A stretch of 64,000 nucleotides of DNA from Bacteroidota bacterium. GTDB taxonomy: Bacteria; Bacteroidota; Ignavibacteria; UBA10030; UBA8401. Below, in pieces: positions 1 to 64,000 of the stretch (position 1 is its first letter; every line of letters begins with the position of its first letter). A program made the position numbers and the translations under genes. The stretch covers positions 62,001 through 126,000 of the forward strand of contig DATJPT010000004.1 of NCBI GenBank assembly GCA_035506275.1, read 5' to 3'. Under the pieces are notes generated by a model. The model saw only the letters and a program-made list of their open reading frames with translations, did no database searches and was not told the origin of the DNA.

Positions 1-437
1 TCCTCATGCCAGGTCGTTTGCGGTTTGACCGAGCAGCGGAGCGCATCTTTTGTGGAATCGTACCGGAATGCCCCCCACTGGGGCTGAGCGTTGAAGATGA
101 CCGTCCAGTCTCCGTGAGTCGGAATCACAAAGAAACTGTACGATCCCGCTTTCAAGACAGTACCGGCTACAGTAACGTCATCGCTGAACGTCACCATGGT
201 CGCTTCGTTCGCTCCCGCCCGCCAAACTTTATCGTACGGAACCAATCCTCCCCAGATAACCCTTCCTTTGACTCCGGGACGATGGTACACCACCGTCATG
301 TCCGTTACGCCGACGGTCTGCATCACCGTTGCGGCCGGACTGATTTGAAACGATTTCTGCTGCCCGATGGCGCTTCCGCAGAGAAGAAGAACAGCGGCGG
401 AAACACAGAGACAGAAAGTTCTGAAAGTGTTTTTCAT
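1..437 (-). CDS. DUF2911 family secreted protein (partial, C-terminus outside window)
   Basis: The reading frame runs on the minus strand from an ATG at 437 to the window edge without a stop, so about 145 N-terminal residues are visible. GGAGGT lies seven bases upstream of the start, a strong ribosome binding site. The N-terminus (MKNTFRTFCLCVSAAVLLLC) is a signal peptide ending near AIGQ. The mature part has segments typical of DUF2911: a VYHRPGVKGR stretch, then GGLVPYDKVWRAGANEAT, then a KAGSYSFFVIP segment. The family is common in Bacteroidota and has no established biochemical role. It is the last visible gene of a minus-strand run of five genes starting with the MoxR ATPase. The family call is confident from motif memory; the function is unknown. 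Confidence 0.85.
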   Translation of the reverse strand, partial: MKNTFRTFCLCVSAAVLLLCGSAIGQQKSFQISPAATVMQTVGVTDMTVVYHRPGVKGRVIWGGLVPYDKVWRAGANEATMVTFSDDVTVAGTVLKAGSYSFFVIPTHGDWTVIFNAQPQWGAFRYDSTKDALRCSVKPQTTWHE

Positions 438-495
438 AAGAGACCTCCGTAGATGAATGATGAATGAATAAACCTGCTGTAGGTACGATCGCGAT

Positions 496-876
496 TCACT
501 GGACACTCTTCCACACGCTCCATGCCAGCCAGCCCCAGCCGATGAGAAATGAGAGCCCGCCGAACGGCGTGATCGCTCCGAGCCATCTCACGTCGGTGAG
601 CGCGAGCGCATAGAGGCTTCCTGAAAAGAGAACGATGCCTGCGGTGAACCACCAGCCGGCAGCTCCAGCGCTGGCGACATTCCACGAAGACATCGCCCAC
701 GAGACAGCAAACAGCGCGAAGGCATGGTACATCTGATACCTCACGCCGGTCTCAAATACCTGGAGCAATTCAGGTGATAGTTTCTGCTTCAGCGCGTGGG
801 CTCCGAACGCGCCGAATGCGACTCCAAGCAGAGAAAAGATACAACCGAGAAGAAAAAAGGTTTTGGGTGTAGTCAT
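496..876 (-). CDS. DUF423 family small integral membrane protein
   Basis: A 126-residue protein with four hydrophobic segments (roughly residues 7-25, 45-63, 70-88 and 98-120). The segment GVAFGAFGAHALK near residues 19-31, followed by FETGVRYQMYHAFAL, is the hallmark of DUF423 (YgdD-type) membrane proteins. Length matches the family. Function is not established for the family. It lies between the VWA protein and the DUF2911 protein on the same strand with short gaps (44 and 58 bases) and may be co-transcribed with them. Confidence 0.88.
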   Translation of the reverse strand: MTTPKTFFLLGCIFSLLGVAFGAFGAHALKQKLSPELLQVFETGVRYQMYHAFALFAVSWAMSSWNVASAGAAGWWFTAGIVLFSGSLYALALTDVRWLGAITPFGGLSFLIGWGWLAWSVWKSVQ

Positions 877-920
877 CGCAACGAGTAATTAGAATTAAAG
901 GGTCACTTCGAAGCACGGTA

Positions 921-3083
921 TCAGAGCATGCCGCTTCGCTTGCGGACGAACCACTCTGTTCCGAATAGCGCAACAATAACCGAAAGAAGGGATGGAAGGT
1001 TCCACACTTCGATCTCGCTCGTGGTTACCGCCTCTTCCGGTGTCATCGATGGACGGGACGCGAGATCACGGACAAGCCGGTCGAACTCCTTTCCGTCGGC
1101 ATATTCCCCCCCGGAGACCGCGGCGATCTGCTGCAGGAGGGGCTTGTTCATTTTTGTATCGGAAAATTCGATGGACTGTTCCCCCACAGAAAACCGTCCT
1201 TCCAAGGTACCGAGGTCTGCGCCTCCGGCTTTTGCCGTCGCGGTAAACGAGTAATCGCTTTCCGGCAGGGATTCAATTTCGCCATCGTAGCGGCCGTTGT
1301 CAAGGGGGCGAAGAATTGTTTCAAACCGCTGCCGCGACGGCATGGCGGTGATCTCAACATGAATATCCGCATCGTTGACCGGATCGTAATTGGCATTATA
1401 GGCCTGCCCGAGGAACTCGATCGGTTCCCCCTGGGAAAAAATTTCCTTCAGCGGTTCAACCTTCAGCTGTTTGTTGTCCTCGCGGGTAACGAGCCAACGG
1501 ACAATACGAGAAAACCACGGGTCAAAAAAATCTTCCGTTTCCGGGCTTGCGCCGGCAAGCAGCCTCCACCTCCATACGCCGTACCCGAGGATGGCGAACG
1601 ACTTGAAGCGGGGGACGCTCCGCGAAGCGAGCAGCGGCGCATTGAGGGGAACGCCCTGGAACGTGACGGTTGCAAGGACAACAGCCTCCGGTTTCGCTTT
1701 GAATGTTCCGATCGAGGAATAAATGGGGGGGAGCTTACTCCAGTCGAAAGAAGAATTTTCTGACAATTGCGCAAGAATGTTGTAGCGTTGTTCCGCAGGG
1801 ATGTTCGGGAACACCGTTCGTTCGTCGATGGTACCGGATGAAATTGTGAAAGGGAGAACCGGCTCGAGTTCTTTCAGTTTGCGAATATCTATGGTCCGGC
1901 TTCCGATGAACAACAGCGGTGTTCCGCGAGCGGCTACTGCGTTCGCGATCGCTTGGATCGCACCGGGGGAGGTACGTTCTGTCGGGAAACCAATGAGCAC
2001 AATGCACTCCGCCGCTGGGAACCCTGCAGCCTGGGCGAGCGGCTGTCCGGCAAATTGCCCCGTCGGCTGCTGGATGGCAACCGTCGTTTCAATATTCGGG
2101 TCCGAATGCAAACTTTGCACGACGGCAGCAACGTCGGCACTCGGCGCTCCTGCTACGACGGCCACGCGCGTTTTATTTTTAAGGATCTTGACGAACACGG
2201 ACCGTGCGTTGTTATTCTTCGTCACCTCACCATCCAGAGCTTGGACGCTGACGGTATATTTTTTTGTCCCGGCTTCGGCGGGACTGAACGTGAAATGGAC
2301 CGGATATTCGGCGATCCTCTCCGCGCCCGATGGCGGAAGCGTGACGATCTGCCGGGCGATCTGTTTTCCGTCTTCCAGAAGAGAAACGGGGAGCTGCATG
2401 TTCTCAAAACCGGAAACTTTAATGACTGCATCGACCGGCACGGAGGACTGAACATACGCGATGGAATTGGTCAGCACTTTTTGCACCGAGACATCCTTCT
2501 GTTCCGTTGAATCGCCGATGCCGACGCAGAAAATCGGCGCGCCTGTCCTTCCTGCCTCGTCCAACGGGTTTTCTCCCGCATTATAATCCCCGTCGCTCAA
2601 AAGAAGAACTGCCTTCAGGCCGGGGAGCGGTTTCTCTTTCAGTGCGTGAAAGGCCGATGCGATATCGGTACTTGAGCCGTTCAGTCGAAATGAATCTTGC
2701 TCTATGCGCCGCAGCGAAGGCGAAAAGCTAAACAACTCAACCTGTGCGGATGAAGAGAGTCGTTTCAATGCATCCCCCGAGATGATGGATCGAAGCTGTT
2801 GTTCCCGGTCGCCCGCGCCGTCGGTAAGGGACATGCTCAAGGAATTATCGACAAGGACGGCGACAACGGGCCGAAGCAATGAACGGCGCGCGATATTCAA
2901 CACCGGCTGACAGAGTGCAAGGATCAGGAGCGTAAGCGCGAGGGAGCGGAGGGAGATCAGAAGATATCGCCTGCCCGATGAGACGGGAGGAACTGTGCGC
3001 CGGTAGGTGAGGAATGAAACCGCAGCTGCGGCAGCCGCGGCAGCAAGAAAAACATACCATGGGATTTGAAATGAGAGGAACAA
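921..3083 (-). CDS. VWA-domain membrane protein with glutamine-amidotransferase-like fold
   Basis: A 720-residue protein. Two N-terminal membrane segments (about 8-26 and 40-60) precede a von Willebrand factor A domain. The metal-ion-dependent adhesion site is intact: DNSLS at residues 79-83, T139 in SSTDI and D164 in LLSDGD. The middle (about residues 305-400) looks like a Rossmann-type amidotransferase-like domain. A final hydrophobic segment (about 694-712) ends in RKRSGML. The start appears to be a TTG seven bases past the stop of the upstream subtilase, so translation is probably coupled. BatA-like VWA membrane proteins of Bacteroidota commonly sit with MoxR ATPases, as here two genes upstream. 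The usual DUF58 partner is absent from the window. It probably acts in a MoxR-dependent envelope assembly or stress complex; that is inference from context. Confidence 0.82.
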   Translation of the reverse strand: MFLSFQIPWYVFLAAAAAAAAVSFLTYRRTVPPVSSGRRYLLISLRSLALTLLILALCQPVLNIARRSLLRPVVAVLVDNSLSMSLTDGAGDREQQLRSIISGDALKRLSSSAQVELFSFSPSLRRIEQDSFRLNGSSTDIASAFHALKEKPLPGLKAVLLLSDGDYNAGENPLDEAGRTGAPIFCVGIGDSTEQKDVSVQKVLTNSIAYVQSSVPVDAVIKVSGFENMQLPVSLLEDGKQIARQIVTLPPSGAERIAEYPVHFTFSPAEAGTKKYTVSVQALDGEVTKNNNARSVFVKILKNKTRVAVVAGAPSADVAAVVQSLHSDPNIETTVAIQQPTGQFAGQPLAQAAGFPAAECIVLIGFPTERTSPGAIQAIANAVAARGTPLLFIGSRTIDIRKLKELEPVLPFTISSGTIDERTVFPNIPAEQRYNILAQLSENSSFDWSKLPPIYSSIGTFKAKPEAVVLATVTFQGVPLNAPLLASRSVPRFKSFAILGYGVWRWRLLAGASPETEDFFDPWFSRIVRWLVTREDNKQLKVEPLKEIFSQGEPIEFLGQAYNANYDPVNDADIHVEITAMPSRQRFETILRPLDNGRYDGEIESLPESDYSFTATAKAGGADLGTLEGRFSVGEQSIEFSDTKMNKPLLQQIAAVSGGEYADGKEFDRLVRDLASRPSMTPEEAVTTSEIEVWNLPSLLSVIVALFGTEWFVRKRSGML

Positions 3084-3089
3084 GAGCTT

Positions 3090-5153
3090 CTATTTCAACA
3101 AAACAAGTTTTTTCACGGAACTAAACTCCCCCGACTTTAATCGGTAGAAGTAGACTCCGCTTGCGAGGGGAGAACCGTCGAATCTTACGGGGGACTTTAA
3201 GCCTGCCGTTTGATACTCATTGACCAATGTTGCGACCTCGCGTCCGAGCACGTCATAGATCTTCAGCGTCGTAAAGTTGGATTTCTCCAGGTAATATTGA
3301 ATGGCCGTTGAGCTGTTGAACGGGTTCGGATAATTCTGATAGAGGGCAAAGGTCGACGGCAGGGACGTCGTGCCGACGCTTGTATCCTCGCCGTTAAACG
3401 TGAACAGATGTTGCGGAGCGTGGTACGGCATTGTATAGGGTGTGTTGGTGGTGTCGACGGCGAAAATGTAGAACTGAATCTTCACCCCCGCAAAACGCGG
3501 GATCGTACCAGAATAGCTTCCCGAATTTGTGGATGCATCGATCGTATCCGTCAACGTCATCGGGGCCATGGAAAACGACGCCCCCCCGTCGGCCGAATAG
3601 AATAATTTGACAGAATCCTTTTTGATGAGGGCGTTCGATGCTGCGCATGCAACGACATTGATCGTGCCGTCCTGCTGGACCGAAACGGCAGGGTCGGTGC
3701 TGAGCACAAGGCCGGTGGAAAGGAGCGCTTTGTAGACATCGATGACCCCCCACCCGAGCGAGTCGTTCGGCGACCCAGCTCTGCTCGCAGTGTTGCGCAG
3801 AGCGTCGCGGACCTGGATCGGCGTCAATCCGGGATGGGCAGAAAGGATGAGCGCCGAGGAGCCTGCGACGAGCGGCGTTGAAAGCGAAGTCCCCTGAAAG
3901 CCGGTAGAATACTTTGAGAATGCCCGCATGGTGCAATAGTCGCCGACGCCGTCCGCCGACACGTCGGGCTTTGTCCTTCCGTCGGCGGTCGGACCGACGG
4001 AGCTGAAGCTTGCGTACACACCGTTGATGTTCACCGCCCCGACCGATATGATACTGTCGGCATCTGCCGGCGATATCATGATGTGCCAGCTTGTTTCCGC
4101 TTCGTTTCCCATCGCGTTGCACACCACAACACCGAGCCGTGCCGCCATCACCGCCGCTTTCGTCGTCGTAGCCGTACGTCCGTTCATATCCGCGGTCGTG
4201 TAGCTGTGCTGCGGCACGCCGTTCGCGTCCAAGGAATCAAACTGGCTGTAGCCGAGCGAACTGCTGACGACATCGGCTCCATTCTGTTCTTCCCATTCGA
4301 TCCCGGCGACCCAGTTGTCTTCTTCGATGTTCGTCTCCGACGGCACATATTCCGTTTTCGCGAGAATAAAACTCGATTCAAACGCAGGACTCACCAATTG
4401 CCCCTCTTTGTACCCCCCGACAAGGGAAAGCGTCAACGTTCCATGCTCGTCCTGGTCGGACTCATCGATGGGTGTATTTCCGGGCTGGTTGGCGGTGACC
4501 GAATCATGTTGAACGAAGTCGTACTCTTTGATCACATCCATATTCATTTCGGATTCCGGGACTCGCCAATCAAAACCCGAATCCAGCATCCCGATCAGGA
4601 TCCCCCGGCCGGTGATCCTGAGATTGTGAACGGCGACCACGTCGATCTGGGCGACCTGGGCCAGCGACGGACCGTAGTCGTGAAGGTCCTGAGTCGTCGG
4701 TGTAGAAAGCTTTTTGATGGGAGCGGAAATGGGTGGAAGTTCTTTTCGCACAAATGTGCGGACAAGTTCGATCCGGTCGACGAAGGGGAGCGCTTCAACC
4801 TGGTTAGCCTGGGCTGGCGTCAGCATTGCCGAGACGGCATTGAACCACCGCGACGTGTTGATCGCCGCGATGCCGTTTGCATTCAGCCGGTCGATATACG
4901 ATTGGGTGACGGGGAGGTCCGACGCTGAGGCAAGCTGCGCTGGGGGGAGGACTTTTGCGCGCCGTTGAAGCGCGCGCTCCGTGAGGCCTGTGGCGAGAGA
5001 AAGTTCGTGTACCGTTCCGGCAGCCGACAAAGCGCGGAGCGCTGACTCGTCCTTGTCGCGGAAGTAGATCCAGTATTTTTGCGGCTTGTCTTGCGGATGC
5101 GTCGCAGAGACTACAAACAGCAGAAGGGCAAAAATTGTTTTTCTGGCATCCAT
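3090..5153 (-). CDS. Secreted S8 subtilisin-like serine peptidase with T9SS type A sorting domain
   Basis: The frame is open back to a GTG at 5222, but the ATG at 5153 is preferred because it begins a clean signal peptide (MDARKTIFALLLFVVSATHP). Numbered from the GTG, the catalytic triad is D214 (GMLDSGFDWR), H260 (DEHGTLTLSLVGG) and S446 (FQGTSLSTPLVAG), with N373 as the oxyanion residue (AMGNEAETS). A propeptide-like region precedes the domain. The C-terminal 75 residues hold the type A sorting domain: YQNYPNPFNSSTAIQYYL, then KIYDVLGREVATLVNE, ending in SVKKLVLLK. The protein is therefore expected to cross the inner membrane by Sec and the outer membrane by the type IX system. It lies between MoxR and the VWA gene; the VWA gene starts seven bases after it ends, suggesting one transcript. 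Confidence 0.93.
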   Translation of the reverse strand: MDARKTIFALLLFVVSATHPQDKPQKYWIYFRDKDESALRALSAAGTVHELSLATGLTERALQRRAKVLPPAQLASASDLPVTQSYIDRLNANGIAAINTSRWFNAVSAMLTPAQANQVEALPFVDRIELVRTFVRKELPPISAPIKKLSTPTTQDLHDYGPSLAQVAQIDVVAVHNLRITGRGILIGMLDSGFDWRVPESEMNMDVIKEYDFVQHDSVTANQPGNTPIDESDQDEHGTLTLSLVGGYKEGQLVSPAFESSFILAKTEYVPSETNIEEDNWVAGIEWEEQNGADVVSSSLGYSQFDSLDANGVPQHSYTTADMNGRTATTTKAAVMAARLGVVVCNAMGNEAETSWHIMISPADADSIISVGAVNINGVYASFSSVGPTADGRTKPDVSADGVGDYCTMRAFSKYSTGFQGTSLSTPLVAGSSALILSAHPGLTPIQVRDALRNTASRAGSPNDSLGWGVIDVYKALLSTGLVLSTDPAVSVQQDGTINVVACAASNALIKKDSVKLFYSADGGASFSMAPMTLTDTIDASTNSGSYSGTIPRFAGVKIQFYIFAVDTTNTPYTMPYHAPQHLFTFNGEDTSVGTTSLPSTFALYQNYPNPFNSSTAIQYYLEKSNFTTLKIYDVLGREVATLVNEYQTAGLKSPVRFDGSPLASGVYFYRLKSGEFSSVKKLVLLK

Positions 5154-5261
5154 CAACGTCGTGAGCCACGAAGTCTTGAAGGGACGAAACAATAGATGAC
5201 ATTGAGGACCATAGCTTTTCACCTTGATTGCTTAGTGACTTTGCATCCGTCTGGCGATACC

Positions 5262-6284
5262 CTAGACGCTTGCGAGCAGTTTCTCGACAATGGAAACAGC
5301 CGAAACACCGTCCGCCTCGGCATTGAAATTCGGAATGATGCGGTGTCTCAACACGGGGACCGCCATCGAACGGACATCGTCAACGTCCGGGGTGTAGCGT
5401 CCGGCAAGGATCGCGCGGGTTTTTGCCCCGAGGATCAGGTACTGCGATGCCCGCGGACCGGCTCCCCATGTGAGCCAGTCTTTGATGAATTTTGGAGCCT
5501 GTTCATCCTTCGGGCGAGTCCGCGCGGCAAGCTGGACAGCGTACTGGATGACCGCGTCGGCGACCGGAACGCGGCGGATCAATTCCTGAAATACAACGAT
5601 CTGTTCCGCGGCGAGCACGCGGCGGAGCGACGGAGCGTACGGGCTCGTCGTCGATTTCACGATGTCGATCTCTTCCTTGAACGAAGGATAGTCCAGCCAC
5701 AGGTTGAACATGAAACGGTCGAGCTGCGCCTCGGGGAGAGGGTACGTTCCCTCCTGCTCGATCGGGTTTTGCGTGGCTAGGACGAAAAAGGGCTCGTCGA
5801 GCGTGTACGTCTGCCCGGCGGCGGTCACTTTATGCTCCTGCATCGCTTCAAGAAGCGCAGCCTGCGTTTTCGGCGGGGTCCGGTTGATCTCGTCGGCAAG
5901 GATGATATTGCCGAAGATCGGCCCGCGGACGAATTTGAACGCCTTTTGACCGGTAGAGACGTTTTCCTCGATGATCTCGGTGCCGCTGATGTCGCTCGGC
6001 ATCAGGTCTGGAGTGAATTGGATGCGGCTGAATTTGAGGTCGAGGACGTCGGCCAGCGTTTTGATGAGGAGCGTTTTCGCAAGACCCGGCACGCCGATCA
6101 GCAAACAATGGCCGCGCGCGAGGAGCGAGACGATCAGCTGTTCAACAACGGCATCCTGCCCGATGATGACCTTGGCGATCTCTTTTTTAATTGCGGCGTA
6201 TGCAGCAGCCAGCTCACGGGCGGCTTCGACGTCGTCGGCCTTCTTTACAGGACTCATGGTGACCACGGTATTCGGCACTTTCAC
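5262..6284 (-). CDS. MoxR family AAA+ ATPase
   Basis: A 340-residue AAA+ protein. Walker A is GVPGLAKT at residues 64-71, Walker B is IILADE ending at residue 132, followed by INRTPPKTQAALLEAMQE (sensor 1 region follows as VLATQNPIEQEGTYPLPEAQ). These are diagnostic of the MoxR branch, which act as chaperone-like partners of VWA proteins. Met10 could be an alternative start. The first downstream genes on the strand are the T9SS subtilase and a VWA membrane protein. DUF58, the usual third member of the set, is not in the window. A candidate promoter lies just upstream at 6312-6340. Confidence 0.94.
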   Translation of the reverse strand: MKVPNTVVTMSPVKKADDVEAARELAAAYAAIKKEIAKVIIGQDAVVEQLIVSLLARGHCLLIGVPGLAKTLLIKTLADVLDLKFSRIQFTPDLMPSDISGTEIIEENVSTGQKAFKFVRGPIFGNIILADEINRTPPKTQAALLEAMQEHKVTAAGQTYTLDEPFFVLATQNPIEQEGTYPLPEAQLDRFMFNLWLDYPSFKEEIDIVKSTTSPYAPSLRRVLAAEQIVVFQELIRRVPVADAVIQYAVQLAARTRPKDEQAPKFIKDWLTWGAGPRASQYLILGAKTRAILAGRYTPDVDDVRSMAVPVLRHRIIPNFNAEADGVSAVSIVEKLLASV

Positions 6285-6311
6285 GTAGTGGGATGGAAAA
6301 ATACTGAATGC

Positions 6312-6340
6312 AATTAGCGGAAAGAAAAGAAAAGAATCAA
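6312..6340 (-). promoter_or_regulatory. Candidate promoter for the MoxR operon
   Basis: Read on the minus strand, TTGATT (6335-6340) and CTAATT (6312-6317) are 17 bases apart, 28 bases upstream of the MoxR start. The -10 match is weak. The 169-base gap after the glycosyltransferase gene is the only long gap on this strand, which supports a new transcription unit here. Confidence 0.35.
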
Positions 6341-6453
6341 GAATGAGGCAGCGCGGGGAGTGTTACAGTTCGAGAATTTCCACTCTCGCTCCCGAACTCC
6401 GATCGGGTGGGGAGAGAAGGTCGCGCGCGGTACATTTCAACACTCTGCATTAT

Positions 6454-7731
6454 CTAGCGCTTCGCATCGGCGGCTGTCACATCGAACCGGACAGTTTTTT
6501 CCCAGAACCGCTTATCTTTTTTGACATATTCGGTGTATGCAGCTTTCACGACGATGTAGATCCACAGTTGACAGTACGTGAAATACATCAGCACAAGAAG
6601 GGCGATCTTTCCGAAGCCGTCCTCGTTGTCGTAAGAGATGGCGAGCATGATCTCTATGAGGAAGAGAAAAAACGCCATGATCCAAACAACAGTGTATGGT
6701 CCGGGAAGCGAGATGGCGACAAGACTGAGCCCGCTGAGGAGAAAGAGAAGGTCGGAGATGATGATGGCGGCGAAGAAGATGTAATAGAGTGCGAGCGTGT
6801 ACAAAAGGTCGAACGCAAGCCATTTGTTTTTGAAGTTCGGGATGTGCTTCAGAAATTTCGAAACGACATAATTGTTCCCGCGGACCCACCGCATCCGCTG
6901 CTTGATCCATACTTTCCACTCCTGCGGTTCCTGCTCATACGTGATCGCGTACGGAATGAACTTGATCTTATAGCCCGCCTCATAGATTCGGATGCTCAGT
7001 TCGGAATCTTCGGTCAGCGCCTCCTCGTCCCAGCCGTTCAGCTGCCGGATGAGCGATGTCCACATGACGAAATTCGTACCCGGAAGCGTCGCGATGCCGT
7101 GCATCTGCCAGCGGCCGGCCTGCAGCATCGATTGAAAGCTCAGCGTCTCGACGTTGATGAACTGCGTCAGGATGTTGTGGTTCTTGTTGACGGTGCGGAA
7201 TTTTCCGATGACCCCGCCGAGGTCCTTGTGCAGCAAGAGCTGCGCGACAAGGTAGCGAAGCGCGTGCGGGTCGGGGGTATTGTCGGCATCGTAGATGGCA
7301 ATGATGTCCGCTGCGGCTCGCTTGACGCCGAGGTTGAGCGCCCGCGATTTGCCTTTGCCCCCTTCGCCTTGGGGAATGTCGAACAGTTCCACACGCTTGT
7401 CGCGTTTGGCGTATCCCTGAATGATCTCCTTCGTCGAGTCGGTCGATCCGTCGTTGATCACAAGGATGCGCAATTTGTCTTTCGGGTACTCCAGCGCAAG
7501 CATCGAAGCGATCGTTGCCCCGATCACTTTTTCCTCGTTATGGGCCGGGATGAGGATCGCGCACGTCGGATAATCGAGCGTCAGACCGTCGACATCATTC
7601 CTCTCTTTCATCGACCGGACGTAATTTACGAACCCGTAGACCGTCAGCACGAACTGGTACGCGATCATGAACCAGATCAGGATAACGGCGATGACGAACA
7701 GAAAACTCAGATCGACTTCGAGCACGGTCAT
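6454..7731 (-). CDS. Membrane family 2 glycosyltransferase, probable processive polysaccharide synthase
   Basis: A 425-residue protein with an N-terminal membrane helix (about 8-36), a cytosolic GT-A domain and three or four C-terminal helices (about 305-410). Catalytic motifs are all present: NDGSTD with D94, DADN at 148-151, TED at 240-242 and QRMRW at 278-282. The QxxRW motif marks processive synthases such as those for poly-N-acetylglucosamine, cellulose or hyaluronan. There is no PilZ domain. It starts three bases after the stop of the large deacetylase/hydrolase gene, downstream of a UDP-GlcNAc 2-epimerase, so it probably polymerises an amino-sugar exopolysaccharide that the large protein then modifies. 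Substrate and polymer are inferred, not seen. Confidence 0.88.
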   Translation of the reverse strand: MTVLEVDLSFLFVIAVILIWFMIAYQFVLTVYGFVNYVRSMKERNDVDGLTLDYPTCAILIPAHNEEKVIGATIASMLALEYPKDKLRILVINDGSTDSTKEIIQGYAKRDKRVELFDIPQGEGGKGKSRALNLGVKRAAADIIAIYDADNTPDPHALRYLVAQLLLHKDLGGVIGKFRTVNKNHNILTQFINVETLSFQSMLQAGRWQMHGIATLPGTNFVMWTSLIRQLNGWDEEALTEDSELSIRIYEAGYKIKFIPYAITYEQEPQEWKVWIKQRMRWVRGNNYVVSKFLKHIPNFKNKWLAFDLLYTLALYYIFFAAIIISDLLFLLSGLSLVAISLPGPYTVVWIMAFFLFLIEIMLAISYDNEDGFGKIALLVLMYFTYCQLWIYIVVKAAYTEYVKKDKRFWEKTVRFDVTAADAKR

Positions 7732-7734
7732 GGG

Positions 7735-10700
7735 TCAGGATACCTTTCGCGGGGCATAACCTCGTTTAACGACTTTAAGAGCGACGTACATCAGAAAAAG
7801 CGCGCTCACGGCAAGGACGCCGAAGATCGCAATAGCGGTCGTCGACCAGAGGCTTGTAACGTTGACGCCGAAGGAGAATTGATCCCCCGCAATGAGGTCG
7901 ACCTCATGATGCCCTGCCGGAAGAAAGATGCTGAAGCAGTCGTTCCCCTTCATCACCGTAAACTGGTATTGCTCGTGATCCACCTTCACGGAGGAGGGGG
8001 CGACGTTGAACGAAGCGACCGACCGCGTCGACGATTCGTACGTGAAATCGATCGTCCGCAATCCGTGCGTTACCGACAGCAAATTGCCCGCGATCGACAT
8101 GATCTTTGCCTGCAGTTCGTGCGTCGAGAAGGTGTTCACCGCCTCGCGGTTGAGCGTCACCACATGCCTGCCCGCCGGGATGAGGAACAAATTATCCCTG
8201 AACGGCGACATCGGCACGTTATCGATGTTGATCTCGGAGACGGCCTTCGGAAGCTTGCAGACGAAGGAGTACGGCGAGTTCAACTGAACTCCGTTGTCGG
8301 TGTAGCGGTACCTCACATCCGCCGCAAGAGCGTTCGAAAGAAACGCCATGTCCTGCGGGTTAATGCTCGATTCCGAATAGATCGTGAAGCGCGGCGCGCC
8401 GATCGCAGCAGCCTTCACGAGATAAAAACTCTCCGTTCCGGTCTGGATCAGCGTCGGGAACGGAGTGATCGCCTCCTTCTTCCTGAAGTTGACGATGTTG
8501 AGGTCGAGCGCAAGTTTTGCGCTGTCTCCGAGGATCCGTTCATAACGTTTTCCGATATCGATGTACCGCCCCGGATCGGTCGACCATGACGTCTCCGGGT
8601 CCTCCACTTGCAGGACGAAATGGTACTTTTTTTGCAGCGCGATGATCTGGTTCATGTCCACGCCGAGGTACTCGCGAAGCTCCGGAGAACCATACGCGTC
8701 CATCGCCGTCACCATGATCTGGAACCCCGGCTTCTCGTTCGCGATCCGGGTGAACGAAGAGAGGAATGCCTCATACGCGAGCGTGAGCTGGCCGACCCTG
8801 TAGTCGATGACGGCGTTCGTCACCGCCGGGTTCGTTTTCCAGTAATACGGCGATTGCGGGCTGAAGATCGAATCAAGGTCGAATCCGTATTTTCTTTTCA
8901 CTTCCCGCTGCGCCGAAGGATGCATCGGAGCAAAAATTCCCGGATTCTCAAACCCTTTTCCCGCTTCAAAATAGACCTCGGCGAGATTCACGCCATCCCA
9001 ATCGTAGCCGTTCAGGATCTTGGCATACTCGTCTGTCATCACCGCAAGGCAGCTGTCGTCTTCCAGTGCGACGGCGTATCGCCACATGGGAGGGATGTCC
9101 TCTCCTTTATAATTTTTCTCGCGCCACCAGGGATGCTCATCCCAGAATTTTTTGCTCACCTGGGGCGGTTCCAGCCACGCGTAGACCAGGATGCCGTTGG
9201 CGTGCGCGAGGGAGATGAGCCGTTTATAGTCGTAGGTGTACTTGGGGAATTGATTCCAGCCCGCGACGTGCACGATACGGATGCCCTGGTTCACCCATTG
9301 CTTGACGAGGGATTCGATGCTGTACGTCTTTCGGTAACCGGGGTCGAAGTACATCTCCAAGTTCTCGCGGCGGACGATGGGCCGGAGATGGAAATATTTC
9401 CGGATGTATTCAAGAGCGAACGGGTACTGGCTGTAACCGTGCTGCGAATAGGAATCGAACGACGAATTAAAATAGATGACCTTCCCCTTCCCGAATTTCT
9501 TCCCGATCACCATCGGCGATTCCGTGACGTCGTCGACGCAGAACACCTCGTCGACCCCCTCGGTCTCAAATTTGCTGACCAGCTCGGCATAACGCCAAGC
9601 GATCCGCTCCTCGGGGAAATAATTGTCGTGGATCCTGCCGACGCGGATCCGCGTTTGGGTGAACGTAATGCCGAGCTCTTCGGCAAGGTCGTTCTTCGTG
9701 TCGGTAATGATGTTGCCGCCGTTTTCGACAAAATCATTGATGATGTCGTAGTCCGTCTGCTTCAGCGAATCAATGAAGGCATACGGCGCGATGAGAAGAT
9801 TGTACCGCGACAGGTTCAGCGGCTGGCCGATAAAGAACGTGTCGACCTGCACGTTGACGTTGCGCAGCAGCGCCGCGAGCGACGATTGGTCGTGGAACGC
9901 CGCTCCTTTCACGTGATGGTTCCACAAAATTGCCGCCCGGATGTCTCCCCATTCCTCTTCCTTCGAGAAAACATTGTCGTACAGTTTCTGGACGCTGTAT
10001 TCCGTTTTCTGGATGAAAGAAAGAGGGCGTTCGCGGAATTCTGTCGGCTCGGCCTTGTACAGTTCCCCCGGCTCCAGCTCGATCGATTTTGTGATCGGTC
10101 CTTTTAACCGTTTTTCGGAGATGCTTTTGCTCTTGATCTCCCCCGTGTGGTCGTAGTACGATTCGAATAAATATTGGTCTTCAAGGCGGATGGTATAATT
10201 CTGGCTTCCCGTAAGAATTATTCTGTCCTTGGTCTTCACCCAGTTCTTTTGTTCGCGCAGATCGATGTACGTGTAGCCGAGTTTTTCGATTCCGTCCACC
10301 AGTTCTTTCAGCAGGTCGAGGTCCAGGAATGGATGGAAAAAGACCGACGCGAAACCGTCGCGCACATAAAGGTTCGTCTTGGCGTTCTTGATGATGGTCT
10401 GGATGTATGCTTCGCTTTCGGCCTTGTTCGGGTTGAGCGGAACATAGCCGAGGTTCTCCGGATAGATTTTCTGCCCGAAAAGATCTTTGTTGATGATGTA
10501 CGGGAAGTACTGACTGTAATCGGCGTCCTCGATGGCCAGGCGCTGCTCCATCGCCGAACTGAAATATTTCGAGATCGTATTATAGAGAGTGAAGGATGCC
10601 GTGTAATGGGGCGTCTCCCAGATGAGCGGCGACAATCCGTTCTTCATGAACTCTTGCAGCCCCATCTCGATCTTCTTCGCATCGCCTTCCGCCGTCTCGT

Positions 10701-11688
10701 CCTTGATCGGCTTGTTCGTATTCCCGTCCCAGAATTCGAAATCGACCGCGGTCGTCCCTTTATACTGATGCGTGATACCGTGCATCACGATCGTGCCGCC
10801 GTTCTTCACCATGTACTTGATGGCATCGACAAAGTCGGGCTTGTCCGAGAGACTGACACGGATTCCTTCCTCAGGGTCGACATAGAACGGGATCACCCCG
10901 ACGAGAAACGGGATCCCGCGGGCGGACAAGATATCGGCAATGTCGCGCAGCCGGTCGGGATTTTGCAGCGGATCGACGTCCTCGATCCGGATGAGCGCCG
11001 AATGCGACTCCTCATGCTGCTCGTGAAGGATGTCGTGGAGCATATCGGCGAAAAGAAGGTACCGGTCGTTTTCCGTCGCCGAGGCGAAGGGAGAATCGGC
11101 GAAATAAAGGAGGTTCTTTGTCCGGATGATGTACGGGATCTCCCTCCGTTTTTTTGTCGAGTATGCCGTCGCAACGACCGTCACAAGCCGCCGGTTTGCA
11201 ATCTCGATGATGTTCGCATTCGGCTCCCCCTTGGTGAAAACCTTGCTGTTCGATTTCACCATGTCGAAATCGTCGAGCGAATCGATGAGGGAGACGCTGA
11301 AGCCGTACTTTTTCCGCAGGTTGTATTTCTGCGAAAACTCGATCATCCCGGTATTCATCCAGATCACCGGCTTGCTCGTTGCCAGCACGTCGTCGAGAAA
11401 TCTTGCCGGGACAACGTTGCGTGCGTTGAAGCCGATGTAAAAGATGAAATCAAAGCTGTTGATCTCTCCCGGATTGTACTTGTTCACTCCTTTGATCGTC
11501 ACGGCGGTATTGAAGTGGCCGAGCAGCTCCGCGAGCTGGCGCCCGTCGCCGATCGCGTAGTTCTTCAGGTCGGTGTTCCCTTCGACGACGATCAGGATTT
11601 TCTTCTGGGGATATTCCTGGCCAAGCGCAGGGTACTGGAGCACGACGGCCGCCGCTGCGAGCCAGAACAGTTGGAAAATATTTTTCAT
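7735..11688 (-). CDS. Membrane-anchored DUF2334-type polysaccharide deacetylase fused to a glycoside-hydrolase-like domain
   Basis: About 1317 residues. ATG at 11688 is preferred over the GTG at 11691. Order of parts: signal peptide (about 1-25, ending ALGQ); a Rossmann-like region (about 30-150); a deacetylase-like domain (about 230-480) with metal-ligand candidates D238 and D240 (RIEDVDP), H304 and H308 (MHGITHQ) and H453 (FFHPFLD); an amidotransferase-like Rossmann domain (about 585-770); a TIM-barrel glycoside-hydrolase-like domain (about 785-1070) with YAWLEPPQ and WDGVNLAEVYFE, where D899, E905 and E909 are acidic candidates; a beta-rich region (about 1100-1275); and one C-terminal membrane helix (about 1281-1307) with a short basic tail. 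The combination resembles in concept the deacetylase-plus-hydrolase proteins PgaB and PelA. It abuts the epimerase and glycosyltransferase genes with gaps of 0-3 bases. The enzyme classes are moderately sure; the substrate is unknown. Confidence 0.75.
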   Translation of the reverse strand: MKNIFQLFWLAAAAVVLQYPALGQEYPQKKILIVVEGNTDLKNYAIGDGRQLAELLGHFNTAVTIKGVNKYNPGEINSFDFIFYIGFNARNVVPARFLDDVLATSKPVIWMNTGMIEFSQKYNLRKKYGFSVSLIDSLDDFDMVKSNSKVFTKGEPNANIIEIANRRLVTVVATAYSTKKRREIPYIIRTKNLLYFADSPFASATENDRYLLFADMLHDILHEQHEESHSALIRIEDVDPLQNPDRLRDIADILSARGIPFLVGVIPFYVDPEEGIRVSLSDKPDFVDAIKYMVKNGGTIVMHGITHQYKGTTAVDFEFWDGNTNKPIKDETAEGDAKKIEMGLQEFMKNGLSPLIWETPHYTASFTLYNTISKYFSSAMEQRLAIEDADYSQYFPYIINKDLFGQKIYPENLGYVPLNPNKAESEAYIQTIIKNAKTNLYVRDGFASVFFHPFLDLDLLKELVDGIEKLGYTYIDLREQKNWVKTKDRIILTGSQNYTIRLEDQYLFESYYDHTGEIKSKSISEKRLKGPITKSIELEPGELYKAEPTEFRERPLSFIQKTEYSVQKLYDNVFSKEEEWGDIRAAILWNHHVKGAAFHDQSSLAALLRNVNVQVDTFFIGQPLNLSRYNLLIAPYAFIDSLKQTDYDIINDFVENGGNIITDTKNDLAEELGITFTQTRIRVGRIHDNYFPEERIAWRYAELVSKFETEGVDEVFCVDDVTESPMVIGKKFGKGKVIYFNSSFDSYSQHGYSQYPFALEYIRKYFHLRPIVRRENLEMYFDPGYRKTYSIESLVKQWVNQGIRIVHVAGWNQFPKYTYDYKRLISLAHANGILVYAWLEPPQVSKKFWDEHPWWREKNYKGEDIPPMWRYAVALEDDSCLAVMTDEYAKILNGYDWDGVNLAEVYFEAGKGFENPGIFAPMHPSAQREVKRKYGFDLDSIFSPQSPYYWKTNPAVTNAVIDYRVGQLTLAYEAFLSSFTRIANEKPGFQIMVTAMDAYGSPELREYLGVDMNQIIALQKKYHFVLQVEDPETSWSTDPGRYIDIGKRYERILGDSAKLALDLNIVNFRKKEAITPFPTLIQTGTESFYLVKAAAIGAPRFTIYSESSINPQDMAFLSNALAADVRYRYTDNGVQLNSPYSFVCKLPKAVSEINIDNVPMSPFRDNLFLIPAGRHVVTLNREAVNTFSTHELQAKIMSIAGNLLSVTHGLRTIDFTYESSTRSVASFNVAPSSVKVDHEQYQFTVMKGNDCFSIFLPAGHHEVDLIAGDQFSFGVNVTSLWSTTAIAIFGVLAVSALFLMYVALKVVKRGYAPRKVS

Positions 11689-11691
11689 CAC

Positions 11692-12852
11692 CTACCGTGG
11701 TCTGAATTCGTGAATGGCGCCGCCGGGCATGCCGAAATATTTTTTCATGATCAGCACCGTTCGTTCGGCAGCGCGGCCGTCTCCGTACGGGTTCGTCGCG
11801 GTCGCCATCTTGTTGTACGCCCCCTTGTTCTCAATGAGCCGTTCTGCGGACGCGATGATCTTCTTTTCATCCAGCCCGACAAGCTTGACGGTGCCATATC
11901 GGACCGCTTCGGGACGCTCCGTCACCTCCCGGAGAACAAGGATCGGCTTGCCGAGGGACGGACCTTCTTCCTGCACGCCCCCCGAATCTGTAATGATCAA
12001 ATACGACCGGGCCATGAGGTTGACGAAATCAAGATAGTCGAGCGGTTCGATGAGAAAAACGTTGGCGAGCGAACCGAGCGTGCTGTAAACAACTTCGCGC
12101 ACAACGGGATTGAGATGGACGGGGAAAATAAAATTCATGTCGCGGTATTGTTCAGCGAGGACTCCGACGGCGCTGCATGCGTCGCGCATCGGCTCCCCCC
12201 AGTTTTCCCTGCGGTGCATCGTCAGCAGGACGATGCGTTTGTTCTCCGACGCGAGCTGGTTGAGCGTGTGGATGCCGAACGCGTAATGTTTCTTCACGGA
12301 AATGTTCAGCGCGTCGATCACCGAGTTGCCGGTGACGAAAATTCGCTTGCGGTCGACGTGTTCGTGCAGCAACGCCTTTTTTGCCGTCGAGGTCGGCGCA
12401 AAATGAAGGTCCGCGATGCAGCTCGTCAGCCGGCGGTTGATCTCCTCGGGGAAGGGATTGTTTTTGTCGTTCGTCCGGAGGCCCGCTTCAACATGGCCGA
12501 CGGGAATGCGGCGGTAGAACGCCCCCAGGCTTCCGACAAACGTCGATGTCGTGTCCCCCTGAACGAGCACCATGTCGGGCATTTCCTTTTCGAGAACGGT
12601 ATCGAGGGCGGCGATCGTGTTCTGCGTCAGCGTCGCGAGCGTTTGCTTCGGCTGCATCAGGTTGAGGTCGTAGTCCGGAACGATCTTGAAGACATCGAGC
12701 ACCTGGTCCAGCATTTGCCGGTGCTGCGCCGTTGCGATCGCGATGGTCTCGAAGTATTTCTTTTCCTTCTTAAGCTCGGTGATAATAGGGGCGAGCTTGA
12801 TGGTATCGGGGCGCGTGCCGAAGATAACCGCTATTTTTTTCAACAACCTCAC
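11692..12852 (-). CDS. wecB: UDP-N-acetylglucosamine 2-epimerase (non-hydrolysing)
   Basis: A 386-residue protein that would interconvert UDP-GlcNAc and UDP-ManNAc in the cytosol. Family motifs are present in order: FGTRPDTIKLAP at the N-terminus, VQGDTTST, GHVEAGLRT, FPEEINR, TMHRRENWGEP and TDSGGVQEEGPSLGKP. These carry the expected catalytic Asp, two Glu and His. The longest frame starts with GTG at 12852, but AAGGTGAGG lies over that codon; a TTG at 12843 sits six bases downstream of AAGGTG and may be the true start. First gene of the exopolysaccharide cassette, directly abutting the next gene. The gene symbol rests on family resemblance; the product may feed a capsule or exopolysaccharide rather than enterobacterial common antigen. 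Confidence 0.93.
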   Translation of the reverse strand: MRLLKKIAVIFGTRPDTIKLAPIITELKKEKKYFETIAIATAQHRQMLDQVLDVFKIVPDYDLNLMQPKQTLATLTQNTIAALDTVLEKEMPDMVLVQGDTTSTFVGSLGAFYRRIPVGHVEAGLRTNDKNNPFPEEINRRLTSCIADLHFAPTSTAKKALLHEHVDRKRIFVTGNSVIDALNISVKKHYAFGIHTLNQLASENKRIVLLTMHRRENWGEPMRDACSAVGVLAEQYRDMNFIFPVHLNPVVREVVYSTLGSLANVFLIEPLDYLDFVNLMARSYLIITDSGGVQEEGPSLGKPILVLREVTERPEAVRYGTVKLVGLDEKKIIASAERLIENKGAYNKMATATNPYGDGRAAERTVLIMKKYFGMPGGAIHEFRPR

Positions 12853-12984
12853 CTTAGAAATGGCACATCAAAAGAATTTATCCGGACATAAAATATGAAT
12901 AATTCCGCTCTATTGCTGTTAAAAAATCTTAAGAAAGGCCCGTAAACCCGTCTGTTTGAACACGGAACGGACATCGGGAAGAAG

Positions 12985-13013
12985 TTGAAATTGTTCGATT
13001 GAAATGCTACCTT
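12985..13013 (+). promoter_or_regulatory. Candidate promoter for the TPR/receiver gene
   Basis: TTGAAA at 12985-12990 and TACCTT at 13008-13013 are separated by 17 bases. The predicted start of transcription near 13020 leaves a leader of about 67 bases before the ATG at 13087. The same TACCTT -10 element recurs ahead of lon and mfd. Confidence 0.45.
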
Positions 13014-13086
13014 ACAGCGTAATTCAATTGCTGCAGCCTTTGACAAGTTTTATTGAAGTACCCCGCGCCGAGAAACGCTACCGGTT

Positions 13087-14622
13087 ATGAATCCAGCGCT
13101 CGAAAAAATCGCCAAGCATCTCCGTAATGCAGAGGACTTTGCACGTTCGAAGCGCTATTCCGAAGCGTTGCTGGAAGTCGATTATATTTTTCAGATCGAC
13201 CCCAAAAATTATCAGGGGCGCACCCTGCAGGAGAGGATCCGCTCTCTTCAGAAGAAGGAAGAGGAAGCCGCCCGCAATCCCGTCGTCGCGCCGCTGTCGA
13301 AAGAAGGAGTCTTCCGGCATCTCCGGATCGCCGAAGAGCATTTTCTTGCCAACCGGTTCGATGAAGCGCTGATCGAGACCGAACGCGTGCTTCAAGCCGA
13401 CCCGGATAATTATCAGGGCCGCTCGCTGCTGGACCGGATTCACACCATGCAGAAAAGAGCCGAGACCGTTTCTCAGGCCCGGACATTTACAAAAAATCTT
13501 ACGCTCGAAAAGAAGATCGAGCTGATCTCCCAATATTTACGAGAGGCGGACAGATTAATTCAACTTCAGCAGTATGACCGCGCGCTTGAACAGGTGGCAA
13601 AGGTCTTCGGTCTTGATCCGACCAATCATTTTGCTCAGGCGTATTCTCAGAGCATCGAGATGCTGATGAAAAAAGGAGCGACGCCGATTCCCGCTCCCGT
13701 TACTCCTGCTGTAAAAAAACCGGCAGCGGTGCCGGTGCCCGTGCCGGCCCCGGCAGCCCCCGTGGCCGCTCCCGCGCCGCCTCCAGCGCCCGTTCCTCCT
13801 CCGCGCCCGCATGTTCCCCCGGTGGCAGCCCCATCGGCACCGGCGCATCCGGCCCCCGCGCATGTTCCAGCACAACCGCCGAAACCGGCACCGCAGCCGG
13901 CCAAGCCCGTTCCGGCTGAGGCGTCGCGTAAGCTGGAAGGCAGGCTGAAAATGTACCGCGAGATACTCGACGAGATGTGGTTTGACGGCATTCTCACAGA
14001 AAAGGAGGCCGCCGAGCTGGTCAAGATCCGCGACATGTTCAACATCTCCGACGAAGAACATGCCCGCCTGGAAAAAGAGATCAAAACTGAAGCCTACGTG
14101 CAGGCGCTCCGCATCGTCCTCCACGACGGTGTTGTGAGCGAGAACGAAGAGCGCGTGCTGGAATTGATGCGGCGGCGCTACGGTATTTCGATGGAAGAGC
14201 ATAAGGATGCCGAGGCGAAAATTCTCGAAGCGCGGCATTCTCCCCCTTCGCTCGGAACGATTCTTATCGTTGACGACGAAAAGACGATCCTCCTTACCTA
14301 TTCAGCGATTCTCCGCAGGCATGGGTACACCGTGCTGATCGCCGAATCGGTCGAGGCGGCGCTGGTGATCCTGGAAAAGCAAACGCCCGACCTGATTCTC
14401 TCGGATGTGATGTTTCCGTCTCCGAAGGAGGGGGGGTTTGAGTTCTATAACCAGGTGCGCAATAACCGGCGCTTTGACGGCGTTCCGTTCCTGCTGATGT
14501 CCGGCGTCAGCGACGAGTACGTCGTTCGCGCAGGAATGAGGCTTGGCGTTGACGGATATCTTTTGAAGCCGTTCGATAACGAAATGCTGCTGGCGACGCT
14601 CGAAGGGAAATTAAAGCGTTAA
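13087..14622 (+). CDS. TPR-like repeat protein with Pro/Ala linker and C-terminal response-regulator receiver domain
   Basis: 511 residues, no signal peptide, so cytosolic. Three related helical repeats lie at about 5-50, 74-120 and 145-190; each pairs an A-x-x-x-x-Y/F-D/E-A-L pattern with a following DP(K/D)NYQGR-type segment. A Pro/Ala-rich linker spans about 198-278. An alpha-helical segment (about 283-382) has two DGxxxExE-like helix pairs, FDGILTEKEAAEL and HDGVVSENEERVL, resembling TerB or EF-hand-type acidic modules. The receiver domain (about 389-511) keeps D396/D397, the phospho-acceptor D440 (LILSDVMFP), S472 and K494. There is no DNA-binding or enzymatic output domain, so it probably signals through protein contacts. 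It is divergent from the exopolysaccharide cassette across a 234-base gap, which is compatible with, but does not prove, a regulatory role. Confidence 0.85.
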   Translation: MNPALEKIAKHLRNAEDFARSKRYSEALLEVDYIFQIDPKNYQGRTLQERIRSLQKKEEEAARNPVVAPLSKEGVFRHLRIAEEHFLANRFDEALIETERVLQADPDNYQGRSLLDRIHTMQKRAETVSQARTFTKNLTLEKKIELISQYLREADRLIQLQQYDRALEQVAKVFGLDPTNHFAQAYSQSIEMLMKKGATPIPAPVTPAVKKPAAVPVPVPAPAAPVAAPAPPPAPVPPPRPHVPPVAAPSAPAHPAPAHVPAQPPKPAPQPAKPVPAEASRKLEGRLKMYREILDEMWFDGILTEKEAAELVKIRDMFNISDEEHARLEKEIKTEAYVQALRIVLHDGVVSENEERVLELMRRRYGISMEEHKDAEAKILEARHSPPSLGTILIVDDEKTILLTYSAILRRHGYTVLIAESVEAALVILEKQTPDLILSDVMFPSPKEGGFEFYNQVRNNRRFDGVPFLLMSGVSDEYVVRAGMRLGVDGYLLKPFDNEMLLATLEGKLKR

Positions 14623-14675
14623 CCCTTCATCTCCCCGCTGTAAAAATCTCCCCATGGTACTTGGATAGTTAAACA

Positions 14676-14697
14676 CCGATGCGATGATCCGCATCGG
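14676..14697. terminator. Hairpin after the TPR/receiver gene, possible terminator
   Basis: An 8-base perfect stem, CCGATGCG with CGCATCGG, and a 6-base loop. The following sequence ATGGTTCTTTT is only partly T-rich, so this may be a weak terminator or an mRNA structure ahead of the next gene. Confidence 0.4.
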
Positions 14698-14732
14698 ATG
14701 GTTCTTTTCATTCTGCATCATTGGGGGGCTCC

Positions 14733-17700
14733 ATGATTCCGACATTGCCGTATCGCGCCGCGTTATTCTTCTTTCTTTTGCAGCCGATCCTCAGGGCTCA
14801 GTCGCTATTTCCATTCAATGAAAAATTCGACACGGTCGCCGCGCCGAAGCTTCCGGCCGGATGGCTGACAAGCAGGAACAAATCTTCTTCGGGAGATTTT
14901 TCCACATCGACGTCGTCGCCGTTCAGCGGACCGAACGCTGTTGTCTCGTCGGATGCAAAGATCTCTCAAACATTGATTTCGCCGCCGGTAGATTTTACGG
15001 GAAAAATCGCAGGCACACTGCAGTTCTACGAACGCCGCACGTCGTCGCACAATTCAGGACTGTGCATCAATGCGATGCTCGATGAGGACACTGCATCTGC
15101 TGTTGGTATCGGCGACACCCTCAGGAATGCCGGGACAACAAATTATGTGCTCCGTACCTTGTTGCTCCCTTCTGTGTTGAGCGGAAAGCGCGATGTGCGG
15201 TTTCGATGGCATGTCGTCGGCGATGGTTCCGGAGCCACTGGAACGCTGAGAATTGACAATGTGACCGTAACGGTTCAGAAAAAAATTGACCTCGCAATTA
15301 CCGGCCTGACCTGCACCCCCTCACGAGCGAGAGTAGGAGACCCTGTTGTTGTCCGCGCGACCGTTGCCAATAAAGCCTTGGCCGGCACACTGTCATTTAC
15401 TCTTCAGTTGTTCGACGAAAGCAATTCCGACTCCCTGATATTGCCGGCCGCCAAGGTGGATGAAAGGGGGACGAAGCAGTTCTTTAACGCGGGGGATTCT
15501 GTCCTATGCACATTTGTCGGCTCCGCGTTTTCCCCGGGAAACAGGCGGATTTTCATCCGGCTGCTTCTCGAAGGGGATGAGGATTCAACAAACAATACGA
15601 TGTCGAAGGTCATGAGTATCGGCTACCCATTACGCACGATGCTTATCAACGAAATTATGTTCGCCCCTTTCCGGGGACCGGAGTGGATCGAGTGCGTCAA
15701 TAATTCGGCCGATACAATTTCGCCTTCGGGATGGAAGATAGGGGATAATACGTTATCCCGCGCGGCGATAAGATCTCAGGCAACCGGGATTGCACCCGGA
15801 GCGCTCTTCGTCATCGCAAAAGATTCTTCACTCCGTGGCGCTTATCCGTCAATCCGCGCGCCCATCATGACCTCCGATTTTCCGACACTGAACAACGACT
15901 TCGATGCTGTCGTTGTGTGCGATCCGGCGGGGTTTGCGGTTGACAGCGTGGCGTACAGTTCGTCGTGGGGCGGAACCGCCGGAAGGTCTCTTGAGCGGAT
16001 TGACACAGCGGGGGACTCGAACCAGCAGACAAATTGGGGAAGTTCGTGCGATCCTCTCGGCGCTACGCCGGGCGCAGTGAATAGTCTTACGAAGAAAGAA
16101 TACGATGCGGCAATTGCGGAATTTTTTCCATCAACACCTTTTCCCGTTGCGCGAGAATCTTTCGAGCTTGAAGCGGTAGTGAAAAACTGCGGCCGCCAGG
16201 TCCTGTCGAACATTGCTGTAAAGTTTTTTATCGATGCAAATAAAGACTCGATCCCCCAGCCGAATGAACTTATCGGTGAAGAGTTCGTCGGTTCGCTCGC
16301 GCCGGCGGATTCTCAAACCGTTTCGCATGCCCTTCTCATTGACTCCCAGGGAGACGAACGCTCATTGGTTACCGTGACGGCTCAGCAGGATGATGACTCG
16401 ACGAACAATACGCTGAGCACCCGGTTCTCTGTCGGTGTTGAGCGTCATTCCATTGTCATCAACGAGATCATGTACGCCCCTCCGGACAACATGCCGGAGT
16501 GGATCGAATTTTACAATGGAAGCGCACAGGCAATCGACATGAACGGGTGGAAGGTGTCGAACTCGAACATAAGGTCGAAAGCGGTTCTTGCGGCATCATC
16601 ATTCATTGTCCGTCCGGGGGAATATTTCTTGGCGTCGTCTGATTCCACAGTGAGAAATTACTTCACGGTCACTGGTCCCATATGTGTGACACCATTTTCA
16701 TCATTAAAGAATACGGCCCCCGATGCCGTGGTCTTGTATGATGACCGCGGTGTCACGATGGACAGCGTCTGGTACAAACCGTCGTGGGGAGGCGCGAACG
16801 GGAAAACCCTTGAAAGAGTAGATTACCTTGCTTCCTCGGTGGATTCGTCAAATTGGAAAAGTTCTCCGCCGACACCGGGAGCAGAAAATATCTCGGCGAA
16901 AAAAAATTACGACCTCGCCGTTTCATCAGCATCCGGGGTCTCTGCAAATGGCGGCTTCGATCTCACGGCGATCATCCGCAATATCGGGAGAAATGCCGCC
17001 AACGGATTTGCCGTCCGATTTTATCATGACGCTAACGGTGACAGCATTGCATCCTCCGGCGAACTGATCGGAACTGCGAATTACTCATCGCTGGCTGCGG
17101 GGGATTCACTCCCGGTGCGATGCGCATGGAGAACTCAGGTGCGTGGCATTGTTCCCGTCATTTGCTCCGTCGATTTTTCTTTGGATCAACGAAGTTCGAA
17201 CAATTCACTCATTTTTCAAACAACGGCCGCGTTCGAACCGCAGTCGGTCGTCATCAATGAAATAATGTACGACCCTCTGCCCGGTCGTTCGGAATTTGTC
17301 GAACTGTTCAATCGCAGCGTGGATACCGTCGATCTCCATGGCTGGTCGATGATGGACGCACCGTCAGGTTCAGGGAACAGGGCCGTGGTCAACATTTCGA
17401 ATCGTCCTCTCTTGCTCTCCCCGAATAATTACCTGGTTATCGGAGCGGATTCATCGATGATTCTGCAATTTTCGAGCTTTCTTCCCCCGGGATCAAGCAA
17501 TTTGATCATTGCGAATAAGGACCTATCGCTGAATAACTCCGGCGATGATGTCATCCTCCTCGACGAAACGAAAGCACAAATCGACAGCGTTCGGTATTCT
17601 CCGTCATGGCACAATCCCATGCTCAACACATCAACGTCGGGAAAATCGCTTGAGCGGATCAATCCTTCCCTTGCGAGCAACAACAGAAACAACTGGAGCA

Positions 17701-18089
17701 CCTCGATTGCGCCGGAAGGGGGGACCCCGGGGGAACGGAACAGCATCTTCACGGCTTCGATACCCTCCGCTGCGGGTCTCACGCTTTCGCCGAATCCATT
17801 TTCCCCCGACAACGACGGCTTTCAGGACTATCTTGCCATCGGGTATTCCTTGCCGGCGGCGACGTCGATGATTCGAGTCCGGTGTTTCGACGTTCAGGGA
17901 AGGTTGGTGAGGACCCTTGCGAACAATGAACCGGCGGCTGCATCCGGCACACTCTTATGGAACGGCCTCGACGACAACAACAAGCGGGTGAGAGTCGGGA
18001 TGTATATCATCTTGTTCGAAGCGCTTGATGCCGGCGGCGGAGTCGTCCACGTGATGAAGGACGTCGCCGTTGTGGCTACGAAATTGTGA
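14733..18089 (+). CDS. Large secreted lamin-tail/CARDB surface protein with FlgD-like C-terminus
   Basis: The frame is open from a TTG at 14721, but ATG at 14733 follows GGGGGGCTCC and begins a signal peptide (MIPTLPYRAALFFFLLQPIL, then RAQS), giving 1118 residues. Three lamin-tail domains start near residues 304, 573 and 838, each opening with INEIM followed by (Y/F)(A/D)P and a WIE or FVE strand. CARDB/Ig-like beta domains fill the spaces; each unit is about 265 residues long. The last 100 residues are FlgD-like: LSPNPFSPDNDGFQDY, then CFDVQGRLVRTL and WNGLDDNNKRV. That is a common C-terminal secretion module in Bacteroidota, and the SPDNDG box recalls the gliding-associated type. The protein does not end in the KKLVLLK-type tail of the subtilase. 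Probably cell-surface or secreted; ligand unknown. Confidence 0.85.
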   Translation: MIPTLPYRAALFFFLLQPILRAQSLFPFNEKFDTVAAPKLPAGWLTSRNKSSSGDFSTSTSSPFSGPNAVVSSDAKISQTLISPPVDFTGKIAGTLQFYERRTSSHNSGLCINAMLDEDTASAVGIGDTLRNAGTTNYVLRTLLLPSVLSGKRDVRFRWHVVGDGSGATGTLRIDNVTVTVQKKIDLAITGLTCTPSRARVGDPVVVRATVANKALAGTLSFTLQLFDESNSDSLILPAAKVDERGTKQFFNAGDSVLCTFVGSAFSPGNRRIFIRLLLEGDEDSTNNTMSKVMSIGYPLRTMLINEIMFAPFRGPEWIECVNNSADTISPSGWKIGDNTLSRAAIRSQATGIAPGALFVIAKDSSLRGAYPSIRAPIMTSDFPTLNNDFDAVVVCDPAGFAVDSVAYSSSWGGTAGRSLERIDTAGDSNQQTNWGSSCDPLGATPGAVNSLTKKEYDAAIAEFFPSTPFPVARESFELEAVVKNCGRQVLSNIAVKFFIDANKDSIPQPNELIGEEFVGSLAPADSQTVSHALLIDSQGDERSLVTVTAQQDDDSTNNTLSTRFSVGVERHSIVINEIMYAPPDNMPEWIEFYNGSAQAIDMNGWKVSNSNIRSKAVLAASSFIVRPGEYFLASSDSTVRNYFTVTGPICVTPFSSLKNTAPDAVVLYDDRGVTMDSVWYKPSWGGANGKTLERVDYLASSVDSSNWKSSPPTPGAENISAKKNYDLAVSSASGVSANGGFDLTAIIRNIGRNAANGFAVRFYHDANGDSIASSGELIGTANYSSLAAGDSLPVRCAWRTQVRGIVPVICSVDFSLDQRSSNNSLIFQTTAAFEPQSVVINEIMYDPLPGRSEFVELFNRSVDTVDLHGWSMMDAPSGSGNRAVVNISNRPLLLSPNNYLVIGADSSMILQFSSFLPPGSSNLIIANKDLSLNNSGDDVILLDETKAQIDSVRYSPSWHNPMLNTSTSGKSLERINPSLASNNRNNWSTSIAPEGGTPGERNSIFTASIPSAAGLTLSPNPFSPDNDGFQDYLAIGYSLPAATSMIRVRCFDVQGRLVRTLANNEPAAASGTLLWNGLDDNNKRVRVGMYIILFEALDAGGGVVHVMKDVAVVATKL

Positions 18090-18132
18090 ACGCGGAAGAA
18101 ACGCAGTTCATGATCGCGGTTGTGGTCCATCG

Positions 18133-18157
18133 TGTCCCGGTATCCCCGCCGGGAACA
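18133..18157. terminator. Weak hairpin after the lamin-tail gene
   Basis: CCCGG pairs with CCGGG around an 8-base loop, extended by TGT/ACA with one bulged base. No T-run follows, so a terminator role is uncertain. It lies between the lamin-tail gene and the glnD promoter. Confidence 0.25.
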
Positions 18158-18177
18158 CGGCCGACGGCGCGGTTCAT

Positions 18178-18206
18178 TTGTAAATCGGTGCGCTCTTCTT
18201 TATATT
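18178..18206 (+). promoter_or_regulatory. Candidate glnD promoter
   Basis: TTGTAA (18178-18183) and TATATT (18201-18206) are exactly 17 bases apart, 30 bases upstream of the GTG start. The same pair, with the same spacing, lies upstream of the TPR lipoprotein at 22442-22470. Confidence 0.55.
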
Positions 18207-18235
18207 AGTTCTTTTGTGATTCTCCTTCGCCTTCG

Positions 18236-20881
18236 GTGACAATCAAAGATCGCTACACTTCAGAATCTGCCGAAATTTTTCAACTGCACCGCAGCGGCGC
18301 GGACGGCTTTGCCGTCAGCGCGCGGCTGACGTCTCTGGTGGATACCACCCTTGCGGAGATCTGGAAGCTGAACCCGGCCGCCGGTGAGTTCGCCGTCGTT
18401 GCGCTTGGAGGATACGGCCGCTCCGAGCTTTGTCCCCATTCGGACTTCGACCTGATGATCCTTGCCGAGAACGAGAAGTCAAAACTCTCCGGCACCGAGC
18501 CGATCCAGCAATTTCTTCGCGCGCTCTGGGATGCCGGGTTCAACGTCGGGCATAGCGTGCGGACGGTCGAAGACTGCGTGAATCTGTATGAGACCGATGT
18601 CGACTCGTGGGCTTCGATTCTTGAGAGCAGATACGTCTGCGGAAGCCGGCGCGTACTCGATCATTATGCCGATGCTGTTTTCCGCCAGATCCACAAGAAA
18701 TTCGACCTTGTGTTTGTGAAGGCGATCGTCGTCGGCATGGACGAGCGCCACGAAAAGTACGGCAACTCGGTAAAGCTGCTCGAACCGAACCTGAAGAACA
18801 GCGCCGGAGGGTTGCGCGACCTTCACAATCTCCTCTGGGTGTACCGTTCAACGGACAGTGAATATTTCACCGAATCCCCCTTCCTGAACGGCGAGTCCTC
18901 ATGCAAGCTGATGATCGACACGCTGTACCGGAAGAGCGTCATCTCCCGCGAAGAGCGGGATGCGGTGATTGACGCCCTGAACTTTTTGCTCCGCACGCGG
19001 CACGAGACCCACTACTTTGCGAAAACGATCCACGACTCGCTCGATTTTTCCATTCAGCGGGAGATCGCCAAAGGACTCGGGTTCGGCGAGGACCCGGAGC
19101 TGAAGTATGTGGAGAAATTTATGCGCGAGTATTTCCTTCACGCGCGAAGCATCTTCCGCCTGAACCAGCGCCTGATCAATCATTTCAGAAAAAGCGTCGA
19201 ACCGTCCCCATGGCGCAAGCAAAAGGAACAGTCCCTGGACGCGCATTTTATCGCGCGCGGCGATGAATTGCTGCAGCGGAATACCGCCGTCGAAATTTCA
19301 ACGCCGGCGGAGATCCTCAAGGCGTTCTACTGGTGCGGCAGGCATTCGCTGGTGCTGGGGCATTCTCTGCAGGGAAGGATCGCGTCCATCGGACGGTCGT
19401 CGTATGTCTTCAACGCGCAGAATATCGCATCGGACGAGGCGGCAAAAATATTTCTCGACATTCTCCGCCTGCCGGCCAACGTTGCGTCGACATTGATGCT
19501 GATGAACGACTTCGACGTTCTCGGCAAATACATTCCCGAATGGGGAGAACTCGTCGCGTTCTTTCAGCACAGCGTCTACCACTATTATACTGCCGATGCG
19601 CACACGCTGATCGCGATCGAGCACGCGGAGCGGCTTGCGGACGGGAAAGGGGTTCTCGCCGCGGCATACAAGAGACTGGAGAAGAAGGAAATTCTCTACC
19701 TTGGGCTTCTCTTCCATGACATCGAGAAGCCGCACGGCATCGAGGATCACGAGATTCGCGGAGTGGAGATCGCCCGCCGGATCCTTGAGCGGCTGCACTA
19801 CGACGATGCGGACGGCGACATCGCGTTTCTGATCCGCAACCATCTGCTGATGGAGCAGATAGCGTTCCGCCGGAACATCAGCGACCCGAAGACCGTCGCG
19901 GAATTTGCCGAGATGTTTCACAAACCCGAACAGCTCGACCTTCTCTTCCTTGTGACGTACTGCGATCTCTCCGCCGTGAACAAGAATGTCTGGACGTCGT
20001 GGAAAGAGATGCTCCTGCAGGAGCTCTACCTTCAGACGCGCGGAGTGCTGGAGCGGAAACTTCCGTTCAAAGAAGCGGTCTCGTTCCAGCAGGAACAGCA
20101 CGGAAAATTGGTCCGTTCGGTCGTTCAAAAGGTTTCCGAGCGGTTTCCCCGGGAAGAGGTCGAGCGGCACGTCCTGTCGATTCACAACGAGGCGTACGTC
20201 AAGCTTTTTTCCCCGGACGATATCGCCGACCATCTTGCCGGCATCCGCGGATTGGAGACCGTTTCGCCGATCGTTCGTCACGAGGACTCGCACAGCGCGG
20301 TCACGGCGATCACCCGCGACGCGCCGTTTCTTCTTTCCAGTCTGTGCGGCGTCCTGTCGGCGAACGATGCGAATATTTTCGACGCGCAGATTTTTACCCG
20401 CGACGACGGCATCGTGATCGACCAGTTCCGCGTCGTCAACGTCGCGACGAAGGGGCGGCTGCTCGACGACCAGGCGGAGAAGATCAAGCAGGATTTCGAC
20501 GACGTGCTCCGCGGCAAGGTCACGCTCGAGCACCTTTTTGAGCGGCACCACCGGCGCTGGAAACGGAGGCCCAAGCCCCTCTTCCATCCGAATATCCGTA
20601 TCGACGTGACGTTCGAGGACGCGCAGGATTTCACGATCATCGACGTCTATGCGCCGGACACGGTCGGGTTTTTGTACAAAGTGACATGGACCTTCTCGCA
20701 GCTGGGGCTGAACATTCATTTTGCGAAGATCGCGACGCGCATCGACGGCATCGTCGATTCATTCTACGTGCTCGACGGAGACAATGCCCGAATTCTCAAC
20801 GGCGAACGAAAGAAGCAAATCAAGGAACGGCTGTTGCACAGAATTTATCAGCTCATCAACATGCAGCTTTCATCCCAATAA
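18236..20881 (+). CDS. glnD: [Protein-PII] uridylyltransferase / uridylyl-removing enzyme GlnD
   Basis: 881 residues, starting at GTG. GlnD adds or removes UMP on PII proteins in response to glutamine. Domains in order: nucleotidyltransferase with GGYGRSELCPHSDFD at 58-72 (the expected G-G-x-G-R-x-E-L-x-P-x-S-D-x-D pattern); a helical linker with LEPNLKNSAGGLRDLHNLLW; an HD phosphohydrolase domain around H494-D495 (FHDIEKPHGIEDHEIRG); and two ACT domains at about 684-770 and 799-880 that would sense glutamine. All catalytic motifs are intact and length matches the family. No PII (glnB/glnK) gene is in the window. The following murI gene starts one base after the stop, so the two are likely co-expressed; both touch glutamine/glutamate pools. 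Confidence 0.95.
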   Translation: MTIKDRYTSESAEIFQLHRSGADGFAVSARLTSLVDTTLAEIWKLNPAAGEFAVVALGGYGRSELCPHSDFDLMILAENEKSKLSGTEPIQQFLRALWDAGFNVGHSVRTVEDCVNLYETDVDSWASILESRYVCGSRRVLDHYADAVFRQIHKKFDLVFVKAIVVGMDERHEKYGNSVKLLEPNLKNSAGGLRDLHNLLWVYRSTDSEYFTESPFLNGESSCKLMIDTLYRKSVISREERDAVIDALNFLLRTRHETHYFAKTIHDSLDFSIQREIAKGLGFGEDPELKYVEKFMREYFLHARSIFRLNQRLINHFRKSVEPSPWRKQKEQSLDAHFIARGDELLQRNTAVEISTPAEILKAFYWCGRHSLVLGHSLQGRIASIGRSSYVFNAQNIASDEAAKIFLDILRLPANVASTLMLMNDFDVLGKYIPEWGELVAFFQHSVYHYYTADAHTLIAIEHAERLADGKGVLAAAYKRLEKKEILYLGLLFHDIEKPHGIEDHEIRGVEIARRILERLHYDDADGDIAFLIRNHLLMEQIAFRRNISDPKTVAEFAEMFHKPEQLDLLFLVTYCDLSAVNKNVWTSWKEMLLQELYLQTRGVLERKLPFKEAVSFQQEQHGKLVRSVVQKVSERFPREEVERHVLSIHNEAYVKLFSPDDIADHLAGIRGLETVSPIVRHEDSHSAVTAITRDAPFLLSSLCGVLSANDANIFDAQIFTRDDGIVIDQFRVVNVATKGRLLDDQAEKIKQDFDDVLRGKVTLEHLFERHHRRWKRRPKPLFHPNIRIDVTFEDAQDFTIIDVYAPDTVGFLYKVTWTFSQLGLNIHFAKIATRIDGIVDSFYVLDGDNARILNGERKKQIKERLLHRIYQLINMQLSSQ

Positions 20882-20882
20882 T

Positions 20883-21692
20883 ATGAACACGAGCAAACCT
20901 ATCGGCGTTTTCGATTCCGGCATCGGAGGGCTGACGGTCGTCCGGGCCCTCCTCCGGCGGCTTCCCCAGGAGAACATCGTGTACTTCGGCGACACCGCGC
21001 GCGTTCCGTACGGCCCGAAATCGCCGCAGGTCGTCCGCGAGTACGCGGAAGAGGACACGGATTTTCTTCTTTCAAAGAACGTGAAGATGATCGTCGTCGC
21101 CTGCAACACCGTCTCGGCGGTCGCGCTCGATGTCGTGCAGAAGCGGGCGAAGATCCCGGTCGTCGGCGTCATTATACCCGGGGCAAAATCGGCGGCGGCG
21201 GCATCCAAGAATAAAAGAGTCGGCATCATCGGAACCATCGGCACAATTTCCAGCAACGCGTACGCAAATGCGATCCGGCAGATCGATGCCTCCGTTTCCG
21301 TCTTCAGCCGGCCGTGCCCGCTCTTCGTGCCGCTTGTCGAGGAGGGATGGATCGGGCACAAGGCCACGGAGATGATCGCCAAGGAATATCTTTTCCCCTT
21401 CACGCAGGAAAAAATCGATACGCTCGTGCTCGGATGCACGCATTACCCGCTGCTGAAAGAAGTGATCTCGAGTGCTTTGAAAGGGAGTGCGATGCTGATC
21501 GATTCGGGCGACGCGGCCGCCGTTGAAGTGGAGCAAGCGCTGGAGGAACAACGCCTGAAGAATGCCAGCAAGGAAAAGCCGAACCTTCAATTCTTTGTAA
21601 GCGACATTCCCGCCAAATTCACCGAAATCGGGGAGCGGTTCCTCGGAGCGAAGATGGGAGTTGTGAAGAAGGTGGGAGTAGGAAGAGCATAA
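20883..21692 (+). CDS. murI: Glutamate racemase
   Basis: 269 residues from ATG at 20883; the frame is open further upstream inside glnD, but this start begins the family's canonical N-terminus (PIGVFDSGIGGLTVV). It converts L-glutamate to D-glutamate for peptidoglycan in the cytosol. Both catalytic cysteines are present: C74 in VVACNTVS and C185 in LGCTHYPLL, each followed by the expected Thr. D11/S12 also fit. One base separates it from glnD. It supplies the D-glutamate that MurD, encoded in the dcw cluster of the same window, adds to the stem peptide. Confidence 0.96.
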   Translation: MNTSKPIGVFDSGIGGLTVVRALLRRLPQENIVYFGDTARVPYGPKSPQVVREYAEEDTDFLLSKNVKMIVVACNTVSAVALDVVQKRAKIPVVGVIIPGAKSAAAASKNKRVGIIGTIGTISSNAYANAIRQIDASVSVFSRPCPLFVPLVEEGWIGHKATEMIAKEYLFPFTQEKIDTLVLGCTHYPLLKEVISSALKGSAMLIDSGDAAAVEVEQALEEQRLKNASKEKPNLQFFVSDIPAKFTEIGERFLGAKMGVVKKVGVGRA

Positions 21693-21718
21693 CGAGGGAT
21701 GGATGGGAACATAGCACA

Positions 21719-22306
21719 TCAAACCGCCGCCAGCTTTTTCTCCAGTTCCTTTTTGACCTCCCCCCACTCTGAATCGATGATGCTGAAATAGACCGAATGG
21801 CGGATCCGTCCCCCGGGGACGATCATATGGTTGCGGAAGATGCCTTCTTCTTGCGCGCCGATGCGTTTCAACGCGGCGCGTGAGCGGTTGTTGGTCGAAT
21901 CCGTCTTGAATTCAACGCGCATACACCCGAGCGTTTCAAAGGCATGCGAGAGGAGAAGATATTTTGTCTCAGTGTTGATGAATGTCCGCTGCCATTGCCG
22001 CGCGATCCACGTCCATCCGATCTCAACCCGCCGGTGGACTGTTTCGATGTTGCCGAACCGCGTGCTGCCGACGGCCTTGTTGGAATTTTTTTCGATGATG
22101 GCGAACGGCAACGCTTTTCCGTCCGAAAGATCTTTGAGCGCGGCGTCGATGTACTTTCTCATGTCGTCGGGAGAGCGGATGATCGTGGTTGTCAGCCTCC
22201 ACAGATCATCGTCCAGCCCGATTTCACAGAGCTGTGAGAGGTGAGCGTGGGACAACGGCTCCAGCCGAACCCGTTCCCCGTCCAATGTTACCGGTTGAAT
22301 TTTCAC
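21719..22306 (-). CDS. GNAT family N-acetyltransferase (RimJ/RimL type)
   Basis: 195 residues. The fold pattern is that of RimJ/RimL acetyltransferases: LDGERVRLEPLSHAHL at the N-terminus, AVGSTRFGNI then RRVEIGWTWIARQWQRT in the acetyl-CoA-binding region, and ALKRIGAQEEGIFRNHM near the C-terminus. The pyrophosphate-binding loop (W-x-R-x-x-Q-R-T) deviates from the usual Q/RxxGxG/A but is typical of this branch. The substrate cannot be told from sequence. It is convergent with murI (26 bases apart) and divergent from the TPR lipoprotein. Confidence 0.88.
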   Translation of the reverse strand: MKIQPVTLDGERVRLEPLSHAHLSQLCEIGLDDDLWRLTTTIIRSPDDMRKYIDAALKDLSDGKALPFAIIEKNSNKAVGSTRFGNIETVHRRVEIGWTWIARQWQRTFINTETKYLLLSHAFETLGCMRVEFKTDSTNNRSRAALKRIGAQEEGIFRNHMIVPGGRIRHSVYFSIIDSEWGEVKKELEKKLAAV

Positions 22307-22441
22307 AAGCGTAGATTTGTTCTTAAAAATGCGGGCGCTTCTTGTTCAGGGCCGCTTTTACTTATTGGTGAGATCGGTTGTCTAATACGAAAGATAGGAT
22401 AGCAGCAGATAATAATCCAATGCGGGGACTCGTTGGCCGTA

Positions 22442-22470
22442 TTGTAACTCATTCGCGGAAGTGATATATT
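22442..22470 (+). promoter_or_regulatory. Candidate promoter of the envelope lipoprotein operon
   Basis: TTGTAA (22442-22447), 17-base spacer, TATATT (22465-22470); predicted start of transcription near 22477, with ATG at 22500. Same element pair and spacing as the glnD promoter. Confidence 0.55.
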
Positions 22471-22499
22471 TTCAAAGGATACGGGAAGGAAGCCACAGT

Positions 22500-24218
22500 A
22501 TGAACACAAAGATTTACGGCGCTGCAGTGTTGCTGATGATGGTTGTCGCAGCAGGGTGTTCTTCGCAAAAGGAAACCCAGGTAGCGAAGAAGCTGACCGA
22601 GGCCGAAGAGCAGGCACGCAGTGATCAGAAATCTCTCGCGTTGCAGCATTTCATTGACGGCTCGCTGCTTGAGAGCAAGAATCAATACGCCGAAGCGATC
22701 ATCGAATTTCAGGATGCGCTCCGCTACGACAACGACCCGGCGATCTACTACGCGATGGCAAAGGATTACTCCGCTTTGAATAAACCTGCCCTCGCGGCCG
22801 AGATGGCGTTGCAGGCGGTGAACCTTGATTCGGCCAACATCACCTACCGCGAAACGCTGGCAGACATTTACGTAAAGGCCCTCCAGGTCGACTCCGCGAT
22901 CGCAGAGTACAAGCTGATCCTGAAGATCGATTCTACCCATGTCCAGAGCATGTTCAATCTCGCGCAGCTGCTGGCGCCGAAATATCCTCTGCAAGCGCTC
23001 GACATGTACGACAAGATCATCCAGCGCAACGGCCCGGAGTGGGAAGTCCTCTTCAAAGTTGCCGAGCTGAATTCGCTCCTTCATCGTTACGACAAAGCCG
23101 CCGCCGCCTTCGAGCAGATGGCGAAACTCGACCCGAGCAATGTCTCGCTCAAACAAAACCTCGGCGAGATGTACATCCGCTCCGGCCAATTCGACAAAGC
23201 GCTTGCGTTGTACAGCGATCTCCTGGAATTGGACCCCCGCAACATTGAACTGCGGGGAGCCGTCGCGGAAATCTATTTGCAGCAGAGTAAATGGGACAGC
23301 GCTCGCACGCAATTTGAAACGATCCTGAAGAGCGATTCGATCTCAGCCGATACCCGCTTCAGGATCGCCGTTGCGTATCTCGAACAAAGCCAAAAGGATT
23401 CCACGCTTCTTACCGACGCGAAAGAACAATTCGAGGAGTTTCTTAAGAAATATCCGGACGATTGGCGCCCGATGTTTTACCTCGGCCGGATGGCCATTCT
23501 TGAAAAAAATGACAGCGCCGCATACGGGTATTTCGACAAGGTCACCAAAGTTGCCAACTGGAATGCGGAAGCCTGGTGGTACCTCGGATCGATCCTGTTC
23601 GACAAGAAGGATTTTAATCAGGCGGTGAGCATCCTTGAAAAAGCGCAGAAGATCGTGCCCAACGACGGCGGAATAAATTTTCTGCTCGGATACGGGTACA
23701 CGCGCGTTGACCGGAACGAGGATGCGGTTGCACCGCTGCAGCGCGCCATCGAGATCAACCCGAAGGACATCAACGCGCTTTCGTCGCTGGCGTCGACGTA
23801 CGATGCCCTGAAACGGTATCCCGAAGCGGACAAGACCTTCGAAGCGGCCCTGAAAGTCGATTCAGCCAATGCGATGGTGCTCAACAATTACGCGTACAGC
23901 CTGTCGGAACGGGGAGAGCAGCTCGACCGCGCCTACGCGATGTCGAAGGAATCGCTCGCGAAGGATTCTGCGAACGGTTCGTATCTCGACACGTTCGGCT
24001 GGATCTATTTCAAGCTCGGCAACTATGTCGAGGCAGAAAAGTATGTGAAGCAGGCGATCGACGCTGGGGAGACAAGTTCCGTTGTCTACGAACATCTCGG
24101 CGATATCTATGCGAAACTGAGCCAGACCGACAAGGCGAAAGAATACTGGGCGAAGGCGCTGGAGCAGGATTCGAAGAACATGCAGCTCAAGGAAAAATTG
24201 GCGCGCGGCTCGTTATGA
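22500..24218 (+). CDS. TPR-repeat lipoprotein
   Basis: 572 residues from ATG at 22500, after GGAAGG. The frame is open 39 bases further upstream but this start begins a lipoprotein signal peptide (MNTKIYGAAVLLMMVVAAGC) with the acylated Cys at residue 20. The rest consists of about ten tetratricopeptide repeats with recurring A-x-x-x-F/Y and LDP/IDST/INPKD turns. TPR lipoproteins of this kind act as periplasmic scaffolds. Its stop overlaps the start of the DUF4292 lipoprotein (ATGA), so it heads a three-gene envelope operon. Partner proteins are unknown. Confidence 0.88.
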   Translation: MNTKIYGAAVLLMMVVAAGCSSQKETQVAKKLTEAEEQARSDQKSLALQHFIDGSLLESKNQYAEAIIEFQDALRYDNDPAIYYAMAKDYSALNKPALAAEMALQAVNLDSANITYRETLADIYVKALQVDSAIAEYKLILKIDSTHVQSMFNLAQLLAPKYPLQALDMYDKIIQRNGPEWEVLFKVAELNSLLHRYDKAAAAFEQMAKLDPSNVSLKQNLGEMYIRSGQFDKALALYSDLLELDPRNIELRGAVAEIYLQQSKWDSARTQFETILKSDSISADTRFRIAVAYLEQSQKDSTLLTDAKEQFEEFLKKYPDDWRPMFYLGRMAILEKNDSAAYGYFDKVTKVANWNAEAWWYLGSILFDKKDFNQAVSILEKAQKIVPNDGGINFLLGYGYTRVDRNEDAVAPLQRAIEINPKDINALSSLASTYDALKRYPEADKTFEAALKVDSANAMVLNNYAYSLSERGEQLDRAYAMSKESLAKDSANGSYLDTFGWIYFKLGNYVEAEKYVKQAIDAGETSSVVYEHLGDIYAKLSQTDKAKEYWAKALEQDSKNMQLKEKLARGSL

Positions 24219-24982
24219 AAAAAGCGCTGGTTGTCTGGTCGCTGATCGCACTCTCGGGCTGTGCACCGACCAGAGAGCTTCGCAGGACGCCGGCGAATGA
24301 GTCGGCGCAGCAGGTCATCGACGCCGTCAACTCCCGCCGGTCCGCCATCACCACACTCGAAGCGAAAGGGTCCATTTCGGTCGAGTCCCCGTCATTCATC
24401 AATTCAGGTTCTTTCGAGCTCCGGTTGAAACGGCCGGACTCCGTTCTCGTCGATGTCGAAGGGCCGTTCGGCATCCACGTCGCATCCGCTTTGTTTGCCA
24501 AAGGGCATTACAAATTCTACAACAGTTTCAAGAACGAGGTGATGGAAGGGGAAGTGGACAAAGGGCATTTGCCCGAGTTCATGAACATCCGCATCGACCC
24601 GAAGGATGTGGTTGATATGTTCTGCGGCACGCGGGCGTTCCTGCCGGAAGAAACGTCGCCCGACAGTTTCACCGTGGCCGACGATTCGTATATTCTCTTC
24701 TTCCGGCAGAAAGACGGGGCGACGCGCTACACGATCGACGATCAGTCGCTGTGCATCACCGGCATCGAGCATGTTGATTCTGCAGGCGACGTCTGGAGCG
24801 AAGAGCATTTTGACTACGACAGGCGCGACGACGGGACCATGGTGCTGCAATCCATCAGGCTGGTCGAAGATAAAATGCAGTCTTCAATCTCGCTCTTTTA
24901 CGACAAGCTCCACCTTAATGCCCCTGTCGGCCCCTTGACCATTCAAGTTCCGGACGATGCCCGCCGTGTGACAAAGGAATAA
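24215..24982 (+). CDS. DUF4292 lipoprotein (LolB/outer-membrane lipoprotein-carrier-like fold suspected)
   Basis: 255 residues. Lipoprotein signal MKKALVVWSLIALSGC with Cys16. The body begins with helix AQQVIDAVNSRRSAITTLEAKGSISVES, followed by regularly alternating beta strands (FELRLKRPDSVLVDVEGPFG, then HYKFYNSFKNEVMEGE). That layout is typical of DUF4292 and recalls the half-barrel of LolA/LolB. It overlaps the upstream TPR gene by four bases and abuts the EnvC-like gene with no gap. Role in lipoprotein handling at the outer membrane is inference from fold and context only. Confidence 0.8.
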   Translation: MKKALVVWSLIALSGCAPTRELRRTPANESAQQVIDAVNSRRSAITTLEAKGSISVESPSFINSGSFELRLKRPDSVLVDVEGPFGIHVASALFAKGHYKFYNSFKNEVMEGEVDKGHLPEFMNIRIDPKDVVDMFCGTRAFLPEETSPDSFTVADDSYILFFRQKDGATRYTIDDQSLCITGIEHVDSAGDVWSEEHFDYDRRDDGTMVLQSIRLVEDKMQSSISLFYDKLHLNAPVGPLTIQVPDDARRVTKE

Positions 24983-26245
24983 ATGCTGCGCCTTGATGCC
25001 GTAAAATATGCCGTTAAACGTCTGCCGATGATCATTCTCCTGGCCGCGTTGATCTGCCCCGCTGTGAACGGCGGCGAGCAGGACATTAAAAAGAAAGAGC
25101 GGGCGCTGGAGAAGCTCCGGAAAGAAATCGACGACTACGAACAGCGCATCCAGGCAAGCGAGAAAAGAGAGAAGGTCACCCTCGAACGGCTCGATAATTA
25201 CGAGAAACAGAGCAACCTCGTTCGCACGCTTCTCTCGGAGCTTCTTGACGAGGAAGAACAGATCCAGGCGTCGATCGCTCTTGCATCGGACAACATCAGT
25301 TTCCTTGAAAAGCAGCTCTCCTTTCTGAAACTCCACTACGCCAAGTACATTACGGCGGTCTATAAATTTGGACGGGTCTACGACCTCGAAACGCTCCTCT
25401 CCTCGAATTCCATCAACCAGCTCTACATCCGCATCGAGTACCTGAAGCGATTTTCCGAGCAGCGCAAAAGGGATCTGGAAAAGATCCAAGAGAAACGGAC
25501 GGTCCTGGAAACCGAGAAGGCCGACCTGCAGGAAAAGCTCGACGAGCAGCAGGAGATCATCGCGAACAAAGAGAAGGAAGAGCAGTTTTTGCAGAACAAA
25601 AGGCATAAACGGGCGCAGGCGCTGAAAGAGATCCGGAAAGACAAAGCGGCGATGAAGAAAGAGCTGGTGAGAAAAACGCAGGCGGCCCAGGAACTGGAAG
25701 GTCTGATCGCCGACCTTGTGGAAAAGGAGCGCATCCGGAAGGAGCACGAAGAAACCCTTGCCCGCGAGCGGGCGGCCGAACGGCAACGGATGAAGGAGAA
25801 AGCCGTTGAAGAAACGCCGGCTGAAACGGGGACGCCGTTCTTGTCGTTGAAAGGAAAATTGCCGTGGCCCGTTTCCGCGGGAGCTGTCGTTGCCCACTTT
25901 GGCAACCATATTCATCCGGTGATGAAAACCGTCACGCAGAACACCGGCATCGATATCTCGATCGAAAGCGGGTCGCCGGTGAAATCGGTCGCCGACGGAG
26001 AGGTTGCAATGATTCACTGGCTGCCGTCGTACGGCAATCTGGTGATCCTTAAGCACGCCGGCGGATTCCATACGGTCTATGCGCATCTCTCCGACATTGC
26101 GGTGACGGAAGGGGAGCAGGTGTCGCACGGCACCGTCATCGCGCACAGCGGCGATTCCGTTTCAGGAAGCATCCTTCATTTTGAAGTGTGGAAGGAAAAG
26201 GAAAAGCAGAATCCGGAAGCGTGGCTGGCGAAGAGACGAAGATAG
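24983..26245 (+). CDS. EnvC-like coiled-coil protein with degenerate LytM (M23) domain
   Basis: 420 residues: signal peptide or anchor (about 8-30), a long charged coiled coil (about 32-275) and a LytM domain (about 292-415). The LytM metal site is incomplete. The first ligand His of the HxxxD motif is N320 (NTGID, D324 kept), H368 of YAHLS is kept, and the HxH motif reads ILH with only H399 kept. This matches EnvC-type proteins, which do not cut peptidoglycan themselves but activate amidases at the septum. Starts directly after the stop of the DUF4292 gene. Most likely periplasmic and involved in daughter-cell separation; no amidase gene is in the window. Confidence 0.85.
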   Translation: MLRLDAVKYAVKRLPMIILLAALICPAVNGGEQDIKKKERALEKLRKEIDDYEQRIQASEKREKVTLERLDNYEKQSNLVRTLLSELLDEEEQIQASIALASDNISFLEKQLSFLKLHYAKYITAVYKFGRVYDLETLLSSNSINQLYIRIEYLKRFSEQRKRDLEKIQEKRTVLETEKADLQEKLDEQQEIIANKEKEEQFLQNKRHKRAQALKEIRKDKAAMKKELVRKTQAAQELEGLIADLVEKERIRKEHEETLARERAAERQRMKEKAVEETPAETGTPFLSLKGKLPWPVSAGAVVAHFGNHIHPVMKTVTQNTGIDISIESGSPVKSVADGEVAMIHWLPSYGNLVILKHAGGFHTVYAHLSDIAVTEGEQVSHGTVIAHSGDSVSGSILHFEVWKEKEKQNPEAWLAKRRR

Positions 26246-26281
26246 GTATAGAGCGGGATGGAATCCGGAGCAAAAATCTGT

Positions 26282-26304
26282 AGGGCGATTTGAAAAATCG
26301 CCCT
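26282..26304. repeat. Perfect small palindrome in the intergenic region before lon
   Basis: AGGGCGATTT and AAATCGCCCT form a perfect 10-base stem with a GAA loop. No T-run follows. It lies 37 bases after the EnvC-like gene and may act as an RNA end or be one copy of a dispersed palindromic repeat; the window has only one copy. Confidence 0.5.
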
Positions 26305-26341
26305 GGCGCGAGAAGAATTCCCGCACTGCAAATCCCTTACC

Positions 26342-26370
26342 TTGACATCCCTTCAATTTATCAGTACCTT
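26342..26370 (+). promoter_or_regulatory. Candidate lon promoter
   Basis: A consensus TTGACA (26342-26347), 17-base spacer and TACCTT (26365-26370). Transcription would begin near 26377, leaving a leader of about 90 bases. No heat-shock CIRCE element was seen. Confidence 0.6.
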
Positions 26371-26401
26371 TTAACCACACAACAGAATCAAGACCAAAAC
26401 C

Positions 26402-26422
26402 AAGCGGATCGTTTTCCCGCTT
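26402..26422 (+). promoter_or_regulatory. Hairpin plus T-run in the lon leader
   Basis: AAGCGG pairs with CCGCTT around a 9-base loop, and the T-rich tract TTTTTCTGTCT overlaps and follows the 3' arm. It looks like a weak intrinsic terminator inside the predicted leader. Stability is modest and a TATATT at 26431-26436 could instead be a second -10 element. Confidence 0.25.
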
Positions 26423-26465
26423 TTTCTGTCTATATTCATGGTCATCGAGACAAAACGAATTTGAA

Positions 26466-28865
26466 ATGGCGATTGAAAAGGTAAAAGAAAAAGAGTCAAA
26501 GACCGTCAGCGTTGATTCCATTCCGACGACGCTTCCCGTTCTCCCGCTGCGCGATGTCGTCATCTTCCCGTATATGATCTTTCCGGTCCTGGTCGGACGT
26601 GAATCGTCCCTTCGCGCCGCGAATTTTGCGCTGGAGAATGAAAAATTTATTTTTCTCTCTGCACAGCAGGATCCGTCCACCGACGAGCCGGGGGCCGACG
26701 ACATCTACAAAGAGGGAGTCGTCGCAAAAATTGTTCAGATCCTCAAACTTCCCAACGGCTTGTTGAAGATCCTCGTGGACGGCATTGTGCAGGCGACGAT
26801 CAAACAATTTCTGCCGAACGAAAAATATCTTCAGGCGGAAATAGAAATTCACGCCGGCGTTCCGGAAGAGAACAATGAAATGGAAGCGATCATCCGGCAC
26901 GCCTCGACCCTTTTTTCGGAGTATGTCCGCGCCAATAGGGCCATTCCGCCGGAGGTGCTTGCGGCGTACGAAAACATCAAAGACGGGCAGCGCCGCCTCT
27001 ATTATATCGCGGCGAACATCGTGCAGAGCGTCGAAGTGAAACAAAAGGTGCTGCGCATCCACAACACCCGCGAGCAGTTCATGGAGCTGATCCGCATCCT
27101 CAACGGCGAGATCAGCATGCTGAAGATCGAACGGGAGATCGATTCAAAGGTCCACGACAACATTCAGAAATCGCAGCGAAAATTCTTCATCCAGGAGCAG
27201 ATAAAGATCTTGCAGGACGAACTCGGGGAAGACGAAGCGTCCCCCGAGATGGCAAAGCTGAAGCAGGATATTGAAAAAGCGCAGATGCCGAAGGAAGTCC
27301 ATGCGAAGGCGATCGAAGAATTCAACAAGCTGAAGAAGACTCCGGCAATGTCCCCGGAGTTCACCGTTACGCGGAATTACCTTGACTGGCTCACGGGCGT
27401 TCCGTGGCACAAGAGGACAAAGGACAACCTCAAGGTCGACCACGTCAAGGGAATCCTCGACGAAGATCACTTTGGATTGGAGAAACCGAAAGAGCGGATC
27501 CTCGAGCACATCGCCGTTCTGAACCTCGTGAAAGAAATGAAGGGACAGATCCTCTGCCTCGTCGGGCCGCCGGGAGTCGGAAAGACTTCCCTGGCCAAGT
27601 CGATCGCACGCGCGCTCGGAAGAAAATTCGTTCGCATTTCCCTCGGGGGGATTCGGGATGAAGCCGAGATCAGAGGGCATCGAAGGACGTACATCGGGTC
27701 GATGCCGGGAAAAATCATCCAATCGATGAAGCGGGCCGGCGTCATCAACCCCGTGCTGCTGATGGACGAAGTGGATAAGATGAGCATGGACTTCCACGGC
27801 GACCCGGCGTCGGCGCTGCTTGAAGTTCTTGACCCGGAACAGAACAGCACATTCAACGATCACTATCTCGACGTCGACTACGACCTCTCGCATGTCATGT
27901 TCATTACGACGGCGAACGTGCGCTTCACGATCCCGCTTCCGCTTCAGGACAGGATGGAGATCATCGAGCTTTCGAGCTACCTCGATTTCGAGAAGCGCGA
28001 GATCGCGAAGAGACATATCATCCCCAAACAGCTTGCCGAACACGGCCTGAAAGAAAAGCAGGTGACGATCGGCGAGAAAGCGATCGATAAAATTGTTCAG
28101 GAATATACGCGTGAAGCCGGAGTACGAAACCTGGAGCGGGAGATCGCATCGGTGTGCAGAAAAGCCGCAAAAGAGCTTGTCCTGAGCAAACAGAAGAACG
28201 GACACAAACACGGCACGCCCGCGAAAAAGAAATCGCCGCCGATCATTGTCGACGGGGAAAAGATCGAGAAATATCTGGGCGTTCCGAAATTCCGCTCCCG
28301 GGCCGCGGAACGAAAACCCCGCATCGGGTCCGTGACCGGGCTTGCCTGGACGAGCGTCGGCGGCGAGATTCTCGAGGTCGATGTCACCATGATGCGCGGA
28401 CCGGAGCGGCTGACGCTGACTGGCCAGCTCGGCGAAGTGATGAAAGAATCGGCCCACGCCGCGCTGAGCTACATCCGCTCGAACGCGAGGGCATTGAAGC
28501 TGAAGCCCGATTTCTTTTCAAAAAAAGAGATTCATATCCACCTTCCGGAAGGGGCGATCCCAAAGGACGGCCCTTCCGCCGGCATTACCATGGCGATGGC
28601 GATGGTCTCCGCGATCAGCGGGAAGGCCGCACGAAGCGATGTTGCAATGACGGGAGAGATCACGCTCCGGGGCAACGTTCTGGCCATCGGCGGATTGAAC
28701 GAGAAATTGCTCGCCGCCAAACGGAGCGGCATCAAGACCGTTCTGATTCCGAAAGAGAATGTCAAAGACCTGACTGAAATTCAGGACGCAGTGAAGAACG
28801 GACTGAAGATCGTACCGATCGAGAAGATTGTGGATGCAGTGGAGTACGTCTTCGGTAAACAGTAG
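26466..28865 (+). CDS. lon: ATP-dependent Lon protease
   Basis: 799 residues, usual length for bacterial Lon. An N-terminal substrate-binding domain (LPVLPLRDVVIFPYMIFPV) is followed by a coiled-coil segment, the AAA+ domain with Walker A GPPGVGKTS near residue 367 and Walker B LLMDEVDK, and the protease domain with S704 (KDGPSAG) and K747 (LNEKLLAAKR), the Ser-Lys dyad with the expected 43-residue spacing. It is a cytosolic homohexamer that degrades damaged and regulatory proteins. A short lysine-rich insert (KQKNGHKHGTPAKKK) lies between the AAA+ and protease domains. It has its own predicted promoter and is followed after 73 bases by dnaX. Confidence 0.97.
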   Translation: MAIEKVKEKESKTVSVDSIPTTLPVLPLRDVVIFPYMIFPVLVGRESSLRAANFALENEKFIFLSAQQDPSTDEPGADDIYKEGVVAKIVQILKLPNGLLKILVDGIVQATIKQFLPNEKYLQAEIEIHAGVPEENNEMEAIIRHASTLFSEYVRANRAIPPEVLAAYENIKDGQRRLYYIAANIVQSVEVKQKVLRIHNTREQFMELIRILNGEISMLKIEREIDSKVHDNIQKSQRKFFIQEQIKILQDELGEDEASPEMAKLKQDIEKAQMPKEVHAKAIEEFNKLKKTPAMSPEFTVTRNYLDWLTGVPWHKRTKDNLKVDHVKGILDEDHFGLEKPKERILEHIAVLNLVKEMKGQILCLVGPPGVGKTSLAKSIARALGRKFVRISLGGIRDEAEIRGHRRTYIGSMPGKIIQSMKRAGVINPVLLMDEVDKMSMDFHGDPASALLEVLDPEQNSTFNDHYLDVDYDLSHVMFITTANVRFTIPLPLQDRMEIIELSSYLDFEKREIAKRHIIPKQLAEHGLKEKQVTIGEKAIDKIVQEYTREAGVRNLEREIASVCRKAAKELVLSKQKNGHKHGTPAKKKSPPIIVDGEKIEKYLGVPKFRSRAAERKPRIGSVTGLAWTSVGGEILEVDVTMMRGPERLTLTGQLGEVMKESAHAALSYIRSNARALKLKPDFFSKKEIHIHLPEGAIPKDGPSAGITMAMAMVSAISGKAARSDVAMTGEITLRGNVLAIGGLNEKLLAAKRSGIKTVLIPKENVKDLTEIQDAVKNGLKIVPIEKIVDAVEYVFGKQ

Positions 28866-28938
28866 CCGGTACACAACAAGGATGTTAGAAGAAGCAGTTG
28901 GTTCTATTTTCTTAATTTTTCATTTTTAATATTTTTTC

Positions 28939-30702
28939 ATGTCTTATCAGGTGACGGCGCGGAAATGGCGTCCGATGGTGTTCGAGGATGTCATCGGACA
29001 GTCGCATGTGACCAACACGTTGAAGAACGCGCTGGCGACGAACCGGCTTGCGCACGCGTTCATTTTTTGCGGCGGACGCGGCTGCGGCAAGACGACGACG
29101 GCCCGCATTCTTGCGAAAGCGATCAACTGCCTCCATCCGAAAGAGTCAAACCCCTGCAACGAATGCGAAGTGTGCGCCGAGATCACAAGCGGACGGAGCC
29201 TCGATGTCGTTGAGATCGACGGAGCGTCCAACCGGGGCGTGGATGAGATCCGCAACCTGCGCGAATCGGTCCGCTACGCACCGGCGCGCGGGAAGTACAA
29301 AGTTTATATCATCGACGAAGTCCACATGTTGACGAAGGAAGCGTTCAACGCGCTTCTGAAGACGCTCGAGGAGCCGCCGCCGCACGTGCTGTTTATTTTC
29401 GCGACGACCGAGGTGCATAAAGTACCGGCGACGATCCTTTCGCGGTGCCAGCGGTACGATTTCCGCCGCATCACGGTCGAGGATATCATGTCCCGCCTGC
29501 GGTTCATCGCCGGCGAAGAGAAGATCGCGATCGACGACGACTCGCTGATGATCATCGCTAAAAAGGGGGACGGGTCGATGCGCGATTCGCAGAGCATCTT
29601 CGACCAAGTGGTTTCGTACTGCGGCGCCACCATTACGGCGCAGCAAATCATCAGCCTGCTGAACGTTGTCGACCAGGAATTTTTCTTCAGGGTGAGCGAG
29701 TGCATCAAGGCGCACGATGTGCGCACGGCGCTCTCGCTGGTGGATGAGATCGTCCGCAACGGGTTCGACATCAAGGAATTTCTCTCCGGGCTCGCAGAAC
29801 ATTTCCGCAACATGCTCATTGCGCGCACCACGGGATCGGGCCATTTGATCGAGGCGCCTGAAGTCTACCGGACGCGTTATATCAACGCCGTCTCGGCATT
29901 CGATGAACAGGACATTCTCAGACTGATAAAACTGACGACCGATTTAGAATCGTCGATACGGTACAGCTCGCAGCCGAGGTTCAAGCTGGAGGTCGGCATC
30001 ATCCAGATGACGAAAATGGAGCAGTCGGTGAAGATCGACCTCCTTCTTCAACAGCTTGACGACCTGAAAAAAAAACTTCATTCCGATAACCGCTCATCCC
30101 AACCCTCTTTTCCCGCTAAGAGCGGACCCGCAGTTCTAAACCCGATCGCGTCAGGAAAAGACGAGGAAGTACCGGCCGTTCTCCATCCGCCCGCACAGGG
30201 AAGAAGGATCTCGGAGATGCCGAAGCTCTCTCTTGTCAATCCGAAGATCGATTCGGAGGCTCCGGCTCCTGCGGGAGTCGTCCCCAGCGAGGAGAAGCTT
30301 TCGTCCGACGAAGATCTCTTCACGCGAGTTAAACAGGAATGGGGAAAAATTGTCGACGAGGTCAGGAGAAAGAAAATTTCCGTCGGGACAATTTTGGGCG
30401 AAAGCACGCCGATGAGCGTCGTTCATGAAACGCTGCACATTGCCTCCGCCGACGATTTCCACTATTCCTCCCTCAAAAGAAACCAGATGTTTCTTACCGA
30501 AACCGTCAACGGCCTTTTGGGAACGAAGCTCCGCATCGAGCCCATGCTCGTGCCGAACGCAGCGATCGCCCCTCCCGCCCAAAATACGGCCCGGGAAAAA
30601 AACAACCCGCCGGCTCAATCTCCTCAGGCAAAAGAACCATCCTCAAAGGAACATCCCCTTATCGAAACGCTTTACCGGGATTTTGGCGCTGAACGGGTGT
30701 GA
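28939..30702 (+). CDS. dnaX: DNA polymerase III subunit gamma/tau
   Basis: 587 residues. This is the clamp-loader ATPase of the replisome. Walker A is GGRGCGKT at 45-52, the zinc-binding cysteines are C64, C73, C76 and C79, and the DEVH box (IIDEVHMLTKEAFNALLKTL) and sensor 1 (FATTEVHKVPATILSRCQR) follow. Domain III ends near residue 370, followed by a low-complexity linker and a tau-like C-terminal part. An uninterrupted A9 run at 30067-30075 encodes K377-K379 exactly at the start of the linker; slippage of one base there would give a 383-residue product ending in TSFR. TAATAT at 28927-28932 lies only six bases before the ATG. A short secreted-protein gene follows after 33 bases. Confidence 0.96.
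   Translation: MSYQVTARKWRPMVFEDVIGQSHVTNTLKNALATNRLAHAFIFCGGRGCGKTTTARILAKAINCLHPKESNPCNECEVCAEITSGRSLDVVEIDGASNRGVDEIRNLRESVRYAPARGKYKVYIIDEVHMLTKEAFNALLKTLEEPPPHVLFIFATTEVHKVPATILSRCQRYDFRRITVEDIMSRLRFIAGEEKIAIDDDSLMIIAKKGDGSMRDSQSIFDQVVSYCGATITAQQIISLLNVVDQEFFFRVSECIKAHDVRTALSLVDEIVRNGFDIKEFLSGLAEHFRNMLIARTTGSGHLIEAPEVYRTRYINAVSAFDEQDILRLIKLTTDLESSIRYSSQPRFKLEVGIIQMTKMEQSVKIDLLLQQLDDLKKKLHSDNRSSQPSFPAKSGPAVLNPIASGKDEEVPAVLHPPAQGRRISEMPKLSLVNPKIDSEAPAPAGVVPSEEKLSSDEDLFTRVKQEWGKIVDEVRRKKISVGTILGESTPMSVVHETLHIASADDFHYSSLKRNQMFLTETVNGLLGTKLRIEPMLVPNAAIAPPAQNTAREKNNPPAQSPQAKEPSSKEHPLIETLYRDFGAERV
30067..30075 (+). promoter_or_regulatory. A9 slippery run in dnaX, candidate site for gamma-form production
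   Basis: Nine adenines covering codons 377-379. In the -1 frame the next codons are ACT TCA TTC CGA TAA, stopping at 30087-30089. Thermus thermophilus dnaX makes its gamma form by transcriptional slippage at an A9 run. Whether slippage occurs here is untested. Confidence 0.45.
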
Positions 30703-30735
30703 CAGATGCATTTATAAGAGCTTTGACCTCTAACG

Positions 30736-32004
30736 ATGAAAGCATTCCGCCTTATAGTATTTTTTCTGATCGCTGCTTGCCATCTTCACGCGCAGCAAAA
30801 GCTTTTGATCCCGATGGATTTGAAGCAGACCGATCATTTGAAAGCATACGGCATTGCGTTCTGGGCGCTGCAGCACGGCATTCAGGTCGACTGGCTGCTG
30901 AATTACCGGGGGGGATCGTTCATGTTCGATTACGTTTCCAGCGAGGAGACCGAATGCCGGATCCGCGGCGTTGCTTTCGAGGCCATCAGCGGTTCGGATG
31001 CCGCAAAGATCTACGCGGAAATAGGGGATGAGAATACGAACATGGATGCCGTACGGCTGGAGAAGGTTCCGAAGATCGCCGTCTACGTCCCGCCCGATTT
31101 CAAGCCGTGGGATGATGCCGTCACGCTGGCGCTTGAGTATGCGGAGATTCCATACAAGAAAGTGTGGGATGATGAAGTCCTTCAGGGAAAGCTCTCGGAG
31201 TACGACTGGCTGCATTTGCACCATGAAGATTTCACCGGTCAGTACGGAAAATTTTATGCCACGCACCGGAACGCTCCATGGTACATCGAACAGCAGGTTC
31301 TTTACGAACGGAAAGCGAAGGAGCTCGGGTTTCGGAAAGTCTCCGAGGAAAAAAAAGCGGTTGCTCGCGCGATCAAGGATTTTGTGGGGAGCGGAGGGTT
31401 CATGTTTTCGATGTGCGCTGCGACCGATACCTACGACATCGCGCTGGCGGCCGAGAATACCGACATCTGCGACGTAATGTTCGACGGCGATCCGCCGGAC
31501 CGCGATGCGCAGAAAAAACTCGATTTCTCCAAGACCTTTGCATTTCAGAACTTCACCCTGGAGATGAATCCGCTGCGGTACGAGTATTCGGACATTGACA
31601 TCCCGCCGAGCGACCCCGTTCCGCTGCGCGATCCGAACACCGACTATTTCACGCTCTTTGAATTTTCTGCGAAATACGATCCCGTGCCGACGATGCTGAC
31701 ACAGAACCACGTGAACGTCATCAAAGGATTCATGGGGCAGACGACGGCATTCAAGAAGAGTCTGATCAAACCAAGCGTCACAATTTTGGCAGAGCGTGAA
31801 GGCACCGAAGAGGTAAAATATCTTCACGGCAACTATGGACGCGGGACGTTCACATTTTACGGCGGCCACGATCCCGAAGACTACCAGCATGCCGTCGGTG
31901 CGCCTCCGACCGATCTGAGCCTTCATAAAAATTCCCCCGGGTACCGGCTTATCCTCAACAACGTTCTCTTCCCCGCCGCAAAGAAGAAGCAGCAAAAGAC
32001 GTAA
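30736..32004 (+). CDS. Secreted conserved protein of unknown function (often auto-labelled asparagine synthetase B)
   Basis: 422 residues with a signal peptide (MKAFRLIVFFLIAACHLHAQ). The mature start QKLLIPMDLKQTDHLKAYG and the following ALQHGIQVDWLLNYRGGSF are highly recognisable in Bacteroidota. From memory, relatives carry the automatic name asparagine synthetase B. It has none of the marks of that enzyme: no N-terminal nucleophile Cys, no SGGLDS ATP-pyrophosphatase loop. A Rossmann-like segment (KIAVYVPPDFKPWDDAVTLA) and GSGGFMFSMCAATDTYDIAL suggest an amidotransferase-like fold with a conserved Cys near residue 230. Probably periplasmic or extracellular. It follows dnaX after 33 bases. 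Confidence 0.75.
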   Translation: MKAFRLIVFFLIAACHLHAQQKLLIPMDLKQTDHLKAYGIAFWALQHGIQVDWLLNYRGGSFMFDYVSSEETECRIRGVAFEAISGSDAAKIYAEIGDENTNMDAVRLEKVPKIAVYVPPDFKPWDDAVTLALEYAEIPYKKVWDDEVLQGKLSEYDWLHLHHEDFTGQYGKFYATHRNAPWYIEQQVLYERKAKELGFRKVSEEKKAVARAIKDFVGSGGFMFSMCAATDTYDIALAAENTDICDVMFDGDPPDRDAQKKLDFSKTFAFQNFTLEMNPLRYEYSDIDIPPSDPVPLRDPNTDYFTLFEFSAKYDPVPTMLTQNHVNVIKGFMGQTTAFKKSLIKPSVTILAEREGTEEVKYLHGNYGRGTFTFYGGHDPEDYQHAVGAPPTDLSLHKNSPGYRLILNNVLFPAAKKKQQKT

Positions 32005-32122
32005 ACTCCGAAGATTCGATCGATCCAATGCCGGATCGATCTCATCCCAACACCGGCAGCGATCACCGGGTGAATGACGACGCTTCCTTTCTCTTGCCAT
32101 CCCGGTCCGGGCCAGGCCTCTT

Positions 32123-32150
32123 TTGAAATCCTAAAAATTTTCCGTACCTT
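32123..32150 (+). promoter_or_regulatory. Candidate mfd promoter
   Basis: TTGAAA (32123-32128), 16-base spacer, TACCTT (32145-32150), 69 bases upstream of the mfd ATG. Shares the TACCTT -10 with the lon and 13087 promoters. Confidence 0.45.
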
Positions 32151-32219
32151 GTATGACCTTGCTGATGAATTTATTTCTAATTCGCCGGCAGGGGTTTCTG
32201 CGTTTATAATTGACCGAGC

Positions 32220-35200
32220 ATGCTTGCAGAGCTTAAAAAGAAAATAGTTTCGTCCGAGGAATTTCGACGGCTGACCGCTGCGGAGCCAAGCCCATCCGCA
32301 CCGGCGCATCTGCGCGGAATCGCCGGCTCCCTCTGGGCGTTCATCGCGGCATATCTCTATGAGGAATTCCAGGGACAGGTCCTGCTTGTCGTATCGGAAA
32401 AGGATTCAGCCGAAAAATTACGCGATGACTGCGCCCAATTGGTTTCCGAAACGGACGTGCATCTCTATTCCGTCGAATCGGCTCATGCGGCGCGGCCGCT
32501 CGATATGACCGCGACGATCAGCCAGGTCGAATCGTTGAAGGCATTGACGGCTCAACTCCCCGGGATCTATGTCACGCACGCCGCGGCTCTTGCGTTCGCC
32601 GTTCCCCCGCGCGAGAAGTTTATCCGCTCGACGATCGAGGTTTCTTCAAACACTGAGACGGGATTCGAGGCGCTTCTCGCAAAGCTTGCCGGACTCGGAT
32701 TCGAGCGAAAGCCGCTCGTCGAAACGTACGGCGATGTCGCCGTCCGCGGAGGCATCGTGGATATATTTCCTTTTGTGGGAGAGAATCCCGTCCGGCTTGA
32801 GTTCTGGGGGGATACGATCGAATCGATCCGGGAGTTCGACCCTCTCTCACAGCGATCAATCCGCGAGCTTCAGAGCGCCAGCATCGTTCCGAATATTTCG
32901 GAGATCGTTAGGGAGCAAGTTGGTGAAGCCGGTTCGGCGAATGGAACCGATGCGATCACGTTCATCGATCTCTTTTCTTCGCGCGCCATTCTTCTTCTGG
33001 ACGATCTCTCGTTGATCGAAAAGGAAATGCAGGAGCTGGAAACTGAAGGGGTGGCATTGCCGATTCCGTTCAAGACGATCGAAACGAAATTTCAGAACTA
33101 TCCGCGTTATATCCATACCGTCATCAACAAAACTTCAAACGCTCCTTCTGTTGATTTTCAGGCGTCGCCGCAGCCGCCGACGAACGGCAGTGTTAAGATT
33201 CTTCTGCAACAGGTAAGAAAGCTCTCCGGGAAGGGATTTGAAATAGCCGTTGCATCGGATACTGCCGAAGAGTCCGACCGTATTAAGGAGCTGATGAACG
33301 AGGCAGCAGGGACGGAAGACGGGAGTGAAGCTAAAGAGCCTGATGAAGGGGGCGGAGAACCCCGGACGTCGGGTTTGCCGCCGATCGTCTACATTCCCGA
33401 AACCGTGCATTCGGGCTTCCTTTTTCCGTCGGCGCAAGTCGCGCTGTTCACAGAGCATGAGATCTTCGGACGCATCAAACGAAGGGGGGGCTCTAAACGC
33501 CGCCGCTTCAGAGGGATCTCCCAGAAGGAGCTTCATTCGCTCCGCCGGGGGGATTTTGTCGTCCATGTCGACCACGGCATCGGAAAATTTCTGGGGCTGG
33601 AAAAAATTTCGATTCGGGGGACGGAACAGGAAGCGGCAAAACTTGAGTACGATGAAAAAGGGGTCCTCTTTGTCAACCTGAATTACATCAACCGGGTTCA
33701 AAAGTACTCCTCGGCGGAGGGACATACGCCGAAGCTCAACAAACTCGGCGGCGGTGAATGGGAAAGGCTGAAGGCGCGTGCGAAGAAGAAGATCAAAGAT
33801 ATTGCGCGCGATCTCATCCTTCTCTATGCCAAAAGGAAAAGCGAGGCTGGAGTTTCGTTCTCTCCCGATTCGCATTGGCAAAAAGAAATGGAGGCGTCGT
33901 TCATGTTTGAAGACACGCCCGACCAGGCCGCCGCAACCGCCGACGTGAAGAAGGACATGGAAAACCCGAGCCCGATGGACAGGCTGGTGTGCGGCGATGT
34001 CGGATTCGGAAAGACCGAAGTTGCCGTTCGCGCAGCGTTCAAGGCAGTCCAAAACAACAAGCAGGTCGCCGTTCTCGTCCCGACGACGATCCTGACGCAG
34101 CAGCATTTCACGACATTTTCCGACCGGCTCGGACGATACCCTGTGCGCATTGCCTCGCTTTCCCGTTTCAAGAGCGCGAAGGAACAAAGCGGAATTGTGG
34201 AGGGGTTGAAGGCTGGGTCGGTCGACATCATCATCGGTACGCACCGATTGTTGTCGAAGGATATCAAGTTCAAGGATCTCGGACTCCTGATCATCGATGA
34301 AGAACAGCGGTTCGGCGTGGCGGCGAAGGAAAAGCTGCGGGCTCTTCGGTCGAACGTCGACACGTTGACGCTCACGGCGACGCCGATTCCGCGCACCCTT
34401 CATTTTTCGCTGATGGGGGCTCGCGATCTTTCGATCATCAACACGCCCCCTCGAAACAGACTTCCGATCTATACGGAGATCGCACAATATGACAAAAAAG
34501 TGATCCGTGAGGCGGTCCTGAAAGAGATGCACCGAGGCGGGCAGGTCTACATTGTGAACGACCGGGTCGAGAACATCGAGCTGTTCGCGTCGACGCTGCA
34601 GGAAACGGTCCCGGAAGCGCGGTTCCGGATCGCGCACGGCCAGCTCAAAGGACATGAACTTGAAAAAGTGATGCTCGACTTTCTTGAAAAGAAATGCGAC
34701 GTTCTCGTTGCGACAAAGATCATCGAGTCCGGGCTGGATATTCCTAACGTGAATACGATCATCATCAACAGGGCGGACAGGTTCGGGCTCGCGGAACTCT
34801 ATCAGCTGCGGGGACGTGTCGGCCGGTCGAACGTGCAGGCGTATTCGTATCTGCTTGTTCCCCCGATTTCCGTCCTGCCGAAAACGACGTTGCGGCGCCT
34901 GCAGGCGATCGAAGAGTTCACGGAGCTGGGTTCCGGCTTTAACCTGGCCATGCGCGACCTCGAGATTCGCGGGGCCGGAAACATGCTCGGGGGAGAGCAG
35001 AGCGGGTTCATCATGGAAATGGGGTTCGAGATGTACACGAAAACTCTTGAAGAAGCGGTGAACGAATTAAAGAGTCAGGAATTCTCCCAATTATTCTCTT
35101 CCGACCAAAAGGGGATCCCCGTGTCCCGCGCTGACATTATTGTCGAAGCGGATCTTGATGCATACATTCCGGAATTCTACGTTGAAGACGATACGGAGCG

Positions 35201-35597
35201 TTTAGATATTTACCGCCGGTTGTATAAAACGGAAACGATGGAAGCGGTGGATGAGATCCGGCTGGAATTGATCGACCGGTTCGGCGCTCCGGTGGAAGAG
35301 GTCGAAAATCTATTCAAACTTTCAACGCTTCGGGTTGTTGCCGCCAATTCCGGATTCCGGAAAATTGAGATCAACAAACGGACACTGCGGCTTCATTTTC
35401 CGCCGGAGTCTGAAAAAGGATTTTACGAGAACGGCCCTTTCCAAACCATCATGGCCAAGGCGGGAGAAATACGGACGCACAAAGTTCATCTAAAGCAGGA
35501 AGGGAAGCAGCTCTTGCTGCACACCGTCCTCGCGGACGAAACCGGCAGCGAACGGGTCGCCGAAACCCACAAGCTGATCGAACAACTGCAAAAATAG
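32220..35597 (+). CDS. mfd: Transcription-repair coupling factor Mfd
   Basis: 1125 residues, close to the usual 1150. Mfd displaces RNA polymerase stalled at DNA lesions and recruits UvrA. Seen in order: UvrB-like N-terminal modules (VETYGDVAVRGGIVDIFPF), the RNA-polymerase-interacting domain (RRGDFVVHVDHGIGKFLGL), RecG-like helicase motifs with Walker A GDVGFGKTE near residue 592 and the DEEQ box (LLIIDEEQRFGV), TATPIPRTLHFSLMGARDLS, motif VI QLRGRVGRS, and the C-terminal TRCF domain. A spacer near 355-380 (EAAGTEDGSEAKEPDEGGGE) is a lineage-specific acidic linker. It is followed after eight bases by a HAD phosphatase. Confidence 0.97.
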   Translation: MLAELKKKIVSSEEFRRLTAAEPSPSAPAHLRGIAGSLWAFIAAYLYEEFQGQVLLVVSEKDSAEKLRDDCAQLVSETDVHLYSVESAHAARPLDMTATISQVESLKALTAQLPGIYVTHAAALAFAVPPREKFIRSTIEVSSNTETGFEALLAKLAGLGFERKPLVETYGDVAVRGGIVDIFPFVGENPVRLEFWGDTIESIREFDPLSQRSIRELQSASIVPNISEIVREQVGEAGSANGTDAITFIDLFSSRAILLLDDLSLIEKEMQELETEGVALPIPFKTIETKFQNYPRYIHTVINKTSNAPSVDFQASPQPPTNGSVKILLQQVRKLSGKGFEIAVASDTAEESDRIKELMNEAAGTEDGSEAKEPDEGGGEPRTSGLPPIVYIPETVHSGFLFPSAQVALFTEHEIFGRIKRRGGSKRRRFRGISQKELHSLRRGDFVVHVDHGIGKFLGLEKISIRGTEQEAAKLEYDEKGVLFVNLNYINRVQKYSSAEGHTPKLNKLGGGEWERLKARAKKKIKDIARDLILLYAKRKSEAGVSFSPDSHWQKEMEASFMFEDTPDQAAATADVKKDMENPSPMDRLVCGDVGFGKTEVAVRAAFKAVQNNKQVAVLVPTTILTQQHFTTFSDRLGRYPVRIASLSRFKSAKEQSGIVEGLKAGSVDIIIGTHRLLSKDIKFKDLGLLIIDEEQRFGVAAKEKLRALRSNVDTLTLTATPIPRTLHFSLMGARDLSIINTPPRNRLPIYTEIAQYDKKVIREAVLKEMHRGGQVYIVNDRVENIELFASTLQETVPEARFRIAHGQLKGHELEKVMLDFLEKKCDVLVATKIIESGLDIPNVNTIIINRADRFGLAELYQLRGRVGRSNVQAYSYLLVPPISVLPKTTLRRLQAIEEFTELGSGFNLAMRDLEIRGAGNMLGGEQSGFIMEMGFEMYTKTLEEAVNELKSQEFSQLFSSDQKGIPVSRADIIVEADLDAYIPEFYVEDDTERLDIYRRLYKTETMEAVDEIRLELIDRFGAPVEEVENLFKLSTLRVVAANSGFRKIEINKRTLRLHFPPESEKGFYENGPFQTIMAKAGEIRTHKVHLKQEGKQLLLHTVLADETGSERVAETHKLIEQLQK

Positions 35598-35605
35598 GAC
35601 CCTCT

Positions 35606-36208
35606 GTGAGCAAGATAACCACCGTCATTTTTGATATGGGACGCGTGCTGGTTGATATAGACTTCGACGCCTTCCCGCGCCTGCTTGGCATCGACAAAAA
35701 GCGTATCAACCGTGCAGATGAAGAGGCCGTCCAGGATATGGCGAGAGAGTATGAAACCGGCCGGATCGGCACCGATCATTTTTTTAAAGAACTGGATCGG
35801 ATCTTCAAGGGAAAATACAGCCGCCAAGAATTGGAGACCGCATGGAACGCAATTATCGTAAAAGAAAATTCAGCGATCGTTCCTCTTGTCGATGCTGTTC
35901 GAACAAGGTATCAAATTGCGGTGTTGAGCAACACAAGCTCCACTCACTTCCGAAGGTCGTGTGACGTCGCTCCGGTCCTGCAGAAATTTTCGAAGAAGTA
36001 TTTGTCGTATCAACTCGGCGCAGCCAAGCCGGACCCGGCGGTGTACCGGCATGCCATACGTGACTTGTCAGCCGACCCGGCCTCTCTCCTTTTCATCGAC
36101 GATGTTGTCGAAAATATCAATGCTGCCGTCCAATGCGGGATGAACGGAATCGTTTTCACAGGCGTCGCCAGCCTCAATACTGCCCTTATTTTACAGCACG
36201 TTTTATAA
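35606..36208 (+). CDS. HAD family hydrolase, subfamily IA (YihX-like)
   Basis: 200 residues starting at GTG, with AGGA nine bases upstream. HAD motif I is IFDMGRVLVDID with nucleophile D10; the usual second Asp is Gly, as in YihX-type sugar-phosphate phosphatases. Motif II is VLSNTSS, motif III has the Lys of GAAKPDPAVY and motif IV is LLFIDDVVENI. It should be a small cytosolic phosphatase; substrate unknown, though glucose-1-phosphate and FMN are precedents in the subfamily. Eight bases after mfd, so likely co-transcribed. Confidence 0.88.
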   Translation: MSKITTVIFDMGRVLVDIDFDAFPRLLGIDKKRINRADEEAVQDMAREYETGRIGTDHFFKELDRIFKGKYSRQELETAWNAIIVKENSAIVPLVDAVRTRYQIAVLSNTSSTHFRRSCDVAPVLQKFSKKYLSYQLGAAKPDPAVYRHAIRDLSADPASLLFIDDVVENINAAVQCGMNGIVFTGVASLNTALILQHVL

Positions 36209-36235
36209 CTTTCCCTATTGGTGGGGAAGCAGGAC

Positions 36236-36244
36236 TTATCCACA
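36236..36244 (+). promoter_or_regulatory. Consensus DnaA box upstream of mraZ
   Basis: TTATCCACA matches the DnaA box consensus at all nine positions, 43 bases before the predicted mraZ -35 element. Only one perfect box was noticed in this region, so it would not be an origin. Confidence 0.4.
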
Positions 36245-36286
36245 TTTTCACCCCTCAAAAAACCCCCATTTTTCCTAAGTTTTCAC

Positions 36287-36314
36287 TTGACTTTAAGTCT
36301 TTATTCCCTAAATT
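36287..36314 (+). promoter_or_regulatory. Candidate mraZ (dcw) promoter
   Basis: TTGACT (36287-36292), 16-base spacer, TAAATT (36309-36314). Transcription would start near 36321, immediately ahead of the TGGG repeats at 36327-36340. Confidence 0.5.
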
Positions 36315-36326
36315 TCTGCTTCATAG

Positions 36327-36340
36327 TGGGTAAAAGTGGG
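36327..36340 (+). promoter_or_regulatory. Candidate MraZ operator (two TGGG boxes, 10-base period)
   Basis: TGGG occurs at 36327-36330 and 36337-36340. MraZ proteins bind tandem TGGG boxes spaced by one helical turn upstream of their own operon. Further single TGGG motifs occur at 36222 and 36390, the latter in the ribosome binding region. Autoregulation of the cluster is inferred. Confidence 0.5.
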
Positions 36341-36398
36341 GAATTTTACTTGTGAAATTTCTTAGTATTTAAGGCATTTTTGAAAGCAGTGGGTTCTT

Positions 36399-36857
36399 AT
36401 GTCGTCATTTAAGGGTTCATACTCATACTCCGTTGACAGCAAAGGGAGGATAAATATTCCAGCGAAAATGAGGAAAAATCTTTCGCCGGAAGCCAATAAT
36501 CTTTTCATCGTCACTCGCGGTTATGAATCGTGCCTTTTCTTATACCCAAACGACGAATGGATCAAGGTTGAACATTCGCTGCGCCAGCTTTCGCCGGCAG
36601 ACCCCCGTCACCGGTACGTCACCCGAACCCTTCTGCAGTATGCCACGGAAAGCCAGCTTGACGGACAGTTCAGGATCATTATTCCAAAGGAACTCCTGCA
36701 GTTCGCGAAAATCGAAGACGAGGTCTTGATCCTCGGCATGCTCGAGCGCATCGAGGTATGGAATCCGAAAGTCTACAACGAGTACATGACGGCTCAATCG
36801 CAGAACGAAAGTTACGAGAACGTTGCTGCGACGGTCTTTAAGCCGTCGCCGGAATAA
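36399..36857 (+). CDS. mraZ: Transcriptional regulator MraZ
   Basis: 152 residues with two AbrB-like half-domains. The first has YSYSVDSKGRINIPAKMR and the second ESQLDGQFRIIIPKELL; each contains a D-x-x-x-R DNA-binding loop. First gene of the dcw cluster and its likely autoregulator through the TGGG boxes upstream. rsmH follows after 14 bases. Confidence 0.96.
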   Translation: MSSFKGSYSYSVDSKGRINIPAKMRKNLSPEANNLFIVTRGYESCLFLYPNDEWIKVEHSLRQLSPADPRHRYVTRTLLQYATESQLDGQFRIIIPKELLQFAKIEDEVLILGMLERIEVWNPKVYNEYMTAQSQNESYENVAATVFKPSPE

Positions 36858-36871
36858 TTTCGCAGAAACAT

Positions 36872-37801
36872 GTGAGCAGTCCCTACCATCTTCCGGTGCT
36901 GCGGGATGAGGTCGTCGAGTTCCTCGTTACCGGACGCCGCGGGGTTTATGTCGACGGCACGCTCGGAGGCGGAGGGCATGCCGAAAGTATTTTAGAAAAG
37001 ATCTTTCCGCTCGGCATCTTGGTCGGCATCGACGCGGATGCCGATGCCCAGACCGAAGCCGTGAAGCGCCTCCAGCGGTTTTCCGGCAATGTGATTTTTG
37101 TCCACGATAATAATGCCAACATCCGGTCCATTCTTCAGTCGCAAAATTTTCCCTCGATTCAGGGCGTTCTGCTCGACCTTGGCGTCTCCTCATTTCAGCT
37201 TGACGAAGGGAGCAAGGGGTTCTCGTTTCGCGGGAACGATGCCTTGGATATGAGGATGGACAAGCGGCAGCCGCTGACCGCAACGGAAATTGTCAACACC
37301 TATTCAGCCGAGGATCTTGCGGGTATTTTTTGGAATTTCGGCGAGGAAAAGAATTCGCGGAAGATCGCCCGGGCGATCGTCGAACGGCGGGAAACAAAGA
37401 AGATAGCGACGACCGGTGATTTGGCAGGGATCGTGGAACAAAGAGTTCCCGGTCAATTCGCGACCAAAACACTGGCCCGGATCTTCCAGGCGTTGAGGAT
37501 TGAAGTCAACCATGAGCTCGATTCCCTTTCCCGCACGCTGAAGGAAGCGGTCGATCTTCTGGCGAGCGGCGGCCGCATCGTGGTGATTTCGTACCATTCA
37601 CTCGAAGACAGGATAGTGAAAAATTTTTTTACGGAACAAGCTGCATTCATTATCCCATCCGGGCACAAGCTTGTGCCAGACACGCCGGTAACTCCGGCGC
37701 TCCGGGTGCTGACGAAAAAACCGATCGTCCCCTCCCGGAATGAGCAATTGTCGAACCCGCGGTCGCGCAGCGCTAAAATGAGAGTTGCGGAGAAAATGTG
37801 A
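36872..37801 (+). CDS. rsmH: 16S rRNA (cytosine-1402-N4)-methyltransferase
   Basis: 309 residues from GTG at 36872 (an overlapping ATG at 36870 runs straight into a stop). The SAM-binding region is VDGTLGGGGHAESIL; LLDLGVSSFQLD and RIFQALRIEVNHELD are family signatures, as is VISYHSLEDRIVKNFF. It methylates C1402 of 16S rRNA. Its stop shares a base with the start of the ftsL-like gene (TGATG), a translational-coupling arrangement. Confidence 0.96.
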   Translation: MSSPYHLPVLRDEVVEFLVTGRRGVYVDGTLGGGGHAESILEKIFPLGILVGIDADADAQTEAVKRLQRFSGNVIFVHDNNANIRSILQSQNFPSIQGVLLDLGVSSFQLDEGSKGFSFRGNDALDMRMDKRQPLTATEIVNTYSAEDLAGIFWNFGEEKNSRKIARAIVERRETKKIATTGDLAGIVEQRVPGQFATKTLARIFQALRIEVNHELDSLSRTLKEAVDLLASGGRIVVISYHSLEDRIVKNFFTEQAAFIIPSGHKLVPDTPVTPALRVLTKKPIVPSRNEQLSNPRSRSAKMRVAEKM

Positions 37802-38247
37802 TGGCACGAGCCTACGACGGACATGCTTCTTCGATCAACACCTCGACGGTGTCTGACGGACGGTATATCTACAATGGAGACGTTGTTGCCGACCACCCCG
37901 TTTCCGGTCCGCAGCGCGAAATTCGTGCAAACAGGAAGGCGGTCCGCCGGAAGCACTCGACCTTCAACATTGTCAGCGGCCTCTTTCTGCTTGCCGCCCT
38001 GAGCCTGCTCTACACCGGAAACGTGATCACAGTAAATCAATTGATGAAGGAAGTCAACGATCTCAACAACCGCTACAGCACCATTGTCAGCAACACCGAA
38101 GTGTTGAAGGCCGAGATCGCCCGGAAGTCAAGCCTCGACCGGATCAGTTTGACGGCGAAAGAAGAGCTTGGTCTTACGAACCCGAAAGAACCCCCGGTCT
38201 GGTTTGAAGTCGACCAGGACAAAGTTGACGAGGTAGCCAAGAAATAG
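37801..38247 (+). CDS. ftsL: FtsL-like division protein
   Basis: 148 residues from ATG at 37801. A cytoplasmic N-terminal tail of about 57 residues, one membrane helix (FNIVSGLFLLAALSLLY), then a heptad-rich coiled coil (VNQLMKEVNDLNNRYSTIVS) and SLDRISLTAKEELGLTNP, which is the usual FtsL/DivIC-type end. Sequence identity in this family is low, so the name rests on topology, size and position between rsmH and ftsI. The N-terminal tail is longer than usual. Confidence 0.82.
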   Translation: MARAYDGHASSINTSTVSDGRYIYNGDVVADHPVSGPQREIRANRKAVRRKHSTFNIVSGLFLLAALSLLYTGNVITVNQLMKEVNDLNNRYSTIVSNTEVLKAEIARKSSLDRISLTAKEELGLTNPKEPPVWFEVDQDKVDEVAKK

Positions 38248-38249
38248 GT

Positions 38250-40436
38250 ATGCCAGGTTTTGGCGTTGAAGAAATGTCCGGGGGGACTGCAGCATCGCCG
38301 GTTGTCGGAGCGCCGAGCCATTCTGCGCGGCTGCTGACGACGAAGATCGTTCTCTTGCTGATGTTCGTCGTTGCCGCGGCGCGCCTGGTGCAGATCCAGG
38401 TCATCGATTCGGGGAAATATCAGGCGATCGCCCGGAAGCAGTACGAAGTGAAAATTGTGCTGCCGTCGACCCGCGGAAATATTTACGACCGCCAGGGGAA
38501 TATCTTGGTCTCGAATTCGATGTTCTTTTCCTACGCTGCGGACCCGAAGATCGTCGGGGACGGAGCGGAGGCGATCGCGAGGAAATTCTCGAGAGTATTC
38601 GGAAAGCCGGAGCAGTTCTATTTGCAGAAATTGCAGGATGAAAAACGTTTCGTCTGGCTCGAACGGCATGTGAGTCCCGAAGTTGCCAAGCGTCTCCAGG
38701 CGAACGCGCTCGAAGGAGTTGCGGAATTGAATGAACCGAAGCGGCTCTATCACTACGACAATATCGGCGGCCAGGTCATTGGCTGCACAAACATCGACAA
38801 CGTCGGCATCAGCGGGATAGAATATTCTTCGGACAGAGCGCTGCGCGGGGCGGATGGGTTTGTCGTGATGCAGCGCGACGGAATGGGGCGCAAAAGGCCC
38901 TCCGCCGATTATCCCCGCCAGGAGCCGGTGCACGGCCACTCGATAGGGCTGACGATCGACATCGGATATCAGTCCATTGTCGAGGATGCGTTGAAGAAAG
39001 GGGTAGAACACTCGAAAGCCACCGCCGGCCTCGCGATGATCCTGAACCCGAATACCGGCGAGGTGCTGGCGATGGCGCACATTCCCAGCGTGAATCCGTA
39101 CGACGTTTCCCACACGGACGTGCAGACCCTGCGGACGCGGGCTGTTTCGGATATGTTCGAGCCGGGTTCGGTATTTAAGATTGTCACGGTGTCGGCCGCA
39201 CTCGAGAATAAGCTTATTGCTCCCGACCGGATGTTTTTTGCCGAGCACGGCAGATACAAAGTGCCGCTCAACGGGGGGAAGTTCCGGCTGATCACCGACA
39301 CTCACGAAAACGGGATGATCACGTTCCAGCAGGGACTGGAGTTGTCGAGCAATATCGTGATGGCGAAGGCGAGTGATATCATCGGTGCGGAGCGGCTTTA
39401 CACGCAGGCGCGCGATTACGGTTTCGGCATGCCGACCGGGATCGACCTCCCGGGAGAAGCGAACGGAGAGTTGAAGAAACCGGTCGAGTGGTCCGGCGCA
39501 ACGCTTAACTCGATCGCGTACGGGTACGAAGTTGCCGTCACGCCGCTGCAGATTGCGATGGCATACTGTGCAGTTGCGAACGGCGGCGTGCTCGTGAAGC
39601 CGTACATCGTTGCGAAGGAAATGGACGAGACCGGCAATGTCGTCTACACAGGGCACCCGGAAAAGATCCGGCGCGTGATTTCCGAAGAAACGGCAAAAAT
39701 GATGAGGGATCTTTTTGTCGGCGTCGTGGAACGGGGGACCGGCCAACCGGCAAAAATTCCCGGCATCACGATCGCGGGAAAAACCGGGACGTCCCGCAAT
39801 TATGTCGACGGCAAGTATGCATCGGGAAACTATAATGCGACATTCGTCGGTTTTTTCCCCGCCGAAAAACCGGAGCTCGTGTGCCTGGTGATCATGGAAA
39901 ACCCGACGGCGGGCGGGTACACCGGCGCTCTTGCGAGCGCGCCGGTCTTCAAGGCGATCGCGCAGCAGATCATCAACAACAACGGACTATTCTCCCGTGC
40001 CGCGTTCGCTGAAAATGAAAATGACGGATCACAGCCGCTCGTTCAAGTGCCGGACGTTTCTCATCTTCAACGCGCTGCGGCGGAGCAGCTCATCGCTGCG
40101 AGCGGTCTGCACACAACGGCTGTCGGCGAAGGAGATGCTGTCGTGCGGCAGGTCCCCGAAGCAGGAAAGAAAATTTCGCGGGGAGAAATTGTTCAGCTGG
40201 TGCTCGGACAGACGAATACAACGGTTGCCGGCGGAGGTCCTGTTGTTCCGGACCTTCACGGCATGAGCGTCCGAAGCGCGATCAACAGATTGACCGCGGA
40301 AAAATTCGACGTTGCGGTTGTCGGCTCGGGCGTTGTTGTCCATCAATCCCCCGAAGCAACCACTCCCGCGAAACAGGGAGAGAAAATAGTTTTGATTTGC
40401 GAGCCGAGACCTTTGGCGTCAGCTCAGCTCTATTGA
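38250..40436 (+). CDS. ftsI: Septal peptidoglycan transpeptidase (PBP3/FtsI) with two PASTA domains
   Basis: 728 residues. One membrane helix (about 32-48), a pedestal domain with RGNIYDRQGNIL, then the transpeptidase domain with S307-x-x-K310 (FEPGSVFKI), S366-S-N368 and K511-T-G513 (IAGKTGTS). Two PASTA repeats follow, beginning VQVPDVSHL near residue 595 and VVPDLHGMS near 664. It crosslinks peptidoglycan at the division site. PASTA domains are usual for Gram-positive division PBPs and also occur in Bacteroidota/Chlorobi-type FtsI, where they are thought to help septal binding. It begins two bases after ftsL. Confidence 0.95.
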   Translation: MPGFGVEEMSGGTAASPVVGAPSHSARLLTTKIVLLLMFVVAAARLVQIQVIDSGKYQAIARKQYEVKIVLPSTRGNIYDRQGNILVSNSMFFSYAADPKIVGDGAEAIARKFSRVFGKPEQFYLQKLQDEKRFVWLERHVSPEVAKRLQANALEGVAELNEPKRLYHYDNIGGQVIGCTNIDNVGISGIEYSSDRALRGADGFVVMQRDGMGRKRPSADYPRQEPVHGHSIGLTIDIGYQSIVEDALKKGVEHSKATAGLAMILNPNTGEVLAMAHIPSVNPYDVSHTDVQTLRTRAVSDMFEPGSVFKIVTVSAALENKLIAPDRMFFAEHGRYKVPLNGGKFRLITDTHENGMITFQQGLELSSNIVMAKASDIIGAERLYTQARDYGFGMPTGIDLPGEANGELKKPVEWSGATLNSIAYGYEVAVTPLQIAMAYCAVANGGVLVKPYIVAKEMDETGNVVYTGHPEKIRRVISEETAKMMRDLFVGVVERGTGQPAKIPGITIAGKTGTSRNYVDGKYASGNYNATFVGFFPAEKPELVCLVIMENPTAGGYTGALASAPVFKAIAQQIINNNGLFSRAAFAENENDGSQPLVQVPDVSHLQRAAAEQLIAASGLHTTAVGEGDAVVRQVPEAGKKISRGEIVQLVLGQTNTTVAGGGPVVPDLHGMSVRSAINRLTAEKFDVAVVGSGVVVHQSPEATTPAKQGEKIVLICEPRPLASAQLY

Positions 40437-40452
40437 TCCGGTTACAGGAAAC

Positions 40453-41976
40453 ATGACACTATCATCGTTGCTTGAAGGCGTGAAGGTCTCGAAACTGTTT
40501 CAAACGACGTACGGCGGAATGGTGGTCACGCACGATGTTGAGATCAGCGGGCTTCAGTACGACTCACGGAAGGTCCGCCAGGGGAACATGTTCGTCGCGA
40601 TCAAAGGGGCGTTGACCGACGGCCACAATCACATCGATGCGGCGGTTGCGAACGGCGCGAAAGCGGTTGTCATGGAAAACGATGCGCTGCTCCCAGATTC
40701 ATATTTTATGCATGCCGGCGTCGTGAAGATCGTCGTCGGCAGCACGCGGCGGGCGCTGGCGGTGATGTCGGCAAACTATTTCGGACATCCGGCAAAGCGG
40801 CTCCGCCTGATCGGCGTGACCGGAACGAACGGCAAAACGACCACAACGTACCTCATCAGGCAATTGCTTGAATCGAGCTCGCCGTCGATGCGGGGCAAAG
40901 TCGGAATGGTCGGCACGATCGAATACGTGGTAGGAAAAGAACGGTATCCGGCGACGCACACGACGCCGGAATCTCTCGAATTACACAGGCTTTTCGCGGA
41001 AATGGTCGGGAAAGGATGCACGCATGCCGTGATGGAGGTTTCGTCGCATTCGCTGCACCAGGACCGCGTCTACGGGCTTGAATTCGCCGCGGCCGTGTTC
41101 ACAAACCTGACCCAGGATCATCTCGATTATCACGGCACGATGGAACATTACTTTCAGGCGAAGAAAATTCTTTTTGACGGCCTTCCGTCGACGAGCTGGG
41201 CCGTCGTCAACACCGATGACGATTCCGGAAAGAGGATCACGGAAGGAACGAAGGCATCCGTGCTCACATACAGCGCCAACACCAGGGCCGACGTCAGCGC
41301 CGACAACGTCTCTCTTTCGATGAACGGAACATCATTGACGCTCCGCCATGGTTCCGAAGAGATGGCGTTGAACGCTCGCCTGGTCGGTCGTTTCAATGTG
41401 TATAATATCCTTGCAGCATGTTCTGCCGGGATAGCCCTTGGCATATCCGCGTCATCCATCACTGCGGGAGTCGCGGCGTTCCAGTCCGTTCCGGGGCGGT
41501 TCGAGCGCATTCTTTCGCCGGCGGGCTGGTCTGCCATTATCGACTATGCTCACACACCCGACGCGCTGGAAAAATGCCTTCACACTATCAAAGATATTCT
41601 TCCGGCAAAAGGTCCGTACAAGATCATCACTGTTTTTGGCGCCGGCGGCGACCGGGATAAAACGAAACGTCCGGTGATGGGAACGGTTGTGGATTCGTTG
41701 AGCGACGTTGCGGTGGTAACGTCCGATAATCCGCGAACAGAAGACCCGGAAGCCATCATCAGGGATATCCTCGCCGGCGTTCATCGGAAGAAGGATCTGG
41801 TGGTCGAGCCGGACAGACGACGCGCGATCATGAACGCTCTCTCGATGGCACACGCCGGAGATGCCGTTCTTGTTGCGGGCAAAGGGCACGAAGACTATCA
41901 GATCATCGGCACAACGAAGCATCATTTCAGCGACAGGGAAATTGTCCAGGAATTTATTGCGTCGCACGTCTCATGA
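40453..41976 (+). CDS. murE: UDP-MurNAc-L-Ala-D-Glu: amino acid ligase MurE (meso-diaminopimelate type)
   Basis: 507 residues. The ATP loop is GVTGTNGKTTTTYL; the UDP-binding start QYDSRKVRQGNMFVAIKG and the AHTPDALEKCL segment are typical. The substrate-choosing motif is DNPR (TSDNPRTEDP), which marks meso-diaminopimelate addition rather than lysine. Ribosome site AGGAA six bases upstream. The murF start overlaps its stop by four bases. Confidence 0.95.
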   Translation: MTLSSLLEGVKVSKLFQTTYGGMVVTHDVEISGLQYDSRKVRQGNMFVAIKGALTDGHNHIDAAVANGAKAVVMENDALLPDSYFMHAGVVKIVVGSTRRALAVMSANYFGHPAKRLRLIGVTGTNGKTTTTYLIRQLLESSSPSMRGKVGMVGTIEYVVGKERYPATHTTPESLELHRLFAEMVGKGCTHAVMEVSSHSLHQDRVYGLEFAAAVFTNLTQDHLDYHGTMEHYFQAKKILFDGLPSTSWAVVNTDDDSGKRITEGTKASVLTYSANTRADVSADNVSLSMNGTSLTLRHGSEEMALNARLVGRFNVYNILAACSAGIALGISASSITAGVAAFQSVPGRFERILSPAGWSAIIDYAHTPDALEKCLHTIKDILPAKGPYKIITVFGAGGDRDKTKRPVMGTVVDSLSDVAVVTSDNPRTEDPEAIIRDILAGVHRKKDLVVEPDRRRAIMNALSMAHAGDAVLVAGKGHEDYQIIGTTKHHFSDREIVQEFIASHVS

Positions 41977-43346
41977 AGTTGTCATTGAAAGATCTCGAAA
42001 AGCTCAAGCCGATCGAGATCATCAACAAAGAGCTGTTGAAGAATACAAAGATCACAGGCGTATCGACAGATTCGAGGACCATTCAGCCGGGAGACGTTTT
42101 TGTCGCTCTGCGAGGAGAGAAGTTCGACGGGCACCAGTTTATCGATGCCGTGGTCAAAAACGGAGCCGCAGCGGTGATCGTGGATGAAACGTGGAAGAAG
42201 GAAAACCCTGAATCGGCGCAGCGATTGGCGAGCGCGGTGACAGTCGTTCCCGACACGACAACGGCTCTTGGCAAGCTCGCCAATATCTATCGGAGAAAAT
42301 TTTCAACGCCGATCGTGGCGGTCGGCGGAAGCAACGGAAAAACAACAACAAAGGAAATGGTGAGCGCAGTGCTGAGGACGACGTTCGACGTCTTGAGCAC
42401 CGAAGGGAATCTCAATAACCATATCGGAGTACCGCAGACGCTTTTCCGATTGAGGCCGAAACACGATGTCGCGGTGATCGAACTGGGCACGAACCATTTT
42501 GGCGAGCTGAAATACTTGTGCGGCCTGGTCGAGCCGACGCACGCGCTTATTACGAACATCGGCAGGGAACATCTGGAGTTTTTTGGCGATGAAAACGGGG
42601 TTGCAAAAGAAGAAACCGAGCTGTTCAAAAGCGTGGCGGCAAAAGGATTCGCTTTTGTCAACGCCGACGACGTGCGCCTTTCGAAAGCGGGAAATAAAGT
42701 CAGGCGGACATTGAAATTCGGGACGGCACGCACGGCAGACATCCGGGCTCGTCACGTCCGATCGAACGAATTCGGTCAGCCGGCATTCGACCTCATGGTC
42801 AACAAAAAATCGAGCCCGGTACAGCTTTCGGTTTCGGGAATGCACAATGTTTCGAACGCCCTGGCTGCTGCTGCGGTCGGTGTGAAATTCAAGGTTCCAC
42901 AGAAAGAAATTATCTCAGCGGTGGAACATTACATCGGAGCGAACAAGAGGATGGAAGTACTCAAGCGGAACAATATAACGATCCTGAACGATACATATAA
43001 CGCCAACCCCGATTCGGTTCTTGCCGCGCTGAAAACCCTTCAGTCCCTGAAGACCGCCGGAAAAAAAATTGTTGTCCTTGCAGACATGCTTGAGCTTGGC
43101 GAACAAGCAGAACACGAGCATGCAAAGATCGGCCTCGCCGTGAGCGACATGGAATTTGAATATTTGCTCACGTTCGGCCCCCTCTCGCGGTTCACTCACG
43201 AGGCGTCGAAACTGGCTTTCGCAGAACATTTTGAGACAAAAGAAGCGTTGATCGCTTCGCTGAAAAGTCAAATCACAGCCGGCGATGCCGTTCTTATCAA
43301 GGGCTCGCGCGGAATGAAAATGGAAGAAGTGACGTCGCAAATTTAA
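41973..43346 (+). CDS. murF: UDP-MurNAc-tripeptide: D-Ala-D-Ala ligase MurF
   Basis: 457 residues. The ATP loop is VAVGGSNGKTTTKEM, followed by LSTEGNLNNHIGVP, ELGTNHFGELKYL and LNDTYNANPDSVLAALKTL, all diagnostic of MurF. It adds D-Ala-D-Ala to complete the cytosolic pentapeptide precursor. ATGA overlap with murE shows coupling. No ddl gene for the dipeptide is in the window. Confidence 0.95.
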   Translation: MKLSLKDLEKLKPIEIINKELLKNTKITGVSTDSRTIQPGDVFVALRGEKFDGHQFIDAVVKNGAAAVIVDETWKKENPESAQRLASAVTVVPDTTTALGKLANIYRRKFSTPIVAVGGSNGKTTTKEMVSAVLRTTFDVLSTEGNLNNHIGVPQTLFRLRPKHDVAVIELGTNHFGELKYLCGLVEPTHALITNIGREHLEFFGDENGVAKEETELFKSVAAKGFAFVNADDVRLSKAGNKVRRTLKFGTARTADIRARHVRSNEFGQPAFDLMVNKKSSPVQLSVSGMHNVSNALAAAAVGVKFKVPQKEIISAVEHYIGANKRMEVLKRNNITILNDTYNANPDSVLAALKTLQSLKTAGKKIVVLADMLELGEQAEHEHAKIGLAVSDMEFEYLLTFGPLSRFTHEASKLAFAEHFETKEALIASLKSQITAGDAVLIKGSRGMKMEEVTSQI

Positions 43347-43386
43347 GGATCAGGAGCGGAGATGCATCCGCTCCGACGAAAGAACC

Positions 43387-44502
43387 ATGCTTTATTACTT
43401 TTTGAACCTTCTTGAGAGACTTTATCATCCTCCGGGTTTTGGGATCGTTCGGTATCTAACGTTCCGGTCGGCGGCTGCGGCTGTCACGGCGCTCATCATC
43501 AGCTTCTGGACGGGGCCGAAGATCATTGCCGCGTTGAAGAAACATCAGATCGGCGAGGCGGCAAAGCTTGAAGCTCCGAAAACCCATCTGAGCAAAGCTG
43601 GGACTCCGACGATGGGAGGATTGATCGTGCTCGGTGCCGTGCTGATCCCGACAGTGCTGTGGGGGGATCTGAAGAACATGTACGTGCTGCTCATCGTTTT
43701 CGTCACAATGGGTCTCGGGCTTGTCGGATTCTTGGACGATTACCTGAAGGTGGTGAAGAAGAAGCGGAAAGGCCTCATCGGCTGGTATAAAATTGTCGGA
43801 CAGGTCACGGTCGGACTCGTGCTAGGCGCGGCGATGTACTTTTCTCCGGAACTGAAAGCCGTGCACGCCAACACGATCACTACGGTTCCGTTCTTCAAGA
43901 ATCTGAATTTTGATTTCTTTTTCATGTATATCCCGGTCGTCATTTTCATCATCGTGGCGACGTCGAATGCGGTGAACCTCACCGACGGTCTCGACGGCCT
44001 TGCCATCGGCACGGTCGGCATCGTTGCCCTGACCCTTGCCGTCATCAGCTATATCTCGGGAAACATCGAATTCAGCCGTTACCTCAACATCATCTACATC
44101 CGGGGAAACGGCGAGCTCGTGATCTATTGTGCGGCGCTGGTGGGAGGAGCGCTCGGCTTTCTCTGGTTCAATTCGTACCCCGCGCAGGTGTTCATGGGGG
44201 ACACCGGTTCGCTTGCGCTCGGAGGCGCGATCGGCGCGATCACCGTCATGATCAAGAAAGAACTGATCCTTCCGATCCTTGGCGGAATTTTTTTTGTCGA
44301 AACGGTCTCGGTGATCCTTCAAAGGCTGTATTTCAAGTACACGAAAAGAAAATACGGCGAAGGGCGCCGCGTGTTCCGGATGGCCCCGATCCATCATCAT
44401 TTTGAAATGATGGGGATCGCGGAGCCGAAAATCGTTACCCGTTTTTACATTATTGCCGTCATGCTGATGATCGTCAGCCTGGCGACATTCAAGGTCCGGT
44501 GA
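43387..44502 (+). CDS. mraY: Phospho-MurNAc-pentapeptide transferase MraY
   Basis: 371 residues with about ten membrane helices. Signatures: KAGTPTMGGLIVL, the aspartates of GFLDDYLKVVKKKRKGL, NAVNLTDGLDGLAIG, and HHHFEMMG at the C-terminus. It makes lipid I on the inner membrane. A T8 run at about 44287-44294 lies inside the coding region. The gene is followed by the only sizeable gap (139 bases) between cluster members before murD. Confidence 0.96.
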   Translation: MLYYFLNLLERLYHPPGFGIVRYLTFRSAAAAVTALIISFWTGPKIIAALKKHQIGEAAKLEAPKTHLSKAGTPTMGGLIVLGAVLIPTVLWGDLKNMYVLLIVFVTMGLGLVGFLDDYLKVVKKKRKGLIGWYKIVGQVTVGLVLGAAMYFSPELKAVHANTITTVPFFKNLNFDFFFMYIPVVIFIIVATSNAVNLTDGLDGLAIGTVGIVALTLAVISYISGNIEFSRYLNIIYIRGNGELVIYCAALVGGALGFLWFNSYPAQVFMGDTGSLALGGAIGAITVMIKKELILPILGGIFFVETVSVILQRLYFKYTKRKYGEGRRVFRMAPIHHHFEMMGIAEPKIVTRFYIIAVMLMIVSLATFKVR

Positions 44503-44511
44503 TGATTTCGC

Positions 44512-44640
44512 TGATGGCGCAGATTTAAACGCTGATGCCGCGTCGCGCAGATCAGCGGCGAAAATATCCAATAAATTCACTGATGAAAGAATCTGAGACA
44601 TCTGCAATCAGCGTACCATCAGCGTCATCTGAGCGATCAC
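44512..44640. repeat. Imperfect long inverted repeat built from CGCTGATG and GCAGAT modules
   Basis: The left part has CGCTGATG twice with GCAGAT after each (44519-44555). The right part carries the same modules in reverse complement (ATCTGCAATCAGCG, then CATCAGCGTCATCTGAGCG) up to 44635. It fills the mraY-murD gap and has no coding capacity. The modules look like a dispersed intergenic repeat; only this copy is in the window. Confidence 0.5.
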
Positions 44641-44641
44641 T

Positions 44642-46036
44642 ATGGAAATATCGAAGCTGCGTTCAAAACAAATATCGGTCATCGGGGCCGCACGCAGCGG
44701 TGTCGGAGTAGCGCGGTTGCTCACGCAGAACGGCGCGCGCGTGTTCGTCAGCGACGCCGGGGACGCAACGAAGCTGGCGAAGAACATTGCAGAGCTGAAG
44801 AAGGAAAATATCTCGTACGAAGCCGGTAGCCATTCCGGGCGAGTTTTTGATTGTTCATTGATGGTCCTAAGTCCGGGAGTGCCGAGTGATGCTCCCGTTG
44901 TCCTCGAAGCGAAAAAGCGCGGCATCGACGTTGTCAGCGAGCTGGAAGTCGCAAGCTGGTTTTGTAAGGCTCCGATTGTTGCCATTACCGGCAGCAACGG
45001 CAAAACGACAACAACCACACTGCTGGGAAGGATCTTCAGCGATGCAAAGAAAAAACATGCTGTTGCGGGCAACATTGGCGAGGCATTCTCAAATATCGTT
45101 CTGGCTCTGGCTGAGACAGATGTTGCTGTTTTGGAGGTGAGCAGTTTTCAGCTCGACCATATCGGGTCGTTTCACCCGAGGATCTCGGTCATCCTCAACA
45201 TTACGCGGAATCACATGGACCGGTACGGGAATTCGATGGAACAATATGCGGATTCGAAAGCGCGGATCTTCATGAACCAGACCGCGGACGACCTCCTCAT
45301 CTATAACCAGGACGACGAGCTGACAACGGGTAAGGCCAAAAATGCAAAATGCCGGACGCTGGCGTTCAGCACGGCAACAAAGGTGAACGAGGGAGCATTC
45401 GTCGATCATGGTCTTTTGAAAACACAAATGAACGGCAAGGGGCGGGATATCATCAACACTTCAGAGATCAGCATACGCGGAGAGCATAATCTGCAGAATG
45501 CAATGGCCGCGACGCTTGCAGCCCAGGCGATGGGAGTCGGCCCGGCGTACATCCGTTCTACGCTGAGAAATTTTAAAGGGGTCGAGCACCGGCAGGAATT
45601 TGTCCGGGAAATGAACGGCATTCGATACGTGAACGATTCCAAAGCGACGACAGTGGAAGCCGTCCTCAGAGCGCTCAGCGCTTTTTCGGAGCCGATCGTT
45701 TTGATCCTCGGCGGAAAAGACAAGGGAAACGACTACTCGACAATGGCCGATGCGGTCAAAAAGAAGGTCAGAGCGATCGTGGCCGTCGGATATTCGGCGG
45801 AGAAAATAGTCAAAAATTTTGAGAAAGTGGTCCCTGTAGAGCGCGTTGATACGATCGGAAATGAAATCCCAAACGTCGTTTCAATGGAACGGACGATCGA
45901 GGTGGCGACGGCGCTCGCCCGCCGCGGCGACGTGGTTCTCCTTTCCCCCGCCTGCACTTCGTTCGATTGGTTCACGGATTACGAGGAGCGGGGACGTGTT
46001 TTTAAGTCGGCAGTACTTTCGCTACGATCGCATTAG
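44642..46036 (+). CDS. murD: UDP-MurNAc-L-alanine: D-glutamate ligase MurD
   Basis: 464 residues. N-terminal nucleotide fold SVIGAARSGVGVARLL, ATP loop ITGSNGKTTTTTLLG, then VLEVSSFQLD, NITRNHMDRYG and VNDSKATTVEAVLRAL near the substrate site, with LILGGKDKGNDY downstream. It adds the D-glutamate made by MurI (encoded at 20883-21692). The ftsW start directly abuts its stop. Confidence 0.96.
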   Translation: MEISKLRSKQISVIGAARSGVGVARLLTQNGARVFVSDAGDATKLAKNIAELKKENISYEAGSHSGRVFDCSLMVLSPGVPSDAPVVLEAKKRGIDVVSELEVASWFCKAPIVAITGSNGKTTTTTLLGRIFSDAKKKHAVAGNIGEAFSNIVLALAETDVAVLEVSSFQLDHIGSFHPRISVILNITRNHMDRYGNSMEQYADSKARIFMNQTADDLLIYNQDDELTTGKAKNAKCRTLAFSTATKVNEGAFVDHGLLKTQMNGKGRDIINTSEISIRGEHNLQNAMAATLAAQAMGVGPAYIRSTLRNFKGVEHRQEFVREMNGIRYVNDSKATTVEAVLRALSAFSEPIVLILGGKDKGNDYSTMADAVKKKVRAIVAVGYSAEKIVKNFEKVVPVERVDTIGNEIPNVVSMERTIEVATALARRGDVVLLSPACTSFDWFTDYEERGRVFKSAVLSLRSH

Positions 46037-47215
46037 ATGGCAGCACAGCGCAACCATATCGACAGGGTCGTTCTCATCGTCGTCCTCTTTTTGATGGTGG
46101 CGAGCACGGTCGTGGTGTACAGCGCGTCGTCGACGTGGGCGCTCCAAAAATATGGAGCGACGAACGGGCTGGTGAACAAGCACATCATCAAAGTGCTGGT
46201 CGGTCTCGCGACGATGTTTGTGGCGATGAGCGTCGACTATAAATATTACAAGAAGCTGACGAAGGTTGCGCTCATTGCGTGCGTAGTGCTTTTGTTCTTT
46301 ACGCTTGCCGTCGGCGGTGAAATAAAAGGGGCATCGCGATGGCTCAGTCTCGGAGGGTTCAATCTTCAGCCCTCGGAGGCGGCGAAGTTTGCGCTCGTGT
46401 TTCATCTGAGCGTGCTGCTGGCGACGAAAGGGACGAAGATCCATGATTTCAAAACAGGGTTTCTCCCGTTGATGCTTTGGATCGGGGGCGTCGTCACGCT
46501 TGTCATGCTTCAGCCGAATTTCAGCACCGGCGCGATGATCTTCCTGCTTGGTATGGTGATGATCTTCACCGGCGGCGCGCGGCTCAAGCATATCGTTCTA
46601 TCGATGTCGGCCCTGATCCCCGCTGTGCTCGTGTATATGGTGAGCGCAGAATACCGGATGCGGCGCATCCTCTCATTTATCGGGCATGAAAGCGGCACCG
46701 CGGCGCCCAGTAAAGCGAACTATCAATTGTGGCAGGGAATTATCGGTTTCGGCAACGGCGGATTGTTCGGCGTCGGCATGGGAGCGAGCAAACAGCGCGA
46801 TCTCTTTTTGCCCGAATCGTACGGAGATTTTGTTTTCTCCATCGTCGGCGAGGAATACGGGCTCATCGGCACCATTATTTTTATGGCGCTGTTCCTGACG
46901 ATCCTTTTGCGCGGGTTCAAAATCGCCAAGAATGCCCCCGACGATTTCGGAAAATATCTTGCGATCGGCATCACCTCAACGATCGTTGTTTATGCGCTCG
47001 GCAACGCGCTCGTGACGCTCGGCGTTTTTCCGACGACCGGACTGCCGATGCCCTTCGTCAGTTACGGCGGGTCGGCCATCGTCTTCTCATCATTTGCGAT
47101 GGGCGTACTGTTGAATATTTCCGCCCATACGGACCTGCATCCGCGGCAGGCGAAGGAGGCGGCGATGCCGCCTTCCGTTGAAACCAACGAACCGGCAGTC
47201 GGGAAAGTGTATTGA
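46037..47215 (+). CDS. ftsW: SEDS peptidoglycan glycosyltransferase FtsW
   Basis: 392 residues with about ten membrane helices. SEDS-family landmarks: VVYSASSTWALQK in the first loop, GASRWLSLGGFNLQPSEAAK, the periplasmic loop SYGDFVFSIVGEEYGLIG, and PTTGLPMPFVSYGGSA. It polymerises septal glycan from lipid II with FtsI. Sequence alone does not split FtsW from RodA; position between murD and murG decides it. Confidence 0.94.
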   Translation: MAAQRNHIDRVVLIVVLFLMVASTVVVYSASSTWALQKYGATNGLVNKHIIKVLVGLATMFVAMSVDYKYYKKLTKVALIACVVLLFFTLAVGGEIKGASRWLSLGGFNLQPSEAAKFALVFHLSVLLATKGTKIHDFKTGFLPLMLWIGGVVTLVMLQPNFSTGAMIFLLGMVMIFTGGARLKHIVLSMSALIPAVLVYMVSAEYRMRRILSFIGHESGTAAPSKANYQLWQGIIGFGNGGLFGVGMGASKQRDLFLPESYGDFVFSIVGEEYGLIGTIIFMALFLTILLRGFKIAKNAPDDFGKYLAIGITSTIVVYALGNALVTLGVFPTTGLPMPFVSYGGSAIVFSSFAMGVLLNISAHTDLHPRQAKEAAMPPSVETNEPAVGKVY

Positions 47216-47238
47216 GAGGATGATTTGGAAACCAGCAT

Positions 47239-48342
47239 ATGTCCGATAAGCCGAGACCGGATTCAGTTCTTTTCGCTGCCGGCGGAACCGGCGGACATCT
47301 TTTTCCCGCGATCGCGATCGCGGAGGAAATAAAAAAAATACGCCCCGATGCTCGCATTGATTTTGCCGGCACAAGAAATAAGATCGAAGCGCGGGTCGTT
47401 CCAGAAAAAGGATTTGCGTTTCACACGATCTGGATCAGCGGATTCCATCGCCGGCTGACGGTCGAGAACCTGCTCCTCCCGGTCAAAATCGTCGTTGCAT
47501 TGTTTCAGTCGTTCTTTCTCATTCGGAAATTAGCACCGACCGTTGTCGTCGGCACCGGAGGCTACATTTGCTGGCCGGTACTTACCTTGGCATCGTGGAT
47601 GAAGATTCCGACCGTCGTTCATGAAAGCAACAGTTATCCCGGGATGGCGACGCGGGCCTTGGCGCCAAGGGTTTCAAAGGTCTTCCTGACATTCGAAGCG
47701 ACGACGCAATGGCTGCCGAAACTCGACGCATCCAAGATCGAGCTTGTGGGAACTCCGACCCGGGAATCGCTCGGAACGGTATCACGCGAAGAGGGGGCAA
47801 GATTTTTCAATCTTCATCCCGGGAAGAAAACCCTTCTGGTGTTCGGAGGGAGCCTTGGCGCCGCGGCGATCAATTCAGCGGTGGAAAAGATCGCCGGAGA
47901 GCTGTCAGTTTCGGATATCCAAATAATCTGGCAGACCGGCGAAAAAGATCTTCAGCGGTATGAAGCGAAAAGATCTTCCACCGTCTGGATCGGAAAATTT
48001 ATCGATAGAATGGAATGTGCATATGCGGCGGCCGATGCGGTCCTTTGCCGCTCGGGCGCGACGACGCTCGCCGAGCTGACGCGGCTCGGGAAAGCGGCTA
48101 TCCTGGCGCCGTATCCGCAGGCGGCGGCGAACCATCAGGAGTTCAACGCGCAAGCTCTCGTCGATGCCGGCGCGGCAGTCATGATCAAAGATGATGAGCT
48201 GCAGATCAAAGCGCTCCCGGCTATCAAAGAAATTCTTTTGAATGCTGGAATACAAAAAACGATGGCCGAAAACAGCTTACGCCTGGGAAGACCGGAAGCC
48301 GGAAAGGATATTGCGATGAAAGTGCTAGCATTACGTTCCTGA
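47239..48342 (+). CDS. murG: UDP-GlcNAc: lipid I N-acetylglucosaminyltransferase MurG
   Basis: 367 residues. The N-terminal glycine loop is FAAGGTGGHLFPAIAIAEE; the middle has VVGTGGYICWPV and HESNSYPG; the C-terminal UDP-GlcNAc site has LVFGGSLGAAAIN, CRSGATTLAEL and PYPQAAANHQEFNA. It makes lipid II on the cytosolic face. Twenty bases later starts the small membrane-protein gene. Confidence 0.95.
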   Translation: MSDKPRPDSVLFAAGGTGGHLFPAIAIAEEIKKIRPDARIDFAGTRNKIEARVVPEKGFAFHTIWISGFHRRLTVENLLLPVKIVVALFQSFFLIRKLAPTVVVGTGGYICWPVLTLASWMKIPTVVHESNSYPGMATRALAPRVSKVFLTFEATTQWLPKLDASKIELVGTPTRESLGTVSREEGARFFNLHPGKKTLLVFGGSLGAAAINSAVEKIAGELSVSDIQIIWQTGEKDLQRYEAKRSSTVWIGKFIDRMECAYAAADAVLCRSGATTLAELTRLGKAAILAPYPQAAANHQEFNAQALVDAGAAVMIKDDELQIKALPAIKEILLNAGIQKTMAENSLRLGRPEAGKDIAMKVLALRS

Positions 48343-48362
48343 ATATCGAAAATAAAAAGGCA

Positions 48363-48857
48363 ATGCCCCCGAAAGAATTCAAATACAAACTCGACTTTTA
48401 TTACCAACAGGCGCTGATTTACCTGGTGACGCTCATTCTGTACGCGGGAGTAAAAGGCAGCTTTATCGAAAACGAGTTCACGCTCGTGTTCAGGGACCCG
48501 ATTCTTTATATCATCGGTTTTTTCGTTGTGATTGCCTTTGTCACGCTCTCGCTCAATAAAATGCGGGACCGAAAGCTTATCGTTGAGCAGGATTCGATCG
48601 TCTTCCAGCATAAGTTCACAAAAAGAGAGATCCTGTTCTCAGAGATTGAATGGTTCCATATCGGACGCGAACGGAGCGTGCAGACGGCCGGGAGATTCCA
48701 GGTGATCGTGTTCAAAGTTCACGGCCGGCGGCGATTGTACAGGATCCGCGTCGGAAGGTACGAACGGCAAAAGGAATTGATCGCGGAAATGGAACGCGTC
48801 GCCTCGAAGGTCCCGAAAGGGGAACGGTCGAGGTTCAGAGTGAGAAGCAAGACGTAA
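48363..48857 (+). CDS. Small membrane protein with PH-like tail, inside the dcw cluster
   Basis: 164 residues, not a recognised dcw family. Two membrane helices (about 14-33, ALIYLVTLILYAG, and 45-65, ILYIIGFFVVIAFVTLSLN) are followed by a basic, strand-rich domain (RKLIVEQDSIVFQHKFTKRE, then IEWFHIGRERSVQ) and a C-terminal helix with many Arg and Lys. That pattern resembles bacterial PH-type membrane-associated domains. It lies between murG (20 bases) and murC (29 bases) on the same strand and is almost surely in the same transcript. Function unknown; a lineage-specific envelope or division factor is possible. Confidence 0.75.
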   Translation: MPPKEFKYKLDFYYQQALIYLVTLILYAGVKGSFIENEFTLVFRDPILYIIGFFVVIAFVTLSLNKMRDRKLIVEQDSIVFQHKFTKREILFSEIEWFHIGRERSVQTAGRFQVIVFKVHGRRRLYRIRVGRYERQKELIAEMERVASKVPKGERSRFRVRSKT

Positions 48858-48886
48858 GCAAGGACCAAGGACCATTTAATGAGGTT

Positions 48887-50272
48887 ATGTTCAGTTCAAT
48901 AAAGAAAATTCATTTTGTCGGCATCGGCGGCATCGGCATGAGCGGCATTGCGGAAATACTGATGGACCAGGGATTCAGCGTGAGCGGGTCGGACAGGTCG
49001 CTGAGCGAGGTGACGGAGCATCTCCAGTCGCTCGGCGCGAAGATCTTTGAAGGACACAAGGCGGAAAATCTCTCGGCGGACGTCGATACGCTGGTGTATT
49101 CATCCGCCGTTGCGCCGGAGAACCCCGAGCTTGTCGAAGCGGGACGGCGGAAAATTCCGATCGTCCGCCGCGCGGAAATGCTTGCCGAGGTCATGCGGCT
49201 GAAATACGGCATCGGCATCGCGGGAACGCACGGCAAGACGACAACGACATCCATGGTGAGCCTCGTGCTGCTGGAAGGGGGATTCGACCCGACGGTCATC
49301 GTGGGGGGAAAATTAAGCGGGCTTGGCGGGACGAACGCGCGCCTGGGCAAAGGAGATTTTATCGTCGTCGAAGCGGATGAATTCGACCGTTCGTTCCTCT
49401 CGATCACTCCAACGGTCGCTGTTTTAACGACGCTTGAGACGGACCACCTTGACTGCTATCGCGACCTCGAGGACATCAAAGGGGCGTTCATCCAGTTTGC
49501 AAACAAGGTCCCCTTTTACGGCTTCATCGTTCTTTGCCTTGACGAGCCTGCGCTGCAGGACATTATGCCGCAGATCAGCAAGAAGAAGCTCTTCACGTAC
49601 GGACTGACGCCGCAGGCAGACATCCAGGCGATCGACATTCATCATAAAGAAAATACCAGCACGTTCACCGTCGCGCGCGGCTTCGAGGACCTTGGACAGA
49701 TCACGCTGCAGATACCGGGAAATCACAACATCCAGAACGCGCTTGCCGCGATCGCTGTCGGATTGCAGCTTGGAGTCCCGTTTTCGAAGGTGAAGGCCGG
49801 GATTGAAAAATTCACTGGAGTCTACCGCCGATGGGAAAAGAAAGGCGAGGCGAACGGAATCACCGTTTATGACGATTATGCGCATCATCCGACGGAATGC
49901 AGAGCGACGCTTTCCGGAGTGAAAGCCGGATGGCGAAGAAGAGTGGTGTGCGTGTTCCAGCCGCATCTCTATTCGCGCACGCGGGATTTTTACGAGGAAT
50001 TCGGCAAGGCGTTTCTCCTCGCCGACATGCTGGTGGTGACCGACGTTTATCCGGCGCGCGAAGAGCCGATCCAGGGCGTCACTGGCGAATTGATCGCCAA
50101 CGCCGCCAAACAGTTCGGGCACAAAGATGTCCACTATGTTCAGGACAAAAAGCAGCTGCCGGGATACCTGAAAAAGAATACGCGTTCCGGAGACATCATC
50201 GTGACGATGGGCGCCGGCGATATCTGGAAGTACGGTGAAGAACTTTTGAAACAATTAAAAATGAAGAATTAG
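48887..50272 (+). CDS. murC: UDP-MurNAc: L-alanine ligase MurC
   Basis: 461 residues from ATG at 48887. The frame is open back to 48650 inside the upstream gene, but this start gives the canonical MurC N-terminus (IHFVGIGGIGMSGIAEIL). The ATP loop is IAGTHGKTTTTSM; VEADEFDRSFL, YDDYAHHPTE and QPHLYSRTRDF are family markers. First amino-acid ligase of the pentapeptide pathway. murB follows after 40 AT-rich bases. Confidence 0.96.
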   Translation: MFSSIKKIHFVGIGGIGMSGIAEILMDQGFSVSGSDRSLSEVTEHLQSLGAKIFEGHKAENLSADVDTLVYSSAVAPENPELVEAGRRKIPIVRRAEMLAEVMRLKYGIGIAGTHGKTTTTSMVSLVLLEGGFDPTVIVGGKLSGLGGTNARLGKGDFIVVEADEFDRSFLSITPTVAVLTTLETDHLDCYRDLEDIKGAFIQFANKVPFYGFIVLCLDEPALQDIMPQISKKKLFTYGLTPQADIQAIDIHHKENTSTFTVARGFEDLGQITLQIPGNHNIQNALAAIAVGLQLGVPFSKVKAGIEKFTGVYRRWEKKGEANGITVYDDYAHHPTECRATLSGVKAGWRRRVVCVFQPHLYSRTRDFYEEFGKAFLLADMLVVTDVYPAREEPIQGVTGELIANAAKQFGHKDVHYVQDKKQLPGYLKKNTRSGDIIVTMGAGDIWKYGEELLKQLKMKN

Positions 50273-50312
50273 AAACCTGGCACGCAACTTTTTAATTCTT
50301 GACTATTGACAA

Positions 50313-51233
50313 ATGGTCTCAGTCGAAGACATACGGAAAGTTTTTCGCGGACATGTAGCCGTTGCAGAGCCGCTCGGAAAGTACACATCGTTCCGGATCG
50401 GCGGCCCCGCGGATTTCTATCTCGAGCCGGTCGACAAGTTCGACCTGATCGAGATCATCCGCTTTTTCAAAAAATTCGACTATCGGTTTATGATCATCGG
50501 AAAGGGTTCCAACCTCCTCATCAGCGACAACGGGTTTCGAGGAGCGGCGATCAATCTTGAAGAGGGATTGGGTTCCGTCAGCATCGAGCGCAACATCATT
50601 ACGGCCGACGCCGGCGTCCGGCTGAGCAAGTTCGTCGACTTTTGCATTCAGCATGAGAAAGCGGGCGTGGAAATGCTCGCCGGAATTCCCGGTACGATCG
50701 GCGGGGCGGTGATCATGAACGCCGGGGCGTACGGCGGAGAGATTTCCGACCACCTTGCCGAGGTGGAAATTTACCGGGACGATGCCATCCAGAAAATTCG
50801 AAAAGCGGAGGCCGGGTTTTCATACCGGCGCTCGGGCTTTGCACGGGACGTGGTGCTGAACGCATCCTTCGCCCTGCCGGAGGGAAATTTAGCGGAACTC
50901 GTCAAGCGGCGCCGGGAACTGCTCTTGAAACGGAATCAATCGCAGCCCTTGAACCTGCCGAATTCGGGAAGCATGTTCAAGAATCCGCAGGGAACGTTTG
51001 CGGCGAAGTTGGTCGAAGAGGCCGGGTTGAAAGGGAAAAGAATCGGCGAAGCGCAAATTTCCGACAAACACGGAAATTTCATTGTGAACCACGGAAATGC
51101 AACGGCACGCAACGTTTTCGACCTGGTACGGCTCGCGCAGAAAAAAGTGTTCGAGCAGACCGGAATCAAGCTTGAGCTCGAGGTCAAATTGATCGGCTTT
51201 GAGGAAGAAGAGATCACCGAGGCGGCTGCATGA
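50313..51233 (+). CDS. murB: UDP-N-acetylenolpyruvoylglucosamine reductase MurB
   Basis: 306 residues, the length of the type II (shorter) MurB class. FAD-binding signatures: YTSFRIGGPADF, IIGKGSNLLISD, GIPGTIGGAVIMNAGAYGGE. The catalytic Ser is in NSGSMFKNP and the C-terminal Glu region is LELEVKLIGFEE. It reduces the enolpyruvyl group to make UDP-MurNAc. Overlaps ftsQ by four bases. Confidence 0.96.
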   Translation: MVSVEDIRKVFRGHVAVAEPLGKYTSFRIGGPADFYLEPVDKFDLIEIIRFFKKFDYRFMIIGKGSNLLISDNGFRGAAINLEEGLGSVSIERNIITADAGVRLSKFVDFCIQHEKAGVEMLAGIPGTIGGAVIMNAGAYGGEISDHLAEVEIYRDDAIQKIRKAEAGFSYRRSGFARDVVLNASFALPEGNLAELVKRRRELLLKRNQSQPLNLPNSGSMFKNPQGTFAAKLVEEAGLKGKRIGEAQISDKHGNFIVNHGNATARNVFDLVRLAQKKVFEQTGIKLELEVKLIGFEEEEITEAAA

Positions 51234-52045
51234 GTGAAGAAGGCAATATCGAGCAGACGGCAGTTCCGGCGCACGGAAAGAAAGTGTACGGAGTGTTCGC
51301 GTTGCTCACTCTTACGGGGCTTGTCATGTGGTTCGGGACGATGCAATGGAAGGAACATCTCACCGTCAGCGGCATCATCGTCGAAGGCGAGCATATCGTC
51401 ACACAGGAAGAGGTGGTCTCCCTTGCACACGTTTCTCTGAAGACCAAAATGTACGACGTCGATCTCCTCTCGATAAAGAAAAATATCGAGCAAAATCATT
51501 TTGTGAAGAACGTGATCGTGTCGAGAGACGCACCGGGAACGATACGAATTGCGGTGGAAGAACGGACTCCGATCGCGCTTCTCGCTCTTCCGGGAAAGGC
51601 CGAAATGCTGTATATCGATGAAGAAGGCTACGTTCTTCCACACGTTTCATCCCAGGCGATCTTCGACCTTCCCGTCATCAGCGGCATCGATTCGCTGGCG
51701 GATGTTGCCGTCGGGCAGCGCACGACGCATACCGACGTGCTCGGGGCTCTGGACGCTCTGGAAACCGCGCAGCGGGTCGGGAGCGAGCTGTTCCGCCTCA
51801 TCTCGGAGGTCCGGATTCACAGCGGCCACGATATGGTGCTCTATTCAGCCGATACGGGAGTGCCGATCATTTTCGGGCGGGGCGATGCGGCGAAGAAAAT
51901 GGTGAAGCTCGATGCGTTTTGGAAAAAATTCGTCGCAGAGCAGAGCTCGCAGGATATCCGGTACATCGATATCCGTTTTGACGACCAGGTCGTTGTGTCG
52001 TCGGCAAAAGCAACGGATGCTCATTCTATAAAAAAATCGTCATAG
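51230..52045 (+). CDS. ftsQ: Cell division protein FtsQ/DivIB-like
   Basis: 271 residues. A short cytosolic tail, one membrane helix (about 18-36), then a POTRA domain (LTVSGIIVEGEHIVTQEEVV, through MYDVDLLSIKKNIEQNHFVK and RIAVEERTPIALL) and the FtsQ beta domain (MLYIDEEGYVLPHV, FRLISEVRIHSGHDMVLYS). It links the cytosolic and periplasmic halves of the divisome. Identity in this family is low, but architecture and position before ftsA are clear. Confidence 0.9.
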   Translation: MSEEGNIEQTAVPAHGKKVYGVFALLTLTGLVMWFGTMQWKEHLTVSGIIVEGEHIVTQEEVVSLAHVSLKTKMYDVDLLSIKKNIEQNHFVKNVIVSRDAPGTIRIAVEERTPIALLALPGKAEMLYIDEEGYVLPHVSSQAIFDLPVISGIDSLADVAVGQRTTHTDVLGALDALETAQRVGSELFRLISEVRIHSGHDMVLYSADTGVPIIFGRGDAAKKMVKLDAFWKKFVAEQSSQDIRYIDIRFDDQVVVSSAKATDAHSIKKSS

Positions 52046-52079
52046 CAAGCAGGATTCATTCGAAGAAAAAGGAAGCAGC

Positions 52080-53318
52080 ATGGAAAATATTTACGTTGGA
52101 TTGGACATCGGTACAACAAAGGTTTGCGCGATCGTCGCATCGTTGAGCGAGAACAACGAGGTGAACATCCTCGGGATCGGCAAGAGCAAGTCCGAGGGAC
52201 TGACGCGCGGAGTCATCACGCATATTGAAAAAACGATCGCATCGATCCAGGCGGCCGTGCGCGAAGCGGAGCTTCAGTCCGGCGCCAAGATCCAGACGGT
52301 CGTTGCGGGGATCGCGGGAGACCACGTGCAGAGCTTTCAGAGCCGGGGCGTCATCGCCATCAGCGGTCCGGAGCAGGAGATCACGCAGGCAGACGTCGAC
52401 CGCCTCATCGAGGACACAAAAAAGGTGGCATTGCCGTCCGACAGAAAGATCATCCATGTCATACCGCAGGAGTTTATCGTCGATGGACAGGATGGTGTTT
52501 ACGACCCGGTCGGGATGTCCGGCGTCCGGATGGAAGCGAACGTGCATATCATCACCGGTCTCGTGTCTGCCGCCCAGAATATTTTGAAGTGCGTTCAGCG
52601 CGCCGGTGTGTCGGTGAGCGACATCGTCCTTGAACCGATCGCGTCGAGCGACGCCGTTCTTGATAAGGAGGAAAAAGAGGTCGGCGTGGCGCTTGTCGAC
52701 ATCGGCGGTGGGACGACCGACCTCGCGGTGTTCGAAGACCGCACGATCCGCCATACCGCGGTCATCGGCATCGCCGGAAAAAAAGTGACCGACGATATCC
52801 GCCGCGGCCTTGGAATTCTTTCCGACCAGGCCGAACAGTTGAAGATCACGCACGGCCACGCGCATCTGCCTTCGATCATGGAGAACGCGCCGATCACGGT
52901 TCCGGGCATCGGCGGGCGCCCGCCGCTCGACATCGACCAGCGCCTTCTATGCCAGATCATTCAGCCGCGCATGGAAGAAATTCTGGAGATCGCGGCGATG
53001 GAGATCAAACGCTCGGGGTATCAAAAGCATCTGTCGGCGGGAGTCGTGCTGACCGGAGGAGGGTCTCTTATCAAAGGGACGGCCGACCTGGCCCGCGACG
53101 TTCTCGGCATGCCCGTCAAGATCGGCATCCCCCAGGGATTCCGCGGCGGCCTTGTCCGTGAAATTGAAAATCCGATGTACGCGACGGGCGTCGGCCTTGT
53201 CCACCACGCCATCAAGCATCGTCAGCGGCCGAATATTGAGAATATCCGGGGAACGAAGATGGACGGAAAATTCCCGACGATTTTCAAGAGGATGAAGGGA
53301 TGGTTTGATGAGTTGTGA
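52080..53318 (+). CDS. ftsA: Cell division protein FtsA
   Basis: 412 residues of the actin-like ATPase fold. Phosphate-1 motif VGLDIGTTKVCAIVA, the 1C-domain region (GVITHIEKTIASIQAAVREAE), phosphate-2 LVDIGGGTTDLAVF and adenosine motif VVLTGGGSLIKG are present. The C-terminus (MKGWFDEL) is the amphipathic membrane-targeting helix that tethers FtsZ. AAGGAAG lies just upstream of the ATG. Confidence 0.96.
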   Translation: MENIYVGLDIGTTKVCAIVASLSENNEVNILGIGKSKSEGLTRGVITHIEKTIASIQAAVREAELQSGAKIQTVVAGIAGDHVQSFQSRGVIAISGPEQEITQADVDRLIEDTKKVALPSDRKIIHVIPQEFIVDGQDGVYDPVGMSGVRMEANVHIITGLVSAAQNILKCVQRAGVSVSDIVLEPIASSDAVLDKEEKEVGVALVDIGGGTTDLAVFEDRTIRHTAVIGIAGKKVTDDIRRGLGILSDQAEQLKITHGHAHLPSIMENAPITVPGIGGRPPLDIDQRLLCQIIQPRMEEILEIAAMEIKRSGYQKHLSAGVVLTGGGSLIKGTADLARDVLGMPVKIGIPQGFRGGLVREIENPMYATGVGLVHHAIKHRQRPNIENIRGTKMDGKFPTIFKRMKGWFDEL

Positions 53319-53324
53319 TCAAGA

Positions 53325-53378
53325 AGACAGAATGCAGAAGTCAGGATACCGAATACGAGCGGCCTTTGAATTCTGTCT
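53325..53378. repeat. Inverted repeat between ftsA and ftsZ
   Basis: AGACAGAAT (53325-53333) and ATTCTGTCT (53370-53378) are perfect 9-base arms around a 36-base loop. Inside and beyond the arms are further related CAGAAG/TCAGGA and TCCTGT/AATCTG pieces. The composition suggests a degenerate dispersed repeat; it may also shape the ftsA-ftsZ transcript. Confidence 0.4.
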
Positions 53379-53482
53379 CCTGTAATCTGTATTGCCTAAC
53401 AATGATTGCGAAAAACCTTAGACCGAGAAAACACTGAAATTATTATCACACACACATCACTCACTAAACACAAAGGAGTACC

Positions 53483-54658
53483 ATGATAGAACTTGACAAC
53501 CCCAAAGACGGCGGCGCGAAGATCCGTGTAGTGGGAGTTGGCGGAGGCGGGAGCAACGCGATCGTCAGCATGATTGACAAGGGCCTCAGCGGCGTTGACT
53601 TTATTTGCATCAACACCGACACCCAGGCCCTTGAGCGGACGAACGCCCCGAACAAAATTCAGATCGGAAAGAACCTTACCCGCGGACTTGGAGCCGGCGC
53701 AGACCCCAGTATCGGCCACCGCGCGGCTGAGGAAGACCGCGAAGAAATTGCGCGCGCGCTCGCCGGCAGCGACATGGTATTTATCACCGCCGGCATGGGA
53801 GGCGGCACCGGCACCGGCGGCGGTCCCGTCGTCGCGAACATTGCGAAGAGCCTTGGCGCGCTCGTCGTCGGCATCGTCACGAAGCCGTTCAACTGCGAGG
53901 GGAAGAAGCGATTGACGCAGGCGGAGTACGGTCTCGAAGAGCTGAAAAAGCAGGTCGATACGCTGATCGTCATTCCGAATCAAAAACTTCTTTCGATCGT
54001 TGAAAAAACAACGCCGCTCGAGGAAGCGTTCGAGATCTGCAACCGCGTCCTGCATAATGCCACGCGCGGAATTTCGGAGTTGATCACCGTTCCCGGTCTC
54101 ATCAACCTCGACTTTGCCGACGTCCGCACGATCATGCGGGAAATGGGCGATGCGCTGATGGGGTCGGGCGTTGCGACGGGAGAGAACAGAGCGGTCGAAG
54201 CGGCGAACGCGGCGATCTCCAGCCCGCTGCTCGAAGGCGTCTCGATCGCCGGCGCGCAGGGGGTGCTTGTCAATATCACCGGCGGAAAGAACCTTTCGCT
54301 TGTTGAGGTCGACGAAGCGACGAGCATTATTCACGAGGCGGCCGGCGACGATGCGAACGTGATTCTCGGCGCCGTGATCGACGAGTCGATGACCGAAGAA
54401 TTGATGGTCACGGTCATTGCGACCGGCTTCAACAGAAAAGCCTCGGCAACGGCACGCCCTTCGAAAAATGTCCGCGTGCTCGATCACATTCCAACCGGAG
54501 TGCAGGATCTGAAAAAGATGGATGAACCGGCGTACATCCGCAAAGGGTTCCAGATTCCGACGCCGGCCATGCCGGTCACTGAGCCCCGCTTCACGCAGCC
54601 GGCAGCGGACCGCGGTGACACCGACAAGCCCGCGTTCCTGCGAAAAATCATGGATTGA
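53483..54658 (+). CDS. ftsZ: Cell division protein FtsZ
   Basis: 391 residues, tubulin-like GTPase that forms the Z-ring. N-terminal [19 protein letters not shown]-binding signature [14 protein letters not shown] near residue 105, the T7-loop [11 protein letters not shown], and the C-terminal partner-binding peptide [10 protein letters not shown], which should contact FtsA. Ribosome site AAAGGAG six bases upstream. It is separated from ftsA by a 164-base gap, so a private promoter is possible, though none stood out. Confidence 0.98.
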
Positions 54659-54681
54659 TGTCGGTGTGAGTGATGTGTGAG

Positions 54682-54714
54682 CGTCCCGTCCGGCTGAACG
54701 AGCCGGGCGGGACG
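54682..54714 (+). terminator. Intrinsic terminator closing the dcw cluster
   Basis: A 14-base stem (CGTCCCGTCCGGCT with AGCCGGGCGGGACG, one G-U pair) with a 5-base loop, followed by TTTATGTTTA, starting 24 bases after the ftsZ stop. Confidence 0.8.
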
Positions 54715-54748
54715 TTTATGTTTATGAGCAATGGTGTGCCGTTCTTTC

Positions 54749-54777
54749 TTGCTTCTCCCCTCCTGTTTCTCTAAATT
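54749..54777 (+). promoter_or_regulatory. Candidate promoter giving a near-leaderless DUF4159 mRNA
   Basis: TTGCTT (54749-54754), 17-base spacer, TAAATT (54772-54777). The ATG at 54784 is six bases after the -10 element, so the transcript would begin at or next to the start codon. No ribosome binding site is visible before the ATG. Confidence 0.45.
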
Positions 54778-54783
54778 TTCTTC

Positions 54784-55455
54784 ATGCGAAAGGTGATCGT
54801 CATCTCCGTATTTGCGCTTGTCCTTATTGATGCCGCCGGCTCCCAGCCCAAACGGATTGAATCTCAATTCCGCATCGGACGCTTGAAGTATTCGGGGGGA
54901 GGGGATTGGTATAATGATCCTTCGGGAGAGGTGAACCTGCTGAATTTTGCGAAGCAGTACACCGGCATTGACGTCGATCCTCAATATGAATTCACCGAGA
55001 TTTCCGACGATAAATTTTTTTCATACCCGTTCATCTTCATGACGGGACACGGTGGGATCCTCTTCTCCGATTACGAGGTCCAACGCCTTCGTACCTATCT
55101 TGAGCACGGCGGCTTTCTCTACGCCGACGACGACTATGGAATGGACAAAGCGTTCCGCAGAGAGATCAAGAAGGTCTTTCCCGAAGAGAATCTTGTTGAG
55201 CTGCCGTTTTCGTACGGTTTGTATCATTGCGTGTTCGATTTCCCCAACGGCGTCCCGAAAACCCATGAGCACAACGGCAAGCCGCCGCAGGGATTCGGGA
55301 TTTTCTATAAGGGCCGGCTTGTTGTCTACTATACGTACGAATCAAACCCGAGCGATGGATGGGCAGACCCGGACGTTCACAAAGACCCGGAGGAGAAACG
55401 GCAGGAAGCGCTCCGGTTCGGGACAAATCTGCTTTTCTGGGTCCTGACGCAATAA
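54784..55455 (+). CDS. DUF4159 family secreted protein
   Basis: 223 residues with a signal peptide (MRKVIVISVFALVLIDAAGS). The mature part opens with FRIGRLKYSGGGDWYNDPSG and continues with EVNLLNFAKQYTGIDVDPQY, PFIFMTGHGGILFSDYEVQ and LEHGGFLYADDDYG, the core of DUF4159 (an amidotransferase-like fold). Function is unknown. In Bacteroidota this family occurs with DUF4175, MoxR, DUF58 and VWA genes; here DUF4175 follows directly while MoxR and VWA genes lie in the first 6.3 kb of the window. Confidence 0.88.
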   Translation: MRKVIVISVFALVLIDAAGSQPKRIESQFRIGRLKYSGGGDWYNDPSGEVNLLNFAKQYTGIDVDPQYEFTEISDDKFFSYPFIFMTGHGGILFSDYEVQRLRTYLEHGGFLYADDDYGMDKAFRREIKKVFPEENLVELPFSYGLYHCVFDFPNGVPKTHEHNGKPPQGFGIFYKGRLVVYYTYESNPSDGWADPDVHKDPEEKRQEALRFGTNLLFWVLTQ

Positions 55456-55470
55456 GGTAACGTATTGGGT

Positions 55471-58400
55471 ATGAGCGGTGAAGCTGGTATGAACGAAACA
55501 GAGATCAAAAGCACTCCGATCTACGCGGAAATGCGCCGGCGGTTGGCAAAGGTCCGCTCGCGCATCTATAAAGAGAGGATCTTTCGGGGAATACTTCGTT
55601 CGGCAATCTTTGCCTTCTGGTTGATCGCCGGCTTCTCCGCGAATGAGGCGCTCTCTCATGGAGATCCCCTTTTCAGGACATCGATCATCGTCCTTGGATC
55701 GACCGCTCTTCTTCTTTGTGCCGGCTTGTTCATCCTCGAACCGCTACTGCGATGGAAAAATGTTTTGAAGAGCATTTCTGAAAAAGAAGTCGCGGCGCTC
55801 GTCGGCACAGCGTTCCCCGAAATTAAGGACAGATTATGGAACATTCTTGACATCTTTAATGAGCACGATGCCAAGAAGAGCGCTGCGCCCGGTTTTCATC
55901 CAGACTATTCGCCGGAACTCATTGATGCATCGTTCGGCGATCTGCAGAAAGCAGCGGCTCAGCTTTCTTTCACCGATGTTGTTTCGTTCAACCAGGTTCG
56001 AAAAGCGGGAAGGTATCTTGCTGTCGTTGCCGTTTTCACGATCATCCTCTTTCTTATTCCTCAGTTTGATCTCCTGCCTTCGGCAAATCGGCTTGTACAC
56101 TTCCGGACTGAATTCAGCCAGCCCGCTGCCTTCACGTTCCTGGTCCGCCCGGGAAACGCGGAAATCGTCAGAGGGGAATCGGTGCCGGTAGCGATCTCGC
56201 TCATCGAGAATGCGGAAGCGGCAGGGCCGATCCGCCGCTCCATGCCGAAAAAGATCACCCTTTCCATTCGGCAGACCGGCATCTCCTCAGAAGACAGGGT
56301 AGACGTTCAGTCCGACTCTGCGGGACAATTCCATTACATACTTTCTTCGCTCAGACAGTCTGCGGAATATTCTGCTGAGGCGGAAGGCATTCACAGTTCA
56401 CGCTATACCATCAGCGTGATCGACCGGCCGGTGGTCAGATCGCTCATCGTGCATCTGACCCCTCCCTCGTACTCGCGTCTTCCCGAGCAGGCGCTGGACG
56501 ATAATGCCGGCGATGTAACGGCGCTTCCCGGAACGCTGATCCGCTGGCATATTACGCCGAATAAGCCGTTGGACCGGGGAACGCTCATCTTCAGAGATGG
56601 AAATGAGGTGCGCCTGCAGCCTCGGGACGGCGCCTATTCAGGTCAACTGATTCTTCACCGCGAAGGTTCTTATCATGTCCTCCTCGAAGACAGCGAGGGT
56701 TTCACCAATGCTGATCCGATAGAATATAGACTTACTGAAACGCCGGACCAGGCGCCTACCGTTTCGATCACGTATCCCGGCAAGAACATCGACGTTGTCG
56801 ATAAAATGGAATTGCCTCTGCGGCTCAACATCCATGACGATTTCGGCTTCACTGCGCTCAACCTCAAGTATCGTCTGGTCCACTCGCGGTATGAAAAGCC
56901 TGATACAAGCTACACAGCCGTTTCCATTCCTCTTCCCGACGGGGAAAAGCAATCGGCCGATGCCGAAGTCGGTTTCCAATGGGATCTGTCGCCGATGGGA
57001 TTGGTTCCGGAGGATGTTGTGGAATACCGAGCCGAAGTTTTCGACAACGACAATATTTCCGGCCCTAAAAAGGGGGTCAGTGAAACCTACCTGCTTAGGC
57101 TTCCCTCTCTCGACGAAGTGTTCGCGGATGCAGACAAGAATCAGGACGAGGCTATCGAAAAGCTCGACCAGTCGCTCGGCGAAGAACAGGATCTGAAAAA
57201 GGAGCTGAACGAAATTTCTCAAGAGATGAAAAAAAATCAGCCCCTCGATTGGCAGAAACAGAAAAAGGCCGAGGAGACGCTGAAGCGGTACCAGGAACTG
57301 ACAAAGAAAATTGATGACATCAGCAGATCGCTCGACACGACGGCGCAGACGATGCAGAAGAATCATATCCTCTCGAACGAGACGCTTCAAAAATACTCGG
57401 AACTGCAGCAATTGCTCCAGCAGATCGACTCCCCCGAATTTCAGCAGGCGATGAAGCGAATGCAGGACGCGATGCAGAACGTCTCGCCGGAGCAGCTGCG
57501 GCAGGCGATGCAGCAGGTGCAGTTTTCGGAGGAAGCATTCCGCCAAAGCATCGAGAGAACGATGGAACTGCTCAAAAGGATCCAGGTCGAGCAAAAAATG
57601 GACGAGATGGTGAAGCGGTCAACCGAGATGGAGAAGCAGCAGGAAAGCCTTGAGCGCGAGACGGCGGAAGATTCGACATCCGGAAAACAAACGGAAGAAC
57701 TTGCGCGAAAGCAGGACGACATCGGCAAGCAGCTGGCAGAGATGCAAAAGCAGCTCGAAGAGCTTCGGAAGAAGATGGAGGAATTCCCCGAGGATATGCC
57801 GATGAAAGCCCTTGAGAAAGCCGAAGAAGCCGCACGCGACAGCGCACTGCAGAAGGCGATGGAGCAAAGTGCGGATCAGCTTCGCCGCCGGCAGCAGCAG
57901 CGTGCGATGCAGGAGCAGGAAAAAGCGGCCAAAGCATTGCAGGAAATGGCACAGCGGATGTCAGAGATGCAGGAACAGATGTTGAGCAACGAAACCAACG
58001 AAGCAGTGAACACGCTGCGGAAAGCAATGCAGGATATGCTCGATATTTCACAGCGCCAGGAGGATCTGAAGAATCAAACGAAAGGCTTCTCTCCCAACTC
58101 GGAACAGTTCCGTGAAAACGCGGAAAAACAGCTCGGCTTGCAGAGCGACCTCGCGAACGTCGCCAACAGCTTAGTCGGCTTGAGTCAGAAATCATTTGCC
58201 GTGACGCCGGAAATGGGAAAAGCCGTCGGACAGGCGATGGGGGAAATGTCGCAGTCGATGAACGGGCTCGAGCAGCGCAACGGGCAGTTCTCGAGTTCGG
58301 CGCAGGCCGAAGCAATGACGTCGCTGAACAAAGCCGCCACGCTTACCCAGTCGGCGATGGACGCGATTCAGCAGGGGGGACAGGGGGGAGGAGCCGGCGC

Positions 58401-58941
58401 CTCGCTCCTGCAACAGCTTCGGCGGATGGCAGGAGAGCAGCAAAGCATCAACGCCCAGACAGAGCAGCTGTCATCCGGAAAAGGATTTTCGCAGGAACAG
58501 CTTCAGGCGATGGGACGGCTGGCAAATCAACAGGACGCGGTCCGAAAATCGCTCGAGCAGCTCAATAAAGAAGCGCGGGAAAGCCAGGACAAGAACAGGA
58601 TCCTGGGGGACCTTCAGCGAATCGCCGACGACATGAAGGAAGTCGTCGAGAACCTGCAGCAGAACAACGTCAACCCGAACACCCTCCGGCAGCAGCAGCG
58701 AATTTTGTCGCGCATGCTCGACGCGCAAACCTCGATGCGAGAGCGGGACTATGAGCAGCGGCGCACGTCGGCCGCCGGAGTAACGCCCGTTCGCCGGAGT
58801 CCGGCCGAAATTCAGGACCAGCCGGAACAGAACGGTCTCCGTCAGGATCTCCTGAAAGCAATGGAAGAAGGGTACTCGAAAGACTATCAGGATCTGATCC
58901 GCAAGTACTACGAAGCGTTGGACAAGTCACGGGGAAACTAA
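55471..58941 (+). CDS. DUF4175-type large membrane protein with long Gln/Glu-rich coiled coil
   Basis: About 1156 residues from ATG at 55471 (TTG at 55465 and ATG at 55489 are alternatives). Three membrane helices lie in the first 200 residues (ILRSAIFAFWLIAGF, then IIVLGSTALLLCAGLFIL, then YLAVVAVFTIILFLIP). A large extracytoplasmic beta-rich part follows (about 205-555), then a very long charged coiled coil rich in Gln, Glu, Met and Lys (about 560-1100), with recurrent EEMxKQQ-like heptads. DUF4175 proteins have this layout; no enzyme motif was seen. It lies nine or more bases after DUF4159 and is probably its functional partner in an envelope complex. Confidence 0.8.
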   Translation: MSGEAGMNETEIKSTPIYAEMRRRLAKVRSRIYKERIFRGILRSAIFAFWLIAGFSANEALSHGDPLFRTSIIVLGSTALLLCAGLFILEPLLRWKNVLKSISEKEVAALVGTAFPEIKDRLWNILDIFNEHDAKKSAAPGFHPDYSPELIDASFGDLQKAAAQLSFTDVVSFNQVRKAGRYLAVVAVFTIILFLIPQFDLLPSANRLVHFRTEFSQPAAFTFLVRPGNAEIVRGESVPVAISLIENAEAAGPIRRSMPKKITLSIRQTGISSEDRVDVQSDSAGQFHYILSSLRQSAEYSAEAEGIHSSRYTISVIDRPVVRSLIVHLTPPSYSRLPEQALDDNAGDVTALPGTLIRWHITPNKPLDRGTLIFRDGNEVRLQPRDGAYSGQLILHREGSYHVLLEDSEGFTNADPIEYRLTETPDQAPTVSITYPGKNIDVVDKMELPLRLNIHDDFGFTALNLKYRLVHSRYEKPDTSYTAVSIPLPDGEKQSADAEVGFQWDLSPMGLVPEDVVEYRAEVFDNDNISGPKKGVSETYLLRLPSLDEVFADADKNQDEAIEKLDQSLGEEQDLKKELNEISQEMKKNQPLDWQKQKKAEETLKRYQELTKKIDDISRSLDTTAQTMQKNHILSNETLQKYSELQQLLQQIDSPEFQQAMKRMQDAMQNVSPEQLRQAMQQVQFSEEAFRQSIERTMELLKRIQVEQKMDEMVKRSTEMEKQQESLERETAEDSTSGKQTEELARKQDDIGKQLAEMQKQLEELRKKMEEFPEDMPMKALEKAEEAARDSALQKAMEQSADQLRRRQQQRAMQEQEKAAKALQEMAQRMSEMQEQMLSNETNEAVNTLRKAMQDMLDISQRQEDLKNQTKGFSPNSEQFRENAEKQLGLQSDLANVANSLVGLSQKSFAVTPEMGKAVGQAMGEMSQSMNGLEQRNGQFSSSAQAEAMTSLNKAATLTQSAMDAIQQGGQGGGAGASLLQQLRRMAGEQQSINAQTEQLSSGKGFSQEQLQAMGRLANQQDAVRKSLEQLNKEARESQDKNRILGDLQRIADDMKEVVENLQQNNVNPNTLRQQQRILSRMLDAQTSMRERDYEQRRTSAAGVTPVRRSPAEIQDQPEQNGLRQDLLKAMEEGYSKDYQDLIRKYYEALDKSRGN

Positions 58942-59099
58942 TCGAAGAAATTTCCGGTTATATTCGTATTCGCTCAACACGGTTCCGTCCTTCGTAACAT
59001 TCAAACGCTCTCCCCGATTAAAGAAATCTTGTCAGGGAAAAGGAATGCCATGGTTTGCAAGGGAGCGCATTTTATCACCATATCTCGCTGAGGCCTTTC

Positions 59100-59843
59100 A
59101 TGGTTATTGTTGTCTTTTTCGTCGCCCATTGGTTCTTGTCGTTGTTTTGCCAGACCTTCTTTTTGCACCGTTACGCGGCGCACAAAATGTTCACGATGTC
59201 GAAATTCTGGGAGAGGACATTTTATGTGACGACCTTTATCACGCAGGGATCGTCCTTCCTTAACCCGCGGGCTTACGCGATCATGCACAGGATGCACCAC
59301 GCGTACAGCGACACCGAGAAGGATCCGCACTCGCCCTATTACTTTCGCAGCATGTTCAGAATGATGTGGAGAACGAAGGATATCTATCTTGATTATCTGC
59401 TCCACCGGGTTGAACCGGAAAAAGGGTTCGATAAAAACATCCCCGAATGGAAGGCCTTCGACAGATTTGCAGATACGTGGACGGTGCGGTATGCATGGGT
59501 CGCGTTTTACATCGCCTTTTACATTCTCTTTGCACCGAGTGCCTGGTTCTACCTTCTCCTTCCGTTCCACTTCATCATGGGACCGATCCATGGAGGGATC
59601 GTCAACTGGTGCGGACACAAATACGGCTACGTGAATTTCAGGGACACCGGAGATAGATCCCGAAATTCGCTTCCGTTTGACTTCCTCACGCTCGGCGAGC
59701 TTTTTCAAAACAATCATCACAAATTTCCGAGCAGAACAAATTTTGCGGTGCGTTTTTTTGAGATCGATCCGACGTATCCCCTGATCAAGGTGTTAAGCTG
59801 GATGCGAGTGATTCGGTTCAGCAAATCGACGGAAGCCGCGTAG
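59100..59843 (+). CDS. Acyl-CoA/fatty-acid desaturase family membrane protein
   Basis: 247 residues from ATG at 59100 (a TTG at 59055 in frame is possible but gives an odd N-terminus). Membrane di-iron desaturase with three His boxes: H23-RYAA-H28, H63-RM-HH67 and NNHHKFP with H206-H207. About four membrane helices. It would insert a double bond into acyl chains and so tune membrane fluidity; acceptor (acyl-CoA or acyl lipid) unknown. Separate transcription unit from DUF4175 is likely (gap of 158 bases to this start). Confidence 0.88.
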   Translation: MVIVVFFVAHWFLSLFCQTFFLHRYAAHKMFTMSKFWERTFYVTTFITQGSSFLNPRAYAIMHRMHHAYSDTEKDPHSPYYFRSMFRMMWRTKDIYLDYLLHRVEPEKGFDKNIPEWKAFDRFADTWTVRYAWVAFYIAFYILFAPSAWFYLLLPFHFIMGPIHGGIVNWCGHKYGYVNFRDTGDRSRNSLPFDFLTLGELFQNNHHKFPSRTNFAVRFFEIDPTYPLIKVLSWMRVIRFSKSTEAA

Positions 59844-59890
59844 CGTCGGCGAATTCGGCTTTTTATTAACACGATAACCAAGGAGCAGCG

Positions 59891-60286
59891 ATGGGTAAAA
59901 AGATGGGCAAGGATACAAATGCACTGAATTGGTTTGAAATTCCGGCAGCAGACATCAAAAGGGCGACAAAATTCTACGAGAGCATCTTTGAGATCTCGCT
60001 GACGCAGGGGGGAGCGGGGGACATGAAGATGGCGATGTTTCCGGCGGACGGCACAAACGGGGCTGTCGGGGGCTCGCTCGTTCAAAGCAAAATGCACACG
60101 CCGAGCGGATCCGGGTCCATTATCTATCTGAACGCCAACCCTGATTTGCAGCTTGTGCTCAATCGTATCGAGAAAGCCGGCGGCAAAGTCACGATGCCGA
60201 AGACGCTCATCGACAAGCAGACCGGTTACATGGCATTCTTCAAGGACTCGGAAGGCAACACTGTTGCGCTTCATTCCAACGAATAA
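59891..60286 (+). CDS. VOC (glyoxalase/bleomycin-resistance) family protein
   Basis: 131 residues, cytosolic. The pattern NWFEIPAADIKRATKFYESI, then GGSLVQSKMHTPS, then IEKAGGKVTMPKTLID and MAFFKDSEGNTVALHSNE is that of a single VOC module with a conserved C-terminal Glu/His metal-binding end. Typical small paralogous family; substrate unknown. AAGGAG lies seven bases before the start. Confidence 0.88.
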   Translation: MGKKMGKDTNALNWFEIPAADIKRATKFYESIFEISLTQGGAGDMKMAMFPADGTNGAVGGSLVQSKMHTPSGSGSIIYLNANPDLQLVLNRIEKAGGKVTMPKTLIDKQTGYMAFFKDSEGNTVALHSNE

Positions 60287-60630
60287 TGAAGAGCATTTTT
60301 CTATGATGAACTTGCCGAAACATGATGCATGGTAGCGTTTTTTTTTGCTTTGAAAAGTATAGAGTCGGGCTGTCCACCCCGCTCCCGCCAAAAAGCGCGG
60401 AGTCGAAGGGCCGCACAGCGTCTTGCAGGCCGGCTCCGGACATCTTTTGAAAAGACACCGCCGCCTGATGTATCTTCAAGTTGCATTTGGAAAAAATTTT
60501 GAAGAGTTTTATACCGTCGGGTACCAGACCATACTCATTGATGATTACGAGTTCGTGAACTCAACTGTACCGTCTGCCGAGGATGTACTCCCGCGCGATG
60601 TCAACCTTTCCGTTTGCATAGGCCTTTCCA
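60287..60630. other. Gene-free stretch with T9 run and candidate promoter
   Basis: 344 bases without a convincing gene. It holds a T9 run near 60331, a GC-rich segment (about 60367-60440) and the promoter-like pair at 60447-60476. A 78-codon open frame (60423-60659) overlaps the downstream gene and has no family resemblance. No RNA structure was recognised. Confidence 0.5.
60447..60476 (+). promoter_or_regulatory. Candidate promoter of the TPR membrane-protein gene
   Basis: TTGAAA (60447-60452), 18-base spacer, TATCTT (60471-60476), 155 bases upstream of the ATG at 60631. The match is fair but the leader would be long. Confidence 0.35.
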
Positions 60631-62586
60631 ATGTCGACTTCAGAGCAACCCATTCCTGACCAATCGGAAGACCGGCTTGTCTTTCCGGTCATATATTTTT
60701 TTGTCGGGGCTTTTGTCGCAGCAGACCTCTGGTCCGCATTTCAGCCGACCGCCTGGAATTGGGGGTTCCATTCCCTGGCATTCTACGGCATTGAAGTGCG
60801 GTTCATTGTTTGCGCCTTGATGCTCGGTGTCATGATCCCGCAGGTTCAGTTTTTCCTGGTCGACCTTCTTCGTTCGTTTGCGGAATGGGAAAGCTCGTGG
60901 CGGCCGGTACTCAGACTGCTCCTCGGAATGGCATTCATTGCCGTTCTCATTTTCCTCTTCATCCGCTTTCGCGCGGCGACATATTTTCTCGGCGACGGTT
61001 ATCTCCGGCTGCGGAGCCTGAAGGTCCCGGAGAACATGGACAACCTCAACCTGACCGGCTTTGTCCGCGAGCCGCTCGTCGGCTTCTTCATCTTCCAATT
61101 GAGCCGGCTCTTCGAGTTCTTTGAAAGTGTTTCACCCGCCGAGGATGCTTATCTGTGGCTCAGCGTGCTGTCGGGTGCCTGTTTTACATTTATCGCCTGG
61201 AAAGGCATACGGTTATTCGTCGAAGAGGAAACCGATAGGATCCTGATCTTATTTTTGTTCCTGGCATCGGGAGTGAGCATGCTCTTTTTCGGCTCCGTCG
61301 AGAACTACGCCCCCGGTTACGCCGGAATTTTCCTCTTTCTTCTTCTCGGCGCCGGATATTTGAAGGAAAGAATTTCGCTCTATTGGGCCGTCACCGCATA
61401 CGGATTTCTGTTATCGATGAACTTAGGCGCGGCGGCTTTCATCCCGGCCCTTCTCTATCTTGTCTATATCGCCGTCCGCCGCGGAGCGGCCGCGGAAGCG
61501 TTCGGAGCGTTACTTCTTTCAGGTGTCGTCTTCATTGCCGCTCTCGCCGTTTCAGGATATTCCTACGCTTTTTTACGGCAAGTTGTACACGATGCCGCAG
61601 CCAACATACTTCCTGTCGGCGGTCCGGCCGGAAAGCAGCAGCCATACACATTATTCGCTCTGAGTCATGCTGCGGATGTTGCTGATCTGCTGGTGTTGGC
61701 CGTTCCCGCCGGCATCGTCCTTCTCGTCGCTGCGGTCGCGGTGGCGCTGAAAAAACGGCATCCGCTGGAAACGTCTGAAAGGTTCCTCCTACTTGCAGCA
61801 GGGTGCGGTGTTGTATTCATCGTCGCAGTGACCTGTCCGCTCGGCATGAGCAGGGATTGGGGTATTCCGGCGCCGTTCAGCGTTGGCATCCCCGCAGCGG
61901 CCGTTGCTCTGTGGGTGTCGGTGGTAGATAATAGAGAAACAAGGCACCGCGCGCTGCTGATACTGGGCGTGGTCGCACTGCTGCAGACGGGCGCATGGAT
62001 CACGCTCAATGCAGATGTTCGGCGATCGGTGGCTCGGTTTGAAACACTTGAAGATAAAAAACTCTGGGATGTTCAGGCGTGTCTCGATGCATACGAGGAG
62101 CTTGCGGTGTACCATCGCGACCACAGGGAATTTATTCAAGCGGCAGCATGCTATGAAAAGTATGTCGCGCTCGATTCCACGAACGGACGGATATGGCTCA
62201 ACTGCGCCAAGGTAGAAGTGGCAGCGGGAAATATCGGCAAGGCGATCGATGCGTACAAAGCGCTTGTCCGGCTCCAACCCACCAACCCGGATTTTTTCTC
62301 GTCGCTTGGCGTGTTCCTCGCTCAGGCGGGACGATTTGAAGAAGCGCTCTTCGATTTTCAGCAGGCAGAACAATTATCTCCCGGCTCAGCAAAGATCAAA
62401 AACGATATTGGAGCTATTTTTGCCAACCAAAAGCAGTATTCGAAAGCCCTCCCGTATTTTCTCCAAGCGATAAAGCTCGATCCGAATTTTCAGGGAGGGT
62501 ATCTCAACACGGCGGCATGCTATGCGGCGCTCGGCAACAATGCTAAAGCGCAGGAATACAAAATGAAAGCAGGAAAGCGACCGTAA
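60631..62586 (+). CDS. Polytopic membrane protein with C-terminal TPR domain
   Basis: 651 residues. About ten or more membrane helices fill residues 18-460 (for example FPVIYFFVGAFVAADLW and FIVCALMLGVMIPQVQFFLV). The last 170 residues are soluble TPRs (FIQAAACYEKYVALDST, GKAIDAYKALVRLQPTN, EEALFDFQQAEQLSPGS, SKALPYFLQAIKLDPN). The loop YFLGDGYLRLRSL between early helices has an acidic residue where GT-C glycosyltransferases carry catalytic acids, so a GT-C-like sugar transferase is possible but unproven. The TPR tail is likely extracytoplasmic or cytosolic depending on an uncertain helix count. Confidence 0.72.
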   Translation: MSTSEQPIPDQSEDRLVFPVIYFFVGAFVAADLWSAFQPTAWNWGFHSLAFYGIEVRFIVCALMLGVMIPQVQFFLVDLLRSFAEWESSWRPVLRLLLGMAFIAVLIFLFIRFRAATYFLGDGYLRLRSLKVPENMDNLNLTGFVREPLVGFFIFQLSRLFEFFESVSPAEDAYLWLSVLSGACFTFIAWKGIRLFVEEETDRILILFLFLASGVSMLFFGSVENYAPGYAGIFLFLLLGAGYLKERISLYWAVTAYGFLLSMNLGAAAFIPALLYLVYIAVRRGAAAEAFGALLLSGVVFIAALAVSGYSYAFLRQVVHDAAANILPVGGPAGKQQPYTLFALSHAADVADLLVLAVPAGIVLLVAAVAVALKKRHPLETSERFLLLAAGCGVVFIVAVTCPLGMSRDWGIPAPFSVGIPAAAVALWVSVVDNRETRHRALLILGVVALLQTGAWITLNADVRRSVARFETLEDKKLWDVQACLDAYEELAVYHRDHREFIQAAACYEKYVALDSTNGRIWLNCAKVEVAAGNIGKAIDAYKALVRLQPTNPDFFSSLGVFLAQAGRFEEALFDFQQAEQLSPGSAKIKNDIGAIFANQKQYSKALPYFLQAIKLDPNFQGGYLNTAACYAALGNNAKAQEYKMKAGKRP

Positions 62587-62706
62587 ACAGCTATCAATTA
62601 ACGATCTTCAATTTACCATGAATTTCTTTTCCCGGTATTGATTAAGGGAAAAACAACCGTTACTTTGTTGGGCATGTTTTCGATTGAATTAAATAGTGGA
62701 AGTTGA

Positions 62707-63264
62707 ATGCATAGACTAGCGGCAATAACGTCCAGAGAAGATATTCCCCCCCAGTACCGCGATACCCCGGTCGGGCTTCTGTTGGAATACCACAACCTTG
62801 AGCGAAATTTTGAGCAGTATTCCAGCGCCCAGCTTTTGATCGGCATGTGTATGGATAACCGCAAGCATCTCCACATCCCCGATAATTTTGCGTTCATCAT
62901 CCGAACGGGGGGCGCGAACCTGCGGTACAGCGAGTTCAAGGTCTCGTATGCGATCGCCGTCGGCGGTGTACGGTGCATCGCGCTGATCGGCCATACGCAA
63001 TGCGGCATGGTCAACCTGATCGCGCGCAAAGAGCAGTTCGTCCAGGGCCTGGTGAATGCCGCCGGCTGGCAGCAGCAATCGGCGGAGGAGCATTTCTTCC
63101 ACTTTGCACCGATGTTCGAGATCGGCAACGAAGTCGATTTCATTCTCAGCGAAGTGAAACGGCTCCGGCTCCGGTATCCGAAAATCGTTATCGCCCCGCT
63201 GATGTACCGTGTCGAGGACAACCGCCTCTATCTCATCCAGGAAAATCCGGAGACCAAAAGTTAA
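62707..63264 (+). CDS. Beta-class carbonic anhydrase-like protein
   Basis: 185 residues, cytosolic. Zinc ligands of beta-carbonic anhydrases are all present: C48 in GMCMDNRKHL (with the D50/R52 dyad) and H96, C99 in GHTQCGMVNL. RTGGANLRYSEFKVSYAIAVGG is the expected core helix. It should hydrate carbon dioxide to bicarbonate. Slightly shorter than typical family members (about 200-220). No transporter or other carbon gene is adjacent. Confidence 0.8.
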   Translation: MHRLAAITSREDIPPQYRDTPVGLLLEYHNLERNFEQYSSAQLLIGMCMDNRKHLHIPDNFAFIIRTGGANLRYSEFKVSYAIAVGGVRCIALIGHTQCGMVNLIARKEQFVQGLVNAAGWQQQSAEEHFFHFAPMFEIGNEVDFILSEVKRLRLRYPKIVIAPLMYRVEDNRLYLIQENPETKS

Positions 63265-63335
63265 CCGGCACACCGCAAAACACACCACGACAGGAGCGAT
63301 ACCGTTCCTCAAAAAAATGATGGTGACAATCTGCC

Positions 63336-64000
63336 ATGGCCTTTAGATTATCGACAAACCGGGAAAGAAGTCTGATCGTTTCGTATTTAGCGATGAGAAG
63401 ATTGATCGGAATTCTCGGCATTCTGCTCCCCATTGTCGTGGTCTTCGGAGGGTTCACCCAGGGAGAGCCGACACTCCAGGGATCGATCAGCGGTTATTAC
63501 TATACCAACATGCGCGATTTTTTTGTGGGGATCTTGAGCGGTGTTGCGCTGTTCCTCATCTCCTACAAAGGTTATGAAAGGATCGACGACATCGTTGTTA
63601 ACATGAGCGGAGTGTTTGCGATGGGGATGATCCTTTTTCCAACCGCAATGTATTCCGGGAGGACCGTACGCGTCGGCATTTTTCTTATCGATGACGGCGT
63701 TTCGGGAACGATCCACCTCATTTTCGGAACGTTGTTCTTCCTCGCTCTTTCATACAATTCAATATTCCTGTTCACACGGCGGCACCCCGGCGTGATGGGG
63801 AAGGAGAAGAAACGAAGGAATATGATCTATCGCGCTTGCGGCATCGTCATGCTTCTTGCCATTCTCTTTATCACCATCTATACGTTGTTTCTCCGGGAGA
63901 CGTTTCTTGCCTCAAGCAACCCCGTCCTGATCCTCGAGTCTGTAGCCCTTCTGGCCTTTGGCGTGTCATGGCTGGTAAAAGGAAATACATTGTTCAAAGA
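63336..64000 (+). CDS. Polytopic membrane protein of unknown function (partial, C-terminus outside window)
   Basis: Open from ATG at 63336 to the window end without a stop (at least 221 residues). About six hydrophobic segments are visible, for example IGILGILLPIVVVFGGF, FFVGILSGVALFLISY, GTIHLIFGTLFFLALSY and GIVMLLAILFITIYTLF. The motif SISGYYYTNMRDFFVGIL near the N-terminus, with paired Tyr and RD, suggests a conserved membrane family but I do not recognise it with confidence. It follows the carbonic anhydrase gene after 71 bases. Confidence 0.65.
   Translation, partial: MAFRLSTNRERSLIVSYLAMRRLIGILGILLPIVVVFGGFTQGEPTLQGSISGYYYTNMRDFFVGILSGVALFLISYKGYERIDDIVVNMSGVFAMGMILFPTAMYSGRTVRVGIFLIDDGVSGTIHLIFGTLFFLALSYNSIFLFTRRHPGVMGKEKKRRNMIYRACGIVMLLAILFITIYTLFLRETFLASSNPVLILESVALLAFGVSWLVKGNTLFK

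Follow-up and report, generated by a model that had tools for sequence, protein, structure and literature searches.

Listeria monocytogenes possesses a pssA-E operon (PMC4125290) and the Listeria Pss polymer is built of beta-1,4-ManNAc in which every other residue bears alpha-galactose (PMC11439720). In the Listeria locus the genes encode, in order, a membrane protein, a DUF2334 protein, a GT2 glycosyltransferase, BcsB and a diguanylate-cyclase-like protein, which agrees with the published pssA-E arrangement. A ManNAc polymer has also been postulated in E. coli, where WecB is required for NGR (NfrA, NfrB, WecB), a system that combines a GT2 with WecB and an outer-membrane pore (PMC8669472). 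Two further systems offer points of comparison: Pga (PgaABCD), in which a processive GT2 is accompanied by one protein with deacetylase and hydrolase, and Pel, in which PelA carries both kinds of domain. The catalytic residue of PgaB, Asp474 (Bordetella numbering), sits in an HD motif after strand 4 (PMC5933820).

The locus described here lies in a window (the whole stretch of DNA analysed, 64,000 nucleotides) from a 3.7 Mb genome, the named relatives of which are Ignavibacteria and related Bacteroidota MAGs. Three minus-strand open reading frames of 386, 1318 and 425 aa follow one another in the order epimerase, large protein, GT2. The epimerase and large-protein genes abut with 0 bases between them (...ACGGTAG/GTGATG...), and 3 bases separate the large-protein gene from that of the GT2 (...TCCTGA/CCC/ATG...). 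These data bear out the earlier note, which had described a back-to-back cassette with gaps of 0-3 bases and no exporter gene in the window; no recognisable exporter gene was found adjoining the cassette. The features are as follows.

6454..7731, minus strand: GT2 polysaccharide synthase of the PssC type, 425 aa (PF13641, motifs, tree)
7735..11691, minus strand: predicted deacetylase/hydrolase protein, 1318 aa, periplasmic, with one C-terminal TM helix (DUF2334, AF2, 351 homologous loci)
11620..11691, minus strand: signal peptide, about residues 1-24 of the large protein (hydropathy; the hydrophobic N-terminus is also present in homologues)
11014..11604, minus strand: first alpha/beta domain, flavodoxin/class I amidotransferase-like, about residues 30-226 (AF2; fold matches to PelA 9cgy and amidotransferases)
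10291..10998, minus strand: DUF2334 CE4-like deacetylase domain, residues 232-467 (PF10096, E 5e-52; CE4 fold, Z up to 19)
10036..10224, minus strand: beta-rich linker domain, about residues 490-552 (AF2 secondary structure)
9382..9939, minus strand: second alpha/beta domain, GH42 trimerisation-like, about residues 585-770 (PF08532, E 1e-6; Foldseek matches to GH42 enzymes)
8254..9369, minus strand: (beta/alpha)8 barrel like the GH153 domain of PgaB, about residues 775-1146 (4p7n, Z 25.4)
7867..8253, minus strand: C-terminal beta domains, about residues 1147-1275 (AF2 model)
7777..7833, minus strand: C-terminal TM helix, about residues 1287-1305, then a basic tail (hydropathy 2.58)
11692..12852, minus strand: UDP-N-acetylglucosamine 2-epimerase, WecB type, non-hydrolysing, 386 aa (PF02350, TIGR00236)

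Downstream on the same strand (window 921-6284) are genes for a MoxR ATPase, for a subtilase that carries a type IX secretion tail and for a protein of 720 aa, which probably form a separate operon. The start of the cassette adjoins a divergent gene (13087-14622, plus strand), the product of which is a TPR protein that has a response-regulator domain at its C-terminus. A second processive-type GT2 of 495 aa is encoded in the same genome about 13 kb away, outside the window (G000:C4:55286-56347, L039); it is 30% identical to the cassette GT2 and falls outside the PssC-like group described below.

The cassette GT2 matches PF13641 (E 2e-33) and carries the processive-synthase motif set including QxxRW (D94, D148-A-D150, TED240-242 and QRMRW278-282), the key residues of which show little or no variation across 12 family members; its topology comprises one N-terminal and about three C-terminal TM segments. 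The best NCBIfam match is PgaC_IcaA (TIGR03937, E 5e-44), at 150.9 bits against an equivalog cut-off of 422.3, a score that places the protein outside that family. A search of a plasmid collection gave an unexpected result: the best named match was L. monocytogenes, at its pss operon. The GT2 is 42.8% identical to Listeria PssC over 416 residues, that is, over its full length, and 41% identical to an E. faecalis homologue; equivalent values are 27% over 294 residues for E. coli PgaC and 23% over 247 residues for NfrB. A tree was built that included PssC-like proteins of Enterococcus, Acinetobacter, Priestia and Lactiplantibacillus together with PgaC, BcsA, NodC, NfrB, OpgH, ArnC and GtrB. The cassette GT2 falls within the PssC-like group (support 88/97) and not with PgaC, although several long outgroup branches make the deep order of this tree unsure. 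It is separated from the non-processive lipid glycosyltransferases ArnC and GtrB with support of 100/100, and the earlier description of a processive QxxRW enzyme thus stands.

Likeness to Pss extends beyond the synthase. Directly upstream of pssC lies pssB, the gene for a DUF2334-related protein that has, like the large protein, a signal peptide and a C-terminal helix, and UDP-ManNAc is the expected donor in both cases. The link between PssB and DUF2334 is a distant one, given a score of 23.3 bits (E 5e-5) under a cut-off of 26. PssB is moreover degenerate, having lost the deacetylase metal ligands that the large protein keeps, so that the chemistry of the two need not match. The large protein further differs in adding a second alpha/beta domain and a PgaB-like barrel to a PssB-like protein, and the cassette differs in its linked epimerase gene. 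A BcsB homologue (PssD; PF03170) was found in none of 14 pair-positive genomes (those with the large protein and its GT2), whereas the control genomes of E. coli and B. subtilis gave matches; the flanking genes examined included no recognisable homologue of PssA or PssE, and those scanned no GGDEF gene, GGDEF proteins being encoded elsewhere in the genome. With a BcsB-like subunit sought and not found, we regard the cassette as one that would work like Pss and do not file it as a member of Pss.

Related gene combinations occur in other bacteria. In E. faecalis (L163:4421-7263) a PssC homologue 69% identical to that of Listeria comes after a PssB-like protein, and a gene with weak likeness to GH8 lies upstream of both. 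In an Acinetobacter cluster a PssC-like GT2 gene lies about 2.7 kb from wecB and is accompanied by BcsB; a second record is similar, and the Pss-like cluster of the two (L164, L165), which also includes a DUF4434-like protein, may make a ManNAc polymer. On a Streptomyces plasmid wecB, a more distant GT2 gene and a DUF2334 gene stand side by side. The E. coli NGR system shares with the cassette the combination of GT2 and WecB, but NfrB carries a c-di-GMP-binding MshEN-like domain besides its low identity, and a deacetylase/hydrolase protein is not reported for NGR.

The large protein had been described from its letters as a secreted, membrane-anchored protein of 1317 residues with deacetylase and glycoside-hydrolase-like domains. 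The anchor and the deacetylase assignment hold at a length of 1318 aa; the hydrolase assignment comes from structure, sequence profiles having assigned no hydrolase domain. The match to DUF2334 reaches 177 bits, against a gathering score of 26, and among Pfam profiles the ordinary polysaccharide deacetylase family did not match this domain. AlphaFold models of the two halves, built from alignments of 51 sequences, have a mean pLDDT of 91.3 (residues 25-600) and 90.8 (residues 578-1275). By sequence, no solved structure matched the whole protein or its N-terminal half, and the C-terminal half gave a weak match to a GH42 beta-galactosidase (E 2e-4). By structure, Foldseek ranks PelA of Pseudomonas thermotolerans (9cgy, E 3e-10) first for the N-terminal half, the DUF2334 portion of which can be superposed on CE4 deacetylases. 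Nearest in fold to the barrel is the hydrolase domain of PgaB, with 320 residues superposed at 4.0 A and 13% identity, a result close to a tie with GH42 enzymes (Z 24.3 against 25.4). The comparison with PgaB and PelA proposed in the earlier note found both resemblances.

Residues at the predicted active sites are conserved. E237, D238, H304, H308, E359, H362 and H453 of the DUF2334 domain are invariant in 68 homologues, D238, H304 and H308 being candidates for the metal site. Equally invariant in the 68 are the barrel residues D899, E905, D998, D1031, D1063 and E1107, which sit where strands 4, 5, 7 and 8 end and, in the case of strand 6, close to its end. In the sequence WDGVNLAE, which may be compared with FDGILFHD in PgaB, E905 comes after predicted strand 4, a correspondence by motif only. 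Since sequence similarity to PgaB is undetectable (profile comparison with E. coli PgaB, probability <1%), we infer, rather than observe, the catalytic equivalence of the two barrels. A stand-alone 730-aa paralogue of the C-terminal half (alpha/beta domain and barrel), which has neither DUF2334 nor membrane helix, is found beside the cassette in three Bacteroidales loci (L123:12270-14465, minus strand; L085; L088) and unlinked to it in G039, G046, G049 and G050; it would fit the part of a secreted hydrolase dedicated to that polymer which the cassette makes.

Set against Pga, the cassette thus shares the processive GT2, the single protein with deacetylase and hydrolase, and a barrel fold like GH153; it differs in that its deacetylase is DUF2334, in the C-terminal membrane anchor and in the epimerase, and no PgaA- or PgaD-like gene was recognised beside it. 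Assignment to the PNAG systems by sequence was accordingly rejected on the PgaC score, the lack of PgaB similarity and the tree. Against Pel, the order alpha/beta, deacetylase, beta-rich is common to PelA and the large protein; however, the PelA hydrolase precedes these domains, whereas here a different barrel follows them and the PelA order is not present. The cassette synthase is a GT2, and none of PelF, PelG, PelB or other pel genes was recognised among the flanking genes scanned. The cassette is nearer to Pss than to either Pga or Pel. The arrangement in which two predicted trimming enzymes are joined in one giant membrane-tethered protein departs from that of other bacteria.

A scan of species-representative genomes returned 351 loci related to the large protein, of which the best 80 were fetched. 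These are the nearest relatives, and the counts that follow say nothing of more distant ones. A GT2 gene follows the large-protein gene on the same strand in all 70 testable loci, within about 130 bases in 66 of them; among the relatives' fetched loci the GT2 stands directly behind the large protein wherever the contig permits the test. The epimerase precedes the large protein in 34 of 76 loci and is missing there in 42. The loci come from Ignavibacteria, Kryptoniota, Bacteroidales, Acidobacteria and one Spirochaetes MAG. The large protein is present in 31 genomes among 60 relatives (the window's own included), and the GT2 in 14 of 395 sampled genomes of the phylum, all of one class. Finding homologues in the same order in many other genomes rules out chance as the cause of the arrangement. 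The three families had been expected to co-occur in related genomes: this holds for the large protein and the GT2 and fails for the epimerase, which is not obligatory, so that the core is a two-gene pair (hereafter, the pair) with a frequent third member. In G058:C239 and L138 the large protein is in several pieces or two ORFs, which suggests decaying or misassembled copies.

The epimerase matches PF02350 (E 5e-118) and, at 498 bits against a cut-off of 210, belongs to the WecB family TIGR00236; it is expected to supply UDP-ManNAc. The gene may in truth begin at a TTG at 12843, which stands behind AAGGTGAGG. Cassette-linked epimerases of three phyla form one group (support 90/97), and unlinked WecB copies, including a second copy in this genome, fall apart from it. 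The Spirochaetes sequence is closest to those of Bacteroidales in both the epimerase and the GT2 tree, as would be expected if the three genes travel together. WecB occurs somewhere in all 31 pair-positive genomes searched and in most pair-negative ones as well. The presence of an epimerase was discarded as a marker of the pair, WecB being found in 56 of 60 relatives, and because it is nearly ubiquitous and so often missing beside the pair, its adjacency is suggestive only.

Many relatives encode a further protein next to the pair. This beta-barrel-like family (about 380-500 aa) is without clear Pfam assignment; one member shows weak outer-membrane barrel similarity, to SlipAM (E 4e-8). Of 62 testable loci, 23 have a barrel gene near the pair, and in G001, of the same genus (L040:14465-15844, plus strand), this gene stands directly between the GT2 gene and the MoxR gene that follows the cassette here. 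Co-occurrence at the level of genomes goes beyond adjacency: 17 of the 31 pair-positive genomes hold a full-length strong match (E <1e-70), and none of the 24 pair-negative ones does (Fisher p 4e-6, relatedness ignored). On this distribution the family may be considered a candidate exporter for the pair. Searches of the present genome with one sequence and with a profile found no barrel gene hidden elsewhere in it. Next after the barrel gene there is often one for a YCF48/BNR-repeat protein that bears a type IX secretion tail (L063:13684-15786, L065, L070, L072, L075).

The reading that we prefer, and hold to be fairly probable as a whole, is of a synthase-dependent exopolysaccharide system operating in the manner of Listeria Pss, with ManNAc as substrate and with deacetylation and cutting of the chain. 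That the core is a synthase with a deacetylase/hydrolase partner we hold with considerable confidence; that ManNAc is the main monomer is somewhat likelier than its opposite. The epimerase would convert UDP-GlcNAc to UDP-ManNAc, and the PssC-like GT2 would polymerise an N-acetylated hexosamine, most likely beta-linked ManNAc, while pushing the chain through the inner membrane. The secreted large protein, which its C-terminal helix would keep tethered where the chain leaves the synthase, would take up the chain; its DUF2334 domain would strip some of the acetyl groups and its PgaB-like barrel would cut the chain. Export across the outer membrane would require a separate barrel protein, for which the gene beside the pair in many relatives, not present in this genome, is the candidate. 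The earlier proposal of a minimal amino-sugar (GlcNAc or ManNAc) system fares well as to an amino-sugar synthase with processing by one protein; with PssC as closest synthase ManNAc is favoured, and 'minimal' may describe only this genome, many relatives having the barrel protein.

The GT2 could instead be a divergent PgaC and the large protein a divergent PgaB, the product being a PNAG-like (poly-GlcNAc) polymer and the epimerase merely co-transcribed from another pathway. The best NCBIfam match, the nearest fold of the barrel and the inconstant linkage of the epimerase would all fit, but the PgaC score falls far below its cut-off, the tree sets the GT2 with PssC, the deacetylase is DUF2334 and not of the ordinary family, and no pgaA- or pgaD-like gene was recognised alongside. 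The grouping with PssC, which makes a ManNAc polymer, the DUF2334-related pssB beside pssC and the linked epimerase together favour a ManNAc polymer, and we judge a PNAG-like system unlikely. We give rather less credence to a polymer of other or alternating sugars, in which the epimerase supplies a part only and the pair is a general exopolysaccharide synthase and processor. More than half of the loci have no linked epimerase, and Listeria Pss itself bears galactose; a deacetylase nevertheless implies acetylated amino sugars, and every pair-positive genome searched has WecB, as most pair-negative ones also do.

In many bacteria the products of WecB go into wall and lipid-linked glycans, and this use, together with the anchoring of the large protein in the inner membrane, would suit genes that make or remodel such a glycan rather than a free exopolysaccharide. 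Against this stand the full processive motif set of the GT2, its clean separation from ArnC and GtrB and the resemblance of the barrel to an exopolysaccharide hydrolase, which leave this explanation highly improbable.

A broader claim can be put forward tentatively, and we think it rather less than an even prospect: that the pair represents a class of its own among machines for ManNAc exopolysaccharide, widespread in uncultured phyla of Gram-negative bacteria, in which a membrane-tethered protein, part PelA-like deacetylase and part PgaB-like hydrolase, takes the exit role of BcsB/PssD, and export proceeds through a barrel family to which no function has been assigned. If the Pss-like reading is true, DUF2334, which is almost without literature (a single paper among 5.4 million open ones), would gain a testable role as an exopolysaccharide deacetylase, and the barrel protein family would become a concrete exporter candidate. 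The natural fusion would suggest that the chain is deacetylated and cut in one place, where it leaves the synthase, and ManNAc polymers, described in Listeria and postulated as a phage receptor in E. coli, would be extended to several further phyla.
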